From Glomus cerebriforme (lineage: Eukaryota; Glomeromycota; Glomeromycetes; Glomerales; Glomeraceae), in assembly GCA_003550305.1 (NCBI GenBank), contig QKYT01000031.1, forward strand, positions 130,408-194,407: DNA of 64,000 bases, written 5' to 3'. Of this stretch, positions 1-64,000 are shown piece by piece. Below the pieces are notes generated by a model. That model made no database searches and was not told where the DNA came from. It saw nothing but the letters and a program-made list of their open reading frames with translations. The position numbers and the translations under genes were made by a program. The stretch's first letter is position 1; every line of letters starts with the position of its first letter.

Positions 1-699
1 ACATAAATAATATAAACTTTCTTACCTCGTCCCAAAAAAACTAATTCTTCCAAAAAAAACCAATTCCAAACCAATTCCCGACAGGTTTCGAAGTTGTAAA
101 ATCCAGTTTNGAAAGCGTGCTAAGCCACCAAAAAAATGTAATTGTTATGTGCGTCATTGTGCATTATCCGATTTTATCACTGTTTACAAAATGTTTTGAT
201 ATGCATGTCGATCAATATTCATATTTATCACTAAAAATTTAATTAGTGATATGAGACAAATCCGCCCATATGATATTGGTTTATAAAAAGTTTGTATTCT
301 TTTTCCTTTAGTTTCAAAAGATCGAAAACATGGTGACGATTTCCCATTTTGATAAAATAGCACTTTTTCGATTGCCCAATGAAATTTAATATCATAAGAC
401 AAAAATAAAATGCCTTATTTTAAATATAGCGATATATAACCAGATTTATATATACTTTATATTTAACCAGTTATGGACTTACAACAACTTTAGTATAGTA
501 TAAAAATAATTATATGATACATAAGCCCTATTATTTCAATTTGCGTCATCAAGGGATAAAATTTAGGACCCCATTTTTCTGTTTCATTGTAGTAGAGTTT
601 TCTTGGGACAATTAAGAAACCTTTACTTCATTATATAAAGACAAGCTAATTCCTTTATACGATGGCAACAATACAATATAAGGAACCTTTATTGTTACA
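1..699. other. Intergenic, no supported gene
   Basis: AT-rich sequence upstream of the NC2 beta gene. A single N at 110 marks an assembly join or ambiguous base. Short open frames exist (for example on the minus strand at 184-402), but they have no recognisable motif and look like chance. The last 100 bases should contain the promoter and 5' UTR of the gene starting at 700. Confidence 0.6.
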
Positions 700-1491
700 A
701 TGAGCATGAGCGATCGCGAAACTACAATCGGTAATGGTGCTGTGGAGGACGAGTTATCACTTCCAAAAGGTATTTATTTATTATTTTAATTATTTAGTCT
801 ACCTTTTTTTTTATAACCTTTTAATGTGTATTATACACTATTTTTTATTCTTATTATTATGTAAAGCAACTGTCACTAAGCTCATTACAGAAATGTTACC
901 ATCCGACATAACTTGTGCAAAAGACACTCGCGATTTGTTAATAGACTGTTGTGTTGGTAAGTAAATTAATTTAAGATCTCCTATCTCTTCGCCTTTATTA
1001 GTTTATTACTGGTAATAACAATATGACTCAATATTCTACCAGAATTTATTCATCTAATCGCTTCTGAAGCAAACGAGATTTGCGAGAAAGAAGCTAAAAA
1101 AACCATAGCTGCGGAACACGTCATTACTGCGCTTCAAGTAAGAAATATTTTACCCGTTCAAAATTACTTTGTAAACGATTATTAATTAAAATTATTAATC
1201 AGACTTTAGGTTTTGAAAATTATTTATCCGAAGTACAAGAAGTTTTCAAAGAACATAAAAAATTGCAGAAGGTGAAGAAATTAATTTAAATTTTAATACT
1301 TTCCTATTGCTTTAAATGGATTATAAAAACCCAATTTATTAATTAATTATTCAATCATTTTATGTCAGGATCGTGATAAGAAAAGTTCGAGATTAGAAAA
1401 TTCAGGCATGACAGAAGAGGAATTATTGAAACAACAAGAACAGTTGTTTGCACAGTCTCGTCTCAAATATCAAGCACAACAACAATCGTGA
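700..1491 (+). CDS. NCB2: NC2 beta (Dr1-like) histone-fold transcription cofactor
   Basis: Beta subunit of negative cofactor 2, which pairs with NC2 alpha through a histone fold, binds TBP on promoter DNA and regulates RNA polymerase II pre-initiation complex assembly in the nucleus. Five exons: 700-769, 867-956, 1043-1137, 1203-1271 and 1369-1491, all GT-AG, giving 148 residues. The histone fold covers about residues 20-100: LPKATVTKLITEMLP starts the first helix, then DITCAKDTRDLLIDCC, then ANEICEKEAKKTI and ENYLSEVQEV. The tail is Gln-rich. The start is the first of two nearby ATGs (700 and 706). Length fits short fungal NC2 beta proteins. An NF-YB/CBF-type histone-fold protein was considered, but the LPKATV...LP start and the LGFENY motif fit Dr1. 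Confidence 0.92.
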
Positions 1492-2021
1492 AGTTGAAGC
1501 TTTAGTATAAATAATGCTTTAATACTAGTTAGTAAATTTGTTACTTTTTATGGAGATTTACTATTTTTTTTTTTCGTAGTTATGAAATTTATTGATTTGT
1601 AATTAGTTCCGTTCTCGTATATCAGAGAGTATATAATAAATTTGATTATAATTATTGATTTTTTTTCTTGCTTTCTTTTTTTGCAAGAAGTGACAATATA
1701 TATATATTTTTTTAATTTAAAATGAAATTATCATAAAATCTTTTTATACTTACAATAGGAAATAAAAAAGTTCGTTTCATATATGTTATTTAATAATAAA
1801 ACTTCAGTTTCATTTAAGACGGTTAAATTTGCCTGAAATTATAGTTAGTGTTATATATTTGTACTCCAAATAAGCTTGAATTTATATTAATTTAGGGAGT
1901 AATTTATTTTTTCGACCTTTAATTTGCCCGAAAAAAGAAAAATTTTTTTTTTGTGGTTCGTTTAAAAATTAAAATTTCAAAATTATCTATTTTCATTAAA
2001 AAGTTATTTAGTGAAAAGGAT

Positions 2022-4542
2022 ATGAATAATCAGGCGCGGGCATCGCGTCACGCGTCTGGAATTTTACCATCAAAACAGTTTTTTGCACCAAGAAAACCAA
2101 TAACACATAATGCCTCATTACGAAGGAAGTCTTCTGTCGTTGGTAATTCATTAAATACACCACCATCACCTGGATCAACATTTACTTCCGCAATAGGTCC
2201 TCAGCTTCTAAATTTTTCCTCTGAAGAAGAAGCTTCTCTTTTACATCAATCTTCTTCGCTCGCTCTTGCCACCTTTTCGGCACACTCTTCCCCCATCATC
2301 AATAACCCTTCACTTGACCAATCGGTTGATACTATTTTTAATTCAGATGCCTCTGTTGTTAACCGAAATTCAACACCGGTTAGACCTCCAAGTGCTTTAC
2401 TTTTAAGACGTCAACAACGTCAACAAAGTGGTGAAGGTGGAAGCACAGAATTATCTCAAGCTGTTATTGATTCAGTTATGGAACCAATTACTCCGGTACC
2501 AGTTTTAGAACCCTCATCATATAGACAATTAATGCGTCAAGCCACAATCAATACAGGGTCAGATCTATCATCAAGAGATTTTGCAGCTGCTACCGCTTAT
2601 TCTAGACATTCTGATGTTTCTCCTAATACACCTTCTTCTAATACTAAACTTACTATGATGTCATCAAAGATATTAAACGCATCTTCTCCAACAAAACAAC
2701 CTACTTTTAATCCTTATGCATTAATTAAAATGCCTCGTATTATATCACCTCATTCATTATCTTCGACTGATTATAAAGGACAAAAACGTTTATATCAAGT
2801 GTGGCCCGGAAGAAATCGATTTTTTTTAGGTGGTAGGATCATGACTAGTAGAGATTTTCCTGCTTTTTTGGTCGCTTTTTCTGCTCTTGTAGTCCCATCT
2901 GGGTTATTTATGGGGTTTACGTAAGTGTATTTACAAATAGTACAAATAAGAAATTATATTATTTAACTTTTTTTTTTTTAATTAAATTTATATAAAATCT
3001 TAGTTGTCCTTTTCTTTTTCAAAATGTATCTCCAGCGGTGGTATTTATATTTGTTTATTTATTTTTATTGGCTGTGACTAGCATGCTTAGAACTTCATGG
3101 TCTGATCCAGGAGTGAGTTTCATCTTATTTTTAATTTATTGCACTCTCATAATTAATCATCGGGTTTTATTAACAACAATTTAGTAATTTATTTGATACA
3201 ATGGAACAATTTTTGCTACAGATTATTCCAAGAGATTTGGATCCATCTCCTCCAACAGAATATATAGAGGATTTAGAAAATTCTCAAAATAATACAAATC
3301 TTGCTTATGAACAAGCTCGTAGTTTTCCACTTCCAAAAGAAGTTAAAATCAATGGGCAAACCGTTAGATTAAAATATTGTGAAACATGTAAAATATATAG
3401 ACCACCTAGATGTAGCCATTGTAGACAATGCGACAATTGCGTAGGTGAGTACCTAAATTTTATTTTTCTATTTATTTATTTATTTTTTACAAAATAATAA
3501 TTTTTTTTTATTCTTCAGAAAATGAAGATCATCATTGTATCTGGTTAAATAATTGTATAGGACGACGAAATTATAGGACATTTTTTACATTTATAGCAAC
3601 AGCTACTATTTTATGCGTTTATGTTCTAGGGTTTTGTCTGGCACATTTATTACTCCTCATGAAACAAGGATCACATAATTTTTTTGAAGCAATTATGAAA
3701 GCACCTGTTAGATATCCTTTTGTTTGTAACAATTTTTTTTATTCAATATTAAAATTCTCCTTAACTAATTGAAAACCTTTCTGTTAGTTGTATTGTCCTT
3801 TTTCCTTATGTGGTCTGTAGGTGGATTAACAGGTTATCATATGTACTTAATAAGTAATAATCTAACTACACATGAACAAGTAATTTATTTGATATTTTTT
3901 TAATAACGATAATAGTTAATTTGAATTTGTAAATAATATATAATTATATATTTAGATACGTGTTCCTATAGCAAGAAGGAATGGTAACAGGAATCCATTT
4001 GATTTTAGGAATGTGGGTAAGAATTGTCTTTGGGTTCTTTGTAGACCTATGTCACGAAGGTTAGTTTTTTTTTGTTTTTCGTAATATTGTATTAATTAAA
4101 ATGAGATATATTATTTATTTAATAAGAAAAAATTTTTTTCTTTCATAATTAATAAAGCTCGGTCAGTAGACGCGCTTATGTTGATAATGAAAATTTACAA
4201 GAAGAAAATGGTGTTGGAAATACTTTTAATGGAGGTGTTAGAAGTACAGTTATAGCAGGTGAAATCGATACAGGTGAAATAGATAATAACGCACTTGGTG
4301 AAGGTGACATAAGAGTAGACATAAAAGAAGTTATTACCTTTAATAATGGTGATGATTTAAATGAATTACAACCACAACAAAATGAAAATAATAATATAAA
4401 AGAAGACACAAAGCAAGTGTCATCATCTTTCGAACCAACTGTTCCATCTATTGAAACTGATGAAAATAGTTCCGTGCCAGTTGCAAAAGAACAAATCAAA
4501 GAATTACAAATAACAGAACCAATGGTTACAACAGAAACATAA
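2022..4542 (+). CDS. ERF2: DHHC palmitoyltransferase, Erf2-like
   Basis: Membrane protein S-acyltransferase that transfers palmitate to cysteines of client proteins; yeast Erf2 does this to Ras at the ER with Erf4. Seven exons: 2022-2920, 3004-3112, 3222-3444, 3519-3725, 3788-3879, 3956-4059 and 4158-4542, giving 672 residues. A long Ser/Thr/Pro-rich, probably disordered cytosolic N-terminus (about 1-265) is followed by two membrane segments (about 277-326). The Cys-rich domain begins [17 protein letters not shown] and ends at the catalytic DHHC, residues 414-417. Two more membrane segments follow (about 433-460 and 480-500), then an acidic, Asn/Gln-rich tail. The [12 protein letters not shown] segment supports the exon 2/3 junction. 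An open frame runs upstream to 1953 but has no ATG before 2022. The N-terminal extension is longer than in yeast Erf2. Specific Ras activity is inferred. Confidence 0.93.
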
Positions 4543-4977
4543 TAGTAATATTAATAATAATGAACAGTAATTATATAACTATAAAACTCTTTAATGTCCT
4601 TGTTTATTACTTTTTCCTTCTTTCCTAATTATTAATTTGGTTAAGAATTTTTCGAAGTATCTTCTATATCATTTGCCGTATTTTATTTATAATAAAATAA
4701 ATAATATACTGTATTTGTTAAACCATTCTATTTATTACCCTATTAAAAGAAACAACTCATTTTTGTAAAAAAAAAAAATTTTTACATATAATATATATTT
4801 AAATACCCGAAATTATATAAATAAAAGCAAAAAAAAAAAAAAAATAAAAATAAAAGAATAACATGTCCAGTATATCAATCAAACACTACACTATACTAGT
4901 TAAATAAATACACAAATAATAAAAAAAAGTAAATAATTGAATGAATGAATTTTTCCAATTCAATAGAATTAATTACG
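4543..4977. other. Convergent 3' intergenic region
   Basis: AT-rich spacer between the stop codons of the DHHC transferase and the PP2C gene, with several poly-A/T runs. It presumably holds both 3' UTRs. I see no gene or repeat. Confidence 0.6.
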
Positions 4978-6871
4978 TTATCCATTCATAAATCTAATAA
5001 CCATTACACTCAAATTATCAGTACTAAAATTTGCTAAGGCATGTTCAATCAATTTTACACTTGCTATTTGTGGATCCTCAATATCTTTAATAAGGTCTAC
5101 AGCAGCTTGATCATCACAAACATCCCATAACTTAATATATATAAAAGATTATATAAATAAACGTAAAAATCTTTAATAAAAAATTTCCTTACAAAAATAA
5201 GACTTACCCCATCACATGCTAATATCAAAAATGGGTCATTTTCAGTCAACTCAGTTTCTGTAGTATAGGGATTACCAACAACAAATTCTTTCATTGAACT
5301 ATCTCCCAGTGAACGTGTCACTGCCAATACACCTTTATAAAAAAAATTGTTAGATTATGAATCATAAAAAAAAATGACAATTATTATACATAAATACCAT
5401 TAACACGGTTATTCATAACGAATCCACCAGCATCGACAATTCTCTTTGCTTCTTGTGCATCACTTCCTTTATGATCATATGATAATCTAATTGCCGATCC
5501 GTTACGACTAATTCAAATGAATTACGTTAAGGTTTAAATATTGAATTTAAAATTTAAATATTTTTATTTTAAATATACCTCAGAACAGCCCGAGCATCAC
5601 CAACATTTGCGGTATATAATACGCGCTAATTTAAATATATTGATAATATTAGTTTAACAAACAATAAAGAAAAAAATGTTATTTTGATTAACATACCTTT
5701 TGTTTCCTTTTTGTATTAGCACCATTGCTAACAGGTTCCTTGCCATTAGCCGATTCACCCTCCGCTATTTCTTCAGATCTCAAGAAAGCAGCGATCGCTG
5801 TACATCCAGAATGTTTACCTGCATTCTGATTGAGTTGCTTGTCTGCTCGCAGAAAAGACAGGTGAAAAATTTCTGGAATTGGGAGAGTCGTATTTTCTTG
5901 AAGAACTTCTTGAAAAGTCTATGTATTTTTTATTAGGGAGAGAAATAATAATAAATATAAAAATATGTTACATATTATACTTGAGATTTCATAAATCAAT
6001 TTTGTTATATACGCCTTACGTTATCTCTTGTTGGAACTATCATACCCAAGATATAAAAATTCACAATCACAAATTTCTCTTATTTTTATATCCTTTTTTT
6101 TTTTTTTTTTTTTTATCATTATTAGGATTTGTTCTTTACCTCATGAAAATGATTCCCACACCATTCGGCTGCTTGTTTTCCTGCATGACCATCGAAAATA
6201 GCAAAGAATCCTTGACCTTCAATTCCCGCAAAATCATAGAAAAACGAATGAGCATCCTATAAAAAAGAAATTTAGCGAGGGAATGGCATAAGATCATATT
6301 TAATTGAGATAATGACAAGGGTCCCTGCTTTAGAAAAACTTTGATCAAAAAAGATGTAAAAAAATTCTGTCTTCGATGATTGTGGTAGAGTATAATGTAC
6401 TATCTCTAATTTAACATAAAATGTGTCATTTACCTCCATTGTCCTTCTACATCGCCTGTTACGATCTTCACTAACTCCAATTTTAAAATGTGAAAATTCG
6501 GCTTTTTTATTTGATACTATTGAGTTTTGTTGCTGACTAGAAGGACTAGGTGCATTTACGTTAGAATTGAAAACTTTTTCTTCGCTTTGGCTGCCACTAT
6601 TATTACTACTATTATTAGTATTAAAGGAACCAAATGGTTTGATTGATTTTTCTTTAGGTGTTAAGGGTACTGGAGAAACAGTGAGTTCTACATTACTATC
6701 ACTAGACGAAGTTGAAAAAGTTTCTTCAGAGTTTTTTCGGATAGGAGTTGAAATGCTGTTTGAACCATCCTTAGGTTCAATTTTATTATTAACGTTTAGA
6801 TCAGGTGTTGAAAGTTCTTTTGTAGTCTTTGAAGATGGTGTAGAAGGCGTAGATGGAGAAATTGCAGACAT
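4978..6871 (-). CDS. PTC1: PP2C-type protein phosphatase, Ptc1-like
   Basis: Mn/Mg-dependent Ser/Thr phosphatase (PPM family). Yeast Ptc1 down-regulates HOG and cell-integrity MAP kinases. Seven exons on the minus strand: 6871-6434, 6256-6140, 5918-5697, 5625-5579, 5507-5398, 5332-5208 and 5130-4978, giving 403 residues. The first 125 or so residues are a Ser/Thr/Pro/Asn-rich extension. The catalytic domain then shows [14 protein letters not shown], the metal-binding [62 protein letters not shown] and, at the end, [10 protein letters not shown]. The RRTMED and LSYDHKGSD motifs favour Ptc1 over Ptc2/3. All metal-ligand aspartates are present, so it should be active. The N-terminal extension may be regulatory (inference). 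Confidence 0.93.
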
Positions 6872-7336
6872 TTTTTTTTCTCGCCTTAATTATTTGTTTT
6901 AAACTACAAACCGATCCTTTACTATGTTAAAATCTAAATTCTTGGCAAAAAAAATACAATACACTAAGAATAAAAATAATTTTACAATCAAAAATTAAAA
7001 GGTTTTATTATAATATCATTAATTTTTATTGTAAGTTCAAATAATGTTTATTTCTTTAATACAATGTTATAATACTATATTTACTAAAAAAACTAGAAAA
7101 AAAATCACCACCAAACGAATGATATAAATCTTTGCAAAGGGTCCAAGTTTCAGACAAAACTCCTATAATATACAATTAAGCTGTACAAAAAAAATTGCAT
7201 TGCATGACTTTTCCAAATAAGTTAATAAGTTTTTGCTTTATGTATTTATTTGCAGTTCCTGTACTACATTCATTGATATTTCAATAAAACAATCGGTGTG
7301 GCTTGTTAAATATTCCACTTTTATGGAAACGGAAAA
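6872..7336. promoter_or_regulatory. Divergent promoter region, PP2C / DUF726 hydrolase
   Basis: A 465-base AT-rich stretch between two divergent start codons; it must hold both promoters and 5' UTRs. No distinct motif beyond A/T runs can be defended by eye. Confidence 0.5.
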
Positions 7337-9624
7337 ATGGAAAAAGAAAATTTGATCAAATTACCGACTTACAGTCATACTTGGGTAATTAATTTATGTT
7401 TATTTCCTGCTAATAGATTAGCTAATTTTCAGATAATTGACGTTTTTTTTTTGGATTTTAGACTTCAACTCAGCGTTTTGATTTAGCGGCATTATGTGTT
7501 AACATTGTGGCTGATAGTTCATGGTCAAGTAACGACGCTGAAAAAAATTGGAAACGAAGATTTTTGGCTAGTGTCTTCCATCATTTAGCAGTTGATAAAA
7601 GGGGTATTAAAAATTTGTTAATATTAAATTGCATACGTCATATTTAAATTAACAAAATTTTCATAATTACGAATAGTAGAGCAAGATGTGTTATTAAAAA
7701 TGCCAGAAGAGACAGGAGATATTTCATCAGCAATTAATTTGCTGTCATCGTCCTTTATAAATAATGATGAAGAACGGGAACAAAGAGGAATCCGTGAAGA
7801 AATTATATCTGACATGGTTATAATTTGTCTTGGGCTTTCACCATCCAATTTGGAAAATGTTGATAAGCAATTGAAGACAAATGATAATTCTGGAGAAAAT
7901 TTTATTAAAGAAAAAATTGGTAATGTAATATCAAATGCGATCAGCTCCTCCGATTCTTCATCGCCACCAACGATTATGCCAGCAGAATATGATTCTAGAG
8001 CTAGAGCAATTTTATTTAAGCTTGCTTTTTATATAAATATTTCTCCTTCTAATATAAGATCAACGGAAAAAGTTTTGGCACAATATCTATATTTCATGCG
8101 GCAACAACAATTGGAAGCTGAAAAAAATGGTTCGCAAGATGATCATGAAATTCAAGGATTGCACACTAGTGCAAATGAAAGTTTAAATGAACGCGAAAAA
8201 CGAAAGAAAAAATGGCGATGGATGGCTACTGGAGTTGGTGTAGTTGTTGGTGCAACAGCGATTGGCTTAACAGGAGGATTAGGTGGGCAATATATATATA
8301 TATATATATATATTTTTTTAATTGATCTTTCTTATTAATAAAAGATAATAATAAATTTGTATTGTCAAAGAAAGCTGCACCATTTGTAGCTGGTGGCATA
8401 GGTGCAATAACCGGAGCAAGTATCATTGTTACAGCTGCATCTAATGTTGTCTTAATGGGTTCATTATTTGGAATTGCAGGAGGCGGTCTTACTGGTAATA
8501 TTTCATATTATTTTCTAAAGTGTACATATAATAATAATAATAATAGCATTTATTTTCAATATGCAGGTTACAATATGCACAAGAGAACTCAAGGCCTTAA
8601 AGAATTTGCTTTTACTAGAGTTATACAAGATGATTCGTCTCCTCTAATACCTTCTCTCTATGTTAGTATGTTCCTCAAAAAAGCAACAATCTTTTTTATG
8701 TCTTTTCAAGTATTTTATTATTTTTTTTTCTTTAATTCATAGGTGAATATTGTTATTTCTGGATATCTTTTGGAAGATAATAATGAAGTAATAACTCCTT
8801 GGCTTCCAACTTTTCAAAACGGTGCGAATTATAGTGATACATTTGCATTAACATTTGATACAGAAATTCTTCGATCACTTGGACGTGCATTTCGAAGATT
8901 TTTAGCAGAATCAGTTGTTAAAGCAGTCGCAAATTCAGCTATTCAACGAACAGTATTTGCTGCTTTAGCAAATTCTTTATTAATACCAGCTAGTTTAATG
9001 AAAGCAGTAGAAATGATAAGCAATCCATGGGCCTTGGGTGCAGATCGTGCTCAAAAAGCTGGATTAGTTTTGGCGGATGTTTTAATAGAAAGAGTTCAAG
9101 GGAAAAGGCCGACTGTTTTGGTAATGAGATAAATACAATTAAAAAAATTTTTCAAAGGAAAACAAATTAATATGTATATATTTTTTATTTTTTAGATTGG
9201 ATATTCACTTGGTGCTTTAGTTATTTGGCACTGTTTACTTGAATTAGCAAAAAAGCAACAATATGGATTAATTGATACAGGTAAGAATAAATTTTTAACC
9301 CATTTTTTTTTAATACTAAATAACAATTATATATGTATAAATTTAGTTGTTTTAATTGGAGCACCTATTTCTACACAAACTTCTAAATGGAAGAATGCTT
9401 CGAGTGTAGTTGGTCGTAGATTTATTAATGCATATGCAACCAATGATATTGTACTTGGATTAATATATAGAGTGCATTCATTAGATTTAAATGTTGCAGG
9501 ATTACACGCTGTAGGTTTTGAAAAGGTTGAAAATTATGATATTACTAAGTTTACTTCGGGACATTTAGGATATCGTGAACCTGAAACTCTAACGAAAATT
9601 CTTGAAGAAATTAAATTGGATTAG
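7337..9624 (+). CDS. DUF726 (TMCO4-type) membrane alpha/beta hydrolase
   Basis: Member of the DUF726 family (animal TMCO4, yeast Mil1/YFL034W), alpha/beta-hydrolase-like membrane proteins of poorly defined substrate; Mil1 is linked to clathrin-adaptor traffic. Eight exons: 7337-7384, 7462-7603, 7680-8282, 8375-8494, 8567-8661, 8743-9120, 9196-9280 and 9347-9624, giving 582 residues. A charged helical region (about 65-255) leads into a Gly/Ala-rich double membrane segment (ATGVGVVVGATAIGLTGG, then FVAGGIGAITGASIIVTA). The hydrolase part contains VNIVISGYL, the nucleophile elbow IGYSLGA with Ser466, VVLIGAP, and a C-terminal SGHLGYRE with the likely catalytic His. ATG 7337 is chosen because the ATG at 7323 meets a stop at once. 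Intron 3 has a (TA)n tract. Catalysis is inferred from the elbow. Confidence 0.9.
8291..8312. repeat. (TA)n microsatellite in an intron
   Basis: About eleven TA units lie within intron 3 of the DUF726 gene, just after the splice donor. Length polymorphism between strains is likely; no coding effect is expected. Confidence 0.9.
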
Positions 9625-10001
9625 GAATTTTCTGTGAACAAAATAGGAAGAATTTATATATATATATATATATTTAAATATCATTTATTCAAAATCATAA
9701 GCTTGATTAAATATTTCTAATGAGTTCCTAAATTTAGTAATTGTAATTTTTTTTTATGTATAATTTATTATATAATATCTAATAAATTAAATTTTTGATA
9801 TTTTCTCTTAATCCTTCGCAAATTTTATTAAATTTTGTAAGAAACTCCCCTTTCTTCAAGAGCTTTCAATTATATATGACAAAAAAAAGGGTTCGTATCT
9901 TAATCTTATAGAGGTATATTATATCTGAATAATATTTTTTTTCTGCATTTTTTATTTAATAAACGGATATTTAATAAATAAATTATTGCTAGCCTTTACA
10001 A
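9625..10001. other. Convergent 3' intergenic region
   Basis: AT-rich spacer between the stop codons of the DUF726 and ESS2 genes, with a short TA tract near 9657-9671. Nothing else recognisable. Confidence 0.6.
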
Positions 10002-12215
10002 TTATTTTTTATCATCTTTCATTGAACTATTTGAAGATTCTTCAGTTATGACTTTAGGCGTTACATCAAATTTGTCCGGAAATGAATTGAATGTGGGTGT
10101 AACTAGCTTCGATGGTGTTACTGGCACTATAATTGTTTTAAAGAATAAACGAAAAATCGATAAATTTTACACAAATTCAAATAATGTAATAATTTGTTTT
10201 TGATTAATATATACCTCTACTCCTTGGTGATGCAGCATAAGAAGCTCTTAATTGAACATCTACTCCAACTGATTTTGGCATATTCGATTTACGCAATAAT
10301 TTTCTTGCAGCTGGCGATAGTAACGATGCACGCTCTCTTGGACTAGATATTCTTATTTTTTTTAAAAACAAAAAAAAAATTAATAAAAACTTATAATGGA
10401 TAATAATAGAAATAAAAAATCTCTGTAATTTCCGCACTTTGACAAAGGACTTTGGGTAACATATGGATTAGGTGATTTCATAGACAGATTTCGTTTACGT
10501 AAATTTCGTGAGGCATTATTTGAAAGATTCATCCCAATAATTTCTCTGCGTGGTGCAGGTGGTAATTGAAAAGAACGTCCTAAATTTATAAAAAATAAAT
10601 ATTTAATATTCAATTTCATAGAGAGAAAAAAAAAATATATTACTTTTTTTTCGCTTAAGCTTCTTCTATTCAGTAAGAAATTACCATAAAGCTATTACAT
10701 TATTCCACTCGGCACCTAAATGCTGGCCGGTGAATAGTTTTTCAAAGAAAAGCTCAACTAAGAAACTGAAAAAAAAGTAGAATATATGCTAAAAATAAAA
10801 TTACATACCTGGTGTTTCTCCTCCAATTAATAACGGAGTACCTTCAATCATACCCCAAGTCATCAGTTCTGAGCTGTCAACTTGTGAAGGATTTGGAGAA
10901 GGTGTAGCTGTTACAAAACTGTAACCGCCGATTGTAGGAGTTTCAGACACATTACTACTACCTAAAAAAAATAAACTTATTTTAATTCACTACAATAAAA
11001 TGATATTATTACAAAATAATTATAAAGAACCAAACGTACTATCGAGATCGATACCAGCAGCAGCTGCCGCTGCTGCAGTAGCTGCCGCATGACTTGTTAT
11101 TGTCTATTAGAATATTTAGGTATAAGTGAGTTGATAAGTTTAAAATGAGAAAAGGAAAATGAAATGAACCAAAAAAAAAAAAAAAAAAATCTACCATTTC
11201 TTCTGTAGACTCAAACCTTGTGGCGTTATGTACGATTTTTTTAGGTGCACTCCGTGTATTTTCTTCAACCGTTCCAATATCGTGACCTTCGGGATAAAAC
11301 ATAAGAGAGTTGCGAGTCTTCAAATTTTAAAATAAAATACATTAATTTTTTTTCTTTAAAAATATATATATATATATATAAGATTAATTTACGGAAAAAA
11401 AATCAATTACCTACCTTGTAATTCCATGATGCAATTCCAGAAATTCTGGACTGATCGGGTCCTTCAATCATCTTTATCTTATCCTTATTATCCTCTTGAT
11501 CTTCATCTTCATACATCCACTTATATTTTTCCTTTTGTTGTTCATTAGCTTTTTTCATCAATTCTGAAAAGGTACGGTCAATTTGTGGTTAAGGAATAAA
11601 AAGGAAAGATCCAAACTATTAAATTAAATTCATTATAACACTAGATTAACTTTAAATGATATAAAGAGATGCAAATAATAATATATTGTAAGGATATGAA
11701 GCATTATCTTCGCTGGTATACTTTGTTTGAAATGCATCCAAGGACATGTTAGTATTATACTTTTTTGGTAATGGCTTTTTAAATTCACCCGATCCATTAG
11801 TAGATATTGGTGTATCCCATTCTCCACGTGTCCCAATCGCAGTTAAACTTGTTTTCGGTGTTTGTACTAAATGAAGCAAGAATTTATGGTTAATACAACA
11901 ATAAATGAAAACTTAATTAAGAGAATAATAAAAAATGAGAAATATACTAGGTGTTTTCACTGTAGGAGTCGTCAACTCAGTTAGTTTACGGGTAGCTTCC
12001 TTAATAAGTTCAGGATTATTTGTATTCCATGCATCTACGTAATCGTTTTGAGCCTCAAGAGTTAAAAGAGAGGGGAAGAAATCTCGTTTAATGATTTCAC
12101 TTAAAGCTTCTGTATATGAATCTTCATCTAAAATTTCTTGCTTTGGTTTTGAGAAAACTTTTGATCGATCATCGATTCGAATTAAGTCTTTCTTTGGTGT
12201 TGAACTCTCTTCCAT
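10002..12215 (-). CDS. ESS2: ESS2 (DGCR14/Bis1) splicing-associated nuclear protein, with an AT-AC intron
   Basis: Homologue of human ESS2/DGCR14 and fission-yeast Bis1, a nuclear protein of the late (C) spliceosome. Nine exons on the minus strand: 12215-11948, 11866-11698, 11571-11415, 11317-11195, 11103-11040, 10961-10809, 10579-10438, 10342-10215 and 10126-10002, giving 442 residues. Diagnostic blocks are SYTEALSEIIKRDFFPSL, EAQNDYVDAW, TPKTSLTAIGTRGEWDTP, YTSEDNASFSELMKK, RISGIASWNYKTRNSLMFYP, TWGMIEGTPLLIGG and SPRERASLLSPAARKLL. Seven of the eight introns are GT-AG. Intron 2 is not: no GT donor keeps the conserved EDNASF block, but an AT-AC splice with U12-type donor and branch site does so exactly (separate entry). 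The gene shares strand with TOE1 upstream. Confidence 0.92.
11572..11697 (-). other. U12-type AT-AC intron in ESS2
   Basis: A 126-nt, phase-2 intron. On the minus strand it opens ATATCCTTAC immediately after the exon bases GCTTC. It contains TTCCTTAAC (plus-strand 11588-11596), a perfect match to the minor-spliceosome branch-site consensus, and closes GTAC|C with 16 nt between that motif and the terminal AC. Splicing gives EDNASFSELM, agreeing with the conserved EDNASF block of the family. There is no GT donor nearby that preserves frame and this block; read-through reaches a stop within about 20 codons. Confidence 0.88.
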
Positions 12216-12746
12216 TTTGAATTTATCTGCTATGATTAAAAAAAAAATAAGCTGTTTATTTATACTAGTCAGTCATATGACCTATATAAACACCCGCCTT
12301 TCATCACCTGATATGAGTGATCGCACTGACGTAAGTCGTGTACATAAAAGGGCGACTAAATAGCTAAACAGGTTAACATAAACCAATTTCGGTTTAAACT
12401 AGGGATGATTCGGTGAAGTACGACCAGTATTCTATATATTTATTTTTATCAAGAAGTATACCTCTATCAAGATTGATACTTTGCAACGGTGATTCGGTGA
12501 ACCGTTGTTCAGTCCGGAGCTGGCTTCTTATTAACACATAAAAGGAAATCGTCTCGTGGTATTTTTTGTAATCGGAGTAACAAACCAATAACATTAATAA
12601 GCTCAAATAATAAGCGGGACATCTTAGTCAAAGCGCACAGAAATATATAGTCCTTCGCTTATGCTCCGGACTAATAATAAATTATGGAAGAAAAAAATTT
12701 TATATCATTCAAAATGAAAAGTCAATTAATTTAATTAAAAGTCAAA
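12216..12746. other. ESS2 upstream region with a MITE-like insertion
   Basis: Spacer between the ESS2 start and the TOE1 stop. It includes the 11-base direct repeat GATTCGGTGAA at 12407-12417 and 12491-12501, and a short inverted-terminal element at 12511-12672 (separate entry). The ESS2 promoter must lie here; no gene is supported. Confidence 0.5.
12511..12672. mobile_element. MITE-like element with AGTCCGGAGC ends
   Basis: Bounded by AGTCCGGAGC at 12511-12520 and its reverse complement GCTCCGGACT at 12663-12672. The right end read inward (AGTCCGGAGCATAAGCGAAG, then GACTAT) closely matches the left end of the element at 55811, so both belong to one repeat family. No clear target duplication was found. 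It carries no coding capacity. Confidence 0.5.
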
Positions 12747-14582
12747 TTAATAAATTATATCATATTTTTTATTGTGCCCATCACTTGTTTTACTAAATTG
12801 ACTTTTTTCCACTAAAAGAGGCAAATTCTTTCCAATAAGATATAATTTATTCTTATATTCATTCATCACCTTTGTTTTGCTATATTTCAAAATTTGTCTA
12901 GCAAAAATAAATCCTGTCATATAAGCATCAAAATATGCTGAATGATACATTTCAAATTGATCTGGTTTCGTTGAAGGTAAAAGAGTTGGTGGTTCAGATG
13001 CGGAAACATATTCTGTTGATTGGTAAACATCTTTTGATACTTGAATACGATTTTGATTTAATTTACGTTTTTTCCGTTTTGTCTCAGCCTCTTTTGCTTG
13101 TGAATCCAATATAAAGTCTAAATCATGTGAATTACCACATCTCATTCTTTGTTTACAAAATCCATGAAGCTAAATAATAAATAAACAAAATATTAATATA
13201 ATATAATTATATAAATTAAAATATCCGTTAATGTAAAAACTTACAGCATATTGCTCACAATAATTTATATTTTGGGGTCGATTTGAAAATTTTTCCTCAG
13301 AAAAATTCGTTATAGAAATCTCTAACTGATTTGATTGAAAAACCTGATTATTATTATGAGTGTTCTTTGTATCATCCTGAATTATTAAAAACAAATATTC
13401 CTTGTTGCCAGAAAATTTATTATCAACCTGTTCTCTCTCATATCTAAAAAGAAAAAAAAAATTTAATAATTGTTAATAAAACTAATAAAATTGAAAAAAA
13501 TTAACACAATAAATAAAAGATTTTACTTGCGAAATAAATATGCTAAAAAACTACTCTTTTCCCTTGTAACAAAATCTGCTATATATTTTGTATCTATAAT
13601 ACCACCTGAAAACATTTCAGATAAATCTGCAATAAAGGTATTTAATTTACTTGGTAGATCAGTATAAAAAGAATAATAAAGATATATCAAATCAAGGAAA
13701 CCATTATGCACAACAATCGGTACATTTCTGGTTAGAATGTAAGAAAATAATGATCGCATAATAGAATTTGGATCGTTGACATTGGAATTTGACTAAAAGA
13801 ATAAAAATAAATTTTATAATTATATACTTTCTCGAAAAAAAATTATAATAAAACTTATTATATTAAACCTTATCACATCCTGGGGTATATGGAATACCTT
13901 TACGGATTTGCTTATTAAAATCGAATCCACTATCGGATAAGAACTGTAAGCTTTGTGGACTTATAATATGATCAACCTAGAACAAGAAGGATAATTTTAT
14001 ATATGAATATATGTATATATGCTAAATTATTGAAATAAAAAAAAAAATCATTAGACTGTTTACTTGGCTTAAAAGATTAAAGTTGAAATTGTGCACGTTA
14101 TATTGTTTTTCTAAAGATTCAGACACCCCTTGTACATCATTTGTCACTTCTTCAAATACCGTGAGACCAAAAGCAACTAATGCATGTGTTTTAACGACCT
14201 TGCATAAATTAACATAACGTTCTTCAATATTACTAAATTAAAAGAAGTATAACGATAATACTTCAAAATTAATAAAAAATTATAATTGTTACATAAACAG
14301 CTCAATACACAAAAAAAAAAGAAAGAAAGAAAGAAAGAAAATTTGAATCAAAATACATACGGAGCCCTAGTGTTGGCTTCTTTCCCACCTAAACCAGTAA
14401 ATTCAGTATCCAAAGCTATGAAACTTGCACAATTTAAGGCTTGTTCAATAATGTGCTGAACAGAAGTCAAATTTTCTTTTGTGACATCCTAAAAACATTA
14501 AAAAAAAGTAAGAAAAACTTTATGTTTGAATACTTCAAAAGACGTGTAAACTTACAATGAAAGACGGAGGTTTTGGTGGCAT
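12747..14582 (-). CDS. TOE1: TOE1-like DEDD 3' exonuclease with CCCH zinc finger
   Basis: CAF1-family deadenylase related to human TOE1, which trims 3' ends of snRNAs in Cajal bodies/nucleus. Seven exons on the minus strand: 14582-14556, 14488-14361, 14232-14064, 13976-13869, 13792-13527, 13443-13245 and 13169-12747, giving 439 residues. Nuclease motifs: FIALDTEFTGLGG (first D and E), IEERYVNLCKVV, DFNKQIRKGIPY, PIVVHNGFLDLIYLY (third D) and GGIIDTKYIADF (last D). The zinc finger is C295-x8-C304-x5-C310-x3-H314, followed by a basic KRKKRKLNQNR stretch that could be a nuclear signal. The C-terminal block YHSAYFDAYMTGFIFA and VEKSQFSKTSDGHNKK is typical of TOE1 and absent from plain CAF1. Its neighbour ESS2 is also a splicing-related gene. 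Confidence 0.92.
14321..14340. repeat. (GAAA)n microsatellite in a TOE1 intron
   Basis: Five GAAA units on the plus strand follow an A-run inside TOE1 intron 2. On the transcribed strand this gives a long pyrimidine tract. No coding effect. Confidence 0.9.
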
Positions 14583-15209
14583 GTTTTAGATCTATAGATC
14601 TAATAGCACAACGTTTTCAAAAAAAAGTTGACATCGTGTGATATGAGTCATATGACATTAAACAATCATGTGATAATGCGTGTGCTTCGTAGTAGAAATG
14701 TGGGAATAATTTAGAAGATTTGTATTCAAATTTGAAGTTGCCCAAAATTTTTTTCTTGAATTAAGTTATTTTTGTAAATAAACAAATGGGTACCGAAATT
14801 TTAAAAATTGATATTGGCTTAAGCCATATATAGTTATTTTTTGTATACATTTGTTGTTTACTAAAAACAATGGCATAAAGTTTTTAATTTGATTAGATTA
14901 GATTCAAAAATTACAAAACTTAAAAAAATATTAAAAATATTAAAAATATTAAAAATATGCAAGTTTCATATGGATAATCGGAAGAATAAAAGAAATATAC
15001 CTCATTTAAAATAAAATTATTAACCCTTAATGATGGACATGTGATAATCATTCAATCTTCAAAGAGAGTTAACTTTATATAAACAATTTCTATACCTTGA
15101 ATAAAATTTCTAAAACGAGATTTAATGGTTTAGAACGATTATAATTACGTTAATTGCGTTAATTACGTGCTTTAAGCGTTTCATACAAAAGTTATTTTTA
15201 TTGAAAATA
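14583..15209. promoter_or_regulatory. Divergent promoter region, TOE1 / glutathione peroxidase
   Basis: A 627-base spacer between two divergent starts. It holds three perfect tandem copies of the 9-mer TTAAAAATA at 14931-14957 and, close to the peroxidase start, the repeated near-motif AATTACGTTAATTGCGTTAA at about 15141-15165. It must carry both promoters; no gene is seen. Confidence 0.5.
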
Positions 15210-16000
15210 ATGTATCGTAATTTGCACCGAGTTTTTCCGTTAGCCGCTATAAAATCAAATACAAATACGACCCTGATTTCACTAAAATTGCTAACATCAA
15301 ATTCTTCACGATCATCATCATCACCTTTTGTAATAACATCTTTTCAAAATAAAAGAAAATATTCCAAAATGACTACTTTTTATAACCTTGAAGCTTCTGA
15401 TGTTAAAAAAAATCCCTTTGACTTTTCTGACTGGAAAGGAAAAGTTGTATTGCTCGTTAATGTAGCTTCAGAATGTGGGTTTACTAAACAATATACTGGA
15501 CTTGAAAGCCTTTATAATAAGTATAAAGATCAAGGGTTAGTTGTTGCCGGTTTTCCTTGCAATCAATTTGGTGCTCAAGAACCAGGAACCGAAGAAGGTA
15601 ATTTAAATTATATTTTCAAAGAGTATATCCATTTAAATGACAATTAATAATACTTTACGTAATCCTTTTTTTTTAAAAAAAAAAAGAAATTGTAAACTTC
15701 TGTTCTTCCAAATACAATGTTACCTTCCCATTATTTGCAAAGATTGAGGTTAATGGTGAAAATGAATCACCCGTTTATAAATTTTTGAAATCTCACCATT
15801 CTGGAGATATCAAATGGAACTTTGAAAAATTCTTGGTTGATAAAAATGGCAATGTTGTTAAAAGATATGCTTCTAAAGATACGGTTAGTGAAAAATTATT
15901 ATCATTTTATTATAATACGTATTTTACAACTTTGATTTATGATAAAATTTTTTTTTTCTAGCCCGAAGATATCGAGACCGATATCAAAAACCTACTTTAA
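15210..16000 (+). CDS. Glutathione peroxidase-like thiol peroxidase (cysteine type)
   Basis: Reduces hydrogen peroxide and lipid hydroperoxides. Fungal members (yeast Hyr1/Gpx3) use thioredoxin and can act as redox sensors. Three exons: 15210-15597, 15687-15883 and 15962-16000, giving 207 residues. Motifs: LLVNVASECGFTKQY with peroxidatic Cys89 (cysteine, not selenocysteine), FPCNQFGAQEPG, and WNFEKFLVDKNGNVVKRY. Cys135 in EIVNFC sits where the yeast resolving Cys lies. Residues 1-53 form a basic, Ser/Thr-rich leader like a mitochondrial presequence. An internal ATG at 15369 (Met54) would give a leaderless enzyme of typical length, with Cys at 36 and 82 as in yeast, so two-compartment targeting is plausible. 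The second acceptor follows a poly-A run, an unusual context. Confidence 0.95.
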
Positions 16001-16303
16001 TCCTTAACTATGTGTTTTTTTTCATATTAAAATTGATTTCTATATCATTTATCATTTGTATTTATTATATAAGTTAACTAAATTTTATTTTAAATAAATA
16101 TACTATTTTAAAATTTGTTATTCCGTATTGAGTATTATATATATACTGCGTCGTATGCGTCACACATTTATTTTGCTAAGCCACCAAAAATATTATCTGA
16201 TAAAATTTTCGTGTCGTCATCAATATTTTTTTTTTTTTTTCACCAATATATTATAATATTAATCGAAAAAAAAGTTTTTAATATAAAAACTTTTACCATT
16301 ACC

Positions 16304-16795
16304 ATGCTTAAAACTTCAAATTTTTTAAAATCTACTTTGTCGAAACGTTCAAATGTAATACTTCGTTATTCGTATGGACAATGTATTCGTAATTTGAGTA
16401 CTGATACTAAAGGTTCCAAAAACATTTTATCTAAAATTGCAGGTATTCTAATTCATTTTAAACCTTTTTATTATTATTATTTTTTTTTAAAAAAAAAAAA
16501 ATTTATTAAACATGTAAATAATTTATTTAAAGATTATCGAAAACCAATTGTATACAATGTAAAGGTACTTGAAGAAATTGCAAAAGAAGTTTATACCAAA
16601 GAAAATCTTGGACCACCAAATAAAGCTCAAATTTCTGAGGCTTGGGAAAATCTTAAATCTATTAAATGGAAAAATATTTATGATTTAAATCCAACAAAAT
16701 GCGTAAAAGTTGGTATACGTAGCATTGAAATAGCTGGATTCTTTGCTATAGGTGAAATTATTGGTAGATTTAGTTTATTAGGATACAATATTTAA
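16304..16795 (+). CDS. ATP20: Mitochondrial ATP synthase subunit g
   Basis: Small Fo subunit at the dimer interface of F1Fo-ATP synthase in the inner membrane, needed with subunit e for dimers and cristae shape. Two exons, 16304-16442 and 16533-16795, giving 133 residues. A basic, Ser-rich N-terminus resembles a targeting region. The family segment follows: KPIVYNVKVLEEIAKEVY, then the helical stretch ending KCVKVGIRSIEIAGFFAIGE and IIGRFSLLGYNI, a single membrane helix with the GxxxG-like spacing of subunit g. ATG 16304 is chosen over an upstream open frame because it begins the basic leader. Recognition rests on the C-terminal domain. Confidence 0.86.
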   Translation: MLKTSNFLKSTLSKRSNVILRYSYGQCIRNLSTDTKGSKNILSKIAGILIHFKPFYYYYFFLKKKKFIKHVNNLFKDYRKPIVYNVKVLEEIAKEVYTKENLGPPNKAQISEAWENLKSIKWKNIYDLNPTKCVKVGIRSIEIAGFFAIGEIIGRFSLLGYNI

Positions 16796-16987
16796 TTATA
16801 TTATATTCGTTTAAAAATATATCGAAATGTGAGTAAATAAAAAAAAAAACAAATTTCAGTCATGATTTCTTATCGTTCGTTACTATATTCTCGGTATTTT
16901 GTTGAGATAACGTTTTCTTTTTTAAATAAAATAAAATAAAAAATATTATATTATTAAAAGATTTAAAAAATAAAAATCAAAGTTTTT

Positions 16988-17232
16988 TTATTTTTGACCA
17001 ACCAATTCTTGACGCGTATACATTTCTTTACTTTTATTAAATCTTCGATTTATCATTGCACCTGCTCCAACAAAAGAATATACTACAAAAAGATTATTTT
17101 AAATTGAAATTTGTGAGCTGTTTTATGTAAGTTGAACCGTTCATATAAATTATCCAAATTACCTGCAATTCCAACTAATACTATAACTAAAGATCTATGA
17201 GCAACATCTGAAACTTTATTTCTAAGTGACAT
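16988..17232 (-). CDS. Small single-pass protein, COX14-like
   Basis: Two exons on the minus strand, 17232-17163 and 17082-16988, giving only 54 residues. The sequence opens MSLRNKVSDVAHRSLVIVLV, continues as one membrane segment (about 14-32) and ends in a basic tail with NRRFNKSKEMYTRQEL. A D-x-x-HR pair just before a short helix, then a basic tail, resembles yeast Cox14, an inner-membrane factor that coordinates Cox1 synthesis with cytochrome oxidase assembly. The match is short, so another small mitochondrial assembly factor is possible. It converges on ATP20, itself mitochondrial. That the splice joins a clean reading frame supports a real gene. Confidence 0.62.
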
Positions 17233-17503
17233 TGTATTTTTTTTTTACTTTTTACTTTATAAGAAAAAAGTTTATACGTTGCAATTTGCAAAATTAAAAT
17301 TTGCAGTAAAGATCAAGTTAATCAAATAAAATATCACGTGAACAAAGATGTACAGTTACGATGGTCAGTCAACTCTTTTGACGTCAAATAATCAATGCAA
17401 AGCAATTTAATTTAATTTAATTATTAATAACAGTACACCTAAACTACAATATACAGTACATACAATACATAAAATCGTAATTTTTTTTATCATTCTAAAA
17501 AAG

Positions 17504-18947
17504 TTACTCTGGTTTCTTACCAACCATTAAATACATTGGAGTGAAAATTCCTAATTTACCGCCTTCAACTAAACAATCACCGGCGGTTTCAAGTACATGA
17601 TGAGTTTGTAAAGAACCTGCTGGAGCAATACCAATTTTTTCTAATGCTCCAACCTAAAATAATTTATTATTAAAGAAGAAAAAATTATAATCAAATAAAT
17701 AAATAGGTAAATAAATAAAATTAACATTATATTGTGCATACCAAGGATCTAGTACAAAATTTGCCAAAGTGTGTCATACGGAAAACGCTAAAATAATCCC
17801 AAAGACATTGAGCTTTTCCAATATCGCCTTCTAATGGATAATACCAAGGAATTGCATCGTCGTTTGAAGCCAAATCCTCAGCAGAAATAACTTCGAATCC
17901 AACATTTTTTAAAGATTGTAATGCTACTGAAGTTTTAAACAATTCTGGAATGCCGTCAGCATACTAATAAAACATGAGTAAAAAAAAAGATAAATGATAT
18001 TACGCGAGATACCAGAGAAAAAAAATTATCAATATTGAAATCTACCTCAATTCCACGAACAATTCTTCTGTGCTCAGGGTCATTTGGATCATATTTGTCA
18101 GTCACACACCATTCATAAAAAGCAAAGGTACCACCGGGCTTTAGAACACGAAATACTTCGTCATAAACTCCCTCCAACTTAGGAGCATGACATGTAGCTT
18201 CAATTGCATAAACTGCATCAAAAGTATTATCTTCGAAAGGCATTTCCATGAAATTACCTTTAATAAAATTCGCTTTGCTTTCTAATCCCATTTTAGCCGC
18301 CGATCGAATTGCACGGCTAATTTGATAATCATTATTATTTATACCAGTAATATGCGCTCCGGTAAATTGACAAATTTCACGTGCAGGTCCACCTTAAGAG
18401 AATTATATGAATTTTTTTTTTTTTCTTAAAAAGCAAAGGTTTTTTTTTTATTTAGAGATATTTACCAACACCACAACCAACGTCCAAGACTTTCGTTCCT
18501 GACTTAATGTTTAATTGCATAGCCAAATAATGCTCATGGCGTGCGATGGCTTGATAAAAGTTTTCACCAGGGTAAAAACGGCAGAAATGAAAACTTTCAC
18601 CCCAACCATACTATCATTATATAATGCAAAAAAATTTTCTTAATTATTTCATTAAATCATTAAATCTATTAATTTTATTTATAAAATACCTCATAAAAAT
18701 CGGTGGCAATATTATAATAAGAATTGGTCATGTTAGTATAATTAGAACGTCTAGCTTCCTTTTCTTCTTCACTTTCCATAATAGGATCTTTTTCGACCCA
18801 ATAGCCCATATAGTTATTAACGACAGTTTCAAAAGCTTCCTTATCCTTTGAAGTTATTTTTGCAAGTAAACCACCACGTTCGGTTTCATGGTCATGTAGT
18901 GCCTTCGAAAAGGCTAAATCTTCTTCAAAAGATTGCGGAGGAGACAT
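17504..18947 (-). CDS. ERG6: Sterol 24-C-methyltransferase
   Basis: Transfers a methyl group from S-adenosylmethionine to C24 of sterol side chains, on the ER or lipid droplets. Five exons on the minus strand: 18947-18690, 18610-18466, 18392-18046, 17963-17742 and 17653-17504, giving 373 residues, the usual length. Motifs: [20 protein letters not shown] (the sterol-methyltransferase signature), [17 protein letters not shown] (SAM motif I), [37 protein letters not shown] and, near the C-terminus, [10 protein letters not shown]. All catalytic-core motifs look intact. Arbuscular mycorrhizal fungi are known for 24-alkylated sterols such as 24-ethylcholesterol rather than ergosterol; whether this enzyme performs one or two methylations cannot be read from sequence. 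Confidence 0.96.
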
Positions 18948-19354
18948 TTTGTTATTATATAATTGAATTGAGATATTAATGGGACAGTTATGATACTGTT
19001 ATGGAAAATACCACAATTTATATCATACAACATTTTTTTTTTTTTGAAGAGCATGGCTGGCTGTGAGACAAGTATTTTCGAGAGTACGTTTAGCCAAATA
19101 TTGGGGATCGAAATTTTTTTTTTTTCCATTAAAACACAAAGTTGACATGTGGTCAAATTCTGATCATTTACATAAGTCTTATTACAACACGTGAATTCGT
19201 AAATGATCAAACGGTTCAAACCATTAATTGTTTCACCAATGATGGACTTAAGTAATAATTGTACCACGTACTTTAAAAACTTTAAGTTAGATCGTAAAAA
19301 TCTATGACAAATTTTTTTTAAAAAAAAATTTTTAAATCCACTGAAAAGTTGACG
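18948..19354. promoter_or_regulatory. Divergent promoter region, ERG6 / GID8
   Basis: A 407-base spacer between divergent start codons that must hold both promoters and 5' UTRs. Poly-T/A runs are the only visible feature. Confidence 0.5.
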
Positions 19355-20574
19355 ATGGTGAGTACAAGGAATTCTTATAATTTCAGTTTTTTATGTCTTA
19401 TGATCGAAACTAATTGACTTTATAGTCAAGTAATACGGGAACTTCCTCACATCAATCAAAAAAAGTTGTATCAAAAGATGAATGGGTTAAGAAATTATCG
19501 GACGTCAAAATTAACAAAAAGTAAAAAAAACTTTATTATTTAACAATAACTTTTAAAAAAGTTCCTTTTATTTGCGTTGATCATAAACTAAATGGGTTCA
19601 TTCTACCAATTCATAGTGATCTCAATAAACTTATAATGAATTATTTCGTAATTGAAGGATATAAAGATGCTGCCGAAACGTTTAGTCAGGAGTGTGGTCT
19701 ATCACCGAGCATTGATGTTGATTCTATACAAGATCGTATGAATATTCGGAATGCCATACAAAATGGAAATGTTGAAGAAGCAATTGAACGTGTGAATGAT
19801 TTAAATCCAGAGGTAATATATGTTTATATCATATGATTTTATGATTTAAAAACAATGATTAGAAAGTGTTATGCACCACTCTTAGACTCTTTTGTGGTCA
19901 ATGAAGATAAATTATACACCATTCAGTCTTCAATATGAGTTTTTATAATTAATTAATATATAAAATTAGAAAAATATTATGAATTAAAAAAAAATTACAA
20001 TATTTCATTAATATTGTCCCGATTGTGGAAAATATCTTGAATTAGATATTGGATACAAATCCAAAATTATATTTTCATCTACAACAGCAGCGATTAATAG
20101 AATATATTCGGGAAGGAAAGATAGCTGAAGCTTTAGAATTTGCTCAAGATGAATTGGCGCCTCGTGGAGAAGAAAATGTGATTATTTATTTTTATCCTTA
20201 ATTATGATATTATTTTTATTTTTTATTAAATTTATTATTATATTTATTTGTAATAGCCTGAATTCTTAGAAGAACTAGAACGTACAATGGCATTATTAGC
20301 ATTTGATGACAAGACAGTTTCTCCTGTTCGTGATTTACTCCATCCTTCACAACGTCAACGTACAGCAAGCGAATTAAATGCAGCAATCTTAACTTCACAA
20401 AGTCAAGAAAAAGATCCTAAATTACCGAATATGCTAAAAATGTTAGTTTGGGCTCAAGATGAGTTAGACGAGAAAGTTTTATATCCTAAAATGAAAAATC
20501 TTGTCACTGCGGAATTGGTCGACGGTAACAATAATACCACAACAAATTCTGGAAACAATTTTTTATCAACATAA
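19355..20574 (+). CDS. GID8: GID8 (TWA1) subunit of the GID/CTLH ubiquitin ligase
   Basis: Scaffold subunit of the GID/CTLH E3 ligase, which in yeast degrades gluconeogenic enzymes after a return to glucose. Five exons: 19355-19357, 19426-19520, 19617-19812, 20046-20177 and 20257-20574, giving 247 residues. After a Ser-rich start comes LisH ([19 protein letters not shown], about 36-68), then CTLH ([20 protein letters not shown]) and CRA segments ([20 protein letters not shown], then [15 protein letters not shown] and ERTMALLAF). The first coding exon is only the ATG, directly followed by GTGAGT; exon 2 has no ATG in frame and the next in-frame Met lies inside LisH, so this start is needed. 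The tail is Asn/Thr-rich. Confidence 0.92.
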
Positions 20575-20962
20575 TAATAGCAAAGAATTTGAAAAGGGAA
20601 TTGTTTTTCATTTCCTTCCTTTCTTTTTCTTTTTTTTTGCTTTATTTATTTTATGGGTATCACATTTTATTCTGAAATAATTTAACCTTTTTATTCGCAG
20701 TTAAAATTACTAGACAATACAGCTATATAGTCATTAGAAAATTGATAGATATCCATATTAAATTCAAAATAGTTGGTTTTTAATTTGATAAATTCTTGAG
20801 GAATAATTTTATTATAATTTTGTAAATTTTTTGAAAAAATATGCAAAAGGGTAAAGATTGGACAAAAAAAATTATATATATATAAATATTCTTTATCCCA
20901 ATTTCACAACTTGTAATATTATAATTATTAAATACCTGTAATTGAATTAAATAATAAATTTT

Positions 20963-21719
20963 TTAATCCCATTTAATTACGTCTGGATGTGTTTTATAAA
21001 CTTCATATGCTTCACGATTGAAAAAAGATATTTCTGTTTCGTTCTCTTTTATTTTTTTTTTTTTTAAAAAAAAAAAATTTCAACAAATTAAATTGGCTCA
21101 AAAACATTGAATTAATATGAAGCATACATACCAATACCACATGAAATCAAAGTCGCATCATCAGGAAAAATTAAATTTTCGTCATCATCTATGTTTATCA
21201 CCAAGTTTTGTGTCTAATATAAATTATTAATTAATTAATACGCTTAATTATGAAAAAAATTATTATTTTTTTTTGTTACTTTAGCTCCGTGGGCCTTTGT
21301 ATAAAGTTTTAACGTATCTATTTAAGATAAATTCACGTGAAATATATAATAATAAATCGTTAACTGTTAAAAGTTCACATCTGGTTATATTCACCATAAT
21401 TCACATTACGAAAGGGTTTTAAACCAGGTGTAGAATTTATCTCTAATTTAAAAAGGATCAAGATATTTTTTATAATTCAATTATATATATTTATTTCATT
21501 TTTATTTTATTTTTTTTTTTATGCAAAAAAACACACTTGAATTTAAAACATACTCTCTCTTACGAGATCTTTTAATTCTTTAAAAGTAGTTGTTTCTAAA
21601 TTTACATGTTGTAAAACAAGATTTTTAACGGTGCGATATTCAAAATTTTTTATTATACGAATAGTTATTGTTGAAGAAGTTGTTGAGTTAAGAGTATTCG
21701 TTAATGCGTCGCTTGACAT
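20963..21719 (-). CDS. C2orf76 / UPF0538 family protein
   Basis: Conserved small eukaryotic protein without established biochemical function. Five exons on the minus strand: 21719-21554, 21442-21395, 21317-21280, 21213-21132 and 21045-20963, giving 138 residues. The family pattern is clear: STITIRIIKNFEYRTVKN, then VNLETTTFKELKDLV, PGLKPFRNVNYGDTLKLY, the segment NLVINIDDDENLIFPDDATL, and ISCGIENETEISFFNREAYE with VYKTHPDVIKW at the end. The arrangement (beta-rich N-terminus, short linker, ETEI..F near the end) is that of a ubiquitin-like fold, which is an inference. It converges on GID8. Several introns are under 90 nt. Confidence 0.88.
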
Positions 21720-24700
21720 TACTGCAAAATTTATATATCTATGATAAAAAATTTACCTTGCATATATAGTAGAACACTACTCTTTGATATTGGTCAGGTT
21801 TAGACACATCATGTGACTAATTGATAATTCGGACAAGTTGATAATTAAAAATCTAAAGAATAAGTTTAAACTGTCTATATATTTATTACATTTTTAAGAT
21901 TTAACTCTTATAATTAATTACAAAATAATTAAAATAACTAATATTTGAATTATTCTGCAAGTTGAATTCTCTTATTAAATGCCATATACTAACAAATAAA
22001 TTAATTATTGTTATTATATATATTATACTTTTTTATTAAAGATTTCATATTTTAAAGTCTTAATTGCATTATATATTCAAAAATCCTTATTTTTCAAATT
22101 ATTAAATCATTTTTATTAGGCTTTCAGATATCAGATATAAATTTCTTAAAAAATAGAAATCTAAATAGATTATACAATAGTAATAGGTTTACATATAAAA
22201 TTTATGGAAATTGCTAAACATCAACAGTAGTGATCATCATTATACGAAAATTTTTTTTAATTTTCAAAATTTTTAACTGAAATACTGTTTTAATCATAAT
22301 ATAAATACTATTATTATATGTAAATTTATAGATTAAAAAAGATGATGTTCAAATATTTTTGAAAAAAATTAGGCATTATTTGCTATTCTTCTTCCTTTCT
22401 TTTAATTGGAATACATTAAAAAGTTCCATTTCCTTTTATAATAATATCTTTACTAATTATAATTCCTTTTATTACAGCCTTAAGTTTCATAATATTTTAT
22501 TTTTCTCTTAAATATTATCTTATTATAGTATTTACTTCATAAATTGAAAAGAGTTAACATATATATTACTACTCTTTTAAATATATTGCTATTCCTTTTA
22601 AATGATACTTAACATTCAGTTATAAGTAATTTGTTATATTAACTTTTATATTAACATATATCATTCTGCATATTTATTGATTTATAATACCTTAAATTAA
22701 TTAATTATTAATAAGTATATATTATAAATCAGAAATCAATCAGTTATTTACTTAATTAATTAACTAAATGGTACTTATAGTAATTATTTATTTATTATAA
22801 TATAAATTTTATATACTATAAAAATGTTTATTAATAAAAATAACTATTATGTATCTAGCAGATTTTTTTACTCTTATTACATATTATAAATAAATATTAT
22901 AAATTGAAATTATACTATCTTATTATTATTGTAAAATCAGATTTTTAAAATTCAATATTGTAACTATAATCATCATCTTTTTTAATTTGGCAATTAAATC
23001 TTATTTATTAATTAATTACTGATAAAAACTATTTAATAAAAGCTAAATAATAAGTCTTGATTTTATTATTCAAAAGATTAATATTATAATTAATAATATT
23101 ATATTATTATTATACTATATAAATTTTGCAAAAATATATATATTTTTATATATTAAAATATTATAATTAACCTAAAAATTTTAGTACTAATCTGAAAATA
23201 TCTAAATTAATATATATTAAATAAGATAACAATTGGCTAATTAAATAATTCTCTTTTAAATTTATTAATAAATACAAATTTTATTTCATATGTATTATTG
23301 TAATAGTTTTCAAATAATTTATAAATATCATTAAATAGTTTGATTTCAAATAAATATTACTTTAGAAAATAACTTACTGCCAATTATAATATTATTAATA
23401 TTGAGATTGCAAATATTTAAGAATCATGCATTGCAATTCATCAAATTTAAATCTATTGTAAGTTGCTAAACTTTTAGTAAAAGATTAGAATTAAAATAAT
23501 TTTAATTTTACTATTAGCTTTAAATTATCTAGTTGATTGAAAATTAAATTGTTCAACTACTAGTTTTGTATTATAATATGCAATAATTCTAGATTAATAC
23601 TGTATTTACTAATAATAAAAATATATTTAAAATAAATAAAACTTTTATTAAAATAATCAGTATAGTTACTTATTTAATATTTTATTTATTTATTTAAATG
23701 AATAATATTAAAATAAGTATAACAAGCCATAATATAATAACATTTGTCAGAAGATTTAAGGTAAAGCGTAAGGGCCGCTCACGCTAAGGNAAATTTGTTT
23801 TCAATTTTCACCTTTACAAACCAAAAATCTTGCGCGACAAGTTACATTTTTCTTATTAAGAGAGGATGTATACGTAATTTATAGAATGTATTNGTCATCT
23901 GACATCATATACAATAAATACGTTTAATTTGTCTANAAAAAAAAAAAAAAAATATATAATAACATTTAGCTAAATGAAGAGAAAATATATATTTAATATT
24001 ATCATATTTGATTCATAATTTTTATTAATTAAAAAACAACCAATAATAATTAAAAATATTTTATTTAATATAATATTATTAATAATATATAAAATAAATA
24101 AAAAGCAAATTCTAATAAAATTAGCTAAAATTTATCAATCATAACTTTTTAAAAATATTTTATATTAATAGTATTGCAAATATTAAAATAAAACTTTTTT
24201 TATTAATCTATTATAAAATATAAAAAATTTTCTTTGGTAATAATTTTATTTGATTTACTATTTTTTTTCATTTTTTTAAGTTATTAATATGTAATTTTTC
24301 TATTATTGATCCATAGCTTTTTTACAATTTATTGGAGATACAAATAACTAATATATGAAATTAATTATTAAATATTTTATAAGATTATAATAAGACAAAT
24401 ATAATATTTTATTAGAATTATTATTAAAATATAATACTTTCTTTTATTTTCTGCTTGATAATACAATTAAACTATAATATTTCTTAATATTTATCTAGAT
24501 CTCTCATTATAAACTATCTTCAAATCTATTATAATTTGTTTTATTACTAGTTAAAAATATGATCTGAATGAATCTGATTAATCTGTCATTCAGATGATTA
24601 TATGATGACTCTATTTGAATTAAAAAAAATTAACTTATTGAATATTTATAGATAAGCTATTAAATTGAACAAATTGATTAAATATCTATAATATTAATTA

Positions 24701-26153
24701 GATAATTTAATCAATCTGATTAAAAAATTTTTTTTATTCTACAAAAAAAAATATAATGAAGTATTAGTAATACTTATTACTATTTTTAATTTCCTTTTTC
24801 ATTTTAAATATTTTTTAAAAGTTATTTTTATTAGTTTCTACAAAGAAAAAAAAGAACATGAAATATTAGTAATATTTACTATTATTTTTCATTAAAAAAA
24901 TTCCTCCTTATATCTTAAATACCTTTTAAAAATTATTTTTATTAATTTTTACAAAAGAAAGAAAGCAAATAGAATATTAGTAATATTTATTAACATTTTG
25001 AATTAAAAAAAATATCTACTTTTAATTATAAATATCATCCAAAATATTATTAATAAATCCCAAATTATTTTGTATATTATGATATTTCAAATATATAAAT
25101 CTAAAATAATATGTACATTTCAAAATAATTTGTATATTCAAAAATAATTTATACATTTCAAATTATTTTAAAACCAAAAATTTTTAAAAATTAAGTATTT
25201 TGATTCTATAGTCAAATTTTTTACATAATTCTACATAATTTAAACTTATATAAGAAATTATATATAATTACAAAAAAGAAAATTTATTAAGAATATATAA
25301 AGTAAAATGATATTTAAATGATTTAAATGATTTTTAATATAAATTAATAATGAAAAAATTTTCTTAACTTTCACATTTTTTTTTCCTTTAATATTTAATA
25401 TTTATATTAATAATATCATAATTACACTGATTAAAATAATTCATTTTGATTAAATTTTAGCTGGCTAATTTTAGGTCAAATTATATTATTCTAATACTAA
25501 TTAAAATCTATGTTACTCTTTGGGTATCACTCAAATATAAATTTTGATTAAACTTTTATTAAATTTTGTAATAAACAATCAGTTAATATTCAAGCAAATA
25601 TTCAATACTTTTCAATATCACTTAAATATAAATTTCAATTAAACTTCTGTAATATTATTATCAGTATTCATTACATTGAATTTTGTAACTTTTAAATTAA
25701 CATTTGGTAGTCAATATACTAAAACAAATATAACAATAGTAATTATTTAATTTATTTATTAATATATTATAAATACAATATAAATAAAAATTTTAAACAA
25801 AATCTAACACAATATATCATCTGATAAAATGATTTGATTATTCTATAATTTGATTAGAATTTTTAAAAAATAAATGAAATAAAGTTAAAAATATTATCAT
25901 AAATTATACCAAAACTTGTAATAAATATTCTAAATCTTTTATCTCAGTTTTCAAAGATTTACTATATTCATAATAATTATTAAAGTATTTATCAAGATAT
26001 TCTTCATTTTCTTCTATATAGGAAGAAATAATGAAAAGAACTGGTATTTGTTACCATAAAATCTTAGTATATTAAATACTTTTTGATATATTTATCTTTA
26101 ATATCAGTATTAAATTCTTGGTCTTTTTGTACTGATTGTAATGTTAGAGCATA
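21720..26153. other. AT-rich gene-free island, left part
   Basis: About 4.4 kb of extremely AT-rich sequence with no open frame of note. Three single Ns at 23790, 23893 and 23936 bracket two short fragments of ordinary composition (including AGGGCCGCTCACGC near 23771), indicating small contigs stitched together. The rest looks like long-decayed repeat sequence that I cannot assign to a family. Confidence 0.6.
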
Positions 26154-27196
26154 CACTGGTCAAAAACTGATCTATCTTACAGATATCTNNNNNNNNNNNN
26201 NNNNNNNNNNNNNNNNNNNNNNNNNNNNNNNNNNNNNNNNNNNNNNNNNNNNNNNNNNNNNNNNNNNNNNNNNNNNNNNNNNNNNNNNNNNNNNNNNNNN
26301 NNNNNNNNNNNNNNNNNNNNNNNNNNNNNNNNNNNNNNNNNNNNNNNNNNNNNNNNNNNNNNNNNNNNNNNNNNNNNNNNNNNNNNNNNNNNNNNNNNNN
26401 NNNNNNNNNNNNNNNNNNNNNNNNNNNNNNNNNNNNNNNNNNNNNNNNNNNNNNNNNNNNNNNNNNNNNNNNNNNNNNNNNNNNNNNNNNNNNNNNNNNN
26501 NNNNNNNNNNNNNNNNNNNNNNNNNNNNNNNNNNNNNNNNNNNNNNNNNNNNNNNNNNNNNNNNNNNNNNNNNNNNNNNNNNNNNNNNNNNNNNNNNNNN
26601 NNNNNNNNNNNNNNNNNNNNNNNNNNNNNNNNNNNNNNNNNNNNNNNNNNNNNNNNNNNNNNNNNNNNNNNNNNNNNNNNNNNNNNNNNNNNNNNNNNNN
26701 NNNNNNNNNNNNNNNNNNNNNNNNNNNNNNNNNNNNNNNNNNNNNNNNNNNNNNNNNNNNNNNNNNNNNNNNNNNNNNNNNNNNNNNNNNNNNNNNNNNN
26801 NNNNNNNNNNNNNNNNNNNNNNNNNNNNNNNNNNNNNNNNNNNNNNNNNNNNNNNNNNNNNNNNNNNNNNNNNNNNNNNNNNNNNNNNNNNNNNNNNNNN
26901 NNNNNNNNNNNNNNNNNNNNNNNNNNNNNNNNNNNNNNNNNNNNNNNNNNNNNNNNNNNNNNNNNNNNNNNNNNNNNNNNNNNNNNNNNNNNNNNNNNNN
27001 NNNNNNNNNNNNNNNNNNNNNNNNNNNNNNNNNNNNNNNNNNNNNNNNNNNNNNNNNNNNNNNNNNNNNNNNNNNNNNNNNNNNNNNNNNNNNNNNNNNN
27101 NNNNNNNNNNNNNNNNNNNNNNNNNNNNNNNNNNNNNNNNNNNNNNNNTAAGATATCTGTAAGATATCTGTAAGATAGATCAGTTTTTGACCAGTG
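26154..27196. mobile_element. CACTA-like DNA transposon with perfect terminal inverted repeats, interior unsequenced
   Basis: The left end at 26154-26188 begins CACTGGTCAAAAACTGATCT and continues CTTACAGATATCT. The right end (27149-27196, ending GACCAGTG) is its exact reverse complement over all 35 available bases and extends 13 more with another CTTACAGATAT unit. Both ends are flanked by ATA (26151-26153 and 27197-27199), a 3-bp target duplication. CACTG...CAGTG ends, a 3-bp duplication and repeated subterminal motifs are hallmarks of the CACTA (En/Spm) superfamily. The interior is 960 Ns, so coding capacity and true length are unknown. Confidence 0.8.
26189..27148. other. Assembly gap (960 Ns)
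   Basis: A run of Ns inside the CACTA-like element. Any open frame running through it is meaningless. The gap edges fall in inverted, self-repeating sequence, which explains why assembly failed. Confidence 0.99.
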
Positions 27197-27199
27197 ATA

Positions 27200-29205
27200 T
27201 GGATTGAAAACTTTTTAAAGAAGATTCTTTAACTAAAATAAATAATAATAATATAAATATCAAATATACAAATAAAAAAAAATAAAGATAAATAAATATT
27301 AAATACAGAATCTCATCTAATCTTAATGAAAGATCATATACATTTATTATATAACTTTAAGACTCTTTGTTCATCTTGCTTATTTCTGGAGAGTAGATCT
27401 GTTTATCTACCAATAATTTAATAAGCTTTTTTTTATTGTACTTCATGATTTTATTATTATAATTCAAGTAAAAAAATCCTCGTTCCTTTTATTCAATATA
27501 TTCTTTTCTAATTGTTTATTATTATAAACATAAAAGTTATTACTATATATAATAAACATGAATTTTAAGCAATAAATTATACTTCACTTAAATAGCTGTT
27601 AGCATATATCTGCATTAATTCATCCTTTTATTTTGTAATTGTTTTTACTTTTTCTTGATCTATGTAGTATTTGAAGCCAATTGCTCATTTGATTATAAGA
27701 AATATAATAATTTAGTTTTAAAGACTTAATCAATTTTAAAACAAGTTTTCTTCAAATTTTAATATTTGATTAACTATTAAATATTTCATTATAATTCATA
27801 TTGAGATTAAAAGAAATAGTTTTTAAAATTATCTTCATTCCAGTTTAAATTATTTGCAAGCAAAGAAAGAAAAAAAATTTGATAAGTATTAGTATAAATC
27901 ATAAAATCATCTAAGAAAATTGGACAAATCCTGATGCTCTTTTTATTTTTATACTTTCATCTATATTACTATTCTTTAAACTGCTCTTATATCTAGTAAA
28001 GTATTTTTTCTTTGATTTAAAGTGTCTTTCTTCTAAACTACTCTTTTGTTTTTTTTTCTTTTATTTTTTTTTCTCTTTTGCTTATTTAATCAAGATTCAC
28101 TATCTAGTTTAAATAACTGCTAATAACTTTTAAGATCTGCAGAAAATTAGTCATTTTTATAACCAAATTCTTAATTAATTTTCATTAAATATTCATTATT
28201 TTTCTGTAGTCCTTTTAAATCTAAAGGCATCATCTGGAATTTTTTATTGAATTTCTTTAATTGATATCAAAATTTTTCATTTTGAAATTTTAAATCCTAG
28301 TTTTCAGCTTTTAAATCTAGTTAAATATAAAAAATAATATTAGAAAGTAAATAATTAAATAAAATTATATAACTAAAATCAACAGTTATTATCATATTCT
28401 GAACTAGTATAGATTGAATCTTGCCAAATATGTATTGAATCTTGAACATTTGTTAAATCTTGAATTTTATGATTTTTAGTAAGTAAATATTTGGTTGAAA
28501 AGCAAATTTTTCTGATCATTATCAATATATTGTTTAAAGAAATAATAAATAATATATGATTATTCAGAAATATTTCTTGTAATAAATCTTTGAAAATTTG
28601 AAGATGAAAAGGATCTTTCTTTAATTTTTGATCTGTATTTTTATCAGTTTATTTTTTGTGATATTTTATATTTATATATTAATTTATAATTAATTTTAGA
28701 AAAGTAAAAAAAATAAGCTAAAATACTACTCTTTTTATAGAATTAATTAAACTCTTAGTAAACTTCTGTATCATTAATCATTAAACTTTTATTATATTTT
28801 TACTGCTTTATTTTTAGTTAAATTAATTTAAAACAATTAAATTAATTAAATAAAACAAGTTTTGTTACATTTTTACTACTTTATTTTTAATTAAATCAAT
28901 TAAATTAATTAAATAGAACAAGTATTATTATATTTTTTACTATTTCATTTTTAATTAAATCAATTTAAATTAATTAAATTAATTAAATAGAACAAGTTTA
29001 ATTATATTTTTTATTGCTTAATTTTTAGTTAAATCAATTAAATCAATTAAATAGACTTTAAACAATAAATTACATTGTAAGGTGTTTACCAAGTTTATTA
29101 TTTCATACACAAAATGGTTTGAAATAGAAAATTATTATACAGTATATACTTAATAAAGATTATCAACCAAATACTATTAATACTATTAATATAACTAAAA
29201 AAAAA
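27200..29205. other. AT-rich decayed sequence between the two transposon features
   Basis: About 2 kb with no usable open frame. The minus strand around 27590-27690 has a loosely protein-like stretch broken by stops, possibly an old coding relic, but no family can be named. Several short AATTAAATTAATTAAAT-type tracts occur at 28810-29060. Confidence 0.45.
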
Positions 29206-32200
29206 ATGAAAGTTTCATATCTTTGCAACAAATGTAAGAAAAAATTAGTTAATTTTCATACAAAAAAGAGATATGAATCAGCTGATAATAAAATTTTATT
29301 ACAAAGTTCTAATATGAATATACAGTATATCAAAAAGGTCAAAAAGTTTATAAAGACATTAATACTGATGAATCATTTTATTTAGCTTCAAGTATTATTA
29401 GAATTGGAGTTTTGATATATAATATTAAATGATCTGTTAAAACAAAAGAAAATCAGGATATAATGGATGATAATTCATATATTGATATTAATTTTAACTT
29501 TTTATCTTAAGAACATACTTTAAGATATATTAAATACTTGATTGAACTATCTAAATTTGAATAAACCACTAATATTTTGCAAATAATAAACCAAATAGAA
29601 CTATTCAAATCTGAGTAAAGTACTGATAATTTATTCTTATGATAATAATAATATTTTGGTAAATAATGAACAATGATTAATTTTTATAGATATTTTTATA
29701 GATAATGAACTTTCAAGAAAGGTTCAATATATCAGAAATGGCAACTAAATCTTTAATAAAATTTATAAAATTACAGTCAGATTTCCATATAATTACCTAA
29801 TCAATTTTCTTAAAATTGGTGATTATATAGAAGTGTGCTTATATAAAAGTATTGAAATTAAAAATTTCTTAATTTCAGCTGAAATTAGTAAATTATAATT
29901 CAGATATTTTCATTTTTGGTGATAACTGTTCAATAAAAAAATTTGCCAATTTTTGCATGTATAATATTTATTCTTAAAAAAAATTTTTAATTCTGTGATA
30001 TAGTAGTTCTAGCTAAAATTATTTTATGACTAAAATTACAGTGATTATGTAGAGGTTTATTTATTAATAAAAATAATATGTATGTTTAAGATATAAGATA
30101 ATAGTGATTATAATTGATTTGTGATTGTATAGGAGTAATTTGATATAATTTAAAACTATTTTTCAAAATTGAGCACTTATAAAGAGTTGTGACTATATAG
30201 GAAATGACTATATAAAGGTCTAATTGTAATTCTGAATGAAATCAGAAATGATAATTTTAGTATATTTTCAGATTTATTTTACATGACAAGAAATAAGCTT
30301 AATTTAAAAGATTAATTTTAGGCCTTTATACCTTATTTGAAATGCCACAAGCTTTATGAAAAGGATGAAATAGAAAACTTTCATCAAGATATAACTTTTG
30401 CAATTATGAAATATCATCATGTTGAATTTTCCAATTTATCAACTTGTTAGTTAAATTTATGCTAAGAATCTTTATTTTGACTAATAAAATTATTAGATAC
30501 TTTAATTATAATTTAGCTTGAATTAACATATCTGTTTGCCAAAATTAATAATCAATTAGTAACAATGCTTCATTGATTTAGTTTTAAAATGACTGATATT
30601 TACAATAAAAAAGTCTGAAAAATATTCAAAGATGATAATTTAACTGTTTTTTTCTGACCTAAAGTAGCAGATTCACATCTTAAACTTATGCTAAATCTTG
30701 ATTGATTTTAACCATATAATAATATAATATATAGTATAGAAGTAGTATATATAGCCATTTGCAATTTATCACGTAATATTTAATTTTGACATAAAAATTT
30801 GCTACTTCTTAGTCTGTTACCTAAGTTGAATAAAGTTAGTTTGCACAAAATTAATCATTATCTAGCACTAATTATTAATGAATTAAGTTACTTTGTATAG
30901 AGTAACTCTAAATACAAATAAATGTTTAGAAAAAAAGAAAATTTGTATAGCATTAAATATTTATATTATGTAACATTTCTATCATCAGAAAAATATATAG
31001 CCATGTTTTAGTATTAGTTTCATATTATAGATACCAAAAGAAGGCTAATTACAAGCATTGCTAATATAACTTTGCTAGCATAGATGACATGAATAAATAG
31101 TTTATTACTCAAAATTTCACTTAATATTGTCAGAATGCTTTAAAATAGAAATGCTATAATTCTAAAATTTTAAAAAAATAATTTGTAAAGCAAACTGATA
31201 TTAAATAGTCTAAATTGCTGCAGTTATCATATTTTGATCTGATTTATTTTATAATGATAAATCTGATATACTGCCTATTCTTAGGCATTACAAGGTAAAT
31301 TGTAAGACAAATCTGAATAGATCAAAAAATATTAACAAAGAATATTCTAAATGAAGTACAGAAAAAAATGAATTAATTTTCTATACTAGTAGATATTAAT
31401 TAGATTCTAGAAAAAATATATTGTAATGAAGTCTTTTTGAATTTCACTACCAATTAATGAAAAATCTTTTTTATAATTTATTCAACTGTCTTACTTTAAA
31501 ATCATTTGGGAAATAAGAATTAGAAAATTCTTACATATTTTGTAAGAGTTTATTAGCTTTTTATTAATAGAATTGTTAAAGTTGATATAATAATTGAAGT
31601 TCATTAAAAATTAATTAAAATAGTAAAACTAATAGAAAATAATTATAATTAAAACTAAATCATATCAAATTTATATTTGGCACTTCATTTATGTGAATAT
31701 TTATTTGATTATAAACCTTTATATATTTTTTAGTATTTTTCCTTTGAGTATATGAATGGTATGCTGGGTAAATTGAATTTAAGTATATTTTTATTAATTT
31801 TTGGTTAATTTTACTTATTAATTCTTATATTTTTTAATTTTTAGACTCTTTATCTAATAGTCACTAATATATCAAAATAGAACTTATATGAAAAATGATA
31901 TTTAATATACAGATTATGGCTAAAAGTTCTAAAATAAATCCAAAAAGTATCAAATTACTTAAAAATTACATAAATGTTAAATCTTTATTAGTAACAAATG
32001 AGTTTTTTTCTGATAAAATGTATAATTTTTACTCCATTCTATGGATATTCAAAATTCAGTAATTATTGAAAAAGAATCATATTCAGGTAAAATATTAAAA
32101 TCCTTATCTAAAAATGTATTATTATTAAGTAAAATGCTTAACCAAATGGTTGATTATTATATGACAACCTATGAAATATATAATTTTCAGAAATCATTTG

Positions 32201-32640
32201 AAAAAGAAACTAATAATTCAATAATTATTTATATCAAGATGATAACATATTGCAAATTCTTATATTTTATCTAAATTTATAATGAATACTGATGAAGTTA
32301 ACTGCTATTCAGATTAAATCCAGTATTTTTTCAAACATATAATCAATTTACCTAATGGAACTTTTGAGCATAATTTGATATATATTTAATAGATAGTATA
32401 AACTAACAAATTTTTGATTTTATTTTAGTATTGATAATGATTAATAAACTTATAATATTAAACTTTGGAGTAAAGATTTTTATCCAAATATTAGGATTGT
32501 ATAATATCAGTACATTATATTTTAGGGTAATTTGTTTTGTAAAGTACAAACTGAATTATCAACTCATTAGAATGTAGTCAAATATTTAGCAATTAATCTA
32601 ATTAATAAAAAGTATTATATTCAATAATAAAATATGCATA
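29206..32640 (+). pseudogene. Decayed CACTA transposase (Tnp2 / Transposase_21 type)
   Basis: Translating through stops recovers the ordered landmarks of Tnp2 transposases. These are an N-terminal Cys pair (SYLCNKCKKKLVNFH, from 29206), KCHKLYEKDEIENF (about 30330), DIYNKKV-KIFKDDN then SHLKLMLNLD-F-PYNN and VVYIAICNLSRN (30595-30780), LHKINHYLALIINEL (about 30840), SIDDMNK-FITQNF (about 31080), LLQLSYFDLIYF (about 31210), NEVQKKMN, FEYMNGMLGKFEF (about 31737) and NLPNGTFEHNL (about 32346). Stops fall where Trp, Gln or Arg are expected, as from C-to-T and G-to-A changes. It cannot encode a working enzyme. It lies about 2 kb right of the CACTA-ended element and may be the same or a nested copy. 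Confidence 0.82.
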
Positions 32641-34598
32641 ATTTCATACATAATTCATATAAAAAAAATAAATATATTTATTTTTACTTTTTTTTTTTTT
32701 TGAAGATAAAATATAACCACTTTATTTATGTAATTAGTAAGTAATGCCTGGTTATATAAAGAATATTGGTATTATATATATACCCTTCACTAATGATAAG
32801 TTTTGAATATATTTCTTGACTTTGAATATTTTAGACAAAGTTTTGAATATAAGAAAAGGTGTCCAAAATCTGTTTAAAATTGTCCAAAACTTATCTAAAA
32901 CTATTTAAAATTATCCAATTACCTAACACTGCCCTTTACTATAATATGGAAAATATCACCTGTCGTACTTATGCAATATAAGTTCTCAGAGTGGAAACTG
33001 AAATAAGATCTATCTTAGATACAAATATGCTCTAATTCTTTTCTATATTCCAATGCTAGTACTAAAAATAATCCTTCCAACCAGTCCTCCCAAATCTTCC
33101 TTCAAATTAAATATCCAGTTCACTTGAATCTCTTTATAAACTCAAATTAGTATGAAATATTAGTAAGTTTATAGAGACCAGATGCTAGTACCAATCTCTA
33201 GAACAAAGAATATTAGACTCAGAAACTTGGATTATTAAACTAACATAAAATGTTAAAAAAAAATTATAGAAGCTGGCTATATGCCCAATCTTTAGGAAAA
33301 AAGGATTATCTAAAATACTAAAATTAAAAAATACAAGAAAAAAAAAACCCTAAAATATCTTTATAACTTCCCTACCAAAATCAGTATCCAATTACCCTAA
33401 CAGATGCTCCAAATGAATCAAGATGACTGCTTATACTGTTTCGTCTGAAGACTATCACTAGTTACTTATCCTACTTCTCATTAGCAATCACGCTAATATA
33501 CATAATGTCTATTTTGATAGATTTTTCTCAAAATAAGTTAATTTCTAATGGCATCATCAGACATTCTTCTGTAAATCAAGTCGATTACTTATTAAAAAGT
33601 AAATACATACTTGTATACCATGATCATCCAGCTTGTTTCTGTCTAAGAATTTTTATCCTTGATATACCTATTGCAAAAGAAAAATGATCTTATTCCCATT
33701 CATAAACTGATTATAAATATCATCACATACTTTGACCATGCATTTCATATTTTTCATACCTTTTATACTTTTTTTAAAAATTTTCTAATAACTAAAAATT
33801 ATGTCACCTTAAAAAACATAAATAAGGATCATCATTGTGAAACTAAAACCTAAGGAATATGTTACAATAAAATAACCAATCATCAATAGGTGATCAGCTG
33901 TTAATCAAATTTTCAATACCTCCCTAATTCCACTAGAGAAACTGCTCTGCAATAGTTCTTGAAAATCTAAAGTTAAGAAAAAAAGGACATTCTATAGTAA
34001 CATACAGAAAACCTAAAGTCAGTTTCAAATTTTTCTTCACAAGTCTAAAAAACTTGATATCCTTCCACTTTTTCACCACCAAAAATGATATTTTAAAAAA
34101 TAAAAAGGATAATTTTCACCAAATTTATACATTAGAAAAGCCTTTTTCTACTATATTGTTACCAATATCTGCCACCCATCAGTAGACTAAAATTAAGTAT
34201 TAGTTTAACATTATGTTTAGTTTAAATTTAACATACCTTTCTTTCTTTTATAATCTTTAATTTTAACTTTTAAAATACGATAGTTTACCTTAACATTAAA
34301 TATCTTTTCATTAAAAAATTAAATTAGGATAATTTCTTCATATTACATTTTCTTTTCCTTTTAAAAATTCAATATTAATTGTAAACTCAAGCGAACAATG
34401 AGTATATTCGAGATAACTTTTAATGTATTAATATTTTCATTTTTATTTTTTTCTTGAGCAAAAGCTAAAAATTTTACAAAAGGAAAATCCTTTAGTTTAA
34501 ATAACTTTTTACGTTTCACTAAACTATGTTTCACTAGTTTATTTGTAATACTATAAATTATCTATAATTCCTCTGTTTCCTAATTCCTTCCAATGTTT
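32641..34598. other. AT-rich non-coding sequence
   Basis: Follows the transposase relic. The TTGTCCAAAA-like words at 32855-32900 recur, and short open frames at 33505-33853 have no recognisable motif. Nothing here is supported as a gene. Confidence 0.5.
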
Positions 34599-34738
34599 AT
34601 AAATAAACTAAACTATAAATAAATCAAACTATAAATAAATCAAACTATAAATAAACTAAACTATAAATAAATCAAACTATAAATAAACTAAACTATAAAT
34701 AAATCAAACTATAAATAAACTAAACTATAAATAAACTA
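34599..34738. repeat. 16-bp tandem repeat array
   Basis: About 8.7 copies of a 16-base unit, AAACTATAAATAAATC or its variant ending AAACT, mostly alternating between the two versions. The period is exact (AAACT starts at 34610, 34626 and onward every 16). It is a minisatellite in the AT-rich island. Confidence 0.92.
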
Positions 34739-35021
34739 TTTAAAAATATAAATTCATCTTGTCGATCATTCACTTTGCCACTTCAAATCATGTGTTAAGT
34801 CACGTGCAATTGTTACATGTTAATACTGAACTAAAAACTATCTAAAATATAAATGTTAATTCTTATACTACAAATATTATAACTAATTGTAATCTTTATG
34901 TGATCTGTCCTATTTCTTTGGTTACAACGTCAAGTCCATGCGTCAACTCTGCAAAAAATTATTTATTTCCAAAATATCTTCATACTAGGTCCACTCCTGG
35001 ATCTACCAAGAACAGCTACAA

Positions 35022-35430
35022 GTCCAACCTATCCGTAGAGTTACGATCCAGATGAATCTGAAAGTGCACATTTTGGCAATTATACACAGATTTTAATTAA
35101 TAAAGATTAAATTATTTTTTATATATTATAAGACTGCATTCCAATGCACAATCTAGTAATTTAAAAAATTACTATTTAATACAAAAAAAAAGAGAAAATA
35201 AAAATGGATTGATTTTTCATCCAATCCGGATAAATTTCAATCCGTTTTAATTTTCTCTCTACTTTTATTTTTGAAGACAATTTTTTTTTATCATATTATA
35301 TATTGATAGATATTCATAAGATATCTCAAAAAAAAAACATTCTTTTTATTGACTTAATATTCGTAGAATGGCAGAAATGTGTTTATTTACGGATTGACAG
35401 ATCGCAACTCTACCCGTCTGTCTTGTGCAT
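35022..35430. mobile_element. Probable MITE with long imperfect inverted ends
   Basis: The left end contains GTAGAGTTACGATC then CACATTTTGGCAATTA (35035-35085). The reverse complement of the right end contains GTAGAGTTGCGATC then CACATTTCTGCCATTC with similar spacing (right arm about 35370-35420). ACAAG lies outside both arms. The element is non-coding and less AT-rich than its surroundings. No clean target duplication could be set. Confidence 0.55.
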
Positions 35431-38400
35431 GTAGAGAGTACCTTAGAATACCAAACAGCCCCTTGAGTATATCAACTTAGAAAAAGACATAGGTAACTAA
35501 AAGTTATCATGAACTTGATTTGTAAAGAAATTTGGTATGCTGAAAACTATATTCCAAATTTTCTAAACCTTTCTAATTAACTTCAGTGGTGTAGAACAAC
35601 TTTTCTTAAGACTAAAATACTATTTTCTTAGTGTAAAATAGCAAAAAGAGCAACTTTTTTTTTCAAACCTTCTTTAAAGAAATGGGTGTAAAGATCAGCA
35701 GGGAGAGTTGCCTCCTTAAACCTTCTTTATTTTTACATTTATTATAACTTTTTACATTTATTGTGATATTTTTATTATTAAAAATTTACTTAAATATTAA
35801 AATTTGCATGTTTAATCTATTAAATTAATAATATAAACTTTATAAGAGTATACAATTTGATTATCAATCAGATATTTTAAATATTGATGATGATAATTAA
35901 AATTCAGCCAAAATTTGAATTAAATTGGCTGAAATTTAGCCAAATCATCACATGCCAAAACTTCTTATTTTGACTAGTGCTAATAAATACTTAAATTTAT
36001 AAAAATAAAAAATAAAAATATTTTACAAAATATATAAAAAAAATAAATATAATAGATGTATTAATAATTAGTTTAATTCATTTATATTTATAAATATTCT
36101 GCTAATCAGAATTATTAGATATTAGTTTTTTTTTAAAGTCATTAATCTTATCATTTAAAACTAGTATTAAATATTCAGATTTATATAAATAAAAAAAAAA
36201 ATAAACCAAATTAAAAAAAACTAAAAAAAAAAAAAAAAATAAATTTAAATTAAAAGAAAAAAATTATAATAAATTAGATGATAAATTAAATAAAAAATGT
36301 AAAAAATTTATATTATGTATTGGCAAATTAAATGAAAAAAAGTAAAAAAGTTTTAGTAAAAGACAAGATAATAGTTTGAAATAAAATAATAATTCAAATA
36401 ACAAATCAAATAATGAATCAAATGAAAAATATAAAAAAGTTATATTATATATTACCAAATTAGGTGAAAAAAATAAAAAGCTTTAGAAAATGAAATGACA
36501 ATTTAGATGACAATTTAGAATGAGATAATATATATAGTAATAAATTATATATTAAATCAAATAAAAAAAAAAAGAAAAAAAGCTTTAAGTAAAAAACAAA
36601 CAAATAAGTTGAAATAAGATAATAATTTAAGATAAAATGATAAGTTGAAAAAACTGAATGCAATTGAATTAGGTATATATAATTAATACAAAAAAATATT
36701 TTTTCTTTTTTTTATATTAAATAAATAGTCAAATGGGTTTACAAATAAGAATTAGACCCAAAAAAAATATTATTAGATGATGATATTATCATTACAAGTC
36801 TCAGATTGATAAAAGCAGTAGATTTTTAAATACTGGTCATTATAATGAGTTTGGTATGTTCAGAAGTGCAGCTAGTGCTTCTAATTTGAGTTTATCATCA
36901 TATAGCAAGCACAATGAGCATAGTAATCAGTCATTTCTTTACATTTCTTATACTGTATATGAATTACTTTTCTCATTGCAAATAAGGAAAAACTGGTCAG
37001 TTGGATAAGTCTTTTCTAATAGGCTTGTTTTAAATCCCTCTTTATCTTTTTTATATTGTATATGAGTTACTTTCTCATTACAGATAAGAAAAAATTGATT
37101 AATTAGTGGAGTCTGGTTTGGTTTAGATTAGAATTCCATTGTATCTTTTATTTTTATATATTATTATGTTTATGAAATCATTATAAAAAACAAAAGAAAT
37201 AAGAAGAAATCTGAAAATAGAAGGACATACCAACTTTAAATCAGATGGAATGAAGAGAATAAATAATAGAAAGCTTTACTTGTATGTGAAAATGAAATTT
37301 ATAAAGATAATGATCATAAGGTATGTGTTATAAATGTATTTTAAATTGTAAATATGACCAGAGTAAGCAAGAAAAAAAGTATTGAGCTTAAAAGTAACTA
37401 GATATTTGTAACTAAAGTCAGTGACAAAGTGGATAACTTCCATTCAAATGCGATTGGAATTGAAAATGAAAGGAGAAAATTAATAACACATAGGATAAAT
37501 AGATATTTGTAACTATTTACGATAATCAAGTGGATGACTTTCATTTAAATATCAATTATAATTTACAATCAAAAAAAGTAGGAGACAAAAGTCAAATGAA
37601 TAACTAACATTAACCATTTAGACATGGCTGAAATTGACAACAAAATGAATAAAATAATGTTTGCTAAATGACCAGTAATATAAATCAAGATGACTACAAT
37701 TATGATTAACAACTATTAGCATTATGGCAAATATCAAGTTATAAAGACATCTGTACATTTACAGAAAATTTGAATATAAGCAAATAATCATTTAGTATTA
37801 ATATAGGCTTCAGAGGCAAGTTTCTTTGGTAATATTAATATAAATGTAAATATTGACCTTTTCCATAACTTTGGTAGTTCTATAATACAAGTACTGGTGA
37901 AAGAAATTATGCATATATATATATATATATAAGAATGGCGCTGGTAATAAAAGAAATGATGGCAAATGGTTGTGATTTAGTAAAATGAAAATTAGTGTTA
38001 GCAAAACAGAAATAATAGCTATTGTAGATGCCAGCAAAATTGGAAATAATGATACTGATAAAAAGACTGCAATGGTTGTGATGAGATAGGGAAAGTGTTG
38101 GTAAAATGGTGATAAAGAAGGTATTAGAAAAATTGGGAAAAATGTTAATTGTAAATTGTTTTTAAAAAATATGTTTATACTTGCTCATTTTTTATATCTG
38201 TATTTTATTTTATTATTTCTTTATTTCTTTATTTATATATATATATATAAAGTGTAATACATTTTTTTAAATTATAATTTAAAAATATAAATTAAAAATA
38301 ATGAAAAAAGTATTTAACAAATAAAAAAATGATTTTACAAAAAAATTTCATAATTAAGTTGTATGAAAAAATGAGATGCGTGCAAGTGTGAGAATACATT

Positions 38401-38832
38401 ATAAAACTTATAAAACTATAAATTCACGTTAAAAAATGTTTTTTAAAGAAATGTTGGATACTAATTTTGTTAATGAAAAAGATATTATTTATGAAGAGAA
38501 CTTCATCACAGAGGTAACATTATTTATATGTATAATTTTATAAATAATTATACGATACATATTTCTATAATACTTACTGTTGAACTTGAACTTCTATACA
38601 CTATACTCAACATCGATTTTAACACTATAATATATTCAATTAGGCAATCCTACTCTACAACTTTCTGACTTACCTCTGAAAACCCCAGCATTGCGATATA
38701 CGCTGCCTTAATAACAGCATTAAAAATAAGCGTGGTTTATATAGTTATCATTATCATAATACTTGATTTAAAGTAAAATATTTTAACCTATTTATTTAGA
38801 AATTTACTACTGGTGAACATCGATTTTGCGCG
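35431..38832. other. AT-rich low-complexity sequence
   Basis: No gene is supported. From 36180 to 36660 the plus strand is nearly all A and T with a decayed Lys/Asn-rich coding-like pattern (reiterated KL-EK-K, FI-CI). Open frames on the minus strand there are simple Phe/Leu artefacts. From 37380 to 38150 Asn/Ser/Gly-like words recur. (TA)n tracts lie near 37912-37930 and 38236-38249. Confidence 0.5.
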
Positions 38833-39828
38833 TTATTTTTTTTTGTCTTTAGTTTCCACTCGGATAGGATCATCATTATTAGGATCATCATTAAGATTTT
38901 TAAGATCATTTTTAAGATCATTTTTAGGATTATTACTATTACGATTTCTATAGATTAAAAACGCAACCCCAATAACTATAATGAGAAATATAGGAATACC
39001 TAAACCAACACTTAACCCAATTATTAAACGTTTATTAGGAGGTGAAGTAGACGGAGTTGGAACTTCATATATACTGAGAGCCCAAATACCACCACAAATT
39101 TGAGAATTATTTCCTCCACAGCTAGCACTGCAATATTCTGAAGGTAAAAGTCGTTCCATATCACCATATGAATTGCCACAGAAACATTGATTGCTTGTTT
39201 CTAACCCAGCATACTTAAAATTGCCTTCACGGCAATAATCTATACACAAATTAACTGTTATAGTGTCAAGTGTCTCACATTTGTTTCCCAATATTCTTTG
39301 TCCACATATTTTGTTATCCTCAAAACATCCTTTATAATTAGGTTCCTTATTAATATTATCCATTATATTTAATTTTTCCTCAATAGTTATGCCCAAAGGT
39401 GGTCTGTAATCTGGCCTATCCGTCTTATAAACTGTATAAAAACCTTTTCCACCACATGGGTAAGTCGCATTACCTTTTAAGGTGACAGAGGTACAAGAGA
39501 TATTACAATTGCTGTCATCAACTTGAATATAAGATTGGAGAGCGTTGTTATCTCCACAACGACAGTTGGTGCCATTTTCCATACCAGCATAACTAAACAT
39601 GAAGTCAATACAATATTTAGTGCAGTATCCTACATTCATAAAAATCTCATTGACATAAGGATCAGGAAATATTAAATCAGGTCTACTCGGGCTGTTCAAT
39701 TTAGTGAGACCATTGAAAGAGTCATTAAGAGAATTATTAAAAGCGAAACACCCTGTTGGAGAGATTTGAGGGTCATGTTTTGGAACCACGCCATATAGAC
39801 ATGGTTCAACACAAGTTTCATTTGCCAT
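38833..39828 (-). CDS. Double WSC-domain membrane protein (intact)
   Basis: Single-exon gene of 331 residues. It has two Cys-rich WSC domains, about 26-130 (TGCFAFNNSLNDSFNGL, then CRCGDNNALQSYI and YPCGGKGFYTVYK) and about 165-252 (KGCFEDNKICGQRILGNKC, then YAGLETSNQCFCGNSYGD and CGGIWALSIYEV). One membrane helix follows (about 271-293, IIGLSVGLGIPIFLIIVIGV), then a basic stop (YRNRN) and a short Asn/Asp/Lys tail. WSC domains bind carbohydrate; fungal WSC sensors monitor cell-wall stress. Unlike those, there is no Ser/Thr stalk and no signal peptide; the N-terminus is hydrophilic (MANETCVEPC). The 46 or so bases upstream lack any AG acceptor. It is the best-preserved distinct member of the cluster. 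Confidence 0.9.
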   Translation of the reverse strand: MANETCVEPCLYGVVPKHDPQISPTGCFAFNNSLNDSFNGLTKLNSPSRPDLIFPDPYVNEIFMNVGYCTKYCIDFMFSYAGMENGTNCRCGDNNALQSYIQVDDSNCNISCTSVTLKGNATYPCGGKGFYTVYKTDRPDYRPPLGITIEEKLNIMDNINKEPNYKGCFEDNKICGQRILGNKCETLDTITVNLCIDYCREGNFKYAGLETSNQCFCGNSYGDMERLLPSEYCSASCGGNNSQICGGIWALSIYEVPTPSTSPPNKRLIIGLSVGLGIPIFLIIVIGVAFLIYRNRNSNNPKNDLKNDLKNLNDDPNNDDPIRVETKDKKK

Positions 39829-41008
39829 AATAATTAGTATATGACGTTTAGGAATTATTATATCAAAATATTGGAATAGTAAAAATCGATTAAAAAAAAA
39901 AAGTAAAATGTTAGAGGTTGAAGAGTGATAATATTATTCTTTAAACAGTATATATATATAAAAAAATAAGGGTATTTAGAAATAATATTTGATCCCAAGG
40001 TTATACATCATTATTATTGTACATTGTTACATTATTTTTCCTAACGCGTTATTTAAATTATAAATTAAATTATAATTATGGGTAATGATTTTACTGATTC
40101 AGTTTATGTTGCATAAGAAAAAAAATGTTTCCTTTTTAAATTTTTTTACTTTATAAATTCTCATTGATAAAATGTATAATCCTAAGATTCCGTTGAAAAT
40201 ATGTGGCAATACTTTAAACCTTACATAATCTATACAGTCCATCAATATCTGATCAATGTAACAGTTATGATCAAGTCTTGTTTCATTTACCATTATGAAT
40301 TTAGTAATAATATATATAAAGTAGCTGTCTATGAGATCGCTTAGTTAAGTAATTGGTGATTTCCCTAATTATCTCAAAGAATATAGAGGAATTCATAGAA
40401 AGATTTGAAGAGATATATAACATCATATAGGATTCACAATACTTAAATATTTATGAAGGACGTTACATACATTGTTTGTTACATTGTTTATTTTTCCTAA
40501 AATGTAAATTCCGTAAATCTTTTTTTACCCATATTAAGATAGTCGTAAAATTTTAGAACCTATAATAATTTTTGAAGGCTGTGATTTATAATTCAAATGA
40601 AAACAATCAATAAAGGAACGGGAATTTTCTTAAAATTAAAACGTTAAAATAATTTGATATAATTTTTTTTTGTTTATAGACTTTTATTTGTTTATATTAT
40701 AGAAATTTTAATGCCAAACTAAATTAATTTGAAGTTACAATTCTGAGTATAATTTTATTAAACTGTGTTACGAAGTTTTTTCAAGTCGTGATTATACAAA
40801 AACCAAATTAATATAATTCAGTTAATGTCACATGTTCTTATTGTCAAGATGTATTAAGGTCTAGTTGAAAATATAATGTATGTACTATAAGCATACTGAA
40901 ATTATGTTTAATTTTATCGTTACTAGCATTGGTATATACGCAGCCATTTTGTCATTTAATAACAGCATTAAAGATAAGAAGGTTTATGTAGTTATTATTA
41001 CTAACTAC
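39829..41008. other. WSC upstream region and a 5' WSC relic
   Basis: At 40099-40293 (minus) a short frame starts MVNETRLDHNCYIDQILMDC, echoing WSC-gene starts (MANET, MVN). It and its upstream sequence recur at 45680-45840 and, in part, at 44806-44880. It has no WSC domain, so it is treated as a relic of a duplicated 5' end. The remainder is AT-rich spacer. Confidence 0.5.
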
Positions 41009-41220
41009 TGATGAACATCGATTTTGCGTGTTGTTTTTTTTGTCATTAATTTCCGTTTGGATCATCATTATTGGATCATCTGGATTACTTTGATCATTTT
41101 TACCATTTTTTTACTATTTTTACTATTAACATTTTTGATAAATTAACAATCTAACATATAATGAGAAGTATAGGAGTACCTAAATCAACACTTAATTCGA
41201 TTATTAAACCTTTATTAAAA
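41009..41220 (-). pseudogene. WSC gene relic, 3' end only
   Basis: Nucleotide similarity to the 3' end of the gene at 38833-39828: GATGAACATCGATTTTGCG, the tail coding region, and the membrane-helix coding bases (TAGGAGTACCTAAATCAACA, then CTTAATTCGATTATTAAACC). The frame is broken and everything upstream of the helix is missing. Confidence 0.75.
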
Positions 41221-41365
41221 AATTTCTAAATTCAATATTGTATTATGATCGATGAAACAGGGTATCAATCTTACATATTAAGAAGTTGCTTTCAACTTAT
41301 TTGTATCAGAAAAAAAATAATAATAATTTGATATAGAATGATGTGATTTATATCTAAAATAAACT

Positions 41366-41759
41366 AAATTTAGAATTTTAATAGACTTTATATATATGAT
41401 TTCTTTTATTTACAGTAAATTATAAAAATTGTTATCTATTTATATTTTAGTATACGAAATAATATCTTTTATAAGTGGTGACTATACAAAATAAAATAAT
41501 ATGAATTTTAATTGATTTGATTTGTCACATTAGAAAATGTGAATTAGACAAAAAATTTGTTTATTTCACTTTCCTAAAAACCTAATTTAATCCGCTCTAA
41601 TTCAGAAAATATGTTAAGTGTAGCATACAAGTTTATCTTTTGTAAATTTAGAAAGCTCTTGAAAAATCTCAACATTACGATATATACAATCATTTATCAT
41701 TTAATAGCAGGACTGTGATTTACACAAGAAAATTATCATGTCATGCTAAAATTTAAAGT
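41366..41759. repeat. Dispersed direct repeat of the WSC cluster, copy 1
   Basis: About 390 bases that recur with few differences at 52724-53100; the first 35 bases also occur near 48655 and 54156. It lies downstream of the WSC pseudogene that begins at 43007, so it is part of the duplicated unit. Copy 2 is cut off at a single-N join. Confidence 0.85.
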
Positions 41760-41923
41760 AAATATTTCAACTATATATTTCGTCCTCTACATTTTATTTT
41801 TTATGTAAAAAGCTATTTGTCACTTATATATCACATTAATAATAATCAAAATTTGATATAATCTTAATTTCAATATATAAATTCATTATAATAATCTGTC
41901 AAAAAAAAAATTCTTAATTTTTT

Positions 41924-43007
41924 TCAATGATCAAGATTAGCTAGATCAAATTCACTAATAGGATCTTTAGGAGTAGTAGAACCACATTTATCCTTTCTAT
42001 AAATTAAAAATCCAACCATAATAACTATAATGAGAGTACCTAAACCAACACTTAATCCAATAATTAAACCTTTATTAGAAGGTGGTAAAACTTCGCATAT
42101 ACTGAGAGCCCAAACACCACCACAAATTTGGGAATTATTTCCTGGACAACTTGCACTACAATCTTCTGAACTTAGAAGTCGATCCACACTATCATAAAAA
42201 TTGCCACAGAAACATTGACTTCTTGATTCTAACCCACCCACGTGACTCGCATTTATTCCCCAATATTCTTTGTCCACAAACTCTATTATCCTCAAAACAT
42301 CCTTTATAATGAGGCTCATTATTAATATTATTTATTATATTAAGTTTTTCATCTAGAGTTATATCAAAAGGTGGACTATAATCTGGTCTTTCTGCCTTAT
42401 AAACTGAATAGAACCTTTTCCGGAGGAGCAAAATCACGTGATTTTCGTAAAATTTTTGGGCGGAATTGTGGCATTAAGAAAATTACGCATGTGACAAATA
42501 TCAGATGATAAATATTTTAAGTCCCTAGAATACTTAGGAAAATGGAAAATAAAGGTGTGACGCGGAGGTGACAGATATTCATTATGATCACGTGATTCTG
42601 CTCCGCTTTAGAAGTCCCCCTTTTCCGCCACATGAATAAGTCACATTACCATTTAAAGTAATAATGGTGCAGTTGTTATTGCAATTGTTAAAATCAACTT
42701 GAATATAAGATTGGAGTCCGTTTTTGTCTCCACAACGACAATTGACGCCATTTTCCATACCAAAATAACTAAACATAAAGTCAATACAATGTTTAGTACA
42801 ATGACCTATACCAACATTAGTGTAAGGATCAGAAAATACTAAACCAGGTCTATTTGGATTATTCAATGTAGTTAGGCCATTGAAAGAATCATTAGTGAAA
42901 GTATTATTAAAAACATAACACCCTACTGAAGTAATTTGAAGATTCTTATTTGGAACTGTCCCATTTATACATGGCTCATCACATTTTTCAACATTCTTAT
43001 TTGACAT
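41924..43007 (-). pseudogene. Double WSC-domain gene disrupted by an insertion and a frameshifting deletion
   Basis: The 5' part (43007 to about 42619) encodes a normal first WSC domain, from MSNKNVEKCDEPCINGT to NVTYSCGGKG. It is then interrupted by a 196-bp element at 42423-42618. Coding resumes FYSVYKAERPDYSPPFDITL and runs to GQRILGNKCES. There, about 60 bases expected to encode the C-I-D-Y-C-R-E-G stretch are missing and the frame shifts. The rest continues GGLESRSQCFCGNFYDSVDR, a membrane helix (IIGLSVGLGTLIIVIMVGFL) and a tail ending at 41924. Two independent lesions make it a pseudogene, though sequence decay is otherwise slight. Confidence 0.9.
42423..42618. mobile_element. 196-bp MITE with 9-bp target duplication (Mutator-like size)
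   Basis: Flanked by the direct repeat CCTTTTCCG at 42414-42422 and 42619-42627; removing the element and one copy restores the WSC reading. The ends carry GAGCAAAATCACGTGAT (left, from 42426) and, inverted, GAGCAGAATCACGTGAT (right). ATCACGTGAT is itself palindromic. The right end extends about 14 bases beyond the inverted part (CTTTAGAAGTCCC). A 9-bp duplication is typical of Mutator-like elements. It has no coding capacity. Confidence 0.85.
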
Positions 43008-46000
43008 AATGAATATATAATCTTCAAGGATGATATGATAAAAAAAAGGTCAAAATATTCGATAATTCGAATAATAAAATCGATTAAAAAAAAAATTAAT
43101 TACTATTAAGCAAGGAAGATTTGAGATTGAAGAGTAATAATAATATTTGCTGGTTTTCTTTAACATAAGAAGAATAACGAAGAAAAACAAATTTAATTGC
43201 TATCTATTAAATACTCTTACTCAAAGCTCCCTAGAAATAAAATAATAAATATTTGTTCCAAAAATATACACACTGTTACATTGTTTCATTTCCGTATTTC
43301 GTAAATCTTTTTTGGAATAATGGAATTTTTTATTGTAGACATTACAATAAAGGTAATGTATGTATATATAATGAATAAATTTTTTATTTGGTAATATTAT
43401 TAATAAAGTTTTATTTATTTATATACCACAAAGTCTCAGTTGATCACTTTCAAACAGTATATCACAATCAGAAAATTGTCGCGTCGATAATGGAACTTAT
43501 TATTAGAGACCCTACTTATCGATTACTAAGCAAAAAATATAGAGGATTCCATACCGTTCTTAGAACATATACAAAACCTAAGTAAATGACAGGTTTAGAA
43601 AGAGTTTGAAGAGATATATAACACTGATACTTTTCTTAACGGCATCAATGGAAATTTATGGTTTATGCTATCATGGTACAGTAATCATCAGAAGCTTGAG
43701 GTACTTATGGGGCAAACTTTATCAAATATACTGCAAAAAATCAATGATTGTATTACATAATATAACACATTAATTAGCTTTTCAATTTCGTAATATGTTC
43801 TAATAAAGTTTTTATAATACTGTAAAAAATTTTTGGCTTTTTTTGCAAATATCTAAATATCTAACAAATCAGCTAAATCAGTTTAAATAGGCATCTGAAA
43901 TGATAATCTACCTTCTCAAATTTGATGGCAGTTTTGGCATACTATGCTTAATACTTAAAGTCTAATTTATGTAATTAATACATAAAACAAATTTAATTAT
44001 CTTTTTTCTGAACACGTTTCGTTTGCCATAATGAATTAGTATACGTTCAAGAATGATTTTATCAAAATATTGAAATAATAATGGAGGTTGTACCGTTGAT
44101 ATTATTCAAATAAGGTTATAAACTTATATATCTTCATTGTAAGAAATAAATTTCTTCTAAGAGTGTACATAACTATCGTACATTGTTACATTATATGCAT
44201 GTTATTTATAATATTAATTATGAGAAATAATTTTAGGACAGCCGAAAATCGATGAATCAATTTATTATTATCCGTTATAAATAAATAAGTTTTTTTTTTA
44301 TGTACGATATTAATTTTCTTCTGAGTACCAGGTGATAAAGTTAACGAATAATATACAGTATACGAAAAGATTTTTTTACAATCATACAACATGTTATCAA
44401 GAATATTTATTTTACCGAATGTTCATTTGGGGATAATATGAAAATTAAATAATATCTTTCATTAACAAAATTAAATATTCATAAATAAAGATATACTTTG
44501 AAAAAAAAGTATTTTGACATGAAAATTATGAAGAATATTTCTTTTAAAAAAAACAATTGTTTAATGTGAGTTTAAAGTTTCGATAAATGGTATTTTGACG
44601 AAATTTTCTTTTTGTTTGATTATTGGATCATTAGATGATTTTGCCATACATACGCAATAGTATATCGCGGGCCATATACCAGTATATACCCCCTATACAA
44701 AACTACTTAGTTGTAACAAAACTCATTTGATCACAGCATAATTAATAATACAATATTTTACATATTTGATGATTGTAAAGATCAGAAAATATTAACCCGG
44801 AGATAATAGAATTCTAAGTCTTGTTCCATTTACCATTATGAATTTTATATAAGGTAACTGCTCTATGGAGTTAAAATTGGAAATTTTCCTAATTATATCT
44901 CGATTACTAAGCAAGAATATGGCCGTTCTTAGATCATTTATAAAATCTAAATAAATTATTTTTAATACTTCTAATACTGTGATAATTCCAGTTCGAAGAG
45001 ATAACACTGTGATACTTTCTTAACGTATCGTATGATTCGTATGAACTTTATCATAATATCAGAATCTTGTGATACCATTCACTTAACATTCTATGTATAA
45101 CTAAATAAGAATTATGTTTCAAGGGGTTACATTGTTTGTTTGTTACATTGTTTATTTCCTAAAATGTAAAATTCCGTAAATCTTTTAATATGTGCAAGTA
45201 TATATGCAAGAGCATATAAATAACGTGATATAACAATGTTTCTTAAACTAAAATTTAAATTTTATGGAATGATGTTATTTATGATTCAAATGAAAACAAT
45301 TAATAAGGGTACAACGGGAATTTTCTTAAAATTCGAACGTTAATTTTTTATTTATAGATTTTTATTTATTTATACTATAGAACTTATTTGTGTGCTGTAC
45401 ATTCACATCCTTGAAACAAAATTCTATAATTTTATTAAATTGTGTTACTCATAACTATACAAAAATAAAATAATATGTATCTTGCTGATTCAGTTTTTTT
45501 TTTATGTTTCACTTTCCTAAAGACAAAGTTCTCATTGCTAATATTTATTGGAGTTTAATATCCAACTACAATTCATAATCCAATAATACTGTATTATGAT
45601 GGATGACACAGCAGTGTATCAATCTTTCATATAAACAAACAGTAAATTCTATTTGGTTAATACTGTTGTTTAATACAGTCCATCAAATATCTGATCAATG
45701 TAAATATTAAAACCTGCAATAATAAAATCCTTATTATGATCAAGTCTTGTTTCATTTACCATTATGAATTTTTAGCAATAATGTATATAAGGTAACTGCC
45801 CCATGAGACTGTTTATCTAGTTATGTAATTGGCGTTTTTCGGTTAGTTTATTAGGTAATATTTTATCTGGGTAGGACTGCGAATATAGAGGAATCTATAG
45901 AATATTTACAAAACCTAAACAAATTATTTGTAATACTGTGATAATATCAGTTTGATGAGATAACGTTGTGATACTTTCTTAACGACATGAAAGTACATTT

Positions 46001-46259
46001 TAATGAACTTTATTATGGTATTAGAGTGGTATCAGATTATTGTCCTTGTTAAATATAGTATTGTTTATTACATTGTTTAATTTCCTAAAATGTAAAATTC
46101 CATAAATAATGCTTTACGTATTTATTATATTAAAACTCAATAATCTTATATGATGTGATTTAACAATCCAAATGAAAAAAAATTAATAAATATACAACAA
46201 ATGATTCTTGTTTACCTTTTTTTTAATTAATTTTTATATTTATATTTTACCAAATAATT
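43008..46259. other. WSC-cluster spacer with 5' relics
   Basis: No intact gene. Relics of WSC-gene starts and upstream regions occur on the minus strand at about 44028 (TTTGCCATAATGAATTAGTA), 44806-44880 (CATTTACCATTATGAATTTT) and 45680-45840 (CATTTACCATTATGAATTTT). Each resembles the start region of an intact copy or of the 40.2-kb relic. Short open frames such as 43388-43585 have no recognisable motif. Confidence 0.6.
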
Positions 46260-47266
46260 ATGGCAAATGAGAATAGTGAAAAATGTGTTGAGCCATGTGC
46301 TAACGGTTCAATTCCAAGAGATGACCCTCAAGTTTTTCCGATAGGATGTTTTGTTTTTGATGGTTCCTATATTAATGATTCTTTTAATGGTCTAACTACA
46401 TTAAAAAATCCAAACAATCCTAGTTTAACATTTCCTGATCCTTACAAAGATCAGGATGTGGGTTATTGTTCCAAACTTTGTATTGACTTTATGTTTAGTT
46501 ATTTTGGTATGGGAAATGGTAGTGATTGTCGTTGTGGAGATCAAAATGCCCTACAATCTTATATTAAAGTTGATGATAAAAAGTGTAATATCCCTTGTAA
46601 CTTTCTTACAGATAAGGGTAATGTAACTTACCCATGTGGTGGAAAAGGAGCATATACAATTTATAAGGCAGAAAGATCAGACTATGTCCCACCTACTAAT
46701 ATAACTCTTGAAGAAAAATTAAATATAATATATAATATTGATAATGAGCCTCATTATGAAGGATGTTTTGAGGATAATAAGAATTGTGGTCAAAGAATTT
46801 TGGGAAATAAATGTGAGTCGCTTGAAACTATGACAGTTAATGGATGTATAGATTATTGCCGTGAAGGCATGCTGGGTTAGAATCAAGAAGTCAATGTTTC
46901 TGTGGTAATTCCTATGATGGTGGTGTAGGACGGCTTAAAAGTTCAGTAGATTGTAGTGCTAGCTGTCTAGGCAATAGTTCTCAAATTTGTGGGGGTGAAT
47001 GGACTCTTAGTATATATGAAATTTCAACTCCAACTAATACTCCTCTTCCACTTACTCCACCTTCTAATAAAGGTATAATAATTGGGTTAAGTGTTGGTTT
47101 AGGTATTCCTATATTTCTCATTATAGTTATTGGGGTTGGATTTTTAATTAGATATTATAAGAGTAGGACTTGCAATAACATACTAATGATACCTAGTCAT
47201 CAAGATAATAATCAAACATCTAATTATCTAGTTATAAGCAATTTAAGAAAATACTTAAAATTTTAA
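46260..47266 (+). pseudogene. Double WSC-domain gene with a 10-bp frameshift deletion
   Basis: The only WSC copy on the plus strand. It reads from MANENSEKCVEPCANGSIPR through a full first WSC domain and half the second, to CIDYCREG, then stops at 46880. In its relatives GGCA is followed by ATTTTACGTA and TGCTGGG; here GGCA joins TGCTGGG directly, so exactly ten bases are missing. In the shifted frame the protein resumes GLESRSQCFCGNSYDGGVGR, CGGEWTLSIYEI, a membrane helix (IIGLSVGLGIPIFLIIVIGV) and a tail ending KYLKF. Apart from the deletion it is undamaged, so the loss is recent or could be a sequencing error. Confidence 0.88.
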
Positions 47267-48818
47267 ATATTATTGTTAATTGTATTAAATTTGATTATGG
47301 TGGTTTTTCAAAATTATTGAAATTGATGCCGATCATTGTATGTGTTCGTTTCTTACAATAAAATTTTTATTTTTAATATTTTTTTACCATTTTAAATATT
47401 TTATTTAACTTATTTTATAATAATATTAAGGTTTATATAATAAAAACCCCAGTATTATACCCTTTAACTGTTGAAATCACACCTTTTTTTTTTGAATCAG
47501 AAAAAACACAAAAAAACACACGGAAGAAAAATAGGAATCACAGTGAAGTTACCATAAGGAAAGTTGTTTATTAACCTATTCTAAAGTAATAAAATAAGTA
47601 TTTTAAGACATGTGTTGTGTATTTATTTAAAAAATTATATGTCAGAAGAAACTTTTGTTTTATTAAAATTTATTATAATAATTTCTAATAAAATTTCTAT
47701 TTTTTTAACGAAAATTAATCTAACATTATATATCTTTATTAGCGTTAGATAATATTATTTAATTAAATGAATTATGAAGAAACTATGTTTAATAAAATAG
47801 GTTGTGGAGGATTTTTATTAATTATATATTTTTTTTTTTTTTGCGTTTTAACACAACTTTCTATAATATTTTATCATTTTATTTATTTAAATCTGTTTTG
47901 TTTTTTAATGATCGTCACTGCAGATCAATTTCAATAATTTTGAAACCCACAATAACTTTATGATGAATTTACAAATAATTTATTTTATTTTATTTTATTT
48001 TATTTTTGTTTACTTTAAACTGAACTAGATTTAAGGCAAATAATATGACTTTCGTAAAAATAAAAATCAGGTTATCTTTAACCCTAAAATATAGCAATAT
48101 ACAGTAAATCGATATTATACAAATAATATCTTATTAAAATTCTAACGAAATAACTATAGTGAGAAATACAAATACAGGAATACCTAAACCAACACTTAAA
48201 CCAATTATTAAGGGGAAGGGACATCAGGAATAATTCACCCCATAAATCTGAGAACTATTGTTACTGAATTTTTTAAGTCGTCCTACTTTATTAAAGGTAT
48301 TACCACAAAAACATTAAGTTCTTGATTCTAGTTTTTAACATATGTTATGTGAAAAAATGTCGAGTATTGCCATCTCTTTGGATTGAAAGAATAAAAAATA
48401 AACTAGTATGAATATGATGTGTATACAAAGATGTTCCTTCCCCTGAAGTGTTTGATATTTATTTACATCAGGTAGGAAAAGTCCCGTAGTACATGCAAAA
48501 TAACATACAAATTTATCTTCATTGTAAAAACTATTTTAGAAATAAAATAATGACCAAAGATCAACACGTTGTTACACTTCCTAAAATGTTATGTACTTAA
48601 CAACAAAAAAAAAATACAACGCTTTCGTCGATATAGATTTTTATTGATCAGTCTTAAATTTAGAATTTTAATAGACTTTAAATCTAGATTTTATTTATAT
48701 AGAATTCTTTTAATAAAATTGTGTGATATGAAATAATATTATAAATGGTGACTACAAAATAAATAATACGAATTTACCAATTTAATTTAAATTAAAGTAA
48801 AATATTATTTATAGAATT
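47267..48818. other. WSC-cluster spacer
   Basis: AT-rich intergenic sequence. From 47601 on it is the start of a 1,994-base block repeated at 53102. It contains a short WSC relic at 48141-48332. No gene. Confidence 0.6.
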
Positions 48819-49594
48819 TTACGGCTTTTTCGAATTAGGATCTTCATTATTAGGATCATTATTAGGATCATCCTTATTAGGATCATCATTATTAAAATTA
48901 CTTCGTTTTCTATAAATTAAAAATCCAACCATAGTAACTATAATGAGAGTACCTAAACCAACACTTAATCCAATTATCAAACTTTTATGAGAAGGTCGAG
49001 TAGGAAGAGGAGTATTAGAAGGTGGAGTAGGTGGAAGAGGAGTATTAGTTAGAGTTCGAACTTCATATATACTAAGAAGCCATTCACCTCCACAAAGCTG
49101 AGAACTATTTCCTGGACAGCTAGCACTACAATCTACTGGACTTTTAAGGTGTCCTACACTAACATAGGAATTACCACAGAAACATTGACTTCTTGATTCT
49201 AACCCAGCATACGTAAAATTGCCTTCACGGCAATAATCTATACACCCATCAATTGTGTCAATTGGAGTATGACAATCATCTCCCAAGTTCCTTTGTCTAC
49301 AAACTTTGTTATCTTCAAAACACCCTTTGTAATGAGGAACATTATCAATATTATTCATTATATTTAATTTTTCCTCAAGAGTAATATTGGAAGGTGGGTT
49401 ATAATCTGGCCTAAATGCATTATAAACTGTATAAAATCCATTTCCACCACATGGATAAGGTACCATTCCTTTATCTGCTGTAAGAATGCGACAGCGGAGA
49501 TTACAATTGTTATCATTAACTTGAATATAAGATAGGAGGGCGTTTTTATCTCCACAACGACAGTCAACACCATTAACCATAGCAAAATAACTAA
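47601..49594. repeat. 1,994-bp duplicated block, copy 1
   Basis: Matches 53102-55095 at a constant offset of 5,501; every line compared is identical, including non-coding parts. It ends exactly at the single N at 49595. Either a very recent duplication or the same contig end used twice in the assembly. Confidence 0.9.
48141..48332 (-). pseudogene. WSC gene relic, 3' part
   Basis: Bases for the membrane helix (AATACCTAAACCAACACTTA, then AACCAATTATTAA) and scattered second-WSC words (AAATCTGAGAACTATTG, TTTAAGTCGTCCTAC, TACCACAAAAACATTAAGTT) are present but shortened and out of frame. The same relic occurs at 53642-53833 in the duplicate block. Confidence 0.7.
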
Positions 49595-49849
49595 NTCAAC
49601 ACCATTAACCATAGCAAAATAACTAAACATAAAGTCAATACAAAATTTAGAACAATAACCCAAATCCTGACTGTTGTAAGGATCAAGAAATTTTAGGTTA
49701 GGTGTGTTTGGGTTGTTGTTTAATATAGTTAAACCATTGAAAGAATCATTAATAGAAGCATTATTAAAAATATAACATCCTTTTGGAACAACTTGAGGGT
49801 CGTCCCTTGGAATAATCTGATTATCTATACAACTTTCATTACATACCAT
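48819..49849 (-). CDS. Double WSC-domain membrane protein, frame broken by an assembly join
   Basis: Reads from MVCNESCIDNQIIPRDDPQ at 49849 through the first WSC domain. At 49595 a single N is followed by a 31-base repetition (49564-49594 = 49596-49626), shifting the frame. Past it the protein continues VDCRCGDKNALLSYIQVNDN to the second WSC domain, a Pro/Thr stalk (TNTPLPPTPPSNTPLPTRPS), one membrane helix and the tail NNDDPNKDDPNNDPNNEDPN. Ignoring the repeated 31 bases and N, the gene would be intact and almost identical to the copy at 54320-55315, differing only in about the first ten codons. Treated as a real gene damaged by assembly. Confidence 0.75.
49596..49626. repeat. 31-base overlap repeated across an N join
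   Basis: The 31 bases TCAACACC...AATAACTAA just before the N at 49595 recur immediately after it. This is what two contigs sharing a terminal overlap look like when they are joined without merging. Confidence 0.92.
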
Positions 49850-50889
49850 ATTAAATAGTATATAATTTTTAAAAATAATTTTTAATATTAAATAAGAGTA
49901 GAGAGTTTAGAGTTTGAAGAAAAAAAAAAATCATTTGTTGGGTATTATTTAATGTACACATGAGTTGTACAATATGATAAGTAAAAACATTTTATCTTTA
50001 GATGTTATTAAATTGGACGAAATTGGAGTCTTGGTTACCCAGTACATAATATTTAGGTCCCAAAGGTGTACAAGAGTACTATACATTATTGTTACATTGT
50101 TTCATTTTCTGCTTAATCTTATTCTATAAATCATCTTTGTACAATGTACAGTATTAACCCAACGAAAAAAAAAGGAAAATATTGATACACTGAAAAAACA
50201 AATGACCAATAAAAACCAACCAACTACAATTTTACTGTGTTATGAAATAACGTCATGACCATACAAGAAAATAAAATAACTTCTTTCCTTACGAATTTTA
50301 TTAATTTGTGTTAAAAAAATATTTCTAGATGAAAAGTTTTATAATATGCCACATTATCATTACCAAAATATCTTAAAAACCGTTGCTCATTTAAAGTAAA
50401 ATCATTTACTTTGAACTAATTTTTTACTTATGGATATCCGAATTTATCCCTTCACGAAATTATTTAATTTTATATAAATCTTCTAGATAAAAAATGCATC
50501 GTTATTATCCGGAGGACATTATACTTTTCAAGTTAGTCCGTTTGTCTTAGCGCGTAAAATTAACAAATAACAATGGTCTAGTATTATTATCATGTGAATT
50601 TGATTGCAATGCGGAAAAATAAATGAAACCTTTTTAATTGAGGGGGTGCCTTGAAATTTGATTAGATGATTAGATGATGAACTGAACATATTACCAAATG
50701 TAGTACCATTTAATATGTCTCATCACGTAATTGGATGTTATTAACCTGTTATTATGTCGTATAAACTGAAATATTAACTTATTTACCTTGGTTTAATTCT
50801 AACATATATTGAGGCAAATTTTCCTTTTATACAAACCATAAAAAATCGATTTTAAAATACTATATAAGTGACATTAAATTAGAATGCAT

Positions 50890-51306
50890 GTCTGAAATCT
50901 GTGACAGGTTTGTGGCGCAGCTAACCGATGTGGCGCAACAAAAAATCATAAAAAGAAAACCTTTTATATTAACATATAGCCTTTAAAAGTTACTAAATAT
51001 ACCTAATTTCGGCTGCTCTGCAAGTTTACTTAGAGTGTTAAAAGCAGTTCTTTAAAATATCATTATTGACAAAAATTTTATTTTCGTAAATCCATTTTTG
51101 GAAATGATCGGCAAAGACGGTAAAATCAATTTATATGTAAAGTCAAAAATGGCATTTTTAAACCTCCTTCCAAAGCATAAATAAACTTGCAGAGCAGTCA
51201 AAATTACATCTACAGTAAAAATTTAAAAAGCTTTATGACAAAGAAAAAAATTGGTATGTACTTTTTTGAAAAATTACTGCGCACAAACCTGGCACAGATT
51301 TCAGAC
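50890..51306. mobile_element. Foldback MITE with 28-bp inverted ends
   Basis: The left end is GTCTGAAATCTGTGACAGGT then TTGTGGCGC. The right end (51279-51306), reversed, is GTCTGAAATCTGTGCCAGGT then TTGTGCGC, one mismatch in the first 20. Internally GCTGCTCTGCAAGTTTA near 51008 and TAAACTTGCAGAGCAG near 51182 also pair, so the whole element can fold into a hairpin. Weak pairing continues a few bases outside. No coding capacity; target duplication not resolved. Confidence 0.8.
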
Positions 51307-52181
51307 GGGCAATTTGAATTTGTCGTCTTTTTTTTTCTAATCTAGTTTTATGTACTCCGATATTTGGATAGCCCATTTTTCCCCGTTCCTTTTTGTTTAC
51401 TTTCAACATTACCTATTTTGTATCATCTCTCTCTTGAATTTACTGAATAAAATCTTAAATTGTTGTTTGTCCTTCGTTAACATTATGCAATGTACTCGAC
51501 CAATTGATAATATAAATATTCACAGTTCATATATACTTGCCTTTTGTATTTTTATTCTTGTACATAAATCTTATTATTAAAATTCATATAATCTTTAATC
51601 ATTATTGGTTGGGTAAAATATCAATAAAAGACCGATATTCTCCAAAGTCCATTAAATTTAGTAAACTATTCCTTATTCAATTTATTGATCAAATGTGAAT
51701 TTACCGTTGATTGACATACCAAGTTTTATTAAAATTAGACATAATATATATATTAAGTTAACAAATGACTGAAATGAGTAAGCCATAATACCACTTTTGA
51801 TTTATAATTACAAGTTTTATCATTTGATTTATGAGTATAGGATCTGAGACTAATCTGAAAGCATCTTTCATGTCGATAATAGAATTTAAAGTTACTTCCC
51901 GAATAAAACAATGGGAAGATTTAAAGAATTTGAAGAGACAGCACTGTGATTCTTTTAAATCTTGATGACACCTGCGGAATAATAATTTCCCTTAATTCAT
52001 GTGACAAATAATGTGACTTCCGGAATAATAAAACCCAGGTGATTCCTTAACTCTAACCCTAAAATATAGTAAAATATTTATTATAAGAAGATACCTTTAG
52101 AGTGGTAACTCAAAAGAATCATTCATGAAGACTACACGAATTTTCTCTTTTCACTAAACTCACAAAATAATATCATTAAAA

Positions 52182-52355
52182 TTCTAACGAAATAATTATG
52201 GTGAGAAATACAGGAATATCTATCCAACACTTCTTATCATAAGATGAAGGAACATCACCCCCCACAAATCTGAGAACTATTGTTTTGACCTGAATTTTTA
52301 AGTCGTCCTACACTATTAAAGATATTACCAAAAAACATTGATTTCTAAGTCATAT
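52182..52355 (-). pseudogene. WSC gene relic, 3' part
   Basis: Parallel to the relic at 48141-48332: CACAAATCTGAGAACTATTG, TTTAAGTCGTCCTACACTAT and ATTACCAAAAAACATTGATT correspond to second-WSC coding words on the minus strand, but deletions and shifts remove any usable frame. Confidence 0.7.
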
Positions 52356-52723
52356 TTTAAGTGAAACCATAATTTAATTGTCATAGTGGATTTGAAAGAA
52401 CATTCCTTCTCCTGAGGTGTTTGAAAATGTTGTATAGTCATGAATGTAGGAGAAGCCCCGCCGGGTTTTGAGTATTTAATACTATGCAAAATAAGATTAA
52501 GTTCATATCTTCATTATAAGAACTATTTTAGAAATAAAGAATCACTACATTTTCACGTACTTAAAAAATAAATCATTTGCCTGTGCCATTTATCCATTTT
52601 TAATATAACGTTACGTCGATATACAGTAGTATAATGAGTATATGTATCTGTATCGAAAAAAAGTAATTGGTACGATTTATACATATTTAAAATTAAAGCG
52701 TTAGAATAATTTGGATCAGTCCT

Positions 52724-53100
52724 AAATTTAGAATTTTAATAGACTTTAAATCTATGGTTTCTTTTATTTACAGTAAATTATAAAAATTCTTGTCTATTTT
52801 ACATTTTAGTATACGAAATAATATCTTTTATAAGTGGTGACTATACAAAATAAAATAATATGAATTTTAATTGATTTGATTTGTCACATTAGAAAATGTG
52901 AATTAGACAAAAAAATTTGTTTATTTCACTTTCCTAGAAACCTAATTTAATCCGCTCTAATTCAGAAAATATGTTAATACAAGTTTATCTTTTGTAAGTT
53001 TAGGAAGCTCTTGAAAAATCTCAACATTACAATATATACAATCATTTATCATTTAATAGCAGCACTGTGATTTACACAAGAAAATTATCATGTCATGCTA
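52724..53100. repeat. Dispersed direct repeat of the WSC cluster, copy 2
   Basis: Near-identical to 41366-41759, with small indels. It stops mid-repeat at CATGTCATGCTA against the N at 53101, whereas copy 1 continues into the 3' end of a WSC gene. Confidence 0.85.
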
Positions 53101-53101
53101 N

Positions 53102-55095
53102 TTTTAAGACATGTGTTGTGTATTTATTTAAAAAATTATATGTCAGAAGAAACTTTTGTTTTATTAAAATTTATTATAATAATTTCTAATAAAATTTCTA
53201 TTTTTTTAACGAAAATTAATCTAACATTATATATCTTTATTAGCGTTAGATAATATTATTTAATTAAATGAATTATGAAGAAACTATGTTTAATAAAATA
53301 GGTTGTGGAGGATTTTTATTAATTATATATTTTTTTTTTTTTTGCGTTTTAACACAACTTTCTATAATATTTTATCATTTTATTTATTTAAATCTGTTTT
53401 GTTTTTTAATGATCGTCACTGCAGATCAATTTCAATAATTTTGAAACCCACAATAACTTTATGATGAATTTACAAATAATTTATTTTATTTTATTTTATT
53501 TTATTTTTGTTTACTTTAAACTGAACTAGATTTAAGGCAAATAATATGACTTTCGTAAAAATAAAAATCAGGTTATCTTTAACCCTAAAATATAGCAATA
53601 TACAGTAAATCGATATTATACAAATAATATCTTATTAAAATTCTAACGAAATAACTATAGTGAGAAATACAAATACAGGAATACCTAAACCAACACTTAA
53701 ACCAATTATTAAGGGGAAGGGACATCAGGAATAATTCACCCCATAAATCTGAGAACTATTGTTACTGAATTTTTTAAGTCGTCCTACTTTATTAAAGGTA
53801 TTACCACAAAAACATTAAGTTCTTGATTCTAGTTTTTAACATATGTTATGTGAAAAAATGTCGAGTATTGCCATCTCTTTGGATTGAAAGAATAAAAAAT
53901 AAACTAGTATGAATATGATGTGTATACAAAGATGTTCCTTCCCCTGAAGTGTTTGATATTTATTTACATCAGGTAGGAAAAGTCCCGTAGTACATGCAAA
54001 ATAACATACAAATTTATCTTCATTGTAAAAACTATTTTAGAAATAAAATAATGACCAAAGATCAACACGTTGTTACACTTCCTAAAATGTTATGTACTTA
54101 ACAACAAAAAAAAAATACAACGCTTTCGTCGATATAGATTTTTATTGATCAGTCTTAAATTTAGAATTTTAATAGACTTTAAATCTAGATTTTATTTATA
54201 TAGAATTCTTTTAATAAAATTGTGTGATATGAAATAATATTATAAATGGTGACTACAAAATAAATAATACGAATTTACCAATTTAATTTAAATTAAAGTA
54301 AAATATTATTTATAGAATTTTACGGCTTTTTCGAATTAGGATCTTCATTATTAGGATCATTATTAGGATCATCCTTATTAGGATCATCATTATTAAAATT
54401 ACTTCGTTTTCTATAAATTAAAAATCCAACCATAGTAACTATAATGAGAGTACCTAAACCAACACTTAATCCAATTATCAAACTTTTATGAGAAGGTCGA
54501 GTAGGAAGAGGAGTATTAGAAGGTGGAGTAGGTGGAAGAGGAGTATTAGTTAGAGTTCGAACTTCATATATACTAAGAAGCCATTCACCTCCACAAAGCT
54601 GAGAACTATTTCCTGGACAGCTAGCACTACAATCTACTGGACTTTTAAGGTGTCCTACACTAACATAGGAATTACCACAGAAACATTGACTTCTTGATTC
54701 TAACCCAGCATACGTAAAATTGCCTTCACGGCAATAATCTATACACCCATCAATTGTGTCAATTGGAGTATGACAATCATCTCCCAAGTTCCTTTGTCTA
54801 CAAACTTTGTTATCTTCAAAACACCCTTTGTAATGAGGAACATTATCAATATTATTCATTATATTTAATTTTTCCTCAAGAGTAATATTGGAAGGTGGGT
54901 TATAATCTGGCCTAAATGCATTATAAACTGTATAAAATCCATTTCCACCACATGGATAAGGTACCATTCCTTTATCTGCTGTAAGAATGCGACAGCGGAG
55001 ATTACAATTGTTATCATTAACTTGAATATAAGATAGGAGGGCGTTTTTATCTCCACAACGACAGTCAACACCATTAACCATAGCAAAATAACTAA
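53102..55095. repeat. 1,994-bp duplicated block, copy 2
   Basis: Counterpart of 47601-49594. It starts exactly after the single N at 53101. It includes the spacer, the WSC relic at 53642-53833 and most of the WSC gene at 54320-55315. Confidence 0.9.
53642..53833 (-). pseudogene. WSC gene relic, 3' part, in the duplicated block
   Basis: Same relic as 48141-48332, carried in the second copy of the 1,994-base block. Confidence 0.7.
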
Positions 55096-55315
55096 ACATA
55101 AAGTCAATACAAAATTTAGAACAATAACCCAAATCCTGACTGTTGTAAGGATCAAGAAATTTTAGGTTAGGTGTGTTTGGGTTGTTGTTTAATATAGTTA
55201 AACCATTGAAAGAATCATTAATAGAAGCATTATTAAAAATATAACATCCTTTTGGAACAACTTGAGGGTCGTCCCTTGGGATCTGATCGTTTATACAATT
55301 ATCTTCACATACCAT
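54320..55315 (-). CDS. Double WSC-domain membrane protein (intact)
   Basis: Single-exon gene of 331 residues. The first WSC domain (about 25-130) includes GCYIFNNASINDSFNGL and CRCGDKNALLSYIQ; the second (about 160-250) includes KGCFEDNKVCRQRNLGDDC, YAGLESRSQCFCGNSY and CGGEWLLSIYEV. A short Pro/Thr-rich stalk, one membrane helix (IIGLSVGLGTLIIVTMVGFL), a basic stop (YRKRSN) and an Asn/Asp/Pro repeat tail follow. The start MVCEDNCINDQIPRDD is hydrophilic and has an in-frame TGA nine bases upstream of the ATG, so no longer signal-bearing start exists in this frame. Carbohydrate binding is family knowledge; a wall-sensing or surface role is inferred. It is nearly identical to the assembly-broken copy at 48819. 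Confidence 0.9.
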   Translation of the reverse strand: MVCEDNCINDQIPRDDPQVVPKGCYIFNNASINDSFNGLTILNNNPNTPNLKFLDPYNSQDLGYCSKFCIDFMFSYFAMVNGVDCRCGDKNALLSYIQVNDNNCNLRCRILTADKGMVPYPCGGNGFYTVYNAFRPDYNPPSNITLEEKLNIMNNIDNVPHYKGCFEDNKVCRQRNLGDDCHTPIDTIDGCIDYCREGNFTYAGLESRSQCFCGNSYVSVGHLKSPVDCSASCPGNSSQLCGGEWLLSIYEVRTLTNTPLPPTPPSNTPLPTRPSHKSLIIGLSVGLGTLIIVTMVGFLIYRKRSNFNNDDPNKDDPNNDPNNEDPNSKKP

Positions 55316-57440
55316 ATTAAATCAATATAATATGGTTAAAAATAATTTAATATAAATATAAGTTATTTTAAAAAAAAATAAGTCGGAAGAGTTGAGTGTA
55401 GAGGGAGTTTGTTGGGATTATATTTTTAACATAATTATATTTCATCTCTTTTAAATAAAAAAATAAACCTGTATGCTCTTAGTATGAATTTGTGTATACG
55501 ACATATTTGTAATACTTTCCTTATCCTGAAGTGTAGGAACTATACGCCTATACCCAAAGCCCACAATAGATGAAAAATAAGGTTAAGCTGGTTTATTGTA
55601 AGAACTATCTTAGAAATAAAACTATGACCAATTATTATTGTACATTGTTACATTTCCTAAAATGATAAGTGCTCATCGCAGATAATCTATAAATTTATAA
55701 ATTTAAAAATTCACTGTCCGAAATTAACCATATTCCGAATCAAGTTAGTAAATTTTACGTCCCATTTAAGACCGGGTTAGTTTGGGACATGATCAAGTTT
55801 AATTATTATTAGTCCGGAGCGTAGCGTAGGACTATTAAAGACCAGGATCGGTGACACAAAATGTCCGTCTGTCCGCACTCATGTGATGCGGCGTGATTGG
55901 TTGTATTTGTTACACGCAAAACTCTCGCTCATGTAACAGCTATTTATTTATTTTAATTCGTTATTCACTTAAAGTATCATGTATAGGGCCTGCCTTTGGC
56001 AGGCCCTACACATGATCATTAATTGTGAGTCATATCTTAAAAGGGTAAAGGATTAGGATTATAGGATTATAGGATTAGGATTTAGAGGGTCAAGGTATTT
56101 GCTTCTCATGTGTAGCAGCAAGTGTTGATCAAATATTAATCCCTCCGGACTCAACAACGGTTCCTGGAAACGTTCCCTACCTAGTTTATTTACTATTGGT
56201 GACTATACAAAAATAAAATAATACGAATTTATTGATTTTTAAATTTTACGAAAAATTTTAGATGATGGCACATTATCTGTTATCATTACCAAAATATCCA
56301 AAAAAAAAAATCATTCGTGTTTCCCAAAATGTCGACGATTGGAAATATGTTTATCTCTATATAATTTAGGGTTAATAGGTACACTGTCAGCTAATTTTAA
56401 AAATCAAAAACTAATATGGGTTTCATATTTATTTTCCAATTAAACAAGTATTTCTATTGAAGTTATTGTGATCATTTAATAAATAGAATACAAGTTAAGG
56501 ATTTTATCATGGCCCTGCTGAATGGCAAATTCAATTAACATCACGTATTAATGTGTTTAGTCTCGAATTACTTATCATAGATATCTTATCAGTGGAAAAA
56601 ATAATGTAGTTTTTAAAATATAAATAATCTAATACGGAAATTTTTAGACATGAATTATGATGCTAATACTAGCCATTATTTTATAATTACGAACAGTCAT
56701 AAGAAAGAATCTTTAGCAAAATCAGTAATAGATTACTAAATATTAATTTCACTAATAACTAAATAGATATAAAACTATGCCATAAGATATAAGGAAAAAC
56801 TTTAAGCAAATAACTGAATAATTTGCATTCTCTATTGTTATTAAATTGTTCAATAATACTAGAAATAAAAGAATTTGTAGTATTGTTATAATTTCCTTTT
56901 TTTTCCATCTTAAAATATTTTTAAATTAAATATCTTTAAACTGCAACTTAGAAAGAAAAGGGTGGAATTAAAATTCCCAGAGAATCAAAATGCCAACTCT
57001 TCACGTTTTTTTTTTACATTAAATTAAATTACGTAGAACTATTAGATATTATTTCTTAAAATATTAAATAGTTTGTAATTTAATTTTAATACTTTGATTA
57101 AACTAGTCAGACAGAAAAGAATTAGAAAATTTATCTGGCCGTCAAATTATGTAAATCACTGACGTCATCTCGCCAAAATATCATATACAATACATACAGT
57201 CAATTCACATTCCTTAATATAAGAAAAGAGAAGCATATTCTTGACCTTTATACTTATTTGTAAAAGAAATACTTATATTATAATTAAAGAAAACCAATAG
57301 TTCTTTTCTCTTTGTCCATTTGTTTAGTTTAGGACGTTTTACATAAAAAGATTTTAAGAAATATCAAATAATCTTTTATTTATATATATATATTATACTG
57401 TACATGAATGTACATTGTTATTCACTGATCGATTTATTAA
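55316..57440. other. Intergenic region with a MITE
   Basis: About 2.1 kb between the WSC cluster and the ZNF830-like gene. It holds the inverted-terminal element at 55811-56161. The rest is AT-rich with no open frame of interest. Confidence 0.6.
55811..56161. mobile_element. MITE-like element with AGTCCGGAG ends and central hairpin
   Basis: AGTCCGGAG at 55811-55819 is mirrored by CTCCGGACT at 56153-56161. The inward left sequence AGTCCGGAGCGTAGCGTAGG then ACTAT matches the right end of the element at 12511-12672. Inside lies a strong hairpin at 55976-56016 (TAGGGCCTGCC, loop TTT, GGCAGGCCCTA, with flanking ATCATGT/ACATGAT also pairing). The AGGATTAT/AGGATTA units at about 56048-56080 repeat. 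It is much less AT-rich than its surroundings. Confidence 0.7.
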
Positions 57441-58742
57441 TTATAAAATTTTTTGTGCTCTCCAATCCATCCATCCATTCACAAAGTCGTCATCAATATC
57501 ATCATCATTTATATCATCAATATCATCATCATCATAATCCTTTACTTTTACACTATTATTATCTACCGTCATATGTTTTTCCCGACTTTCTTTAACACGG
57601 TTAGCAACATTTTTTAATTTTTCTAATCTTGCTAAACAAAGTTCTTGTTCACGCTCTTGCATTTCATCTCTATCTCTTTGTAACTGTTCATCATCAGCAT
57701 TAGAAATTTGATTACTAACTCGAGTTTCTTTTGAAATTTCTTTTTGAAAATTTATCCATTCTTGTTCATCTATTTCAGTTGTTGTTGAAACTTTTACAGA
57801 AGAATTATTTAATGAAGAACTATCAAAAAAGTCAGCAGGAAGAACAGATTTTTCTTGTACTATTTCTGTTTCTTGTGTAGAATTATCAATTTGTTGATTC
57901 ATCGTCGATGCTGTATCATCATCAAAGAAATCAGAAGGTAATTTGCTTGTCATTGTTGAAGTATCTTTCTCATCAACTGAAATATGTGATTCAAAGAAAT
58001 CAGATGGTAATTTGCCTGTCATTGTTGATGTATCTTCCTTATCAACTGAAATTTGTGATTCAAAGAAATCAGATGGTATTGTTGAAGTTTGAGATATAGA
58101 CTCAATTTGTTCAGTGGTTAATGAATCATCACTATATTTGACTCTTTTAACTCTAACTTGTTCTGAAACTTTTTCTTCTTCCTCTTCGGAATCATTTTCT
58201 TCCTCTTCATCATAACCAATTAAATTTTTTATATTATTATCAGTATTAGTATCATAAGAAACATTAATAGACGTATCTTTGGATATTGTTATTTTTCCTT
58301 CAATTCCTACAGACCTTTTTTTATTATTTACAGTAATTGATTCTCGTTCTAAATTATTAAAACTTGATTCTTTTTTTAAGATCGATTTTGGTTTAAAAAT
58401 GCTCGTCGTTGTTGGTGATTTTATTGAAGGTGCTACTTTATTAACGGCACTACTAGTACCACTAGATTCTATATTTAAAGTTTTTCCTTTCATCTCTTTT
58501 AGTTTTCTTAAAGATTCTTTATGAGATAAACTTAAAAGGTGAGAATTCCAAAGAGATTCATTTTTTATGATTACAGAACAAACTGCACAGGTAAGTTTAT
58601 TATTAGCATCATATTTTGCAAAACCATGAGTTATTCTTGAACTGGAAGACTGAGATGAGGAAGAAGCTGCCTCTTGTTGTTGACGCTGTTGTTTTGTGGC
58701 GGAAAAAAGACGTCTTAGTTCTTTGGCTTTTTGTGCTGACAT
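57441..58742 (-). CDS. ZNF830 (CCDC16)-like zinc-finger protein
   Basis: Single-exon gene of 433 residues. A coiled, Gln/Ser-rich start (KAKELRRLFSATKQQRQQQ) leads to one C2H2 finger, LTCAVCSVIIKNESLWNSHL then LSLSHKESL (about 50-80). The middle is acidic and disordered, with three near-repeats of LPSDFFES-ISVD-DTSTMT and the related LPADFFDSS. A coiled coil near EEQLQRDRDEMQEREQELCL-type sequence comes next, and the protein ends GWMDWRAQKIL, the typical C-terminus of this family. Human ZNF830 is a nuclear, spliceosome-associated protein also tied to DNA-damage responses; the same role here is inferred. It is divergent with the HIU hydrolase gene, with 152 bp between starts. Confidence 0.87.
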   Translation of the reverse strand: MSAQKAKELRRLFSATKQQRQQQEAASSSSQSSSSRITHGFAKYDANNKLTCAVCSVIIKNESLWNSHLLSLSHKESLRKLKEMKGKTLNIESSGTSSAVNKVAPSIKSPTTTSIFKPKSILKKESSFNNLERESITVNNKKRSVGIEGKITISKDTSINVSYDTNTDNNIKNLIGYDEEEENDSEEEEEKVSEQVRVKRVKYSDDSLTTEQIESISQTSTIPSDFFESQISVDKEDTSTMTGKLPSDFFESHISVDEKDTSTMTSKLPSDFFDDDTASTMNQQIDNSTQETEIVQEKSVLPADFFDSSSLNNSSVKVSTTTEIDEQEWINFQKEISKETRVSNQISNADDEQLQRDRDEMQEREQELCLARLEKLKNVANRVKESREKHMTVDNNSVKVKDYDDDDIDDINDDDIDDDFVNGWMDWRAQKIL

Positions 58743-58894
58743 TTTAGTAAAAATTTTTATGATATTAATTTTAACGCGATTGCTAAAAAAAATTCAAAAA
58801 AATTCCTTATTAAACTGATTAAAAATACTATTCACGTGATTTATTCCGATACAAACTCGTCAAATATTTTAATAAAAATATTTAATATCGTACA

Positions 58895-59456
58895 ATGTCA
58901 ACTTCTCTTGGTCCTATAACCTGTCATGTTCTTGACTCTTCACGTGGTATTCCAGGTAAAAATATTCAAGTAAAATTAGAAATTAGAGAATCTTCTGATA
59001 ACGATGGAACGGAAACTTGGAAAATTGTTGGACAAACGTAAGTTTTTAATTGCAATATTTTTTGAACATTTAACCTATGAATTAGGATATTTTTTAAAAA
59101 AAATCTTACTCGTCTAACTCTTTATTCCTTCATGAAAATATAAGTTATACAAATAATGATGGAAGATGTCCAAATTTAGTCTCGTCGGATTACAAGATTA
59201 CTTTGAACGACAATTCAAGCGCAATTTATCGTATCACTTTTTACACATCAAAATATTTCAATGAATTAGGCCAAAAATCATTTTATCCTTATGTTCAGGT
59301 AATTTAACATATTTGAAAATTAAAAATTATTTTTAATTTACAATATAATAATATATTTTACTGTAGGTTATTTTTGAGATAGCTGATCCAAATCAACATT
59401 ATCATGTTCCTCTATTAATTAGTCCTTTCTCTTACACTACTTATCGTGGAAGTTAA
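58895..59456 (+). CDS. 5-hydroxyisourate hydrolase (transthyretin-like)
   Basis: Hydrolyses 5-hydroxyisourate, the uricase product, in the purine-to-allantoin pathway; usually cytosolic or peroxisomal, tetrameric. Three exons, 58895-59037, 59145-59298 and 59367-59456, giving 128 residues. The start has ITCHVLDSSRGIPGKNI with catalytic His11. The middle has NDGRCPNL and the usual YRITFYTSKYF and FYPYVQVIFEI, and the end HYHVPLLISPFSYTTYRGS carries the second His pair and the C-terminal YRGS tetrapeptide that separates HIU hydrolases from transthyretins. It has no peroxisomal C-terminal signal (ends RGS), so cytosolic action is likely. Stop-to-stop distance to UTP11 is 90 bp. Confidence 0.95.
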
Positions 59457-59546
59457 AAAAAAAAAATTCCTGATTTTAAATAGCAAAATCCATTTATTTC
59501 GCTATATCAATTAATTTAACAAATTATTTGTCTCAATGAAAAAATT

Positions 59547-60552
59547 CTATTTCTTTCGTTCATTCTTCCATTTATATATTGCTAACCCATCTTTGTTTAT
59601 ACCAACTTTCTTTCTACGTCCTTTACCCATTAAATTTTTTTGAGTTTGTAATTCTTGTTCTACTTTCCTTAATTCTTCTTGTCTTTGTATACGAGCTGAT
59701 AATTCTTTATATTTTGTTAACCGCTTTTTATGTAATTTAAAAAGTTCGATTTCATCTTCTGGAGCCATTATTACCTCATTTTGCAATGTTTCAATACGTG
59801 GTCTATTAAACTTCCTATTAACTAACTCCGGTAAAGTGTTAAAATGCTTGACCGGATCAAAAGTTTTGACTATATAAATGAATAATATATTAATTCTTTT
59901 TTAAAAAAAGTAAAAAAAGTATATTCCTTCTTTAAATAAACTACCTTCTTCAGGAGAATCAACAAATATGATATGTTGTGGTTGTGATGACTTTATTTTC
60001 TCTTTTATTTTATCATCAATTTCCATTTCATCTCTAATGGATTCCGATTCAATAAAATGTAGTTCTCCTTCTAACTTTTCTATTTTCTTTTTTAAAATCA
60101 AATTAAATTAAAGATAATATTTTAAAACAAATAAAATAATTCCTAACTTATAGTATACCTTATTGCCTAGATCACTTTGAATTTTAACATATTTCAAGTC
60201 CTGAGATTTCATTAATTTAATTGCATCTCCAGATAAAGCTGAACCAGTTTCTAATACATGTACTCCGTCCTACAAAAAAAAAATATAGATCAATGCTATA
60301 TTATCAAATAAAAACGATCGCTTTGTAACTTACCTTTGTTTTTGAATTAATCATCTTATAATAAAATTCATCGGGATTTCTAAAATAAGCCTTTTCTCGG
60401 AGAGCTTTCAACCGTTCTTGTTTTGAATGATAATCTTTAGCTCGAAGAACATAATCTTTATGCTTTTCGAGTAAACCATATTTTTGTCTAGAATGTGGCT
60501 GTCCACGTTCTTTATGGTTCCTTCGTTGTATTGCATTTCGCAGTGAAGACAT
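59547..60552 (-). CDS. UTP11: UTP11, U3 snoRNP / SSU processome protein
   Basis: Nucleolar component of the small-subunit processome that processes 18S rRNA precursor. Four exons on the minus strand: 60552-60334, 60269-60159, 60086-59945 and 59869-59547, giving 264 residues. Signature N-terminus: [20 protein letters not shown] then [20 protein letters not shown] and [20 protein letters not shown]. Then [58 protein letters not shown] and a basic end with [20 protein letters not shown]. All the family blocks are present. It shares a 206-bp divergent promoter with proteasome alpha-2. Confidence 0.94.
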
Positions 60553-60758
60553 GGAGAAAAAAAATCTAGAAATGATATTATTAAAAAAAAGGTCCGACGC
60601 TTGAATCGTAAAATGTCACCCCTATAAGGGTGACCTGATTTCCCCCCGATTTCCGGGGTTCATGTAAACACCGATTGCATCATACCGCTTACGAATCGCG
60701 ATTCAAATCAAAGATTTTTTTCGTCATTTCAGTTTCACGTTATTCGTTATTCGTTACA
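60553..60758. promoter_or_regulatory. Bidirectional promoter, UTP11 / proteasome alpha-2, with two short hairpins
   Basis: A 206-base spacer between divergent starts. It contains GTCACCCCTATAAGGGTGAC (7-bp stem, about 60615-60634) and CCCCGATTTCCGGGG (5-bp stem, about 60644-60658), in an unusually GC-rich patch for this genome. These may be regulatory or a fragment of a small repeat. Confidence 0.55.
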
Positions 60759-61769
60759 ATGACTGACCGTTATAGGTAACAATTTCTTTAAATGCTTCTC
60801 TATTATTTCGTTTGTAATGTTCGAGATATAATAATTCTTTTATTTCGTTCTGGTTAGTTTCTCTTTAACGACTTTTTCACCGTCCGGAAAACTTGTTCAA
60901 ATTGAATATGCTTTGAATGCTGTTTCACAAGGAGTAACAAGTATTGGTATCAAAGGTAATAGACAAATTAATTATATTTTAAAAAATATTTTGCTTTATC
61001 TTACGTTAGTTACATTATTAGCAACCAACGGTATTGTTATTGCAACCGAGAAGAAAAGTGCGTCACCACTTATCGATGATTCGTCTCTCGAAAAAGTTGC
61101 AACTGTTTGTCCAAATATTGGAATGGTTTATTCTGGAATGGGTCCTGATTTTAGGGTCTTATTATCTAAGGCAAGAAAAGCAGCACAAAAATATAAGAGA
61201 ATTTATAATGAATATCCACCAACAGGAATTTTAGTAAAGGAAGTCGCCGGTGTCATGCAAGAATTCACTCAGAGCGGGTGGGTTAATTGAACAATTTATT
61301 AATATAATTAGATATTTATTAAATTAACTAAATTATATTTATATCTTAGAGGTGTTCGTCCATTTGGTGTTTCCCTTTTGATTGCCGGTTATGATGAAAC
61401 TGGACCAGCGTTATATCAAGTTGATCCTTCAGGATCATATTGGGCGTGGAAAGCATCCGCGATCGGGAAGAATATGGTTAATGCCAAAACATTTCTGGAA
61501 AAACGGTACGATTTAATAATTTTTTTATGTAAATTAGTTTAATATGCTAATTTCGATCATTTCCAAACAGATATAATGACGACATAGAACTTGAAGATGC
61601 CGTTCATACTTCAATTCTTACTCTTAAAGAGGGGTTTGAGGGACAAATGACTGAAAATTCAATTGAGATTGGTATCATTGGTGGGACTGCAACAGGATTT
61701 ACGGAAGGAAAAGAAAGGCCCTTATTTAGAAAGTTAAGTCCTTCAGAAGTTAGAGACTATTTGACTTAG
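60759..61769 (+). CDS. PRE8: 20S proteasome subunit alpha type-2
   Basis: Alpha-ring subunit of the 20S proteasome, structural and gate-forming rather than catalytic. Five exons: 60759-60775, 60858-60955, 61022-61277, 61350-61505 and 61571-61769, giving 241 residues. The alpha-subunit signature [20 protein letters not shown] is rebuilt across the first intron. Then come [94 protein letters not shown] and [10 protein letters not shown]. The RPFGVSLL and GSYWAWKA blocks identify alpha-2. Exon 1 codes only five residues and part of a sixth. Length and motifs are normal. Confidence 0.97.
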
Positions 61770-62811
61770 TTTATATTTTAATGCTTGAAGATAAGAGTGG
61801 ACTTGGATTTGGATCATTTATAAAATATAATCATTTTTTCTGTAGAACTATTTGAAATTGGATTCAATAAATTCAACGATATTTATTAGAATTGGGATTT
61901 ATTTTATGAATATTAATGCCGGACACGATTTTTAAACCTTATTTTATTTTAACAGTAATACATTTTATAGACACGCTACAAATACAAGTTCATTATGATT
62001 GATTTTGATTCAGTAAAAACTTTGCCATATTTAAAAAAAAGTATATTTTTATCGTATTTTAACATCTTTTTGTCACCGGCAAATGGCGGAAATAGTACTT
62101 TAAAAAATCCAATATCAATATATTGTATTAATCAAGATTCTGCCGATCATGTAGCAGATTCACAGAATACATTTCTAATTAAGGTTGCACCGAGGCGTCA
62201 CGATCCTTTTTTTTTGAAACGCCGTTTAAAAATTTTCACGCAATTTGAAATTTGCAAGAAACTTGGAAATTATATTTCAAGGGGCTTATGAAAGCAGATC
62301 CATAAATGTGGTGGGAAAATTTAGAAGACCTTTATTTTTATTTTTTTTTTATTTAGCGAAATATTGTATTAGACCTTTGATGTAAATGTAAAGGTCAAAA
62401 AAGCGAAGTCCAATATATTAAATTGCGAAGTTAAGGTAGCTAGTATTTTATTCGAATGTAGCTTTTCTAAGGTTGCTTTAAGTCAAATTTATGAAATTCG
62501 CATCGTACCGTTTCATTTATGATTTATCACTTTCAGAAGGTGAATTTAATATTTTTTAAAAAAAATTGATTGAATTATTATATTTTTACAGATCACAACT
62601 ACTACAATAAAACAAAAACATTCTAATTGCAAATTATTTTGAATGTAATGAAGCATTTGACCAAAACTGAATGAAAAGTGTAGATCGAGTTTCACCTAGT
62701 TACTTATTATGATTTGCGTACTAAAAAAATTATAAATACAAGTCAAAGCAATATAACAATAATTTTTTTTTTATTATTTAAGATCATTAAATACTTACCA
62801 AAAAATATAAT
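61770..62811. other. Convergent intergenic region with an orphan open frame
   Basis: About 1 kb between the proteasome and SDHC stop codons. A 98-codon plus-strand frame at 61995-62291 (MIDFDSVKTLPYLKKSIFLS...) has no recognisable domain; it could be a gene fragment or chance. The rest is AT-rich, with nothing else seen. Confidence 0.45.
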
Positions 62812-63635
62812 TTAGATCATACAAAGTACAAGAGATGAAAGTGTAGAAAGTACTAATACAGTTTGTCCAGTTCTAATTACTGCTTTATTTGTTAAACCTT
62901 TACTAGTATCCCAGATCTGTACATATGAAAATAAATAAATGAGTTGAATTACAAAAGATTTCTAAACAAAACAATTTAACATTTCATACCAAGTGTCTGA
63001 TTCCATTAAATACATGATAAGTGAAAGCATAAGAAATGCAGAATTTTCCTGTAAGTTTTACAGCTTGTGGTAAAGTTGATACTGCTGCAACTAGAGTGTC
63101 GGAATCAGGTCCACCTAATGCATAAGAAGCTGCCACTCCATAAAGACCTAATCAAACCATTCATATGAGTAAAAGTAAATGAGTTATGGTAAAGACTATA
63201 TATTAATAAAGTTACCAACTGCCAATCCTGCTCCAGTAACTCTGTGTCCAAATGACATATACCATGTCAATTGTGGTTTATAAATCATAAAAGGAGAAAG
63301 AGGTCGTTTAGCACGTTGACTAACAAGAATTTCTTCATGAGCAGGTGATGTTTCTCGGGGAGTTGCTGTAGTGTTTTGTCGCACATTTCTATTTTATAAT
63401 AGCCGGGAATTCATTTATTAATTTCCAAGACAAATGCGTAAAAAAGAAATAGTTTTCAATATACCTCATCAAAACGGGTAAAACACCAACATTTCTTGTC
63501 ATAGAAGCTCTAAGCAAAGAGCCTATTTATTGAATTAAAATGTCAACCGATGTTTACAATTTACAATAAACCATTTTCTTAATACATACTAGATCCTGCT
63601 GCTCTGAAAGAATGAACAAAACAAGTGGAATACAT
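62812..63635 (-). CDS. SDH3: Succinate dehydrogenase cytochrome b subunit (SdhC)
   Basis: Membrane-anchor subunit of mitochondrial complex II that holds haem b and the ubiquinone site with SdhD. Five exons on the minus strand: 63635-63590, 63522-63465, 63388-63216, 63147-62990 and 62916-62812, giving 179 residues. A basic, Ser/Ala-rich presequence (about 1-55) is followed by the family signature RPLSPFMIYKPQLTWYMSFG then HRVTGAGLAVGLYG. The second block has FTYHVFNGIRHLIWDTSKGL, containing the haem-ligand His region, and the last helix is VLVLSTLSSLVLCMI. Three membrane helices, as expected. Succinate oxidation feeds electrons from the TCA cycle into the respiratory chain. Confidence 0.93.
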
Positions 63636-64000
63636 TTTTAAAAAAAAAATTTGATAAATTCATGATTGGAATATCAATCAATGATCTACAACTTTAAAAT
63701 CAAATGATTGGTTGATAAGGTTATACAAGTTTTAATTTAAATGATCGACAAATATATTATTATCGCTTGGTTTAACAAAAAAAAAAACCTTTCCTCCTCA
63801 CGATCTAGATTAAAAGAACCACGCAACTTGACTCTGATTCAAAACCGCATGTCGAGAATGATAAGGACACTGAAAAGAGTTAAACTGTTATTAAAAACGT
63901 TTAAACTCCTTCATGATATCCAAAATAGTTTGCAATCGGAAGGTTTTGTTTTATTGTAGTCGTTGTGTGTTGAACTTTTTGTCGAAATCTCGAGGTTTTC
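63636..64000. other. SDHC upstream region to window end
   Basis: Holds the SDHC promoter. A 72-codon plus-strand frame at 63741-63959 begins MIDKYIIIAWFNKKKNLSSS and has no recognisable motif; it might be part of a divergent gene beyond the window but cannot be supported. Confidence 0.4.

What the first reader, a model, noticed from the sequence alone, without database searches (positions are those of the whole stretch)
11572..11697. AT-AC minor-spliceosome (U12-type) intron in the splicing-factor gene ESS2
Seen: on the minus strand the exon ends GCTTC and the intron opens ATATCCTTAC, contains a perfect TTCCTTAAC 16 nt before the end, and ends AC. Splicing it restores the conserved EDNASF block and the frame; no GT-AG alternative does. 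Known: this donor/branch/terminal combination is the U12 AT-AC class, which most fungi have lost but some early-diverging lineages retain. Inference: this fungus has a working minor spliceosome, and a spliceosome-associated gene depends on it.
Basis: partly seen in the sequence, partly recalled or inferred. Interest (0 to 1): 0.8.

Follow-up and report, generated by a model that had tools for sequence, protein, structure and literature searches.

The report
Minor-spliceosome introns in a mycorrhizal fungus
The odd AT-AC intron in this arbuscular mycorrhizal fungus's ESS2 gene looks like a real minor-spliceosome intron, one of two in the stretch, in a genome that carries the special RNAs needed to remove it; this was already known for a close relative, but such introns seem to break public gene models of these fungi.

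Summary
Window 11697..11572 (minus) is a 126-nt phase-2 AT-AC intron with a perfect branch motif. Of 342 open-frame splice combinations tested it gives the best ESS2 protein (3047 points; best GT-AG/GC-AG 2837). The same assembly holds U11 (two copies), U12, U4atac and U6atac above Rfam cut-offs, a perfect 16-nt U4atac/U6atac complement, and the minor-specific protein SNRNP25. A Glomus cerebriforme record is 98-99% identical to the palmitoyltransferase, so the window is that fungus or a very near relative. Minor introns are already published for Rhizophagus irregularis, same family (PMC10639083), so this is a new member of a known kind. Two additions: of 16 named glomeromycete ESS2 records listed, 15 lack the correct join; and the U12 gene here has the promoter layout of U6/U6atac (Pol III type), unlike U1, U2, U4, U5 and U11, whereas human U12 is Pol II. 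No RNA evidence for the ESS2 junction could be obtained, and the genome-wide intron count did not complete.

The parts
11572..11697 (-). ESS2 intron 2: U12-type AT-AC intron, 126 nt, phase 2
11688..11697 (-). 5' splice site ATATCCTTAC
   Evidence: pairs with the U11 5' end
11588..11596 (-). branch motif TTCCTTAAC, 16 nt before the intron end
10002..12215 (-). ESS2 (DGCR14/Es2) gene, 9 exons, 445 aa; the other 7 introns are GT-AG
3712..3776 (+). second U12-type AT-AC intron, 65 nt, phase 2: donor ATATCCTTTT, branch CTCCTTAAC (3757..3765), 11 nt, end AC
2022..4542 (+). DHHC palmitoyltransferase gene (Erf2/ZDHHC9/14/18-like), 7 exons, 671 aa

Best explanation
This is a genuine U12-dependent (minor-class) AT-AC intron in the ESS2 gene of a Glomus (Rhizophagus) cerebriforme-like arbuscular mycorrhizal fungus. 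U11 pairs with AUAUCCUU and U12 with the branch motif UCCUUAAC. U6atac, delivered paired to U4atac, replaces U11 at UCCUU, and splicing joins GCTTC to CTTTTC, restoring the EDNASF block. Shown here: the sequence signals, the frame test, the snRNA genes and their complementarities, SNRNP25, and public gene models of relatives that fail at or near the same place. Inferred: actual splicing of this transcript by the minor spliceosome, the order of pairings (from the general minor-spliceosome cycle, recalled), and dependence of ESS2 expression on it. By analogy with R. irregularis (205 minor introns) it is most likely one of many inherited minor introns; none were counted genome-wide here, and no special regulatory role is shown.
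For: Exact donor and branch, first of 342 splice combinations. Human ESS-2 and Bis1 align without a gap across the junction. In the same assembly: U12 70.8 bits (cut-off 53), U6atac 77.2 (33), U4atac 55.9 (53, a narrow pass), U11 77.0 and 69.2 (39). U4atac and U6atac share a perfect 16-nt complement; the U11 5' end gives 8 contiguous pairs, G-U allowed, to the ESS2 donor. SNRNP25: PF18036 at 50.9 and 30.1 bits, and E 1.1e-10 to 8r7n chain B, named U11/U12 25 kDa protein. R. irregularis P0001 and Geosiphon P0008 ESS2 records read on as NASYPCN and NASYP, as translation into a TCATATCC donor would give. A second AT-AC intron lies in the same window; its correct join is present in P0122 (676 aa, longest contig 2,113 bases) and P0127 (369 aa, 1,178 bases), contigs too short to hold the introns and so probably transcript-derived. 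Prior art in R. irregularis: 205 minor introns, all four snRNAs, minor-specific proteins (PMC10639083).
Against: No RNA reads across the ESS2 junction. No genome-wide count: the pattern search did not complete. Each motif alone is at about chance level in the window. Branch-to-acceptor spacing is long (16 nt) with a nearer, out-of-frame AC at 11. U12's branch-pairing stretch reads GUAAGGAU, so the first T of TTCCTTAAC finds no partner; for ESS2 the pairing script reported a different register as the longest run. CCDC84/CENATAC not detected (uninformative). Only one minor-specific protein was tested with success.
Confidence: 0.95

Rival explanations
1. An AT-AC intron removed by the major (U2-type) spliceosome; a few such introns are known (recalled).
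For: AT-AC termini alone do not prove U12 dependence.
Against: Donor positions 3-8 (ATCCTT) and a perfect TTCCTTAAC are the U12 signature, and minor snRNAs are present.
Confidence: 0.02
2. ESS2 is spliced here by an ordinary GT-AG or GC-AG intron and the AT-AC resemblance is chance.
For: Public models of seven relatives join across this region in other ways; each motif alone is at chance level.
Against: The best GT/GC-AG alternative scores 210 points lower summed over four homologues and loses conserved residues; the motif combination is expected about 0.1 times per window.
Confidence: 0.02
3. A broken or relic gene: the intron is no longer spliced and ESS2 is a pseudogene.
For: No transcript evidence in hand.
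Against: All exons are intact over 445 aa with Pfam Es2 at 267 bits; the same intron signature shows in the R. irregularis and Geosiphon records.
Confidence: 0.01

Closest known systems
Minor introns of Rhizophagus irregularis (Larue and Roy 2023, PMC10639083; outline with abstract, sections 24, 34, 41 and found passages read; supplements not seen)
   Same: Same family, Glomeraceae; U12 motifs, all four minor snRNAs, minor-specific proteins, 205 introns (0.272%)
   Different: Another species. The main text has no occurrence of ESS2, DGCR14, DHHC, palmitoyl, promoter or cerebriforme; its intron lists were not seen, so the R. irregularis ESS2 intron may be in them
U12 introns and minor snRNAs in other early-diverging fungi: Phycomyces and Rhizopus (PMC2846911, passages), Lichtheimia (PMC4133162, passages), Basidiobolus (PMC10639083, section 24)
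   Same: Minor introns or minor snRNAs retained outside Ascomycota and Basidiomycota
   Different: About 20 (Phycomyces) and 4 (Rhizopus) introns as quoted in PMC10639083; 249 in Basidiobolus; Lichtheimia paper reports altered U12 stems and no U4atac
Human ESS-2 (PDB 8c6j) and S. pombe Bis1 (PDB 9esi)
   Same: Same protein family; the TSEDNASF block is continuous across the junction
   Different: Whether those genes carry an intron at this place was not testable

Membership tests
U12-type (minor) spliceosomal intron | 5' splice site RTATCCTT | tested here: met
   ATATCCTTAC and ATATCCTTTT; +9 of the ESS2 donor is A, not the consensus T (consensus recalled)
U12-type (minor) spliceosomal intron | branch motif TTCCTTRAC close to the 3' end | tested here: met
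   TTCCTTAAC, 16 nt from the end (longish); CTCCTTAAC, 11 nt from the end
U12-type (minor) spliceosomal intron | splicing restores the conserved reading frame | tested here: met
   rank 1 of 342 and 1 of 55 open-frame combinations
U12-type (minor) spliceosomal intron | genome encodes U11, U12, U4atac and U6atac | tested here: met
   none over cut-off in the 14 control genomes (U11 at E up to 10 rang below cut-off in 3)
U12-type (minor) spliceosomal intron | minor-specific proteins present | tested here: met
   SNRNP25 found; CCDC84 not found, search uninformative; 65K and 35K not tested
U12-type (minor) spliceosomal intron | splicing depends on U12/U6atac in vivo | not testable with these tools
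   needs RNA and depletion experiments
ESS2 / Es2 (DGCR14) family | Es2 domain over Pfam cut-off | tested here: met
   267.2 bits, cut-off 27, profile 1-416 of 416
Pol III-type snRNA gene (for the U12 locus) | actual transcription by Pol III | not testable with these tools
   only promoter and terminator layout compared

The most novel reading that the evidence does not exclude
In this fungus the minor spliceosome's U12 RNA has moved from Pol II to Pol III control. Its gene has a TATA element at -28 with the same 34-nt spacing to an upstream RTCCCAYAA element as U6atac and two of three U6 genes, a T9 tract at its 3' end, no run of four or more T inside (its Sm-site region reads AAATATTTGG), and lacks the AGCGGGTT 3' box that U1, U2, U4, U5 and U11 carry. 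U12 and U6atac would then be co-regulated as a Pol III pair.
Probability: 0.5. Interest if true: 0.6.

Novelty: new member of a known kind. Interest (0 to 1): 0.4.

Why it matters
It extends to a further arbuscular mycorrhizal fungus the published finding that this lineage kept a minor spliceosome. Practically, annotation that does not allow AT-AC introns seems to corrupt these genomes: 15 of the 16 named glomeromycete ESS2 records listed lack the right join, and the G. cerebriforme palmitoyltransferase record replaces a conserved stretch by a GT-AG join. If the U12 gene is really Pol III-transcribed, that departs from the human pattern (U12 is Pol II, PMC5493778, passages) and can be tested directly by cap and inhibitor assays.

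Tried and rejected
Genome-wide count of ATATCCTT...TTCCTTAAY...AC introns: the same request was sent 12 times and each time was answered 'busy', so no genome-wide number is claimed.

CCDC84/CENATAC by Pfam: nothing in the own genome and nothing in the controls.

A looser scan of the window (at most one mismatch in each motif) gave 16 donor-branch pairs. Two were accepted. One at 19662(-), donor ATATCCTTCA and branch TTTCTTAAC, lies opposite a plus-strand open frame; it was not followed further and is presumed chance. The other 13 were not examined one by one; two of them use the ESS2 branch motif with other donors.

A paper search for DGCR14 with 'minor intron' found nothing, so conservation of this intron position in animals is untested. 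Searches were used as listings, apart from the papers named as read.

A first palmitoyltransferase model failed on a wrong start string and a wrong acceptor and was corrected.

Two snRNA-like loci below the gathering score (L011, U6-like, 30.5 bits; L018, U1-like, 40.1 bits) were left out of the promoter counts; L018 does have a GCGGGTT box.

Full report
What was checked. I built the whole ESS2 gene: nine exons at 12215..10002, 445 residues, seven GT-AG introns and this one AT-AC intron. The product is a full-length Es2 protein (Pfam 267.2 bits against a cut-off of 27). It is related to human splicing factor ESS-2 (E 3.1e-49) and S. pombe Bis1 (E 7.5e-10), which align without a gap over the junction.

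Is the AT-AC choice forced? Pairs of six terminus types around the junction were tried (donors 11790..11631, acceptors down to 11441); 342 keep the frame open. The claimed pair ranks first with 3047 summed alignment points over four homologues. The next ones are AT-AA and AT-AC pairs without a U12 donor (2991, 2987). The best GT-AG or GC-AG pair is a GC-AG with 2837 and loses conserved residues. Taken singly, the donor and branch motifs are no more frequent in the window than expected (6 against 7.7-8.2; 2 against 0.6-0.8). The combined donor-branch-terminus pattern is expected 0.10-0.12 times per window in simulated sequence; the window has two.

A second intron. The other match, 3712..3776 on the plus strand, is a 65-nt phase-2 AT-AC intron in a DHHC palmitoyltransferase gene. 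It too is the best-scoring open-frame choice, of 55 (4053 points; next an AT-AA pair, 4013; best GT-AG, 3961). The window's protein is 98-99% identical to a Glomus cerebriforme record, which names the organism or a very near relative. That record reads APVRYPFVCGLTGYH, exactly what the GT-AG pair 3726/3820 would give here: it translates into the AT-AC donor and loses SFLLVVLSFFLMWSVG. I aligned 18 glomeromycete or glomeromycete-like records of this protein, chosen from the 120 listed of 305 hits; at least five others (P0141, P0149, P0176, P0185, P0199) were not aligned. Five of the 18 are intact over the junction (P0122, P0126, P0127, P0128, P0131), three read into the donor (P0121, P0129, P0133) and ten lack the join. 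P0122 (676 aa, longest contig 2,113 bases) and P0127 (369 aa, 1,178 bases) sit on contigs too short to hold the introns, so they are probably transcript-derived; the database does not say so. Whether P0126, P0128 and P0131 have an AT-AC intron there is unknown.

Relatives of ESS2. The hit list shows 120 of 358 proteins; 16 of these (P0001-P0016) are named glomeromycete records. One (Gigaspora margarita, P0002) has the correct EDNASF join. Two (R. irregularis P0001, Geosiphon P0008) read on as NASYP, which a TCATATCC donor would give. Six begin downstream of the junction, three of them at MKK just after it and three at MYEKE somewhat further on. Seven have both flanks but skip the junction region. 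This is indirect evidence that the AT-AC intron is shared in the phylum. It is weaker than 15 independent cases, because many of these records bear names of one annotation style and other causes of truncation are possible. The genomic DNA of those species was not available to me.

Machinery. The assembly (112.5 Mb, 1117 contigs) has at least one U12, one U6atac, one U4atac and two U11 genes over Rfam cut-offs; U4atac passes narrowly (55.9 against 53). None of the 14 control genomes had a match over cut-off; the U11 search, run at E up to 10, rang below cut-off in three of them. U4atac and U6atac share a perfect 16-nt complement. The U11 5' end makes 8 contiguous pairs (G-U allowed) with the ESS2 donor and up to 11 with the second donor. 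U6atac AAGGA pairs with UCCUU. The script gave UCCUUA/UAAGGA as the best U12-branch pairing for the second intron; the ESS2 branch has the same hexamer, although the script reported another, longer register there. SNRNP25 (U11/U12-25K) is present: two exon matches to PF18036 (50.9 and 30.1 bits, the second running over one stop), and the joined fragment matches 8r7n chain B, U11/U12 25 kDa protein (E 1.1e-10). CCDC84/CENATAC was not found, but that search rang in no control. 65K and 35K were not tested.

What is already known. Larue and Roy 2023 (PMC10639083; outline with abstract, sections 24, 34, 41 and found passages) report 205 minor introns, all four minor snRNAs and minor-specific proteins in R. 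irregularis, a member of the same family. A full-text search for minor spliceosome with arbuscular mycorrhizal returned that paper only, and minor introns with Rhizophagus and U12-type likewise. Its main text names neither ESS2/DGCR14 nor the palmitoyltransferase; its supplements were not seen. The finding is therefore a new member of a known kind.

An unexpected side result. I compared the flanks of the 18 snRNA loci over cut-off: U1 x3, U2 x3, U4, U5 x3, U6 x3, U11 x2, U12, U4atac, U6atac. An upstream element RTCCCAYAA stands at -44 to -73 in 15 of 18, with one mismatch in 2 (U4, U5_3) and absent in 1 (U6_3). It occurs once in the 64-kb window, both strands. It resembles the plant USE (recalled). 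A 3' box AGCGGGTT starts 9-20 nt downstream in 11 of the 12 U1/U2/U4/U5/U11 loci (the twelfth, U1_2, reads AGCGGGAT); GCGGGTT is absent from the 60 nt after the other 6 (U12, U6atac, U6 x3, U4atac). With at most one mismatch to TTATATAA, a TATA element at -28 to -31 occurs only in U12, U6atac and U6 x3. Its start lies 34 nt from the start of the upstream element in U12, U6atac, U6_1 and U6_2, against 28 in U1_1, U2_1, U2_3 and U4, 20 in U1_2, 21 in U5_3 and 9 in U11a; the rest have none. Looser TATAAA words stand at -35 in U4atac and -23 in U11b. U12 ends directly in T9 and has no run of four T inside. Its Sm-site region reads AAATATTTGG where the Rfam consensus has AAUUUUUG. So U12 is laid out like the U6 and U6atac genes; in human U6 and U6atac are transcribed by Pol III and U12 by Pol II (PMC5493778, passages).

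Against that reading: T-runs also stand at the 3' ends of the three U5 genes, U4atac fits neither class, some Pol II-class bodies (U1_1, U1_2, U4) also lack T4 runs, one gene can match a spacing by luck in an AT-rich genome, and no transcript was examined. Two full-text searches for U12 with Pol III listed four papers; passages of two were read and none described such a switch, the other two were seen as listings only.

Limits. No RNA evidence for ESS2, no genome-wide count (pattern search did not complete), no check of the intron position in animals, and one minor-specific protein only.

Noticed in passing
window 3712..3776 (+): Second U12-type AT-AC intron, in a DHHC palmitoyltransferase gene; the public G. 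cerebriforme model has instead a GT-AG join that deletes part of a conserved stretch.
   Followed up: yes
L001 1400..1703 (U12 gene) compared with L002, L008-L010: U12 gene has the U6/U6atac promoter layout (TATA at -28, 34-nt spacing to RTCCCAYAA, T9 at 3' end, no AGCGGGTT box), suggesting Pol III transcription.
   Followed up: partly
L001-L005, L008-L010, L012-L017, L019-L022: A shared snRNA upstream element RTCCCAYAA (exact in 15 of 18 loci) resembling the plant USE (recalled), and a 3' box AGCGGGTT after the U1, U2, U4, U5 and U11 genes (11 of 12 exact).
   Followed up: partly
L004 and L005: Two U11 genes with similar flanks, apparently a duplication; L005 begins TACAAGGG, not TAAAAGGG, so its third base would pair with G rather than U at donor +9. 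R. irregularis ESS2 appears to have G there, judging from its protein record.
   Followed up: no
L003 1501..1623 (U4atac gene): U4atac has the upstream element but no TATA match at -28 to -31, no T-run and no 3' box; its promoter class is unclear.
   Followed up: no
P0001-P0016 (ESS2 records): 15 of 16 named glomeromycete ESS2 protein models lack the correct join: 2 read into the donor, 6 start downstream, 7 skip the region.
   Followed up: yes
window 26189..27148: A 960-base run of N, with six further single N in the window; an assembly gap or a withheld stretch.
   Followed up: no
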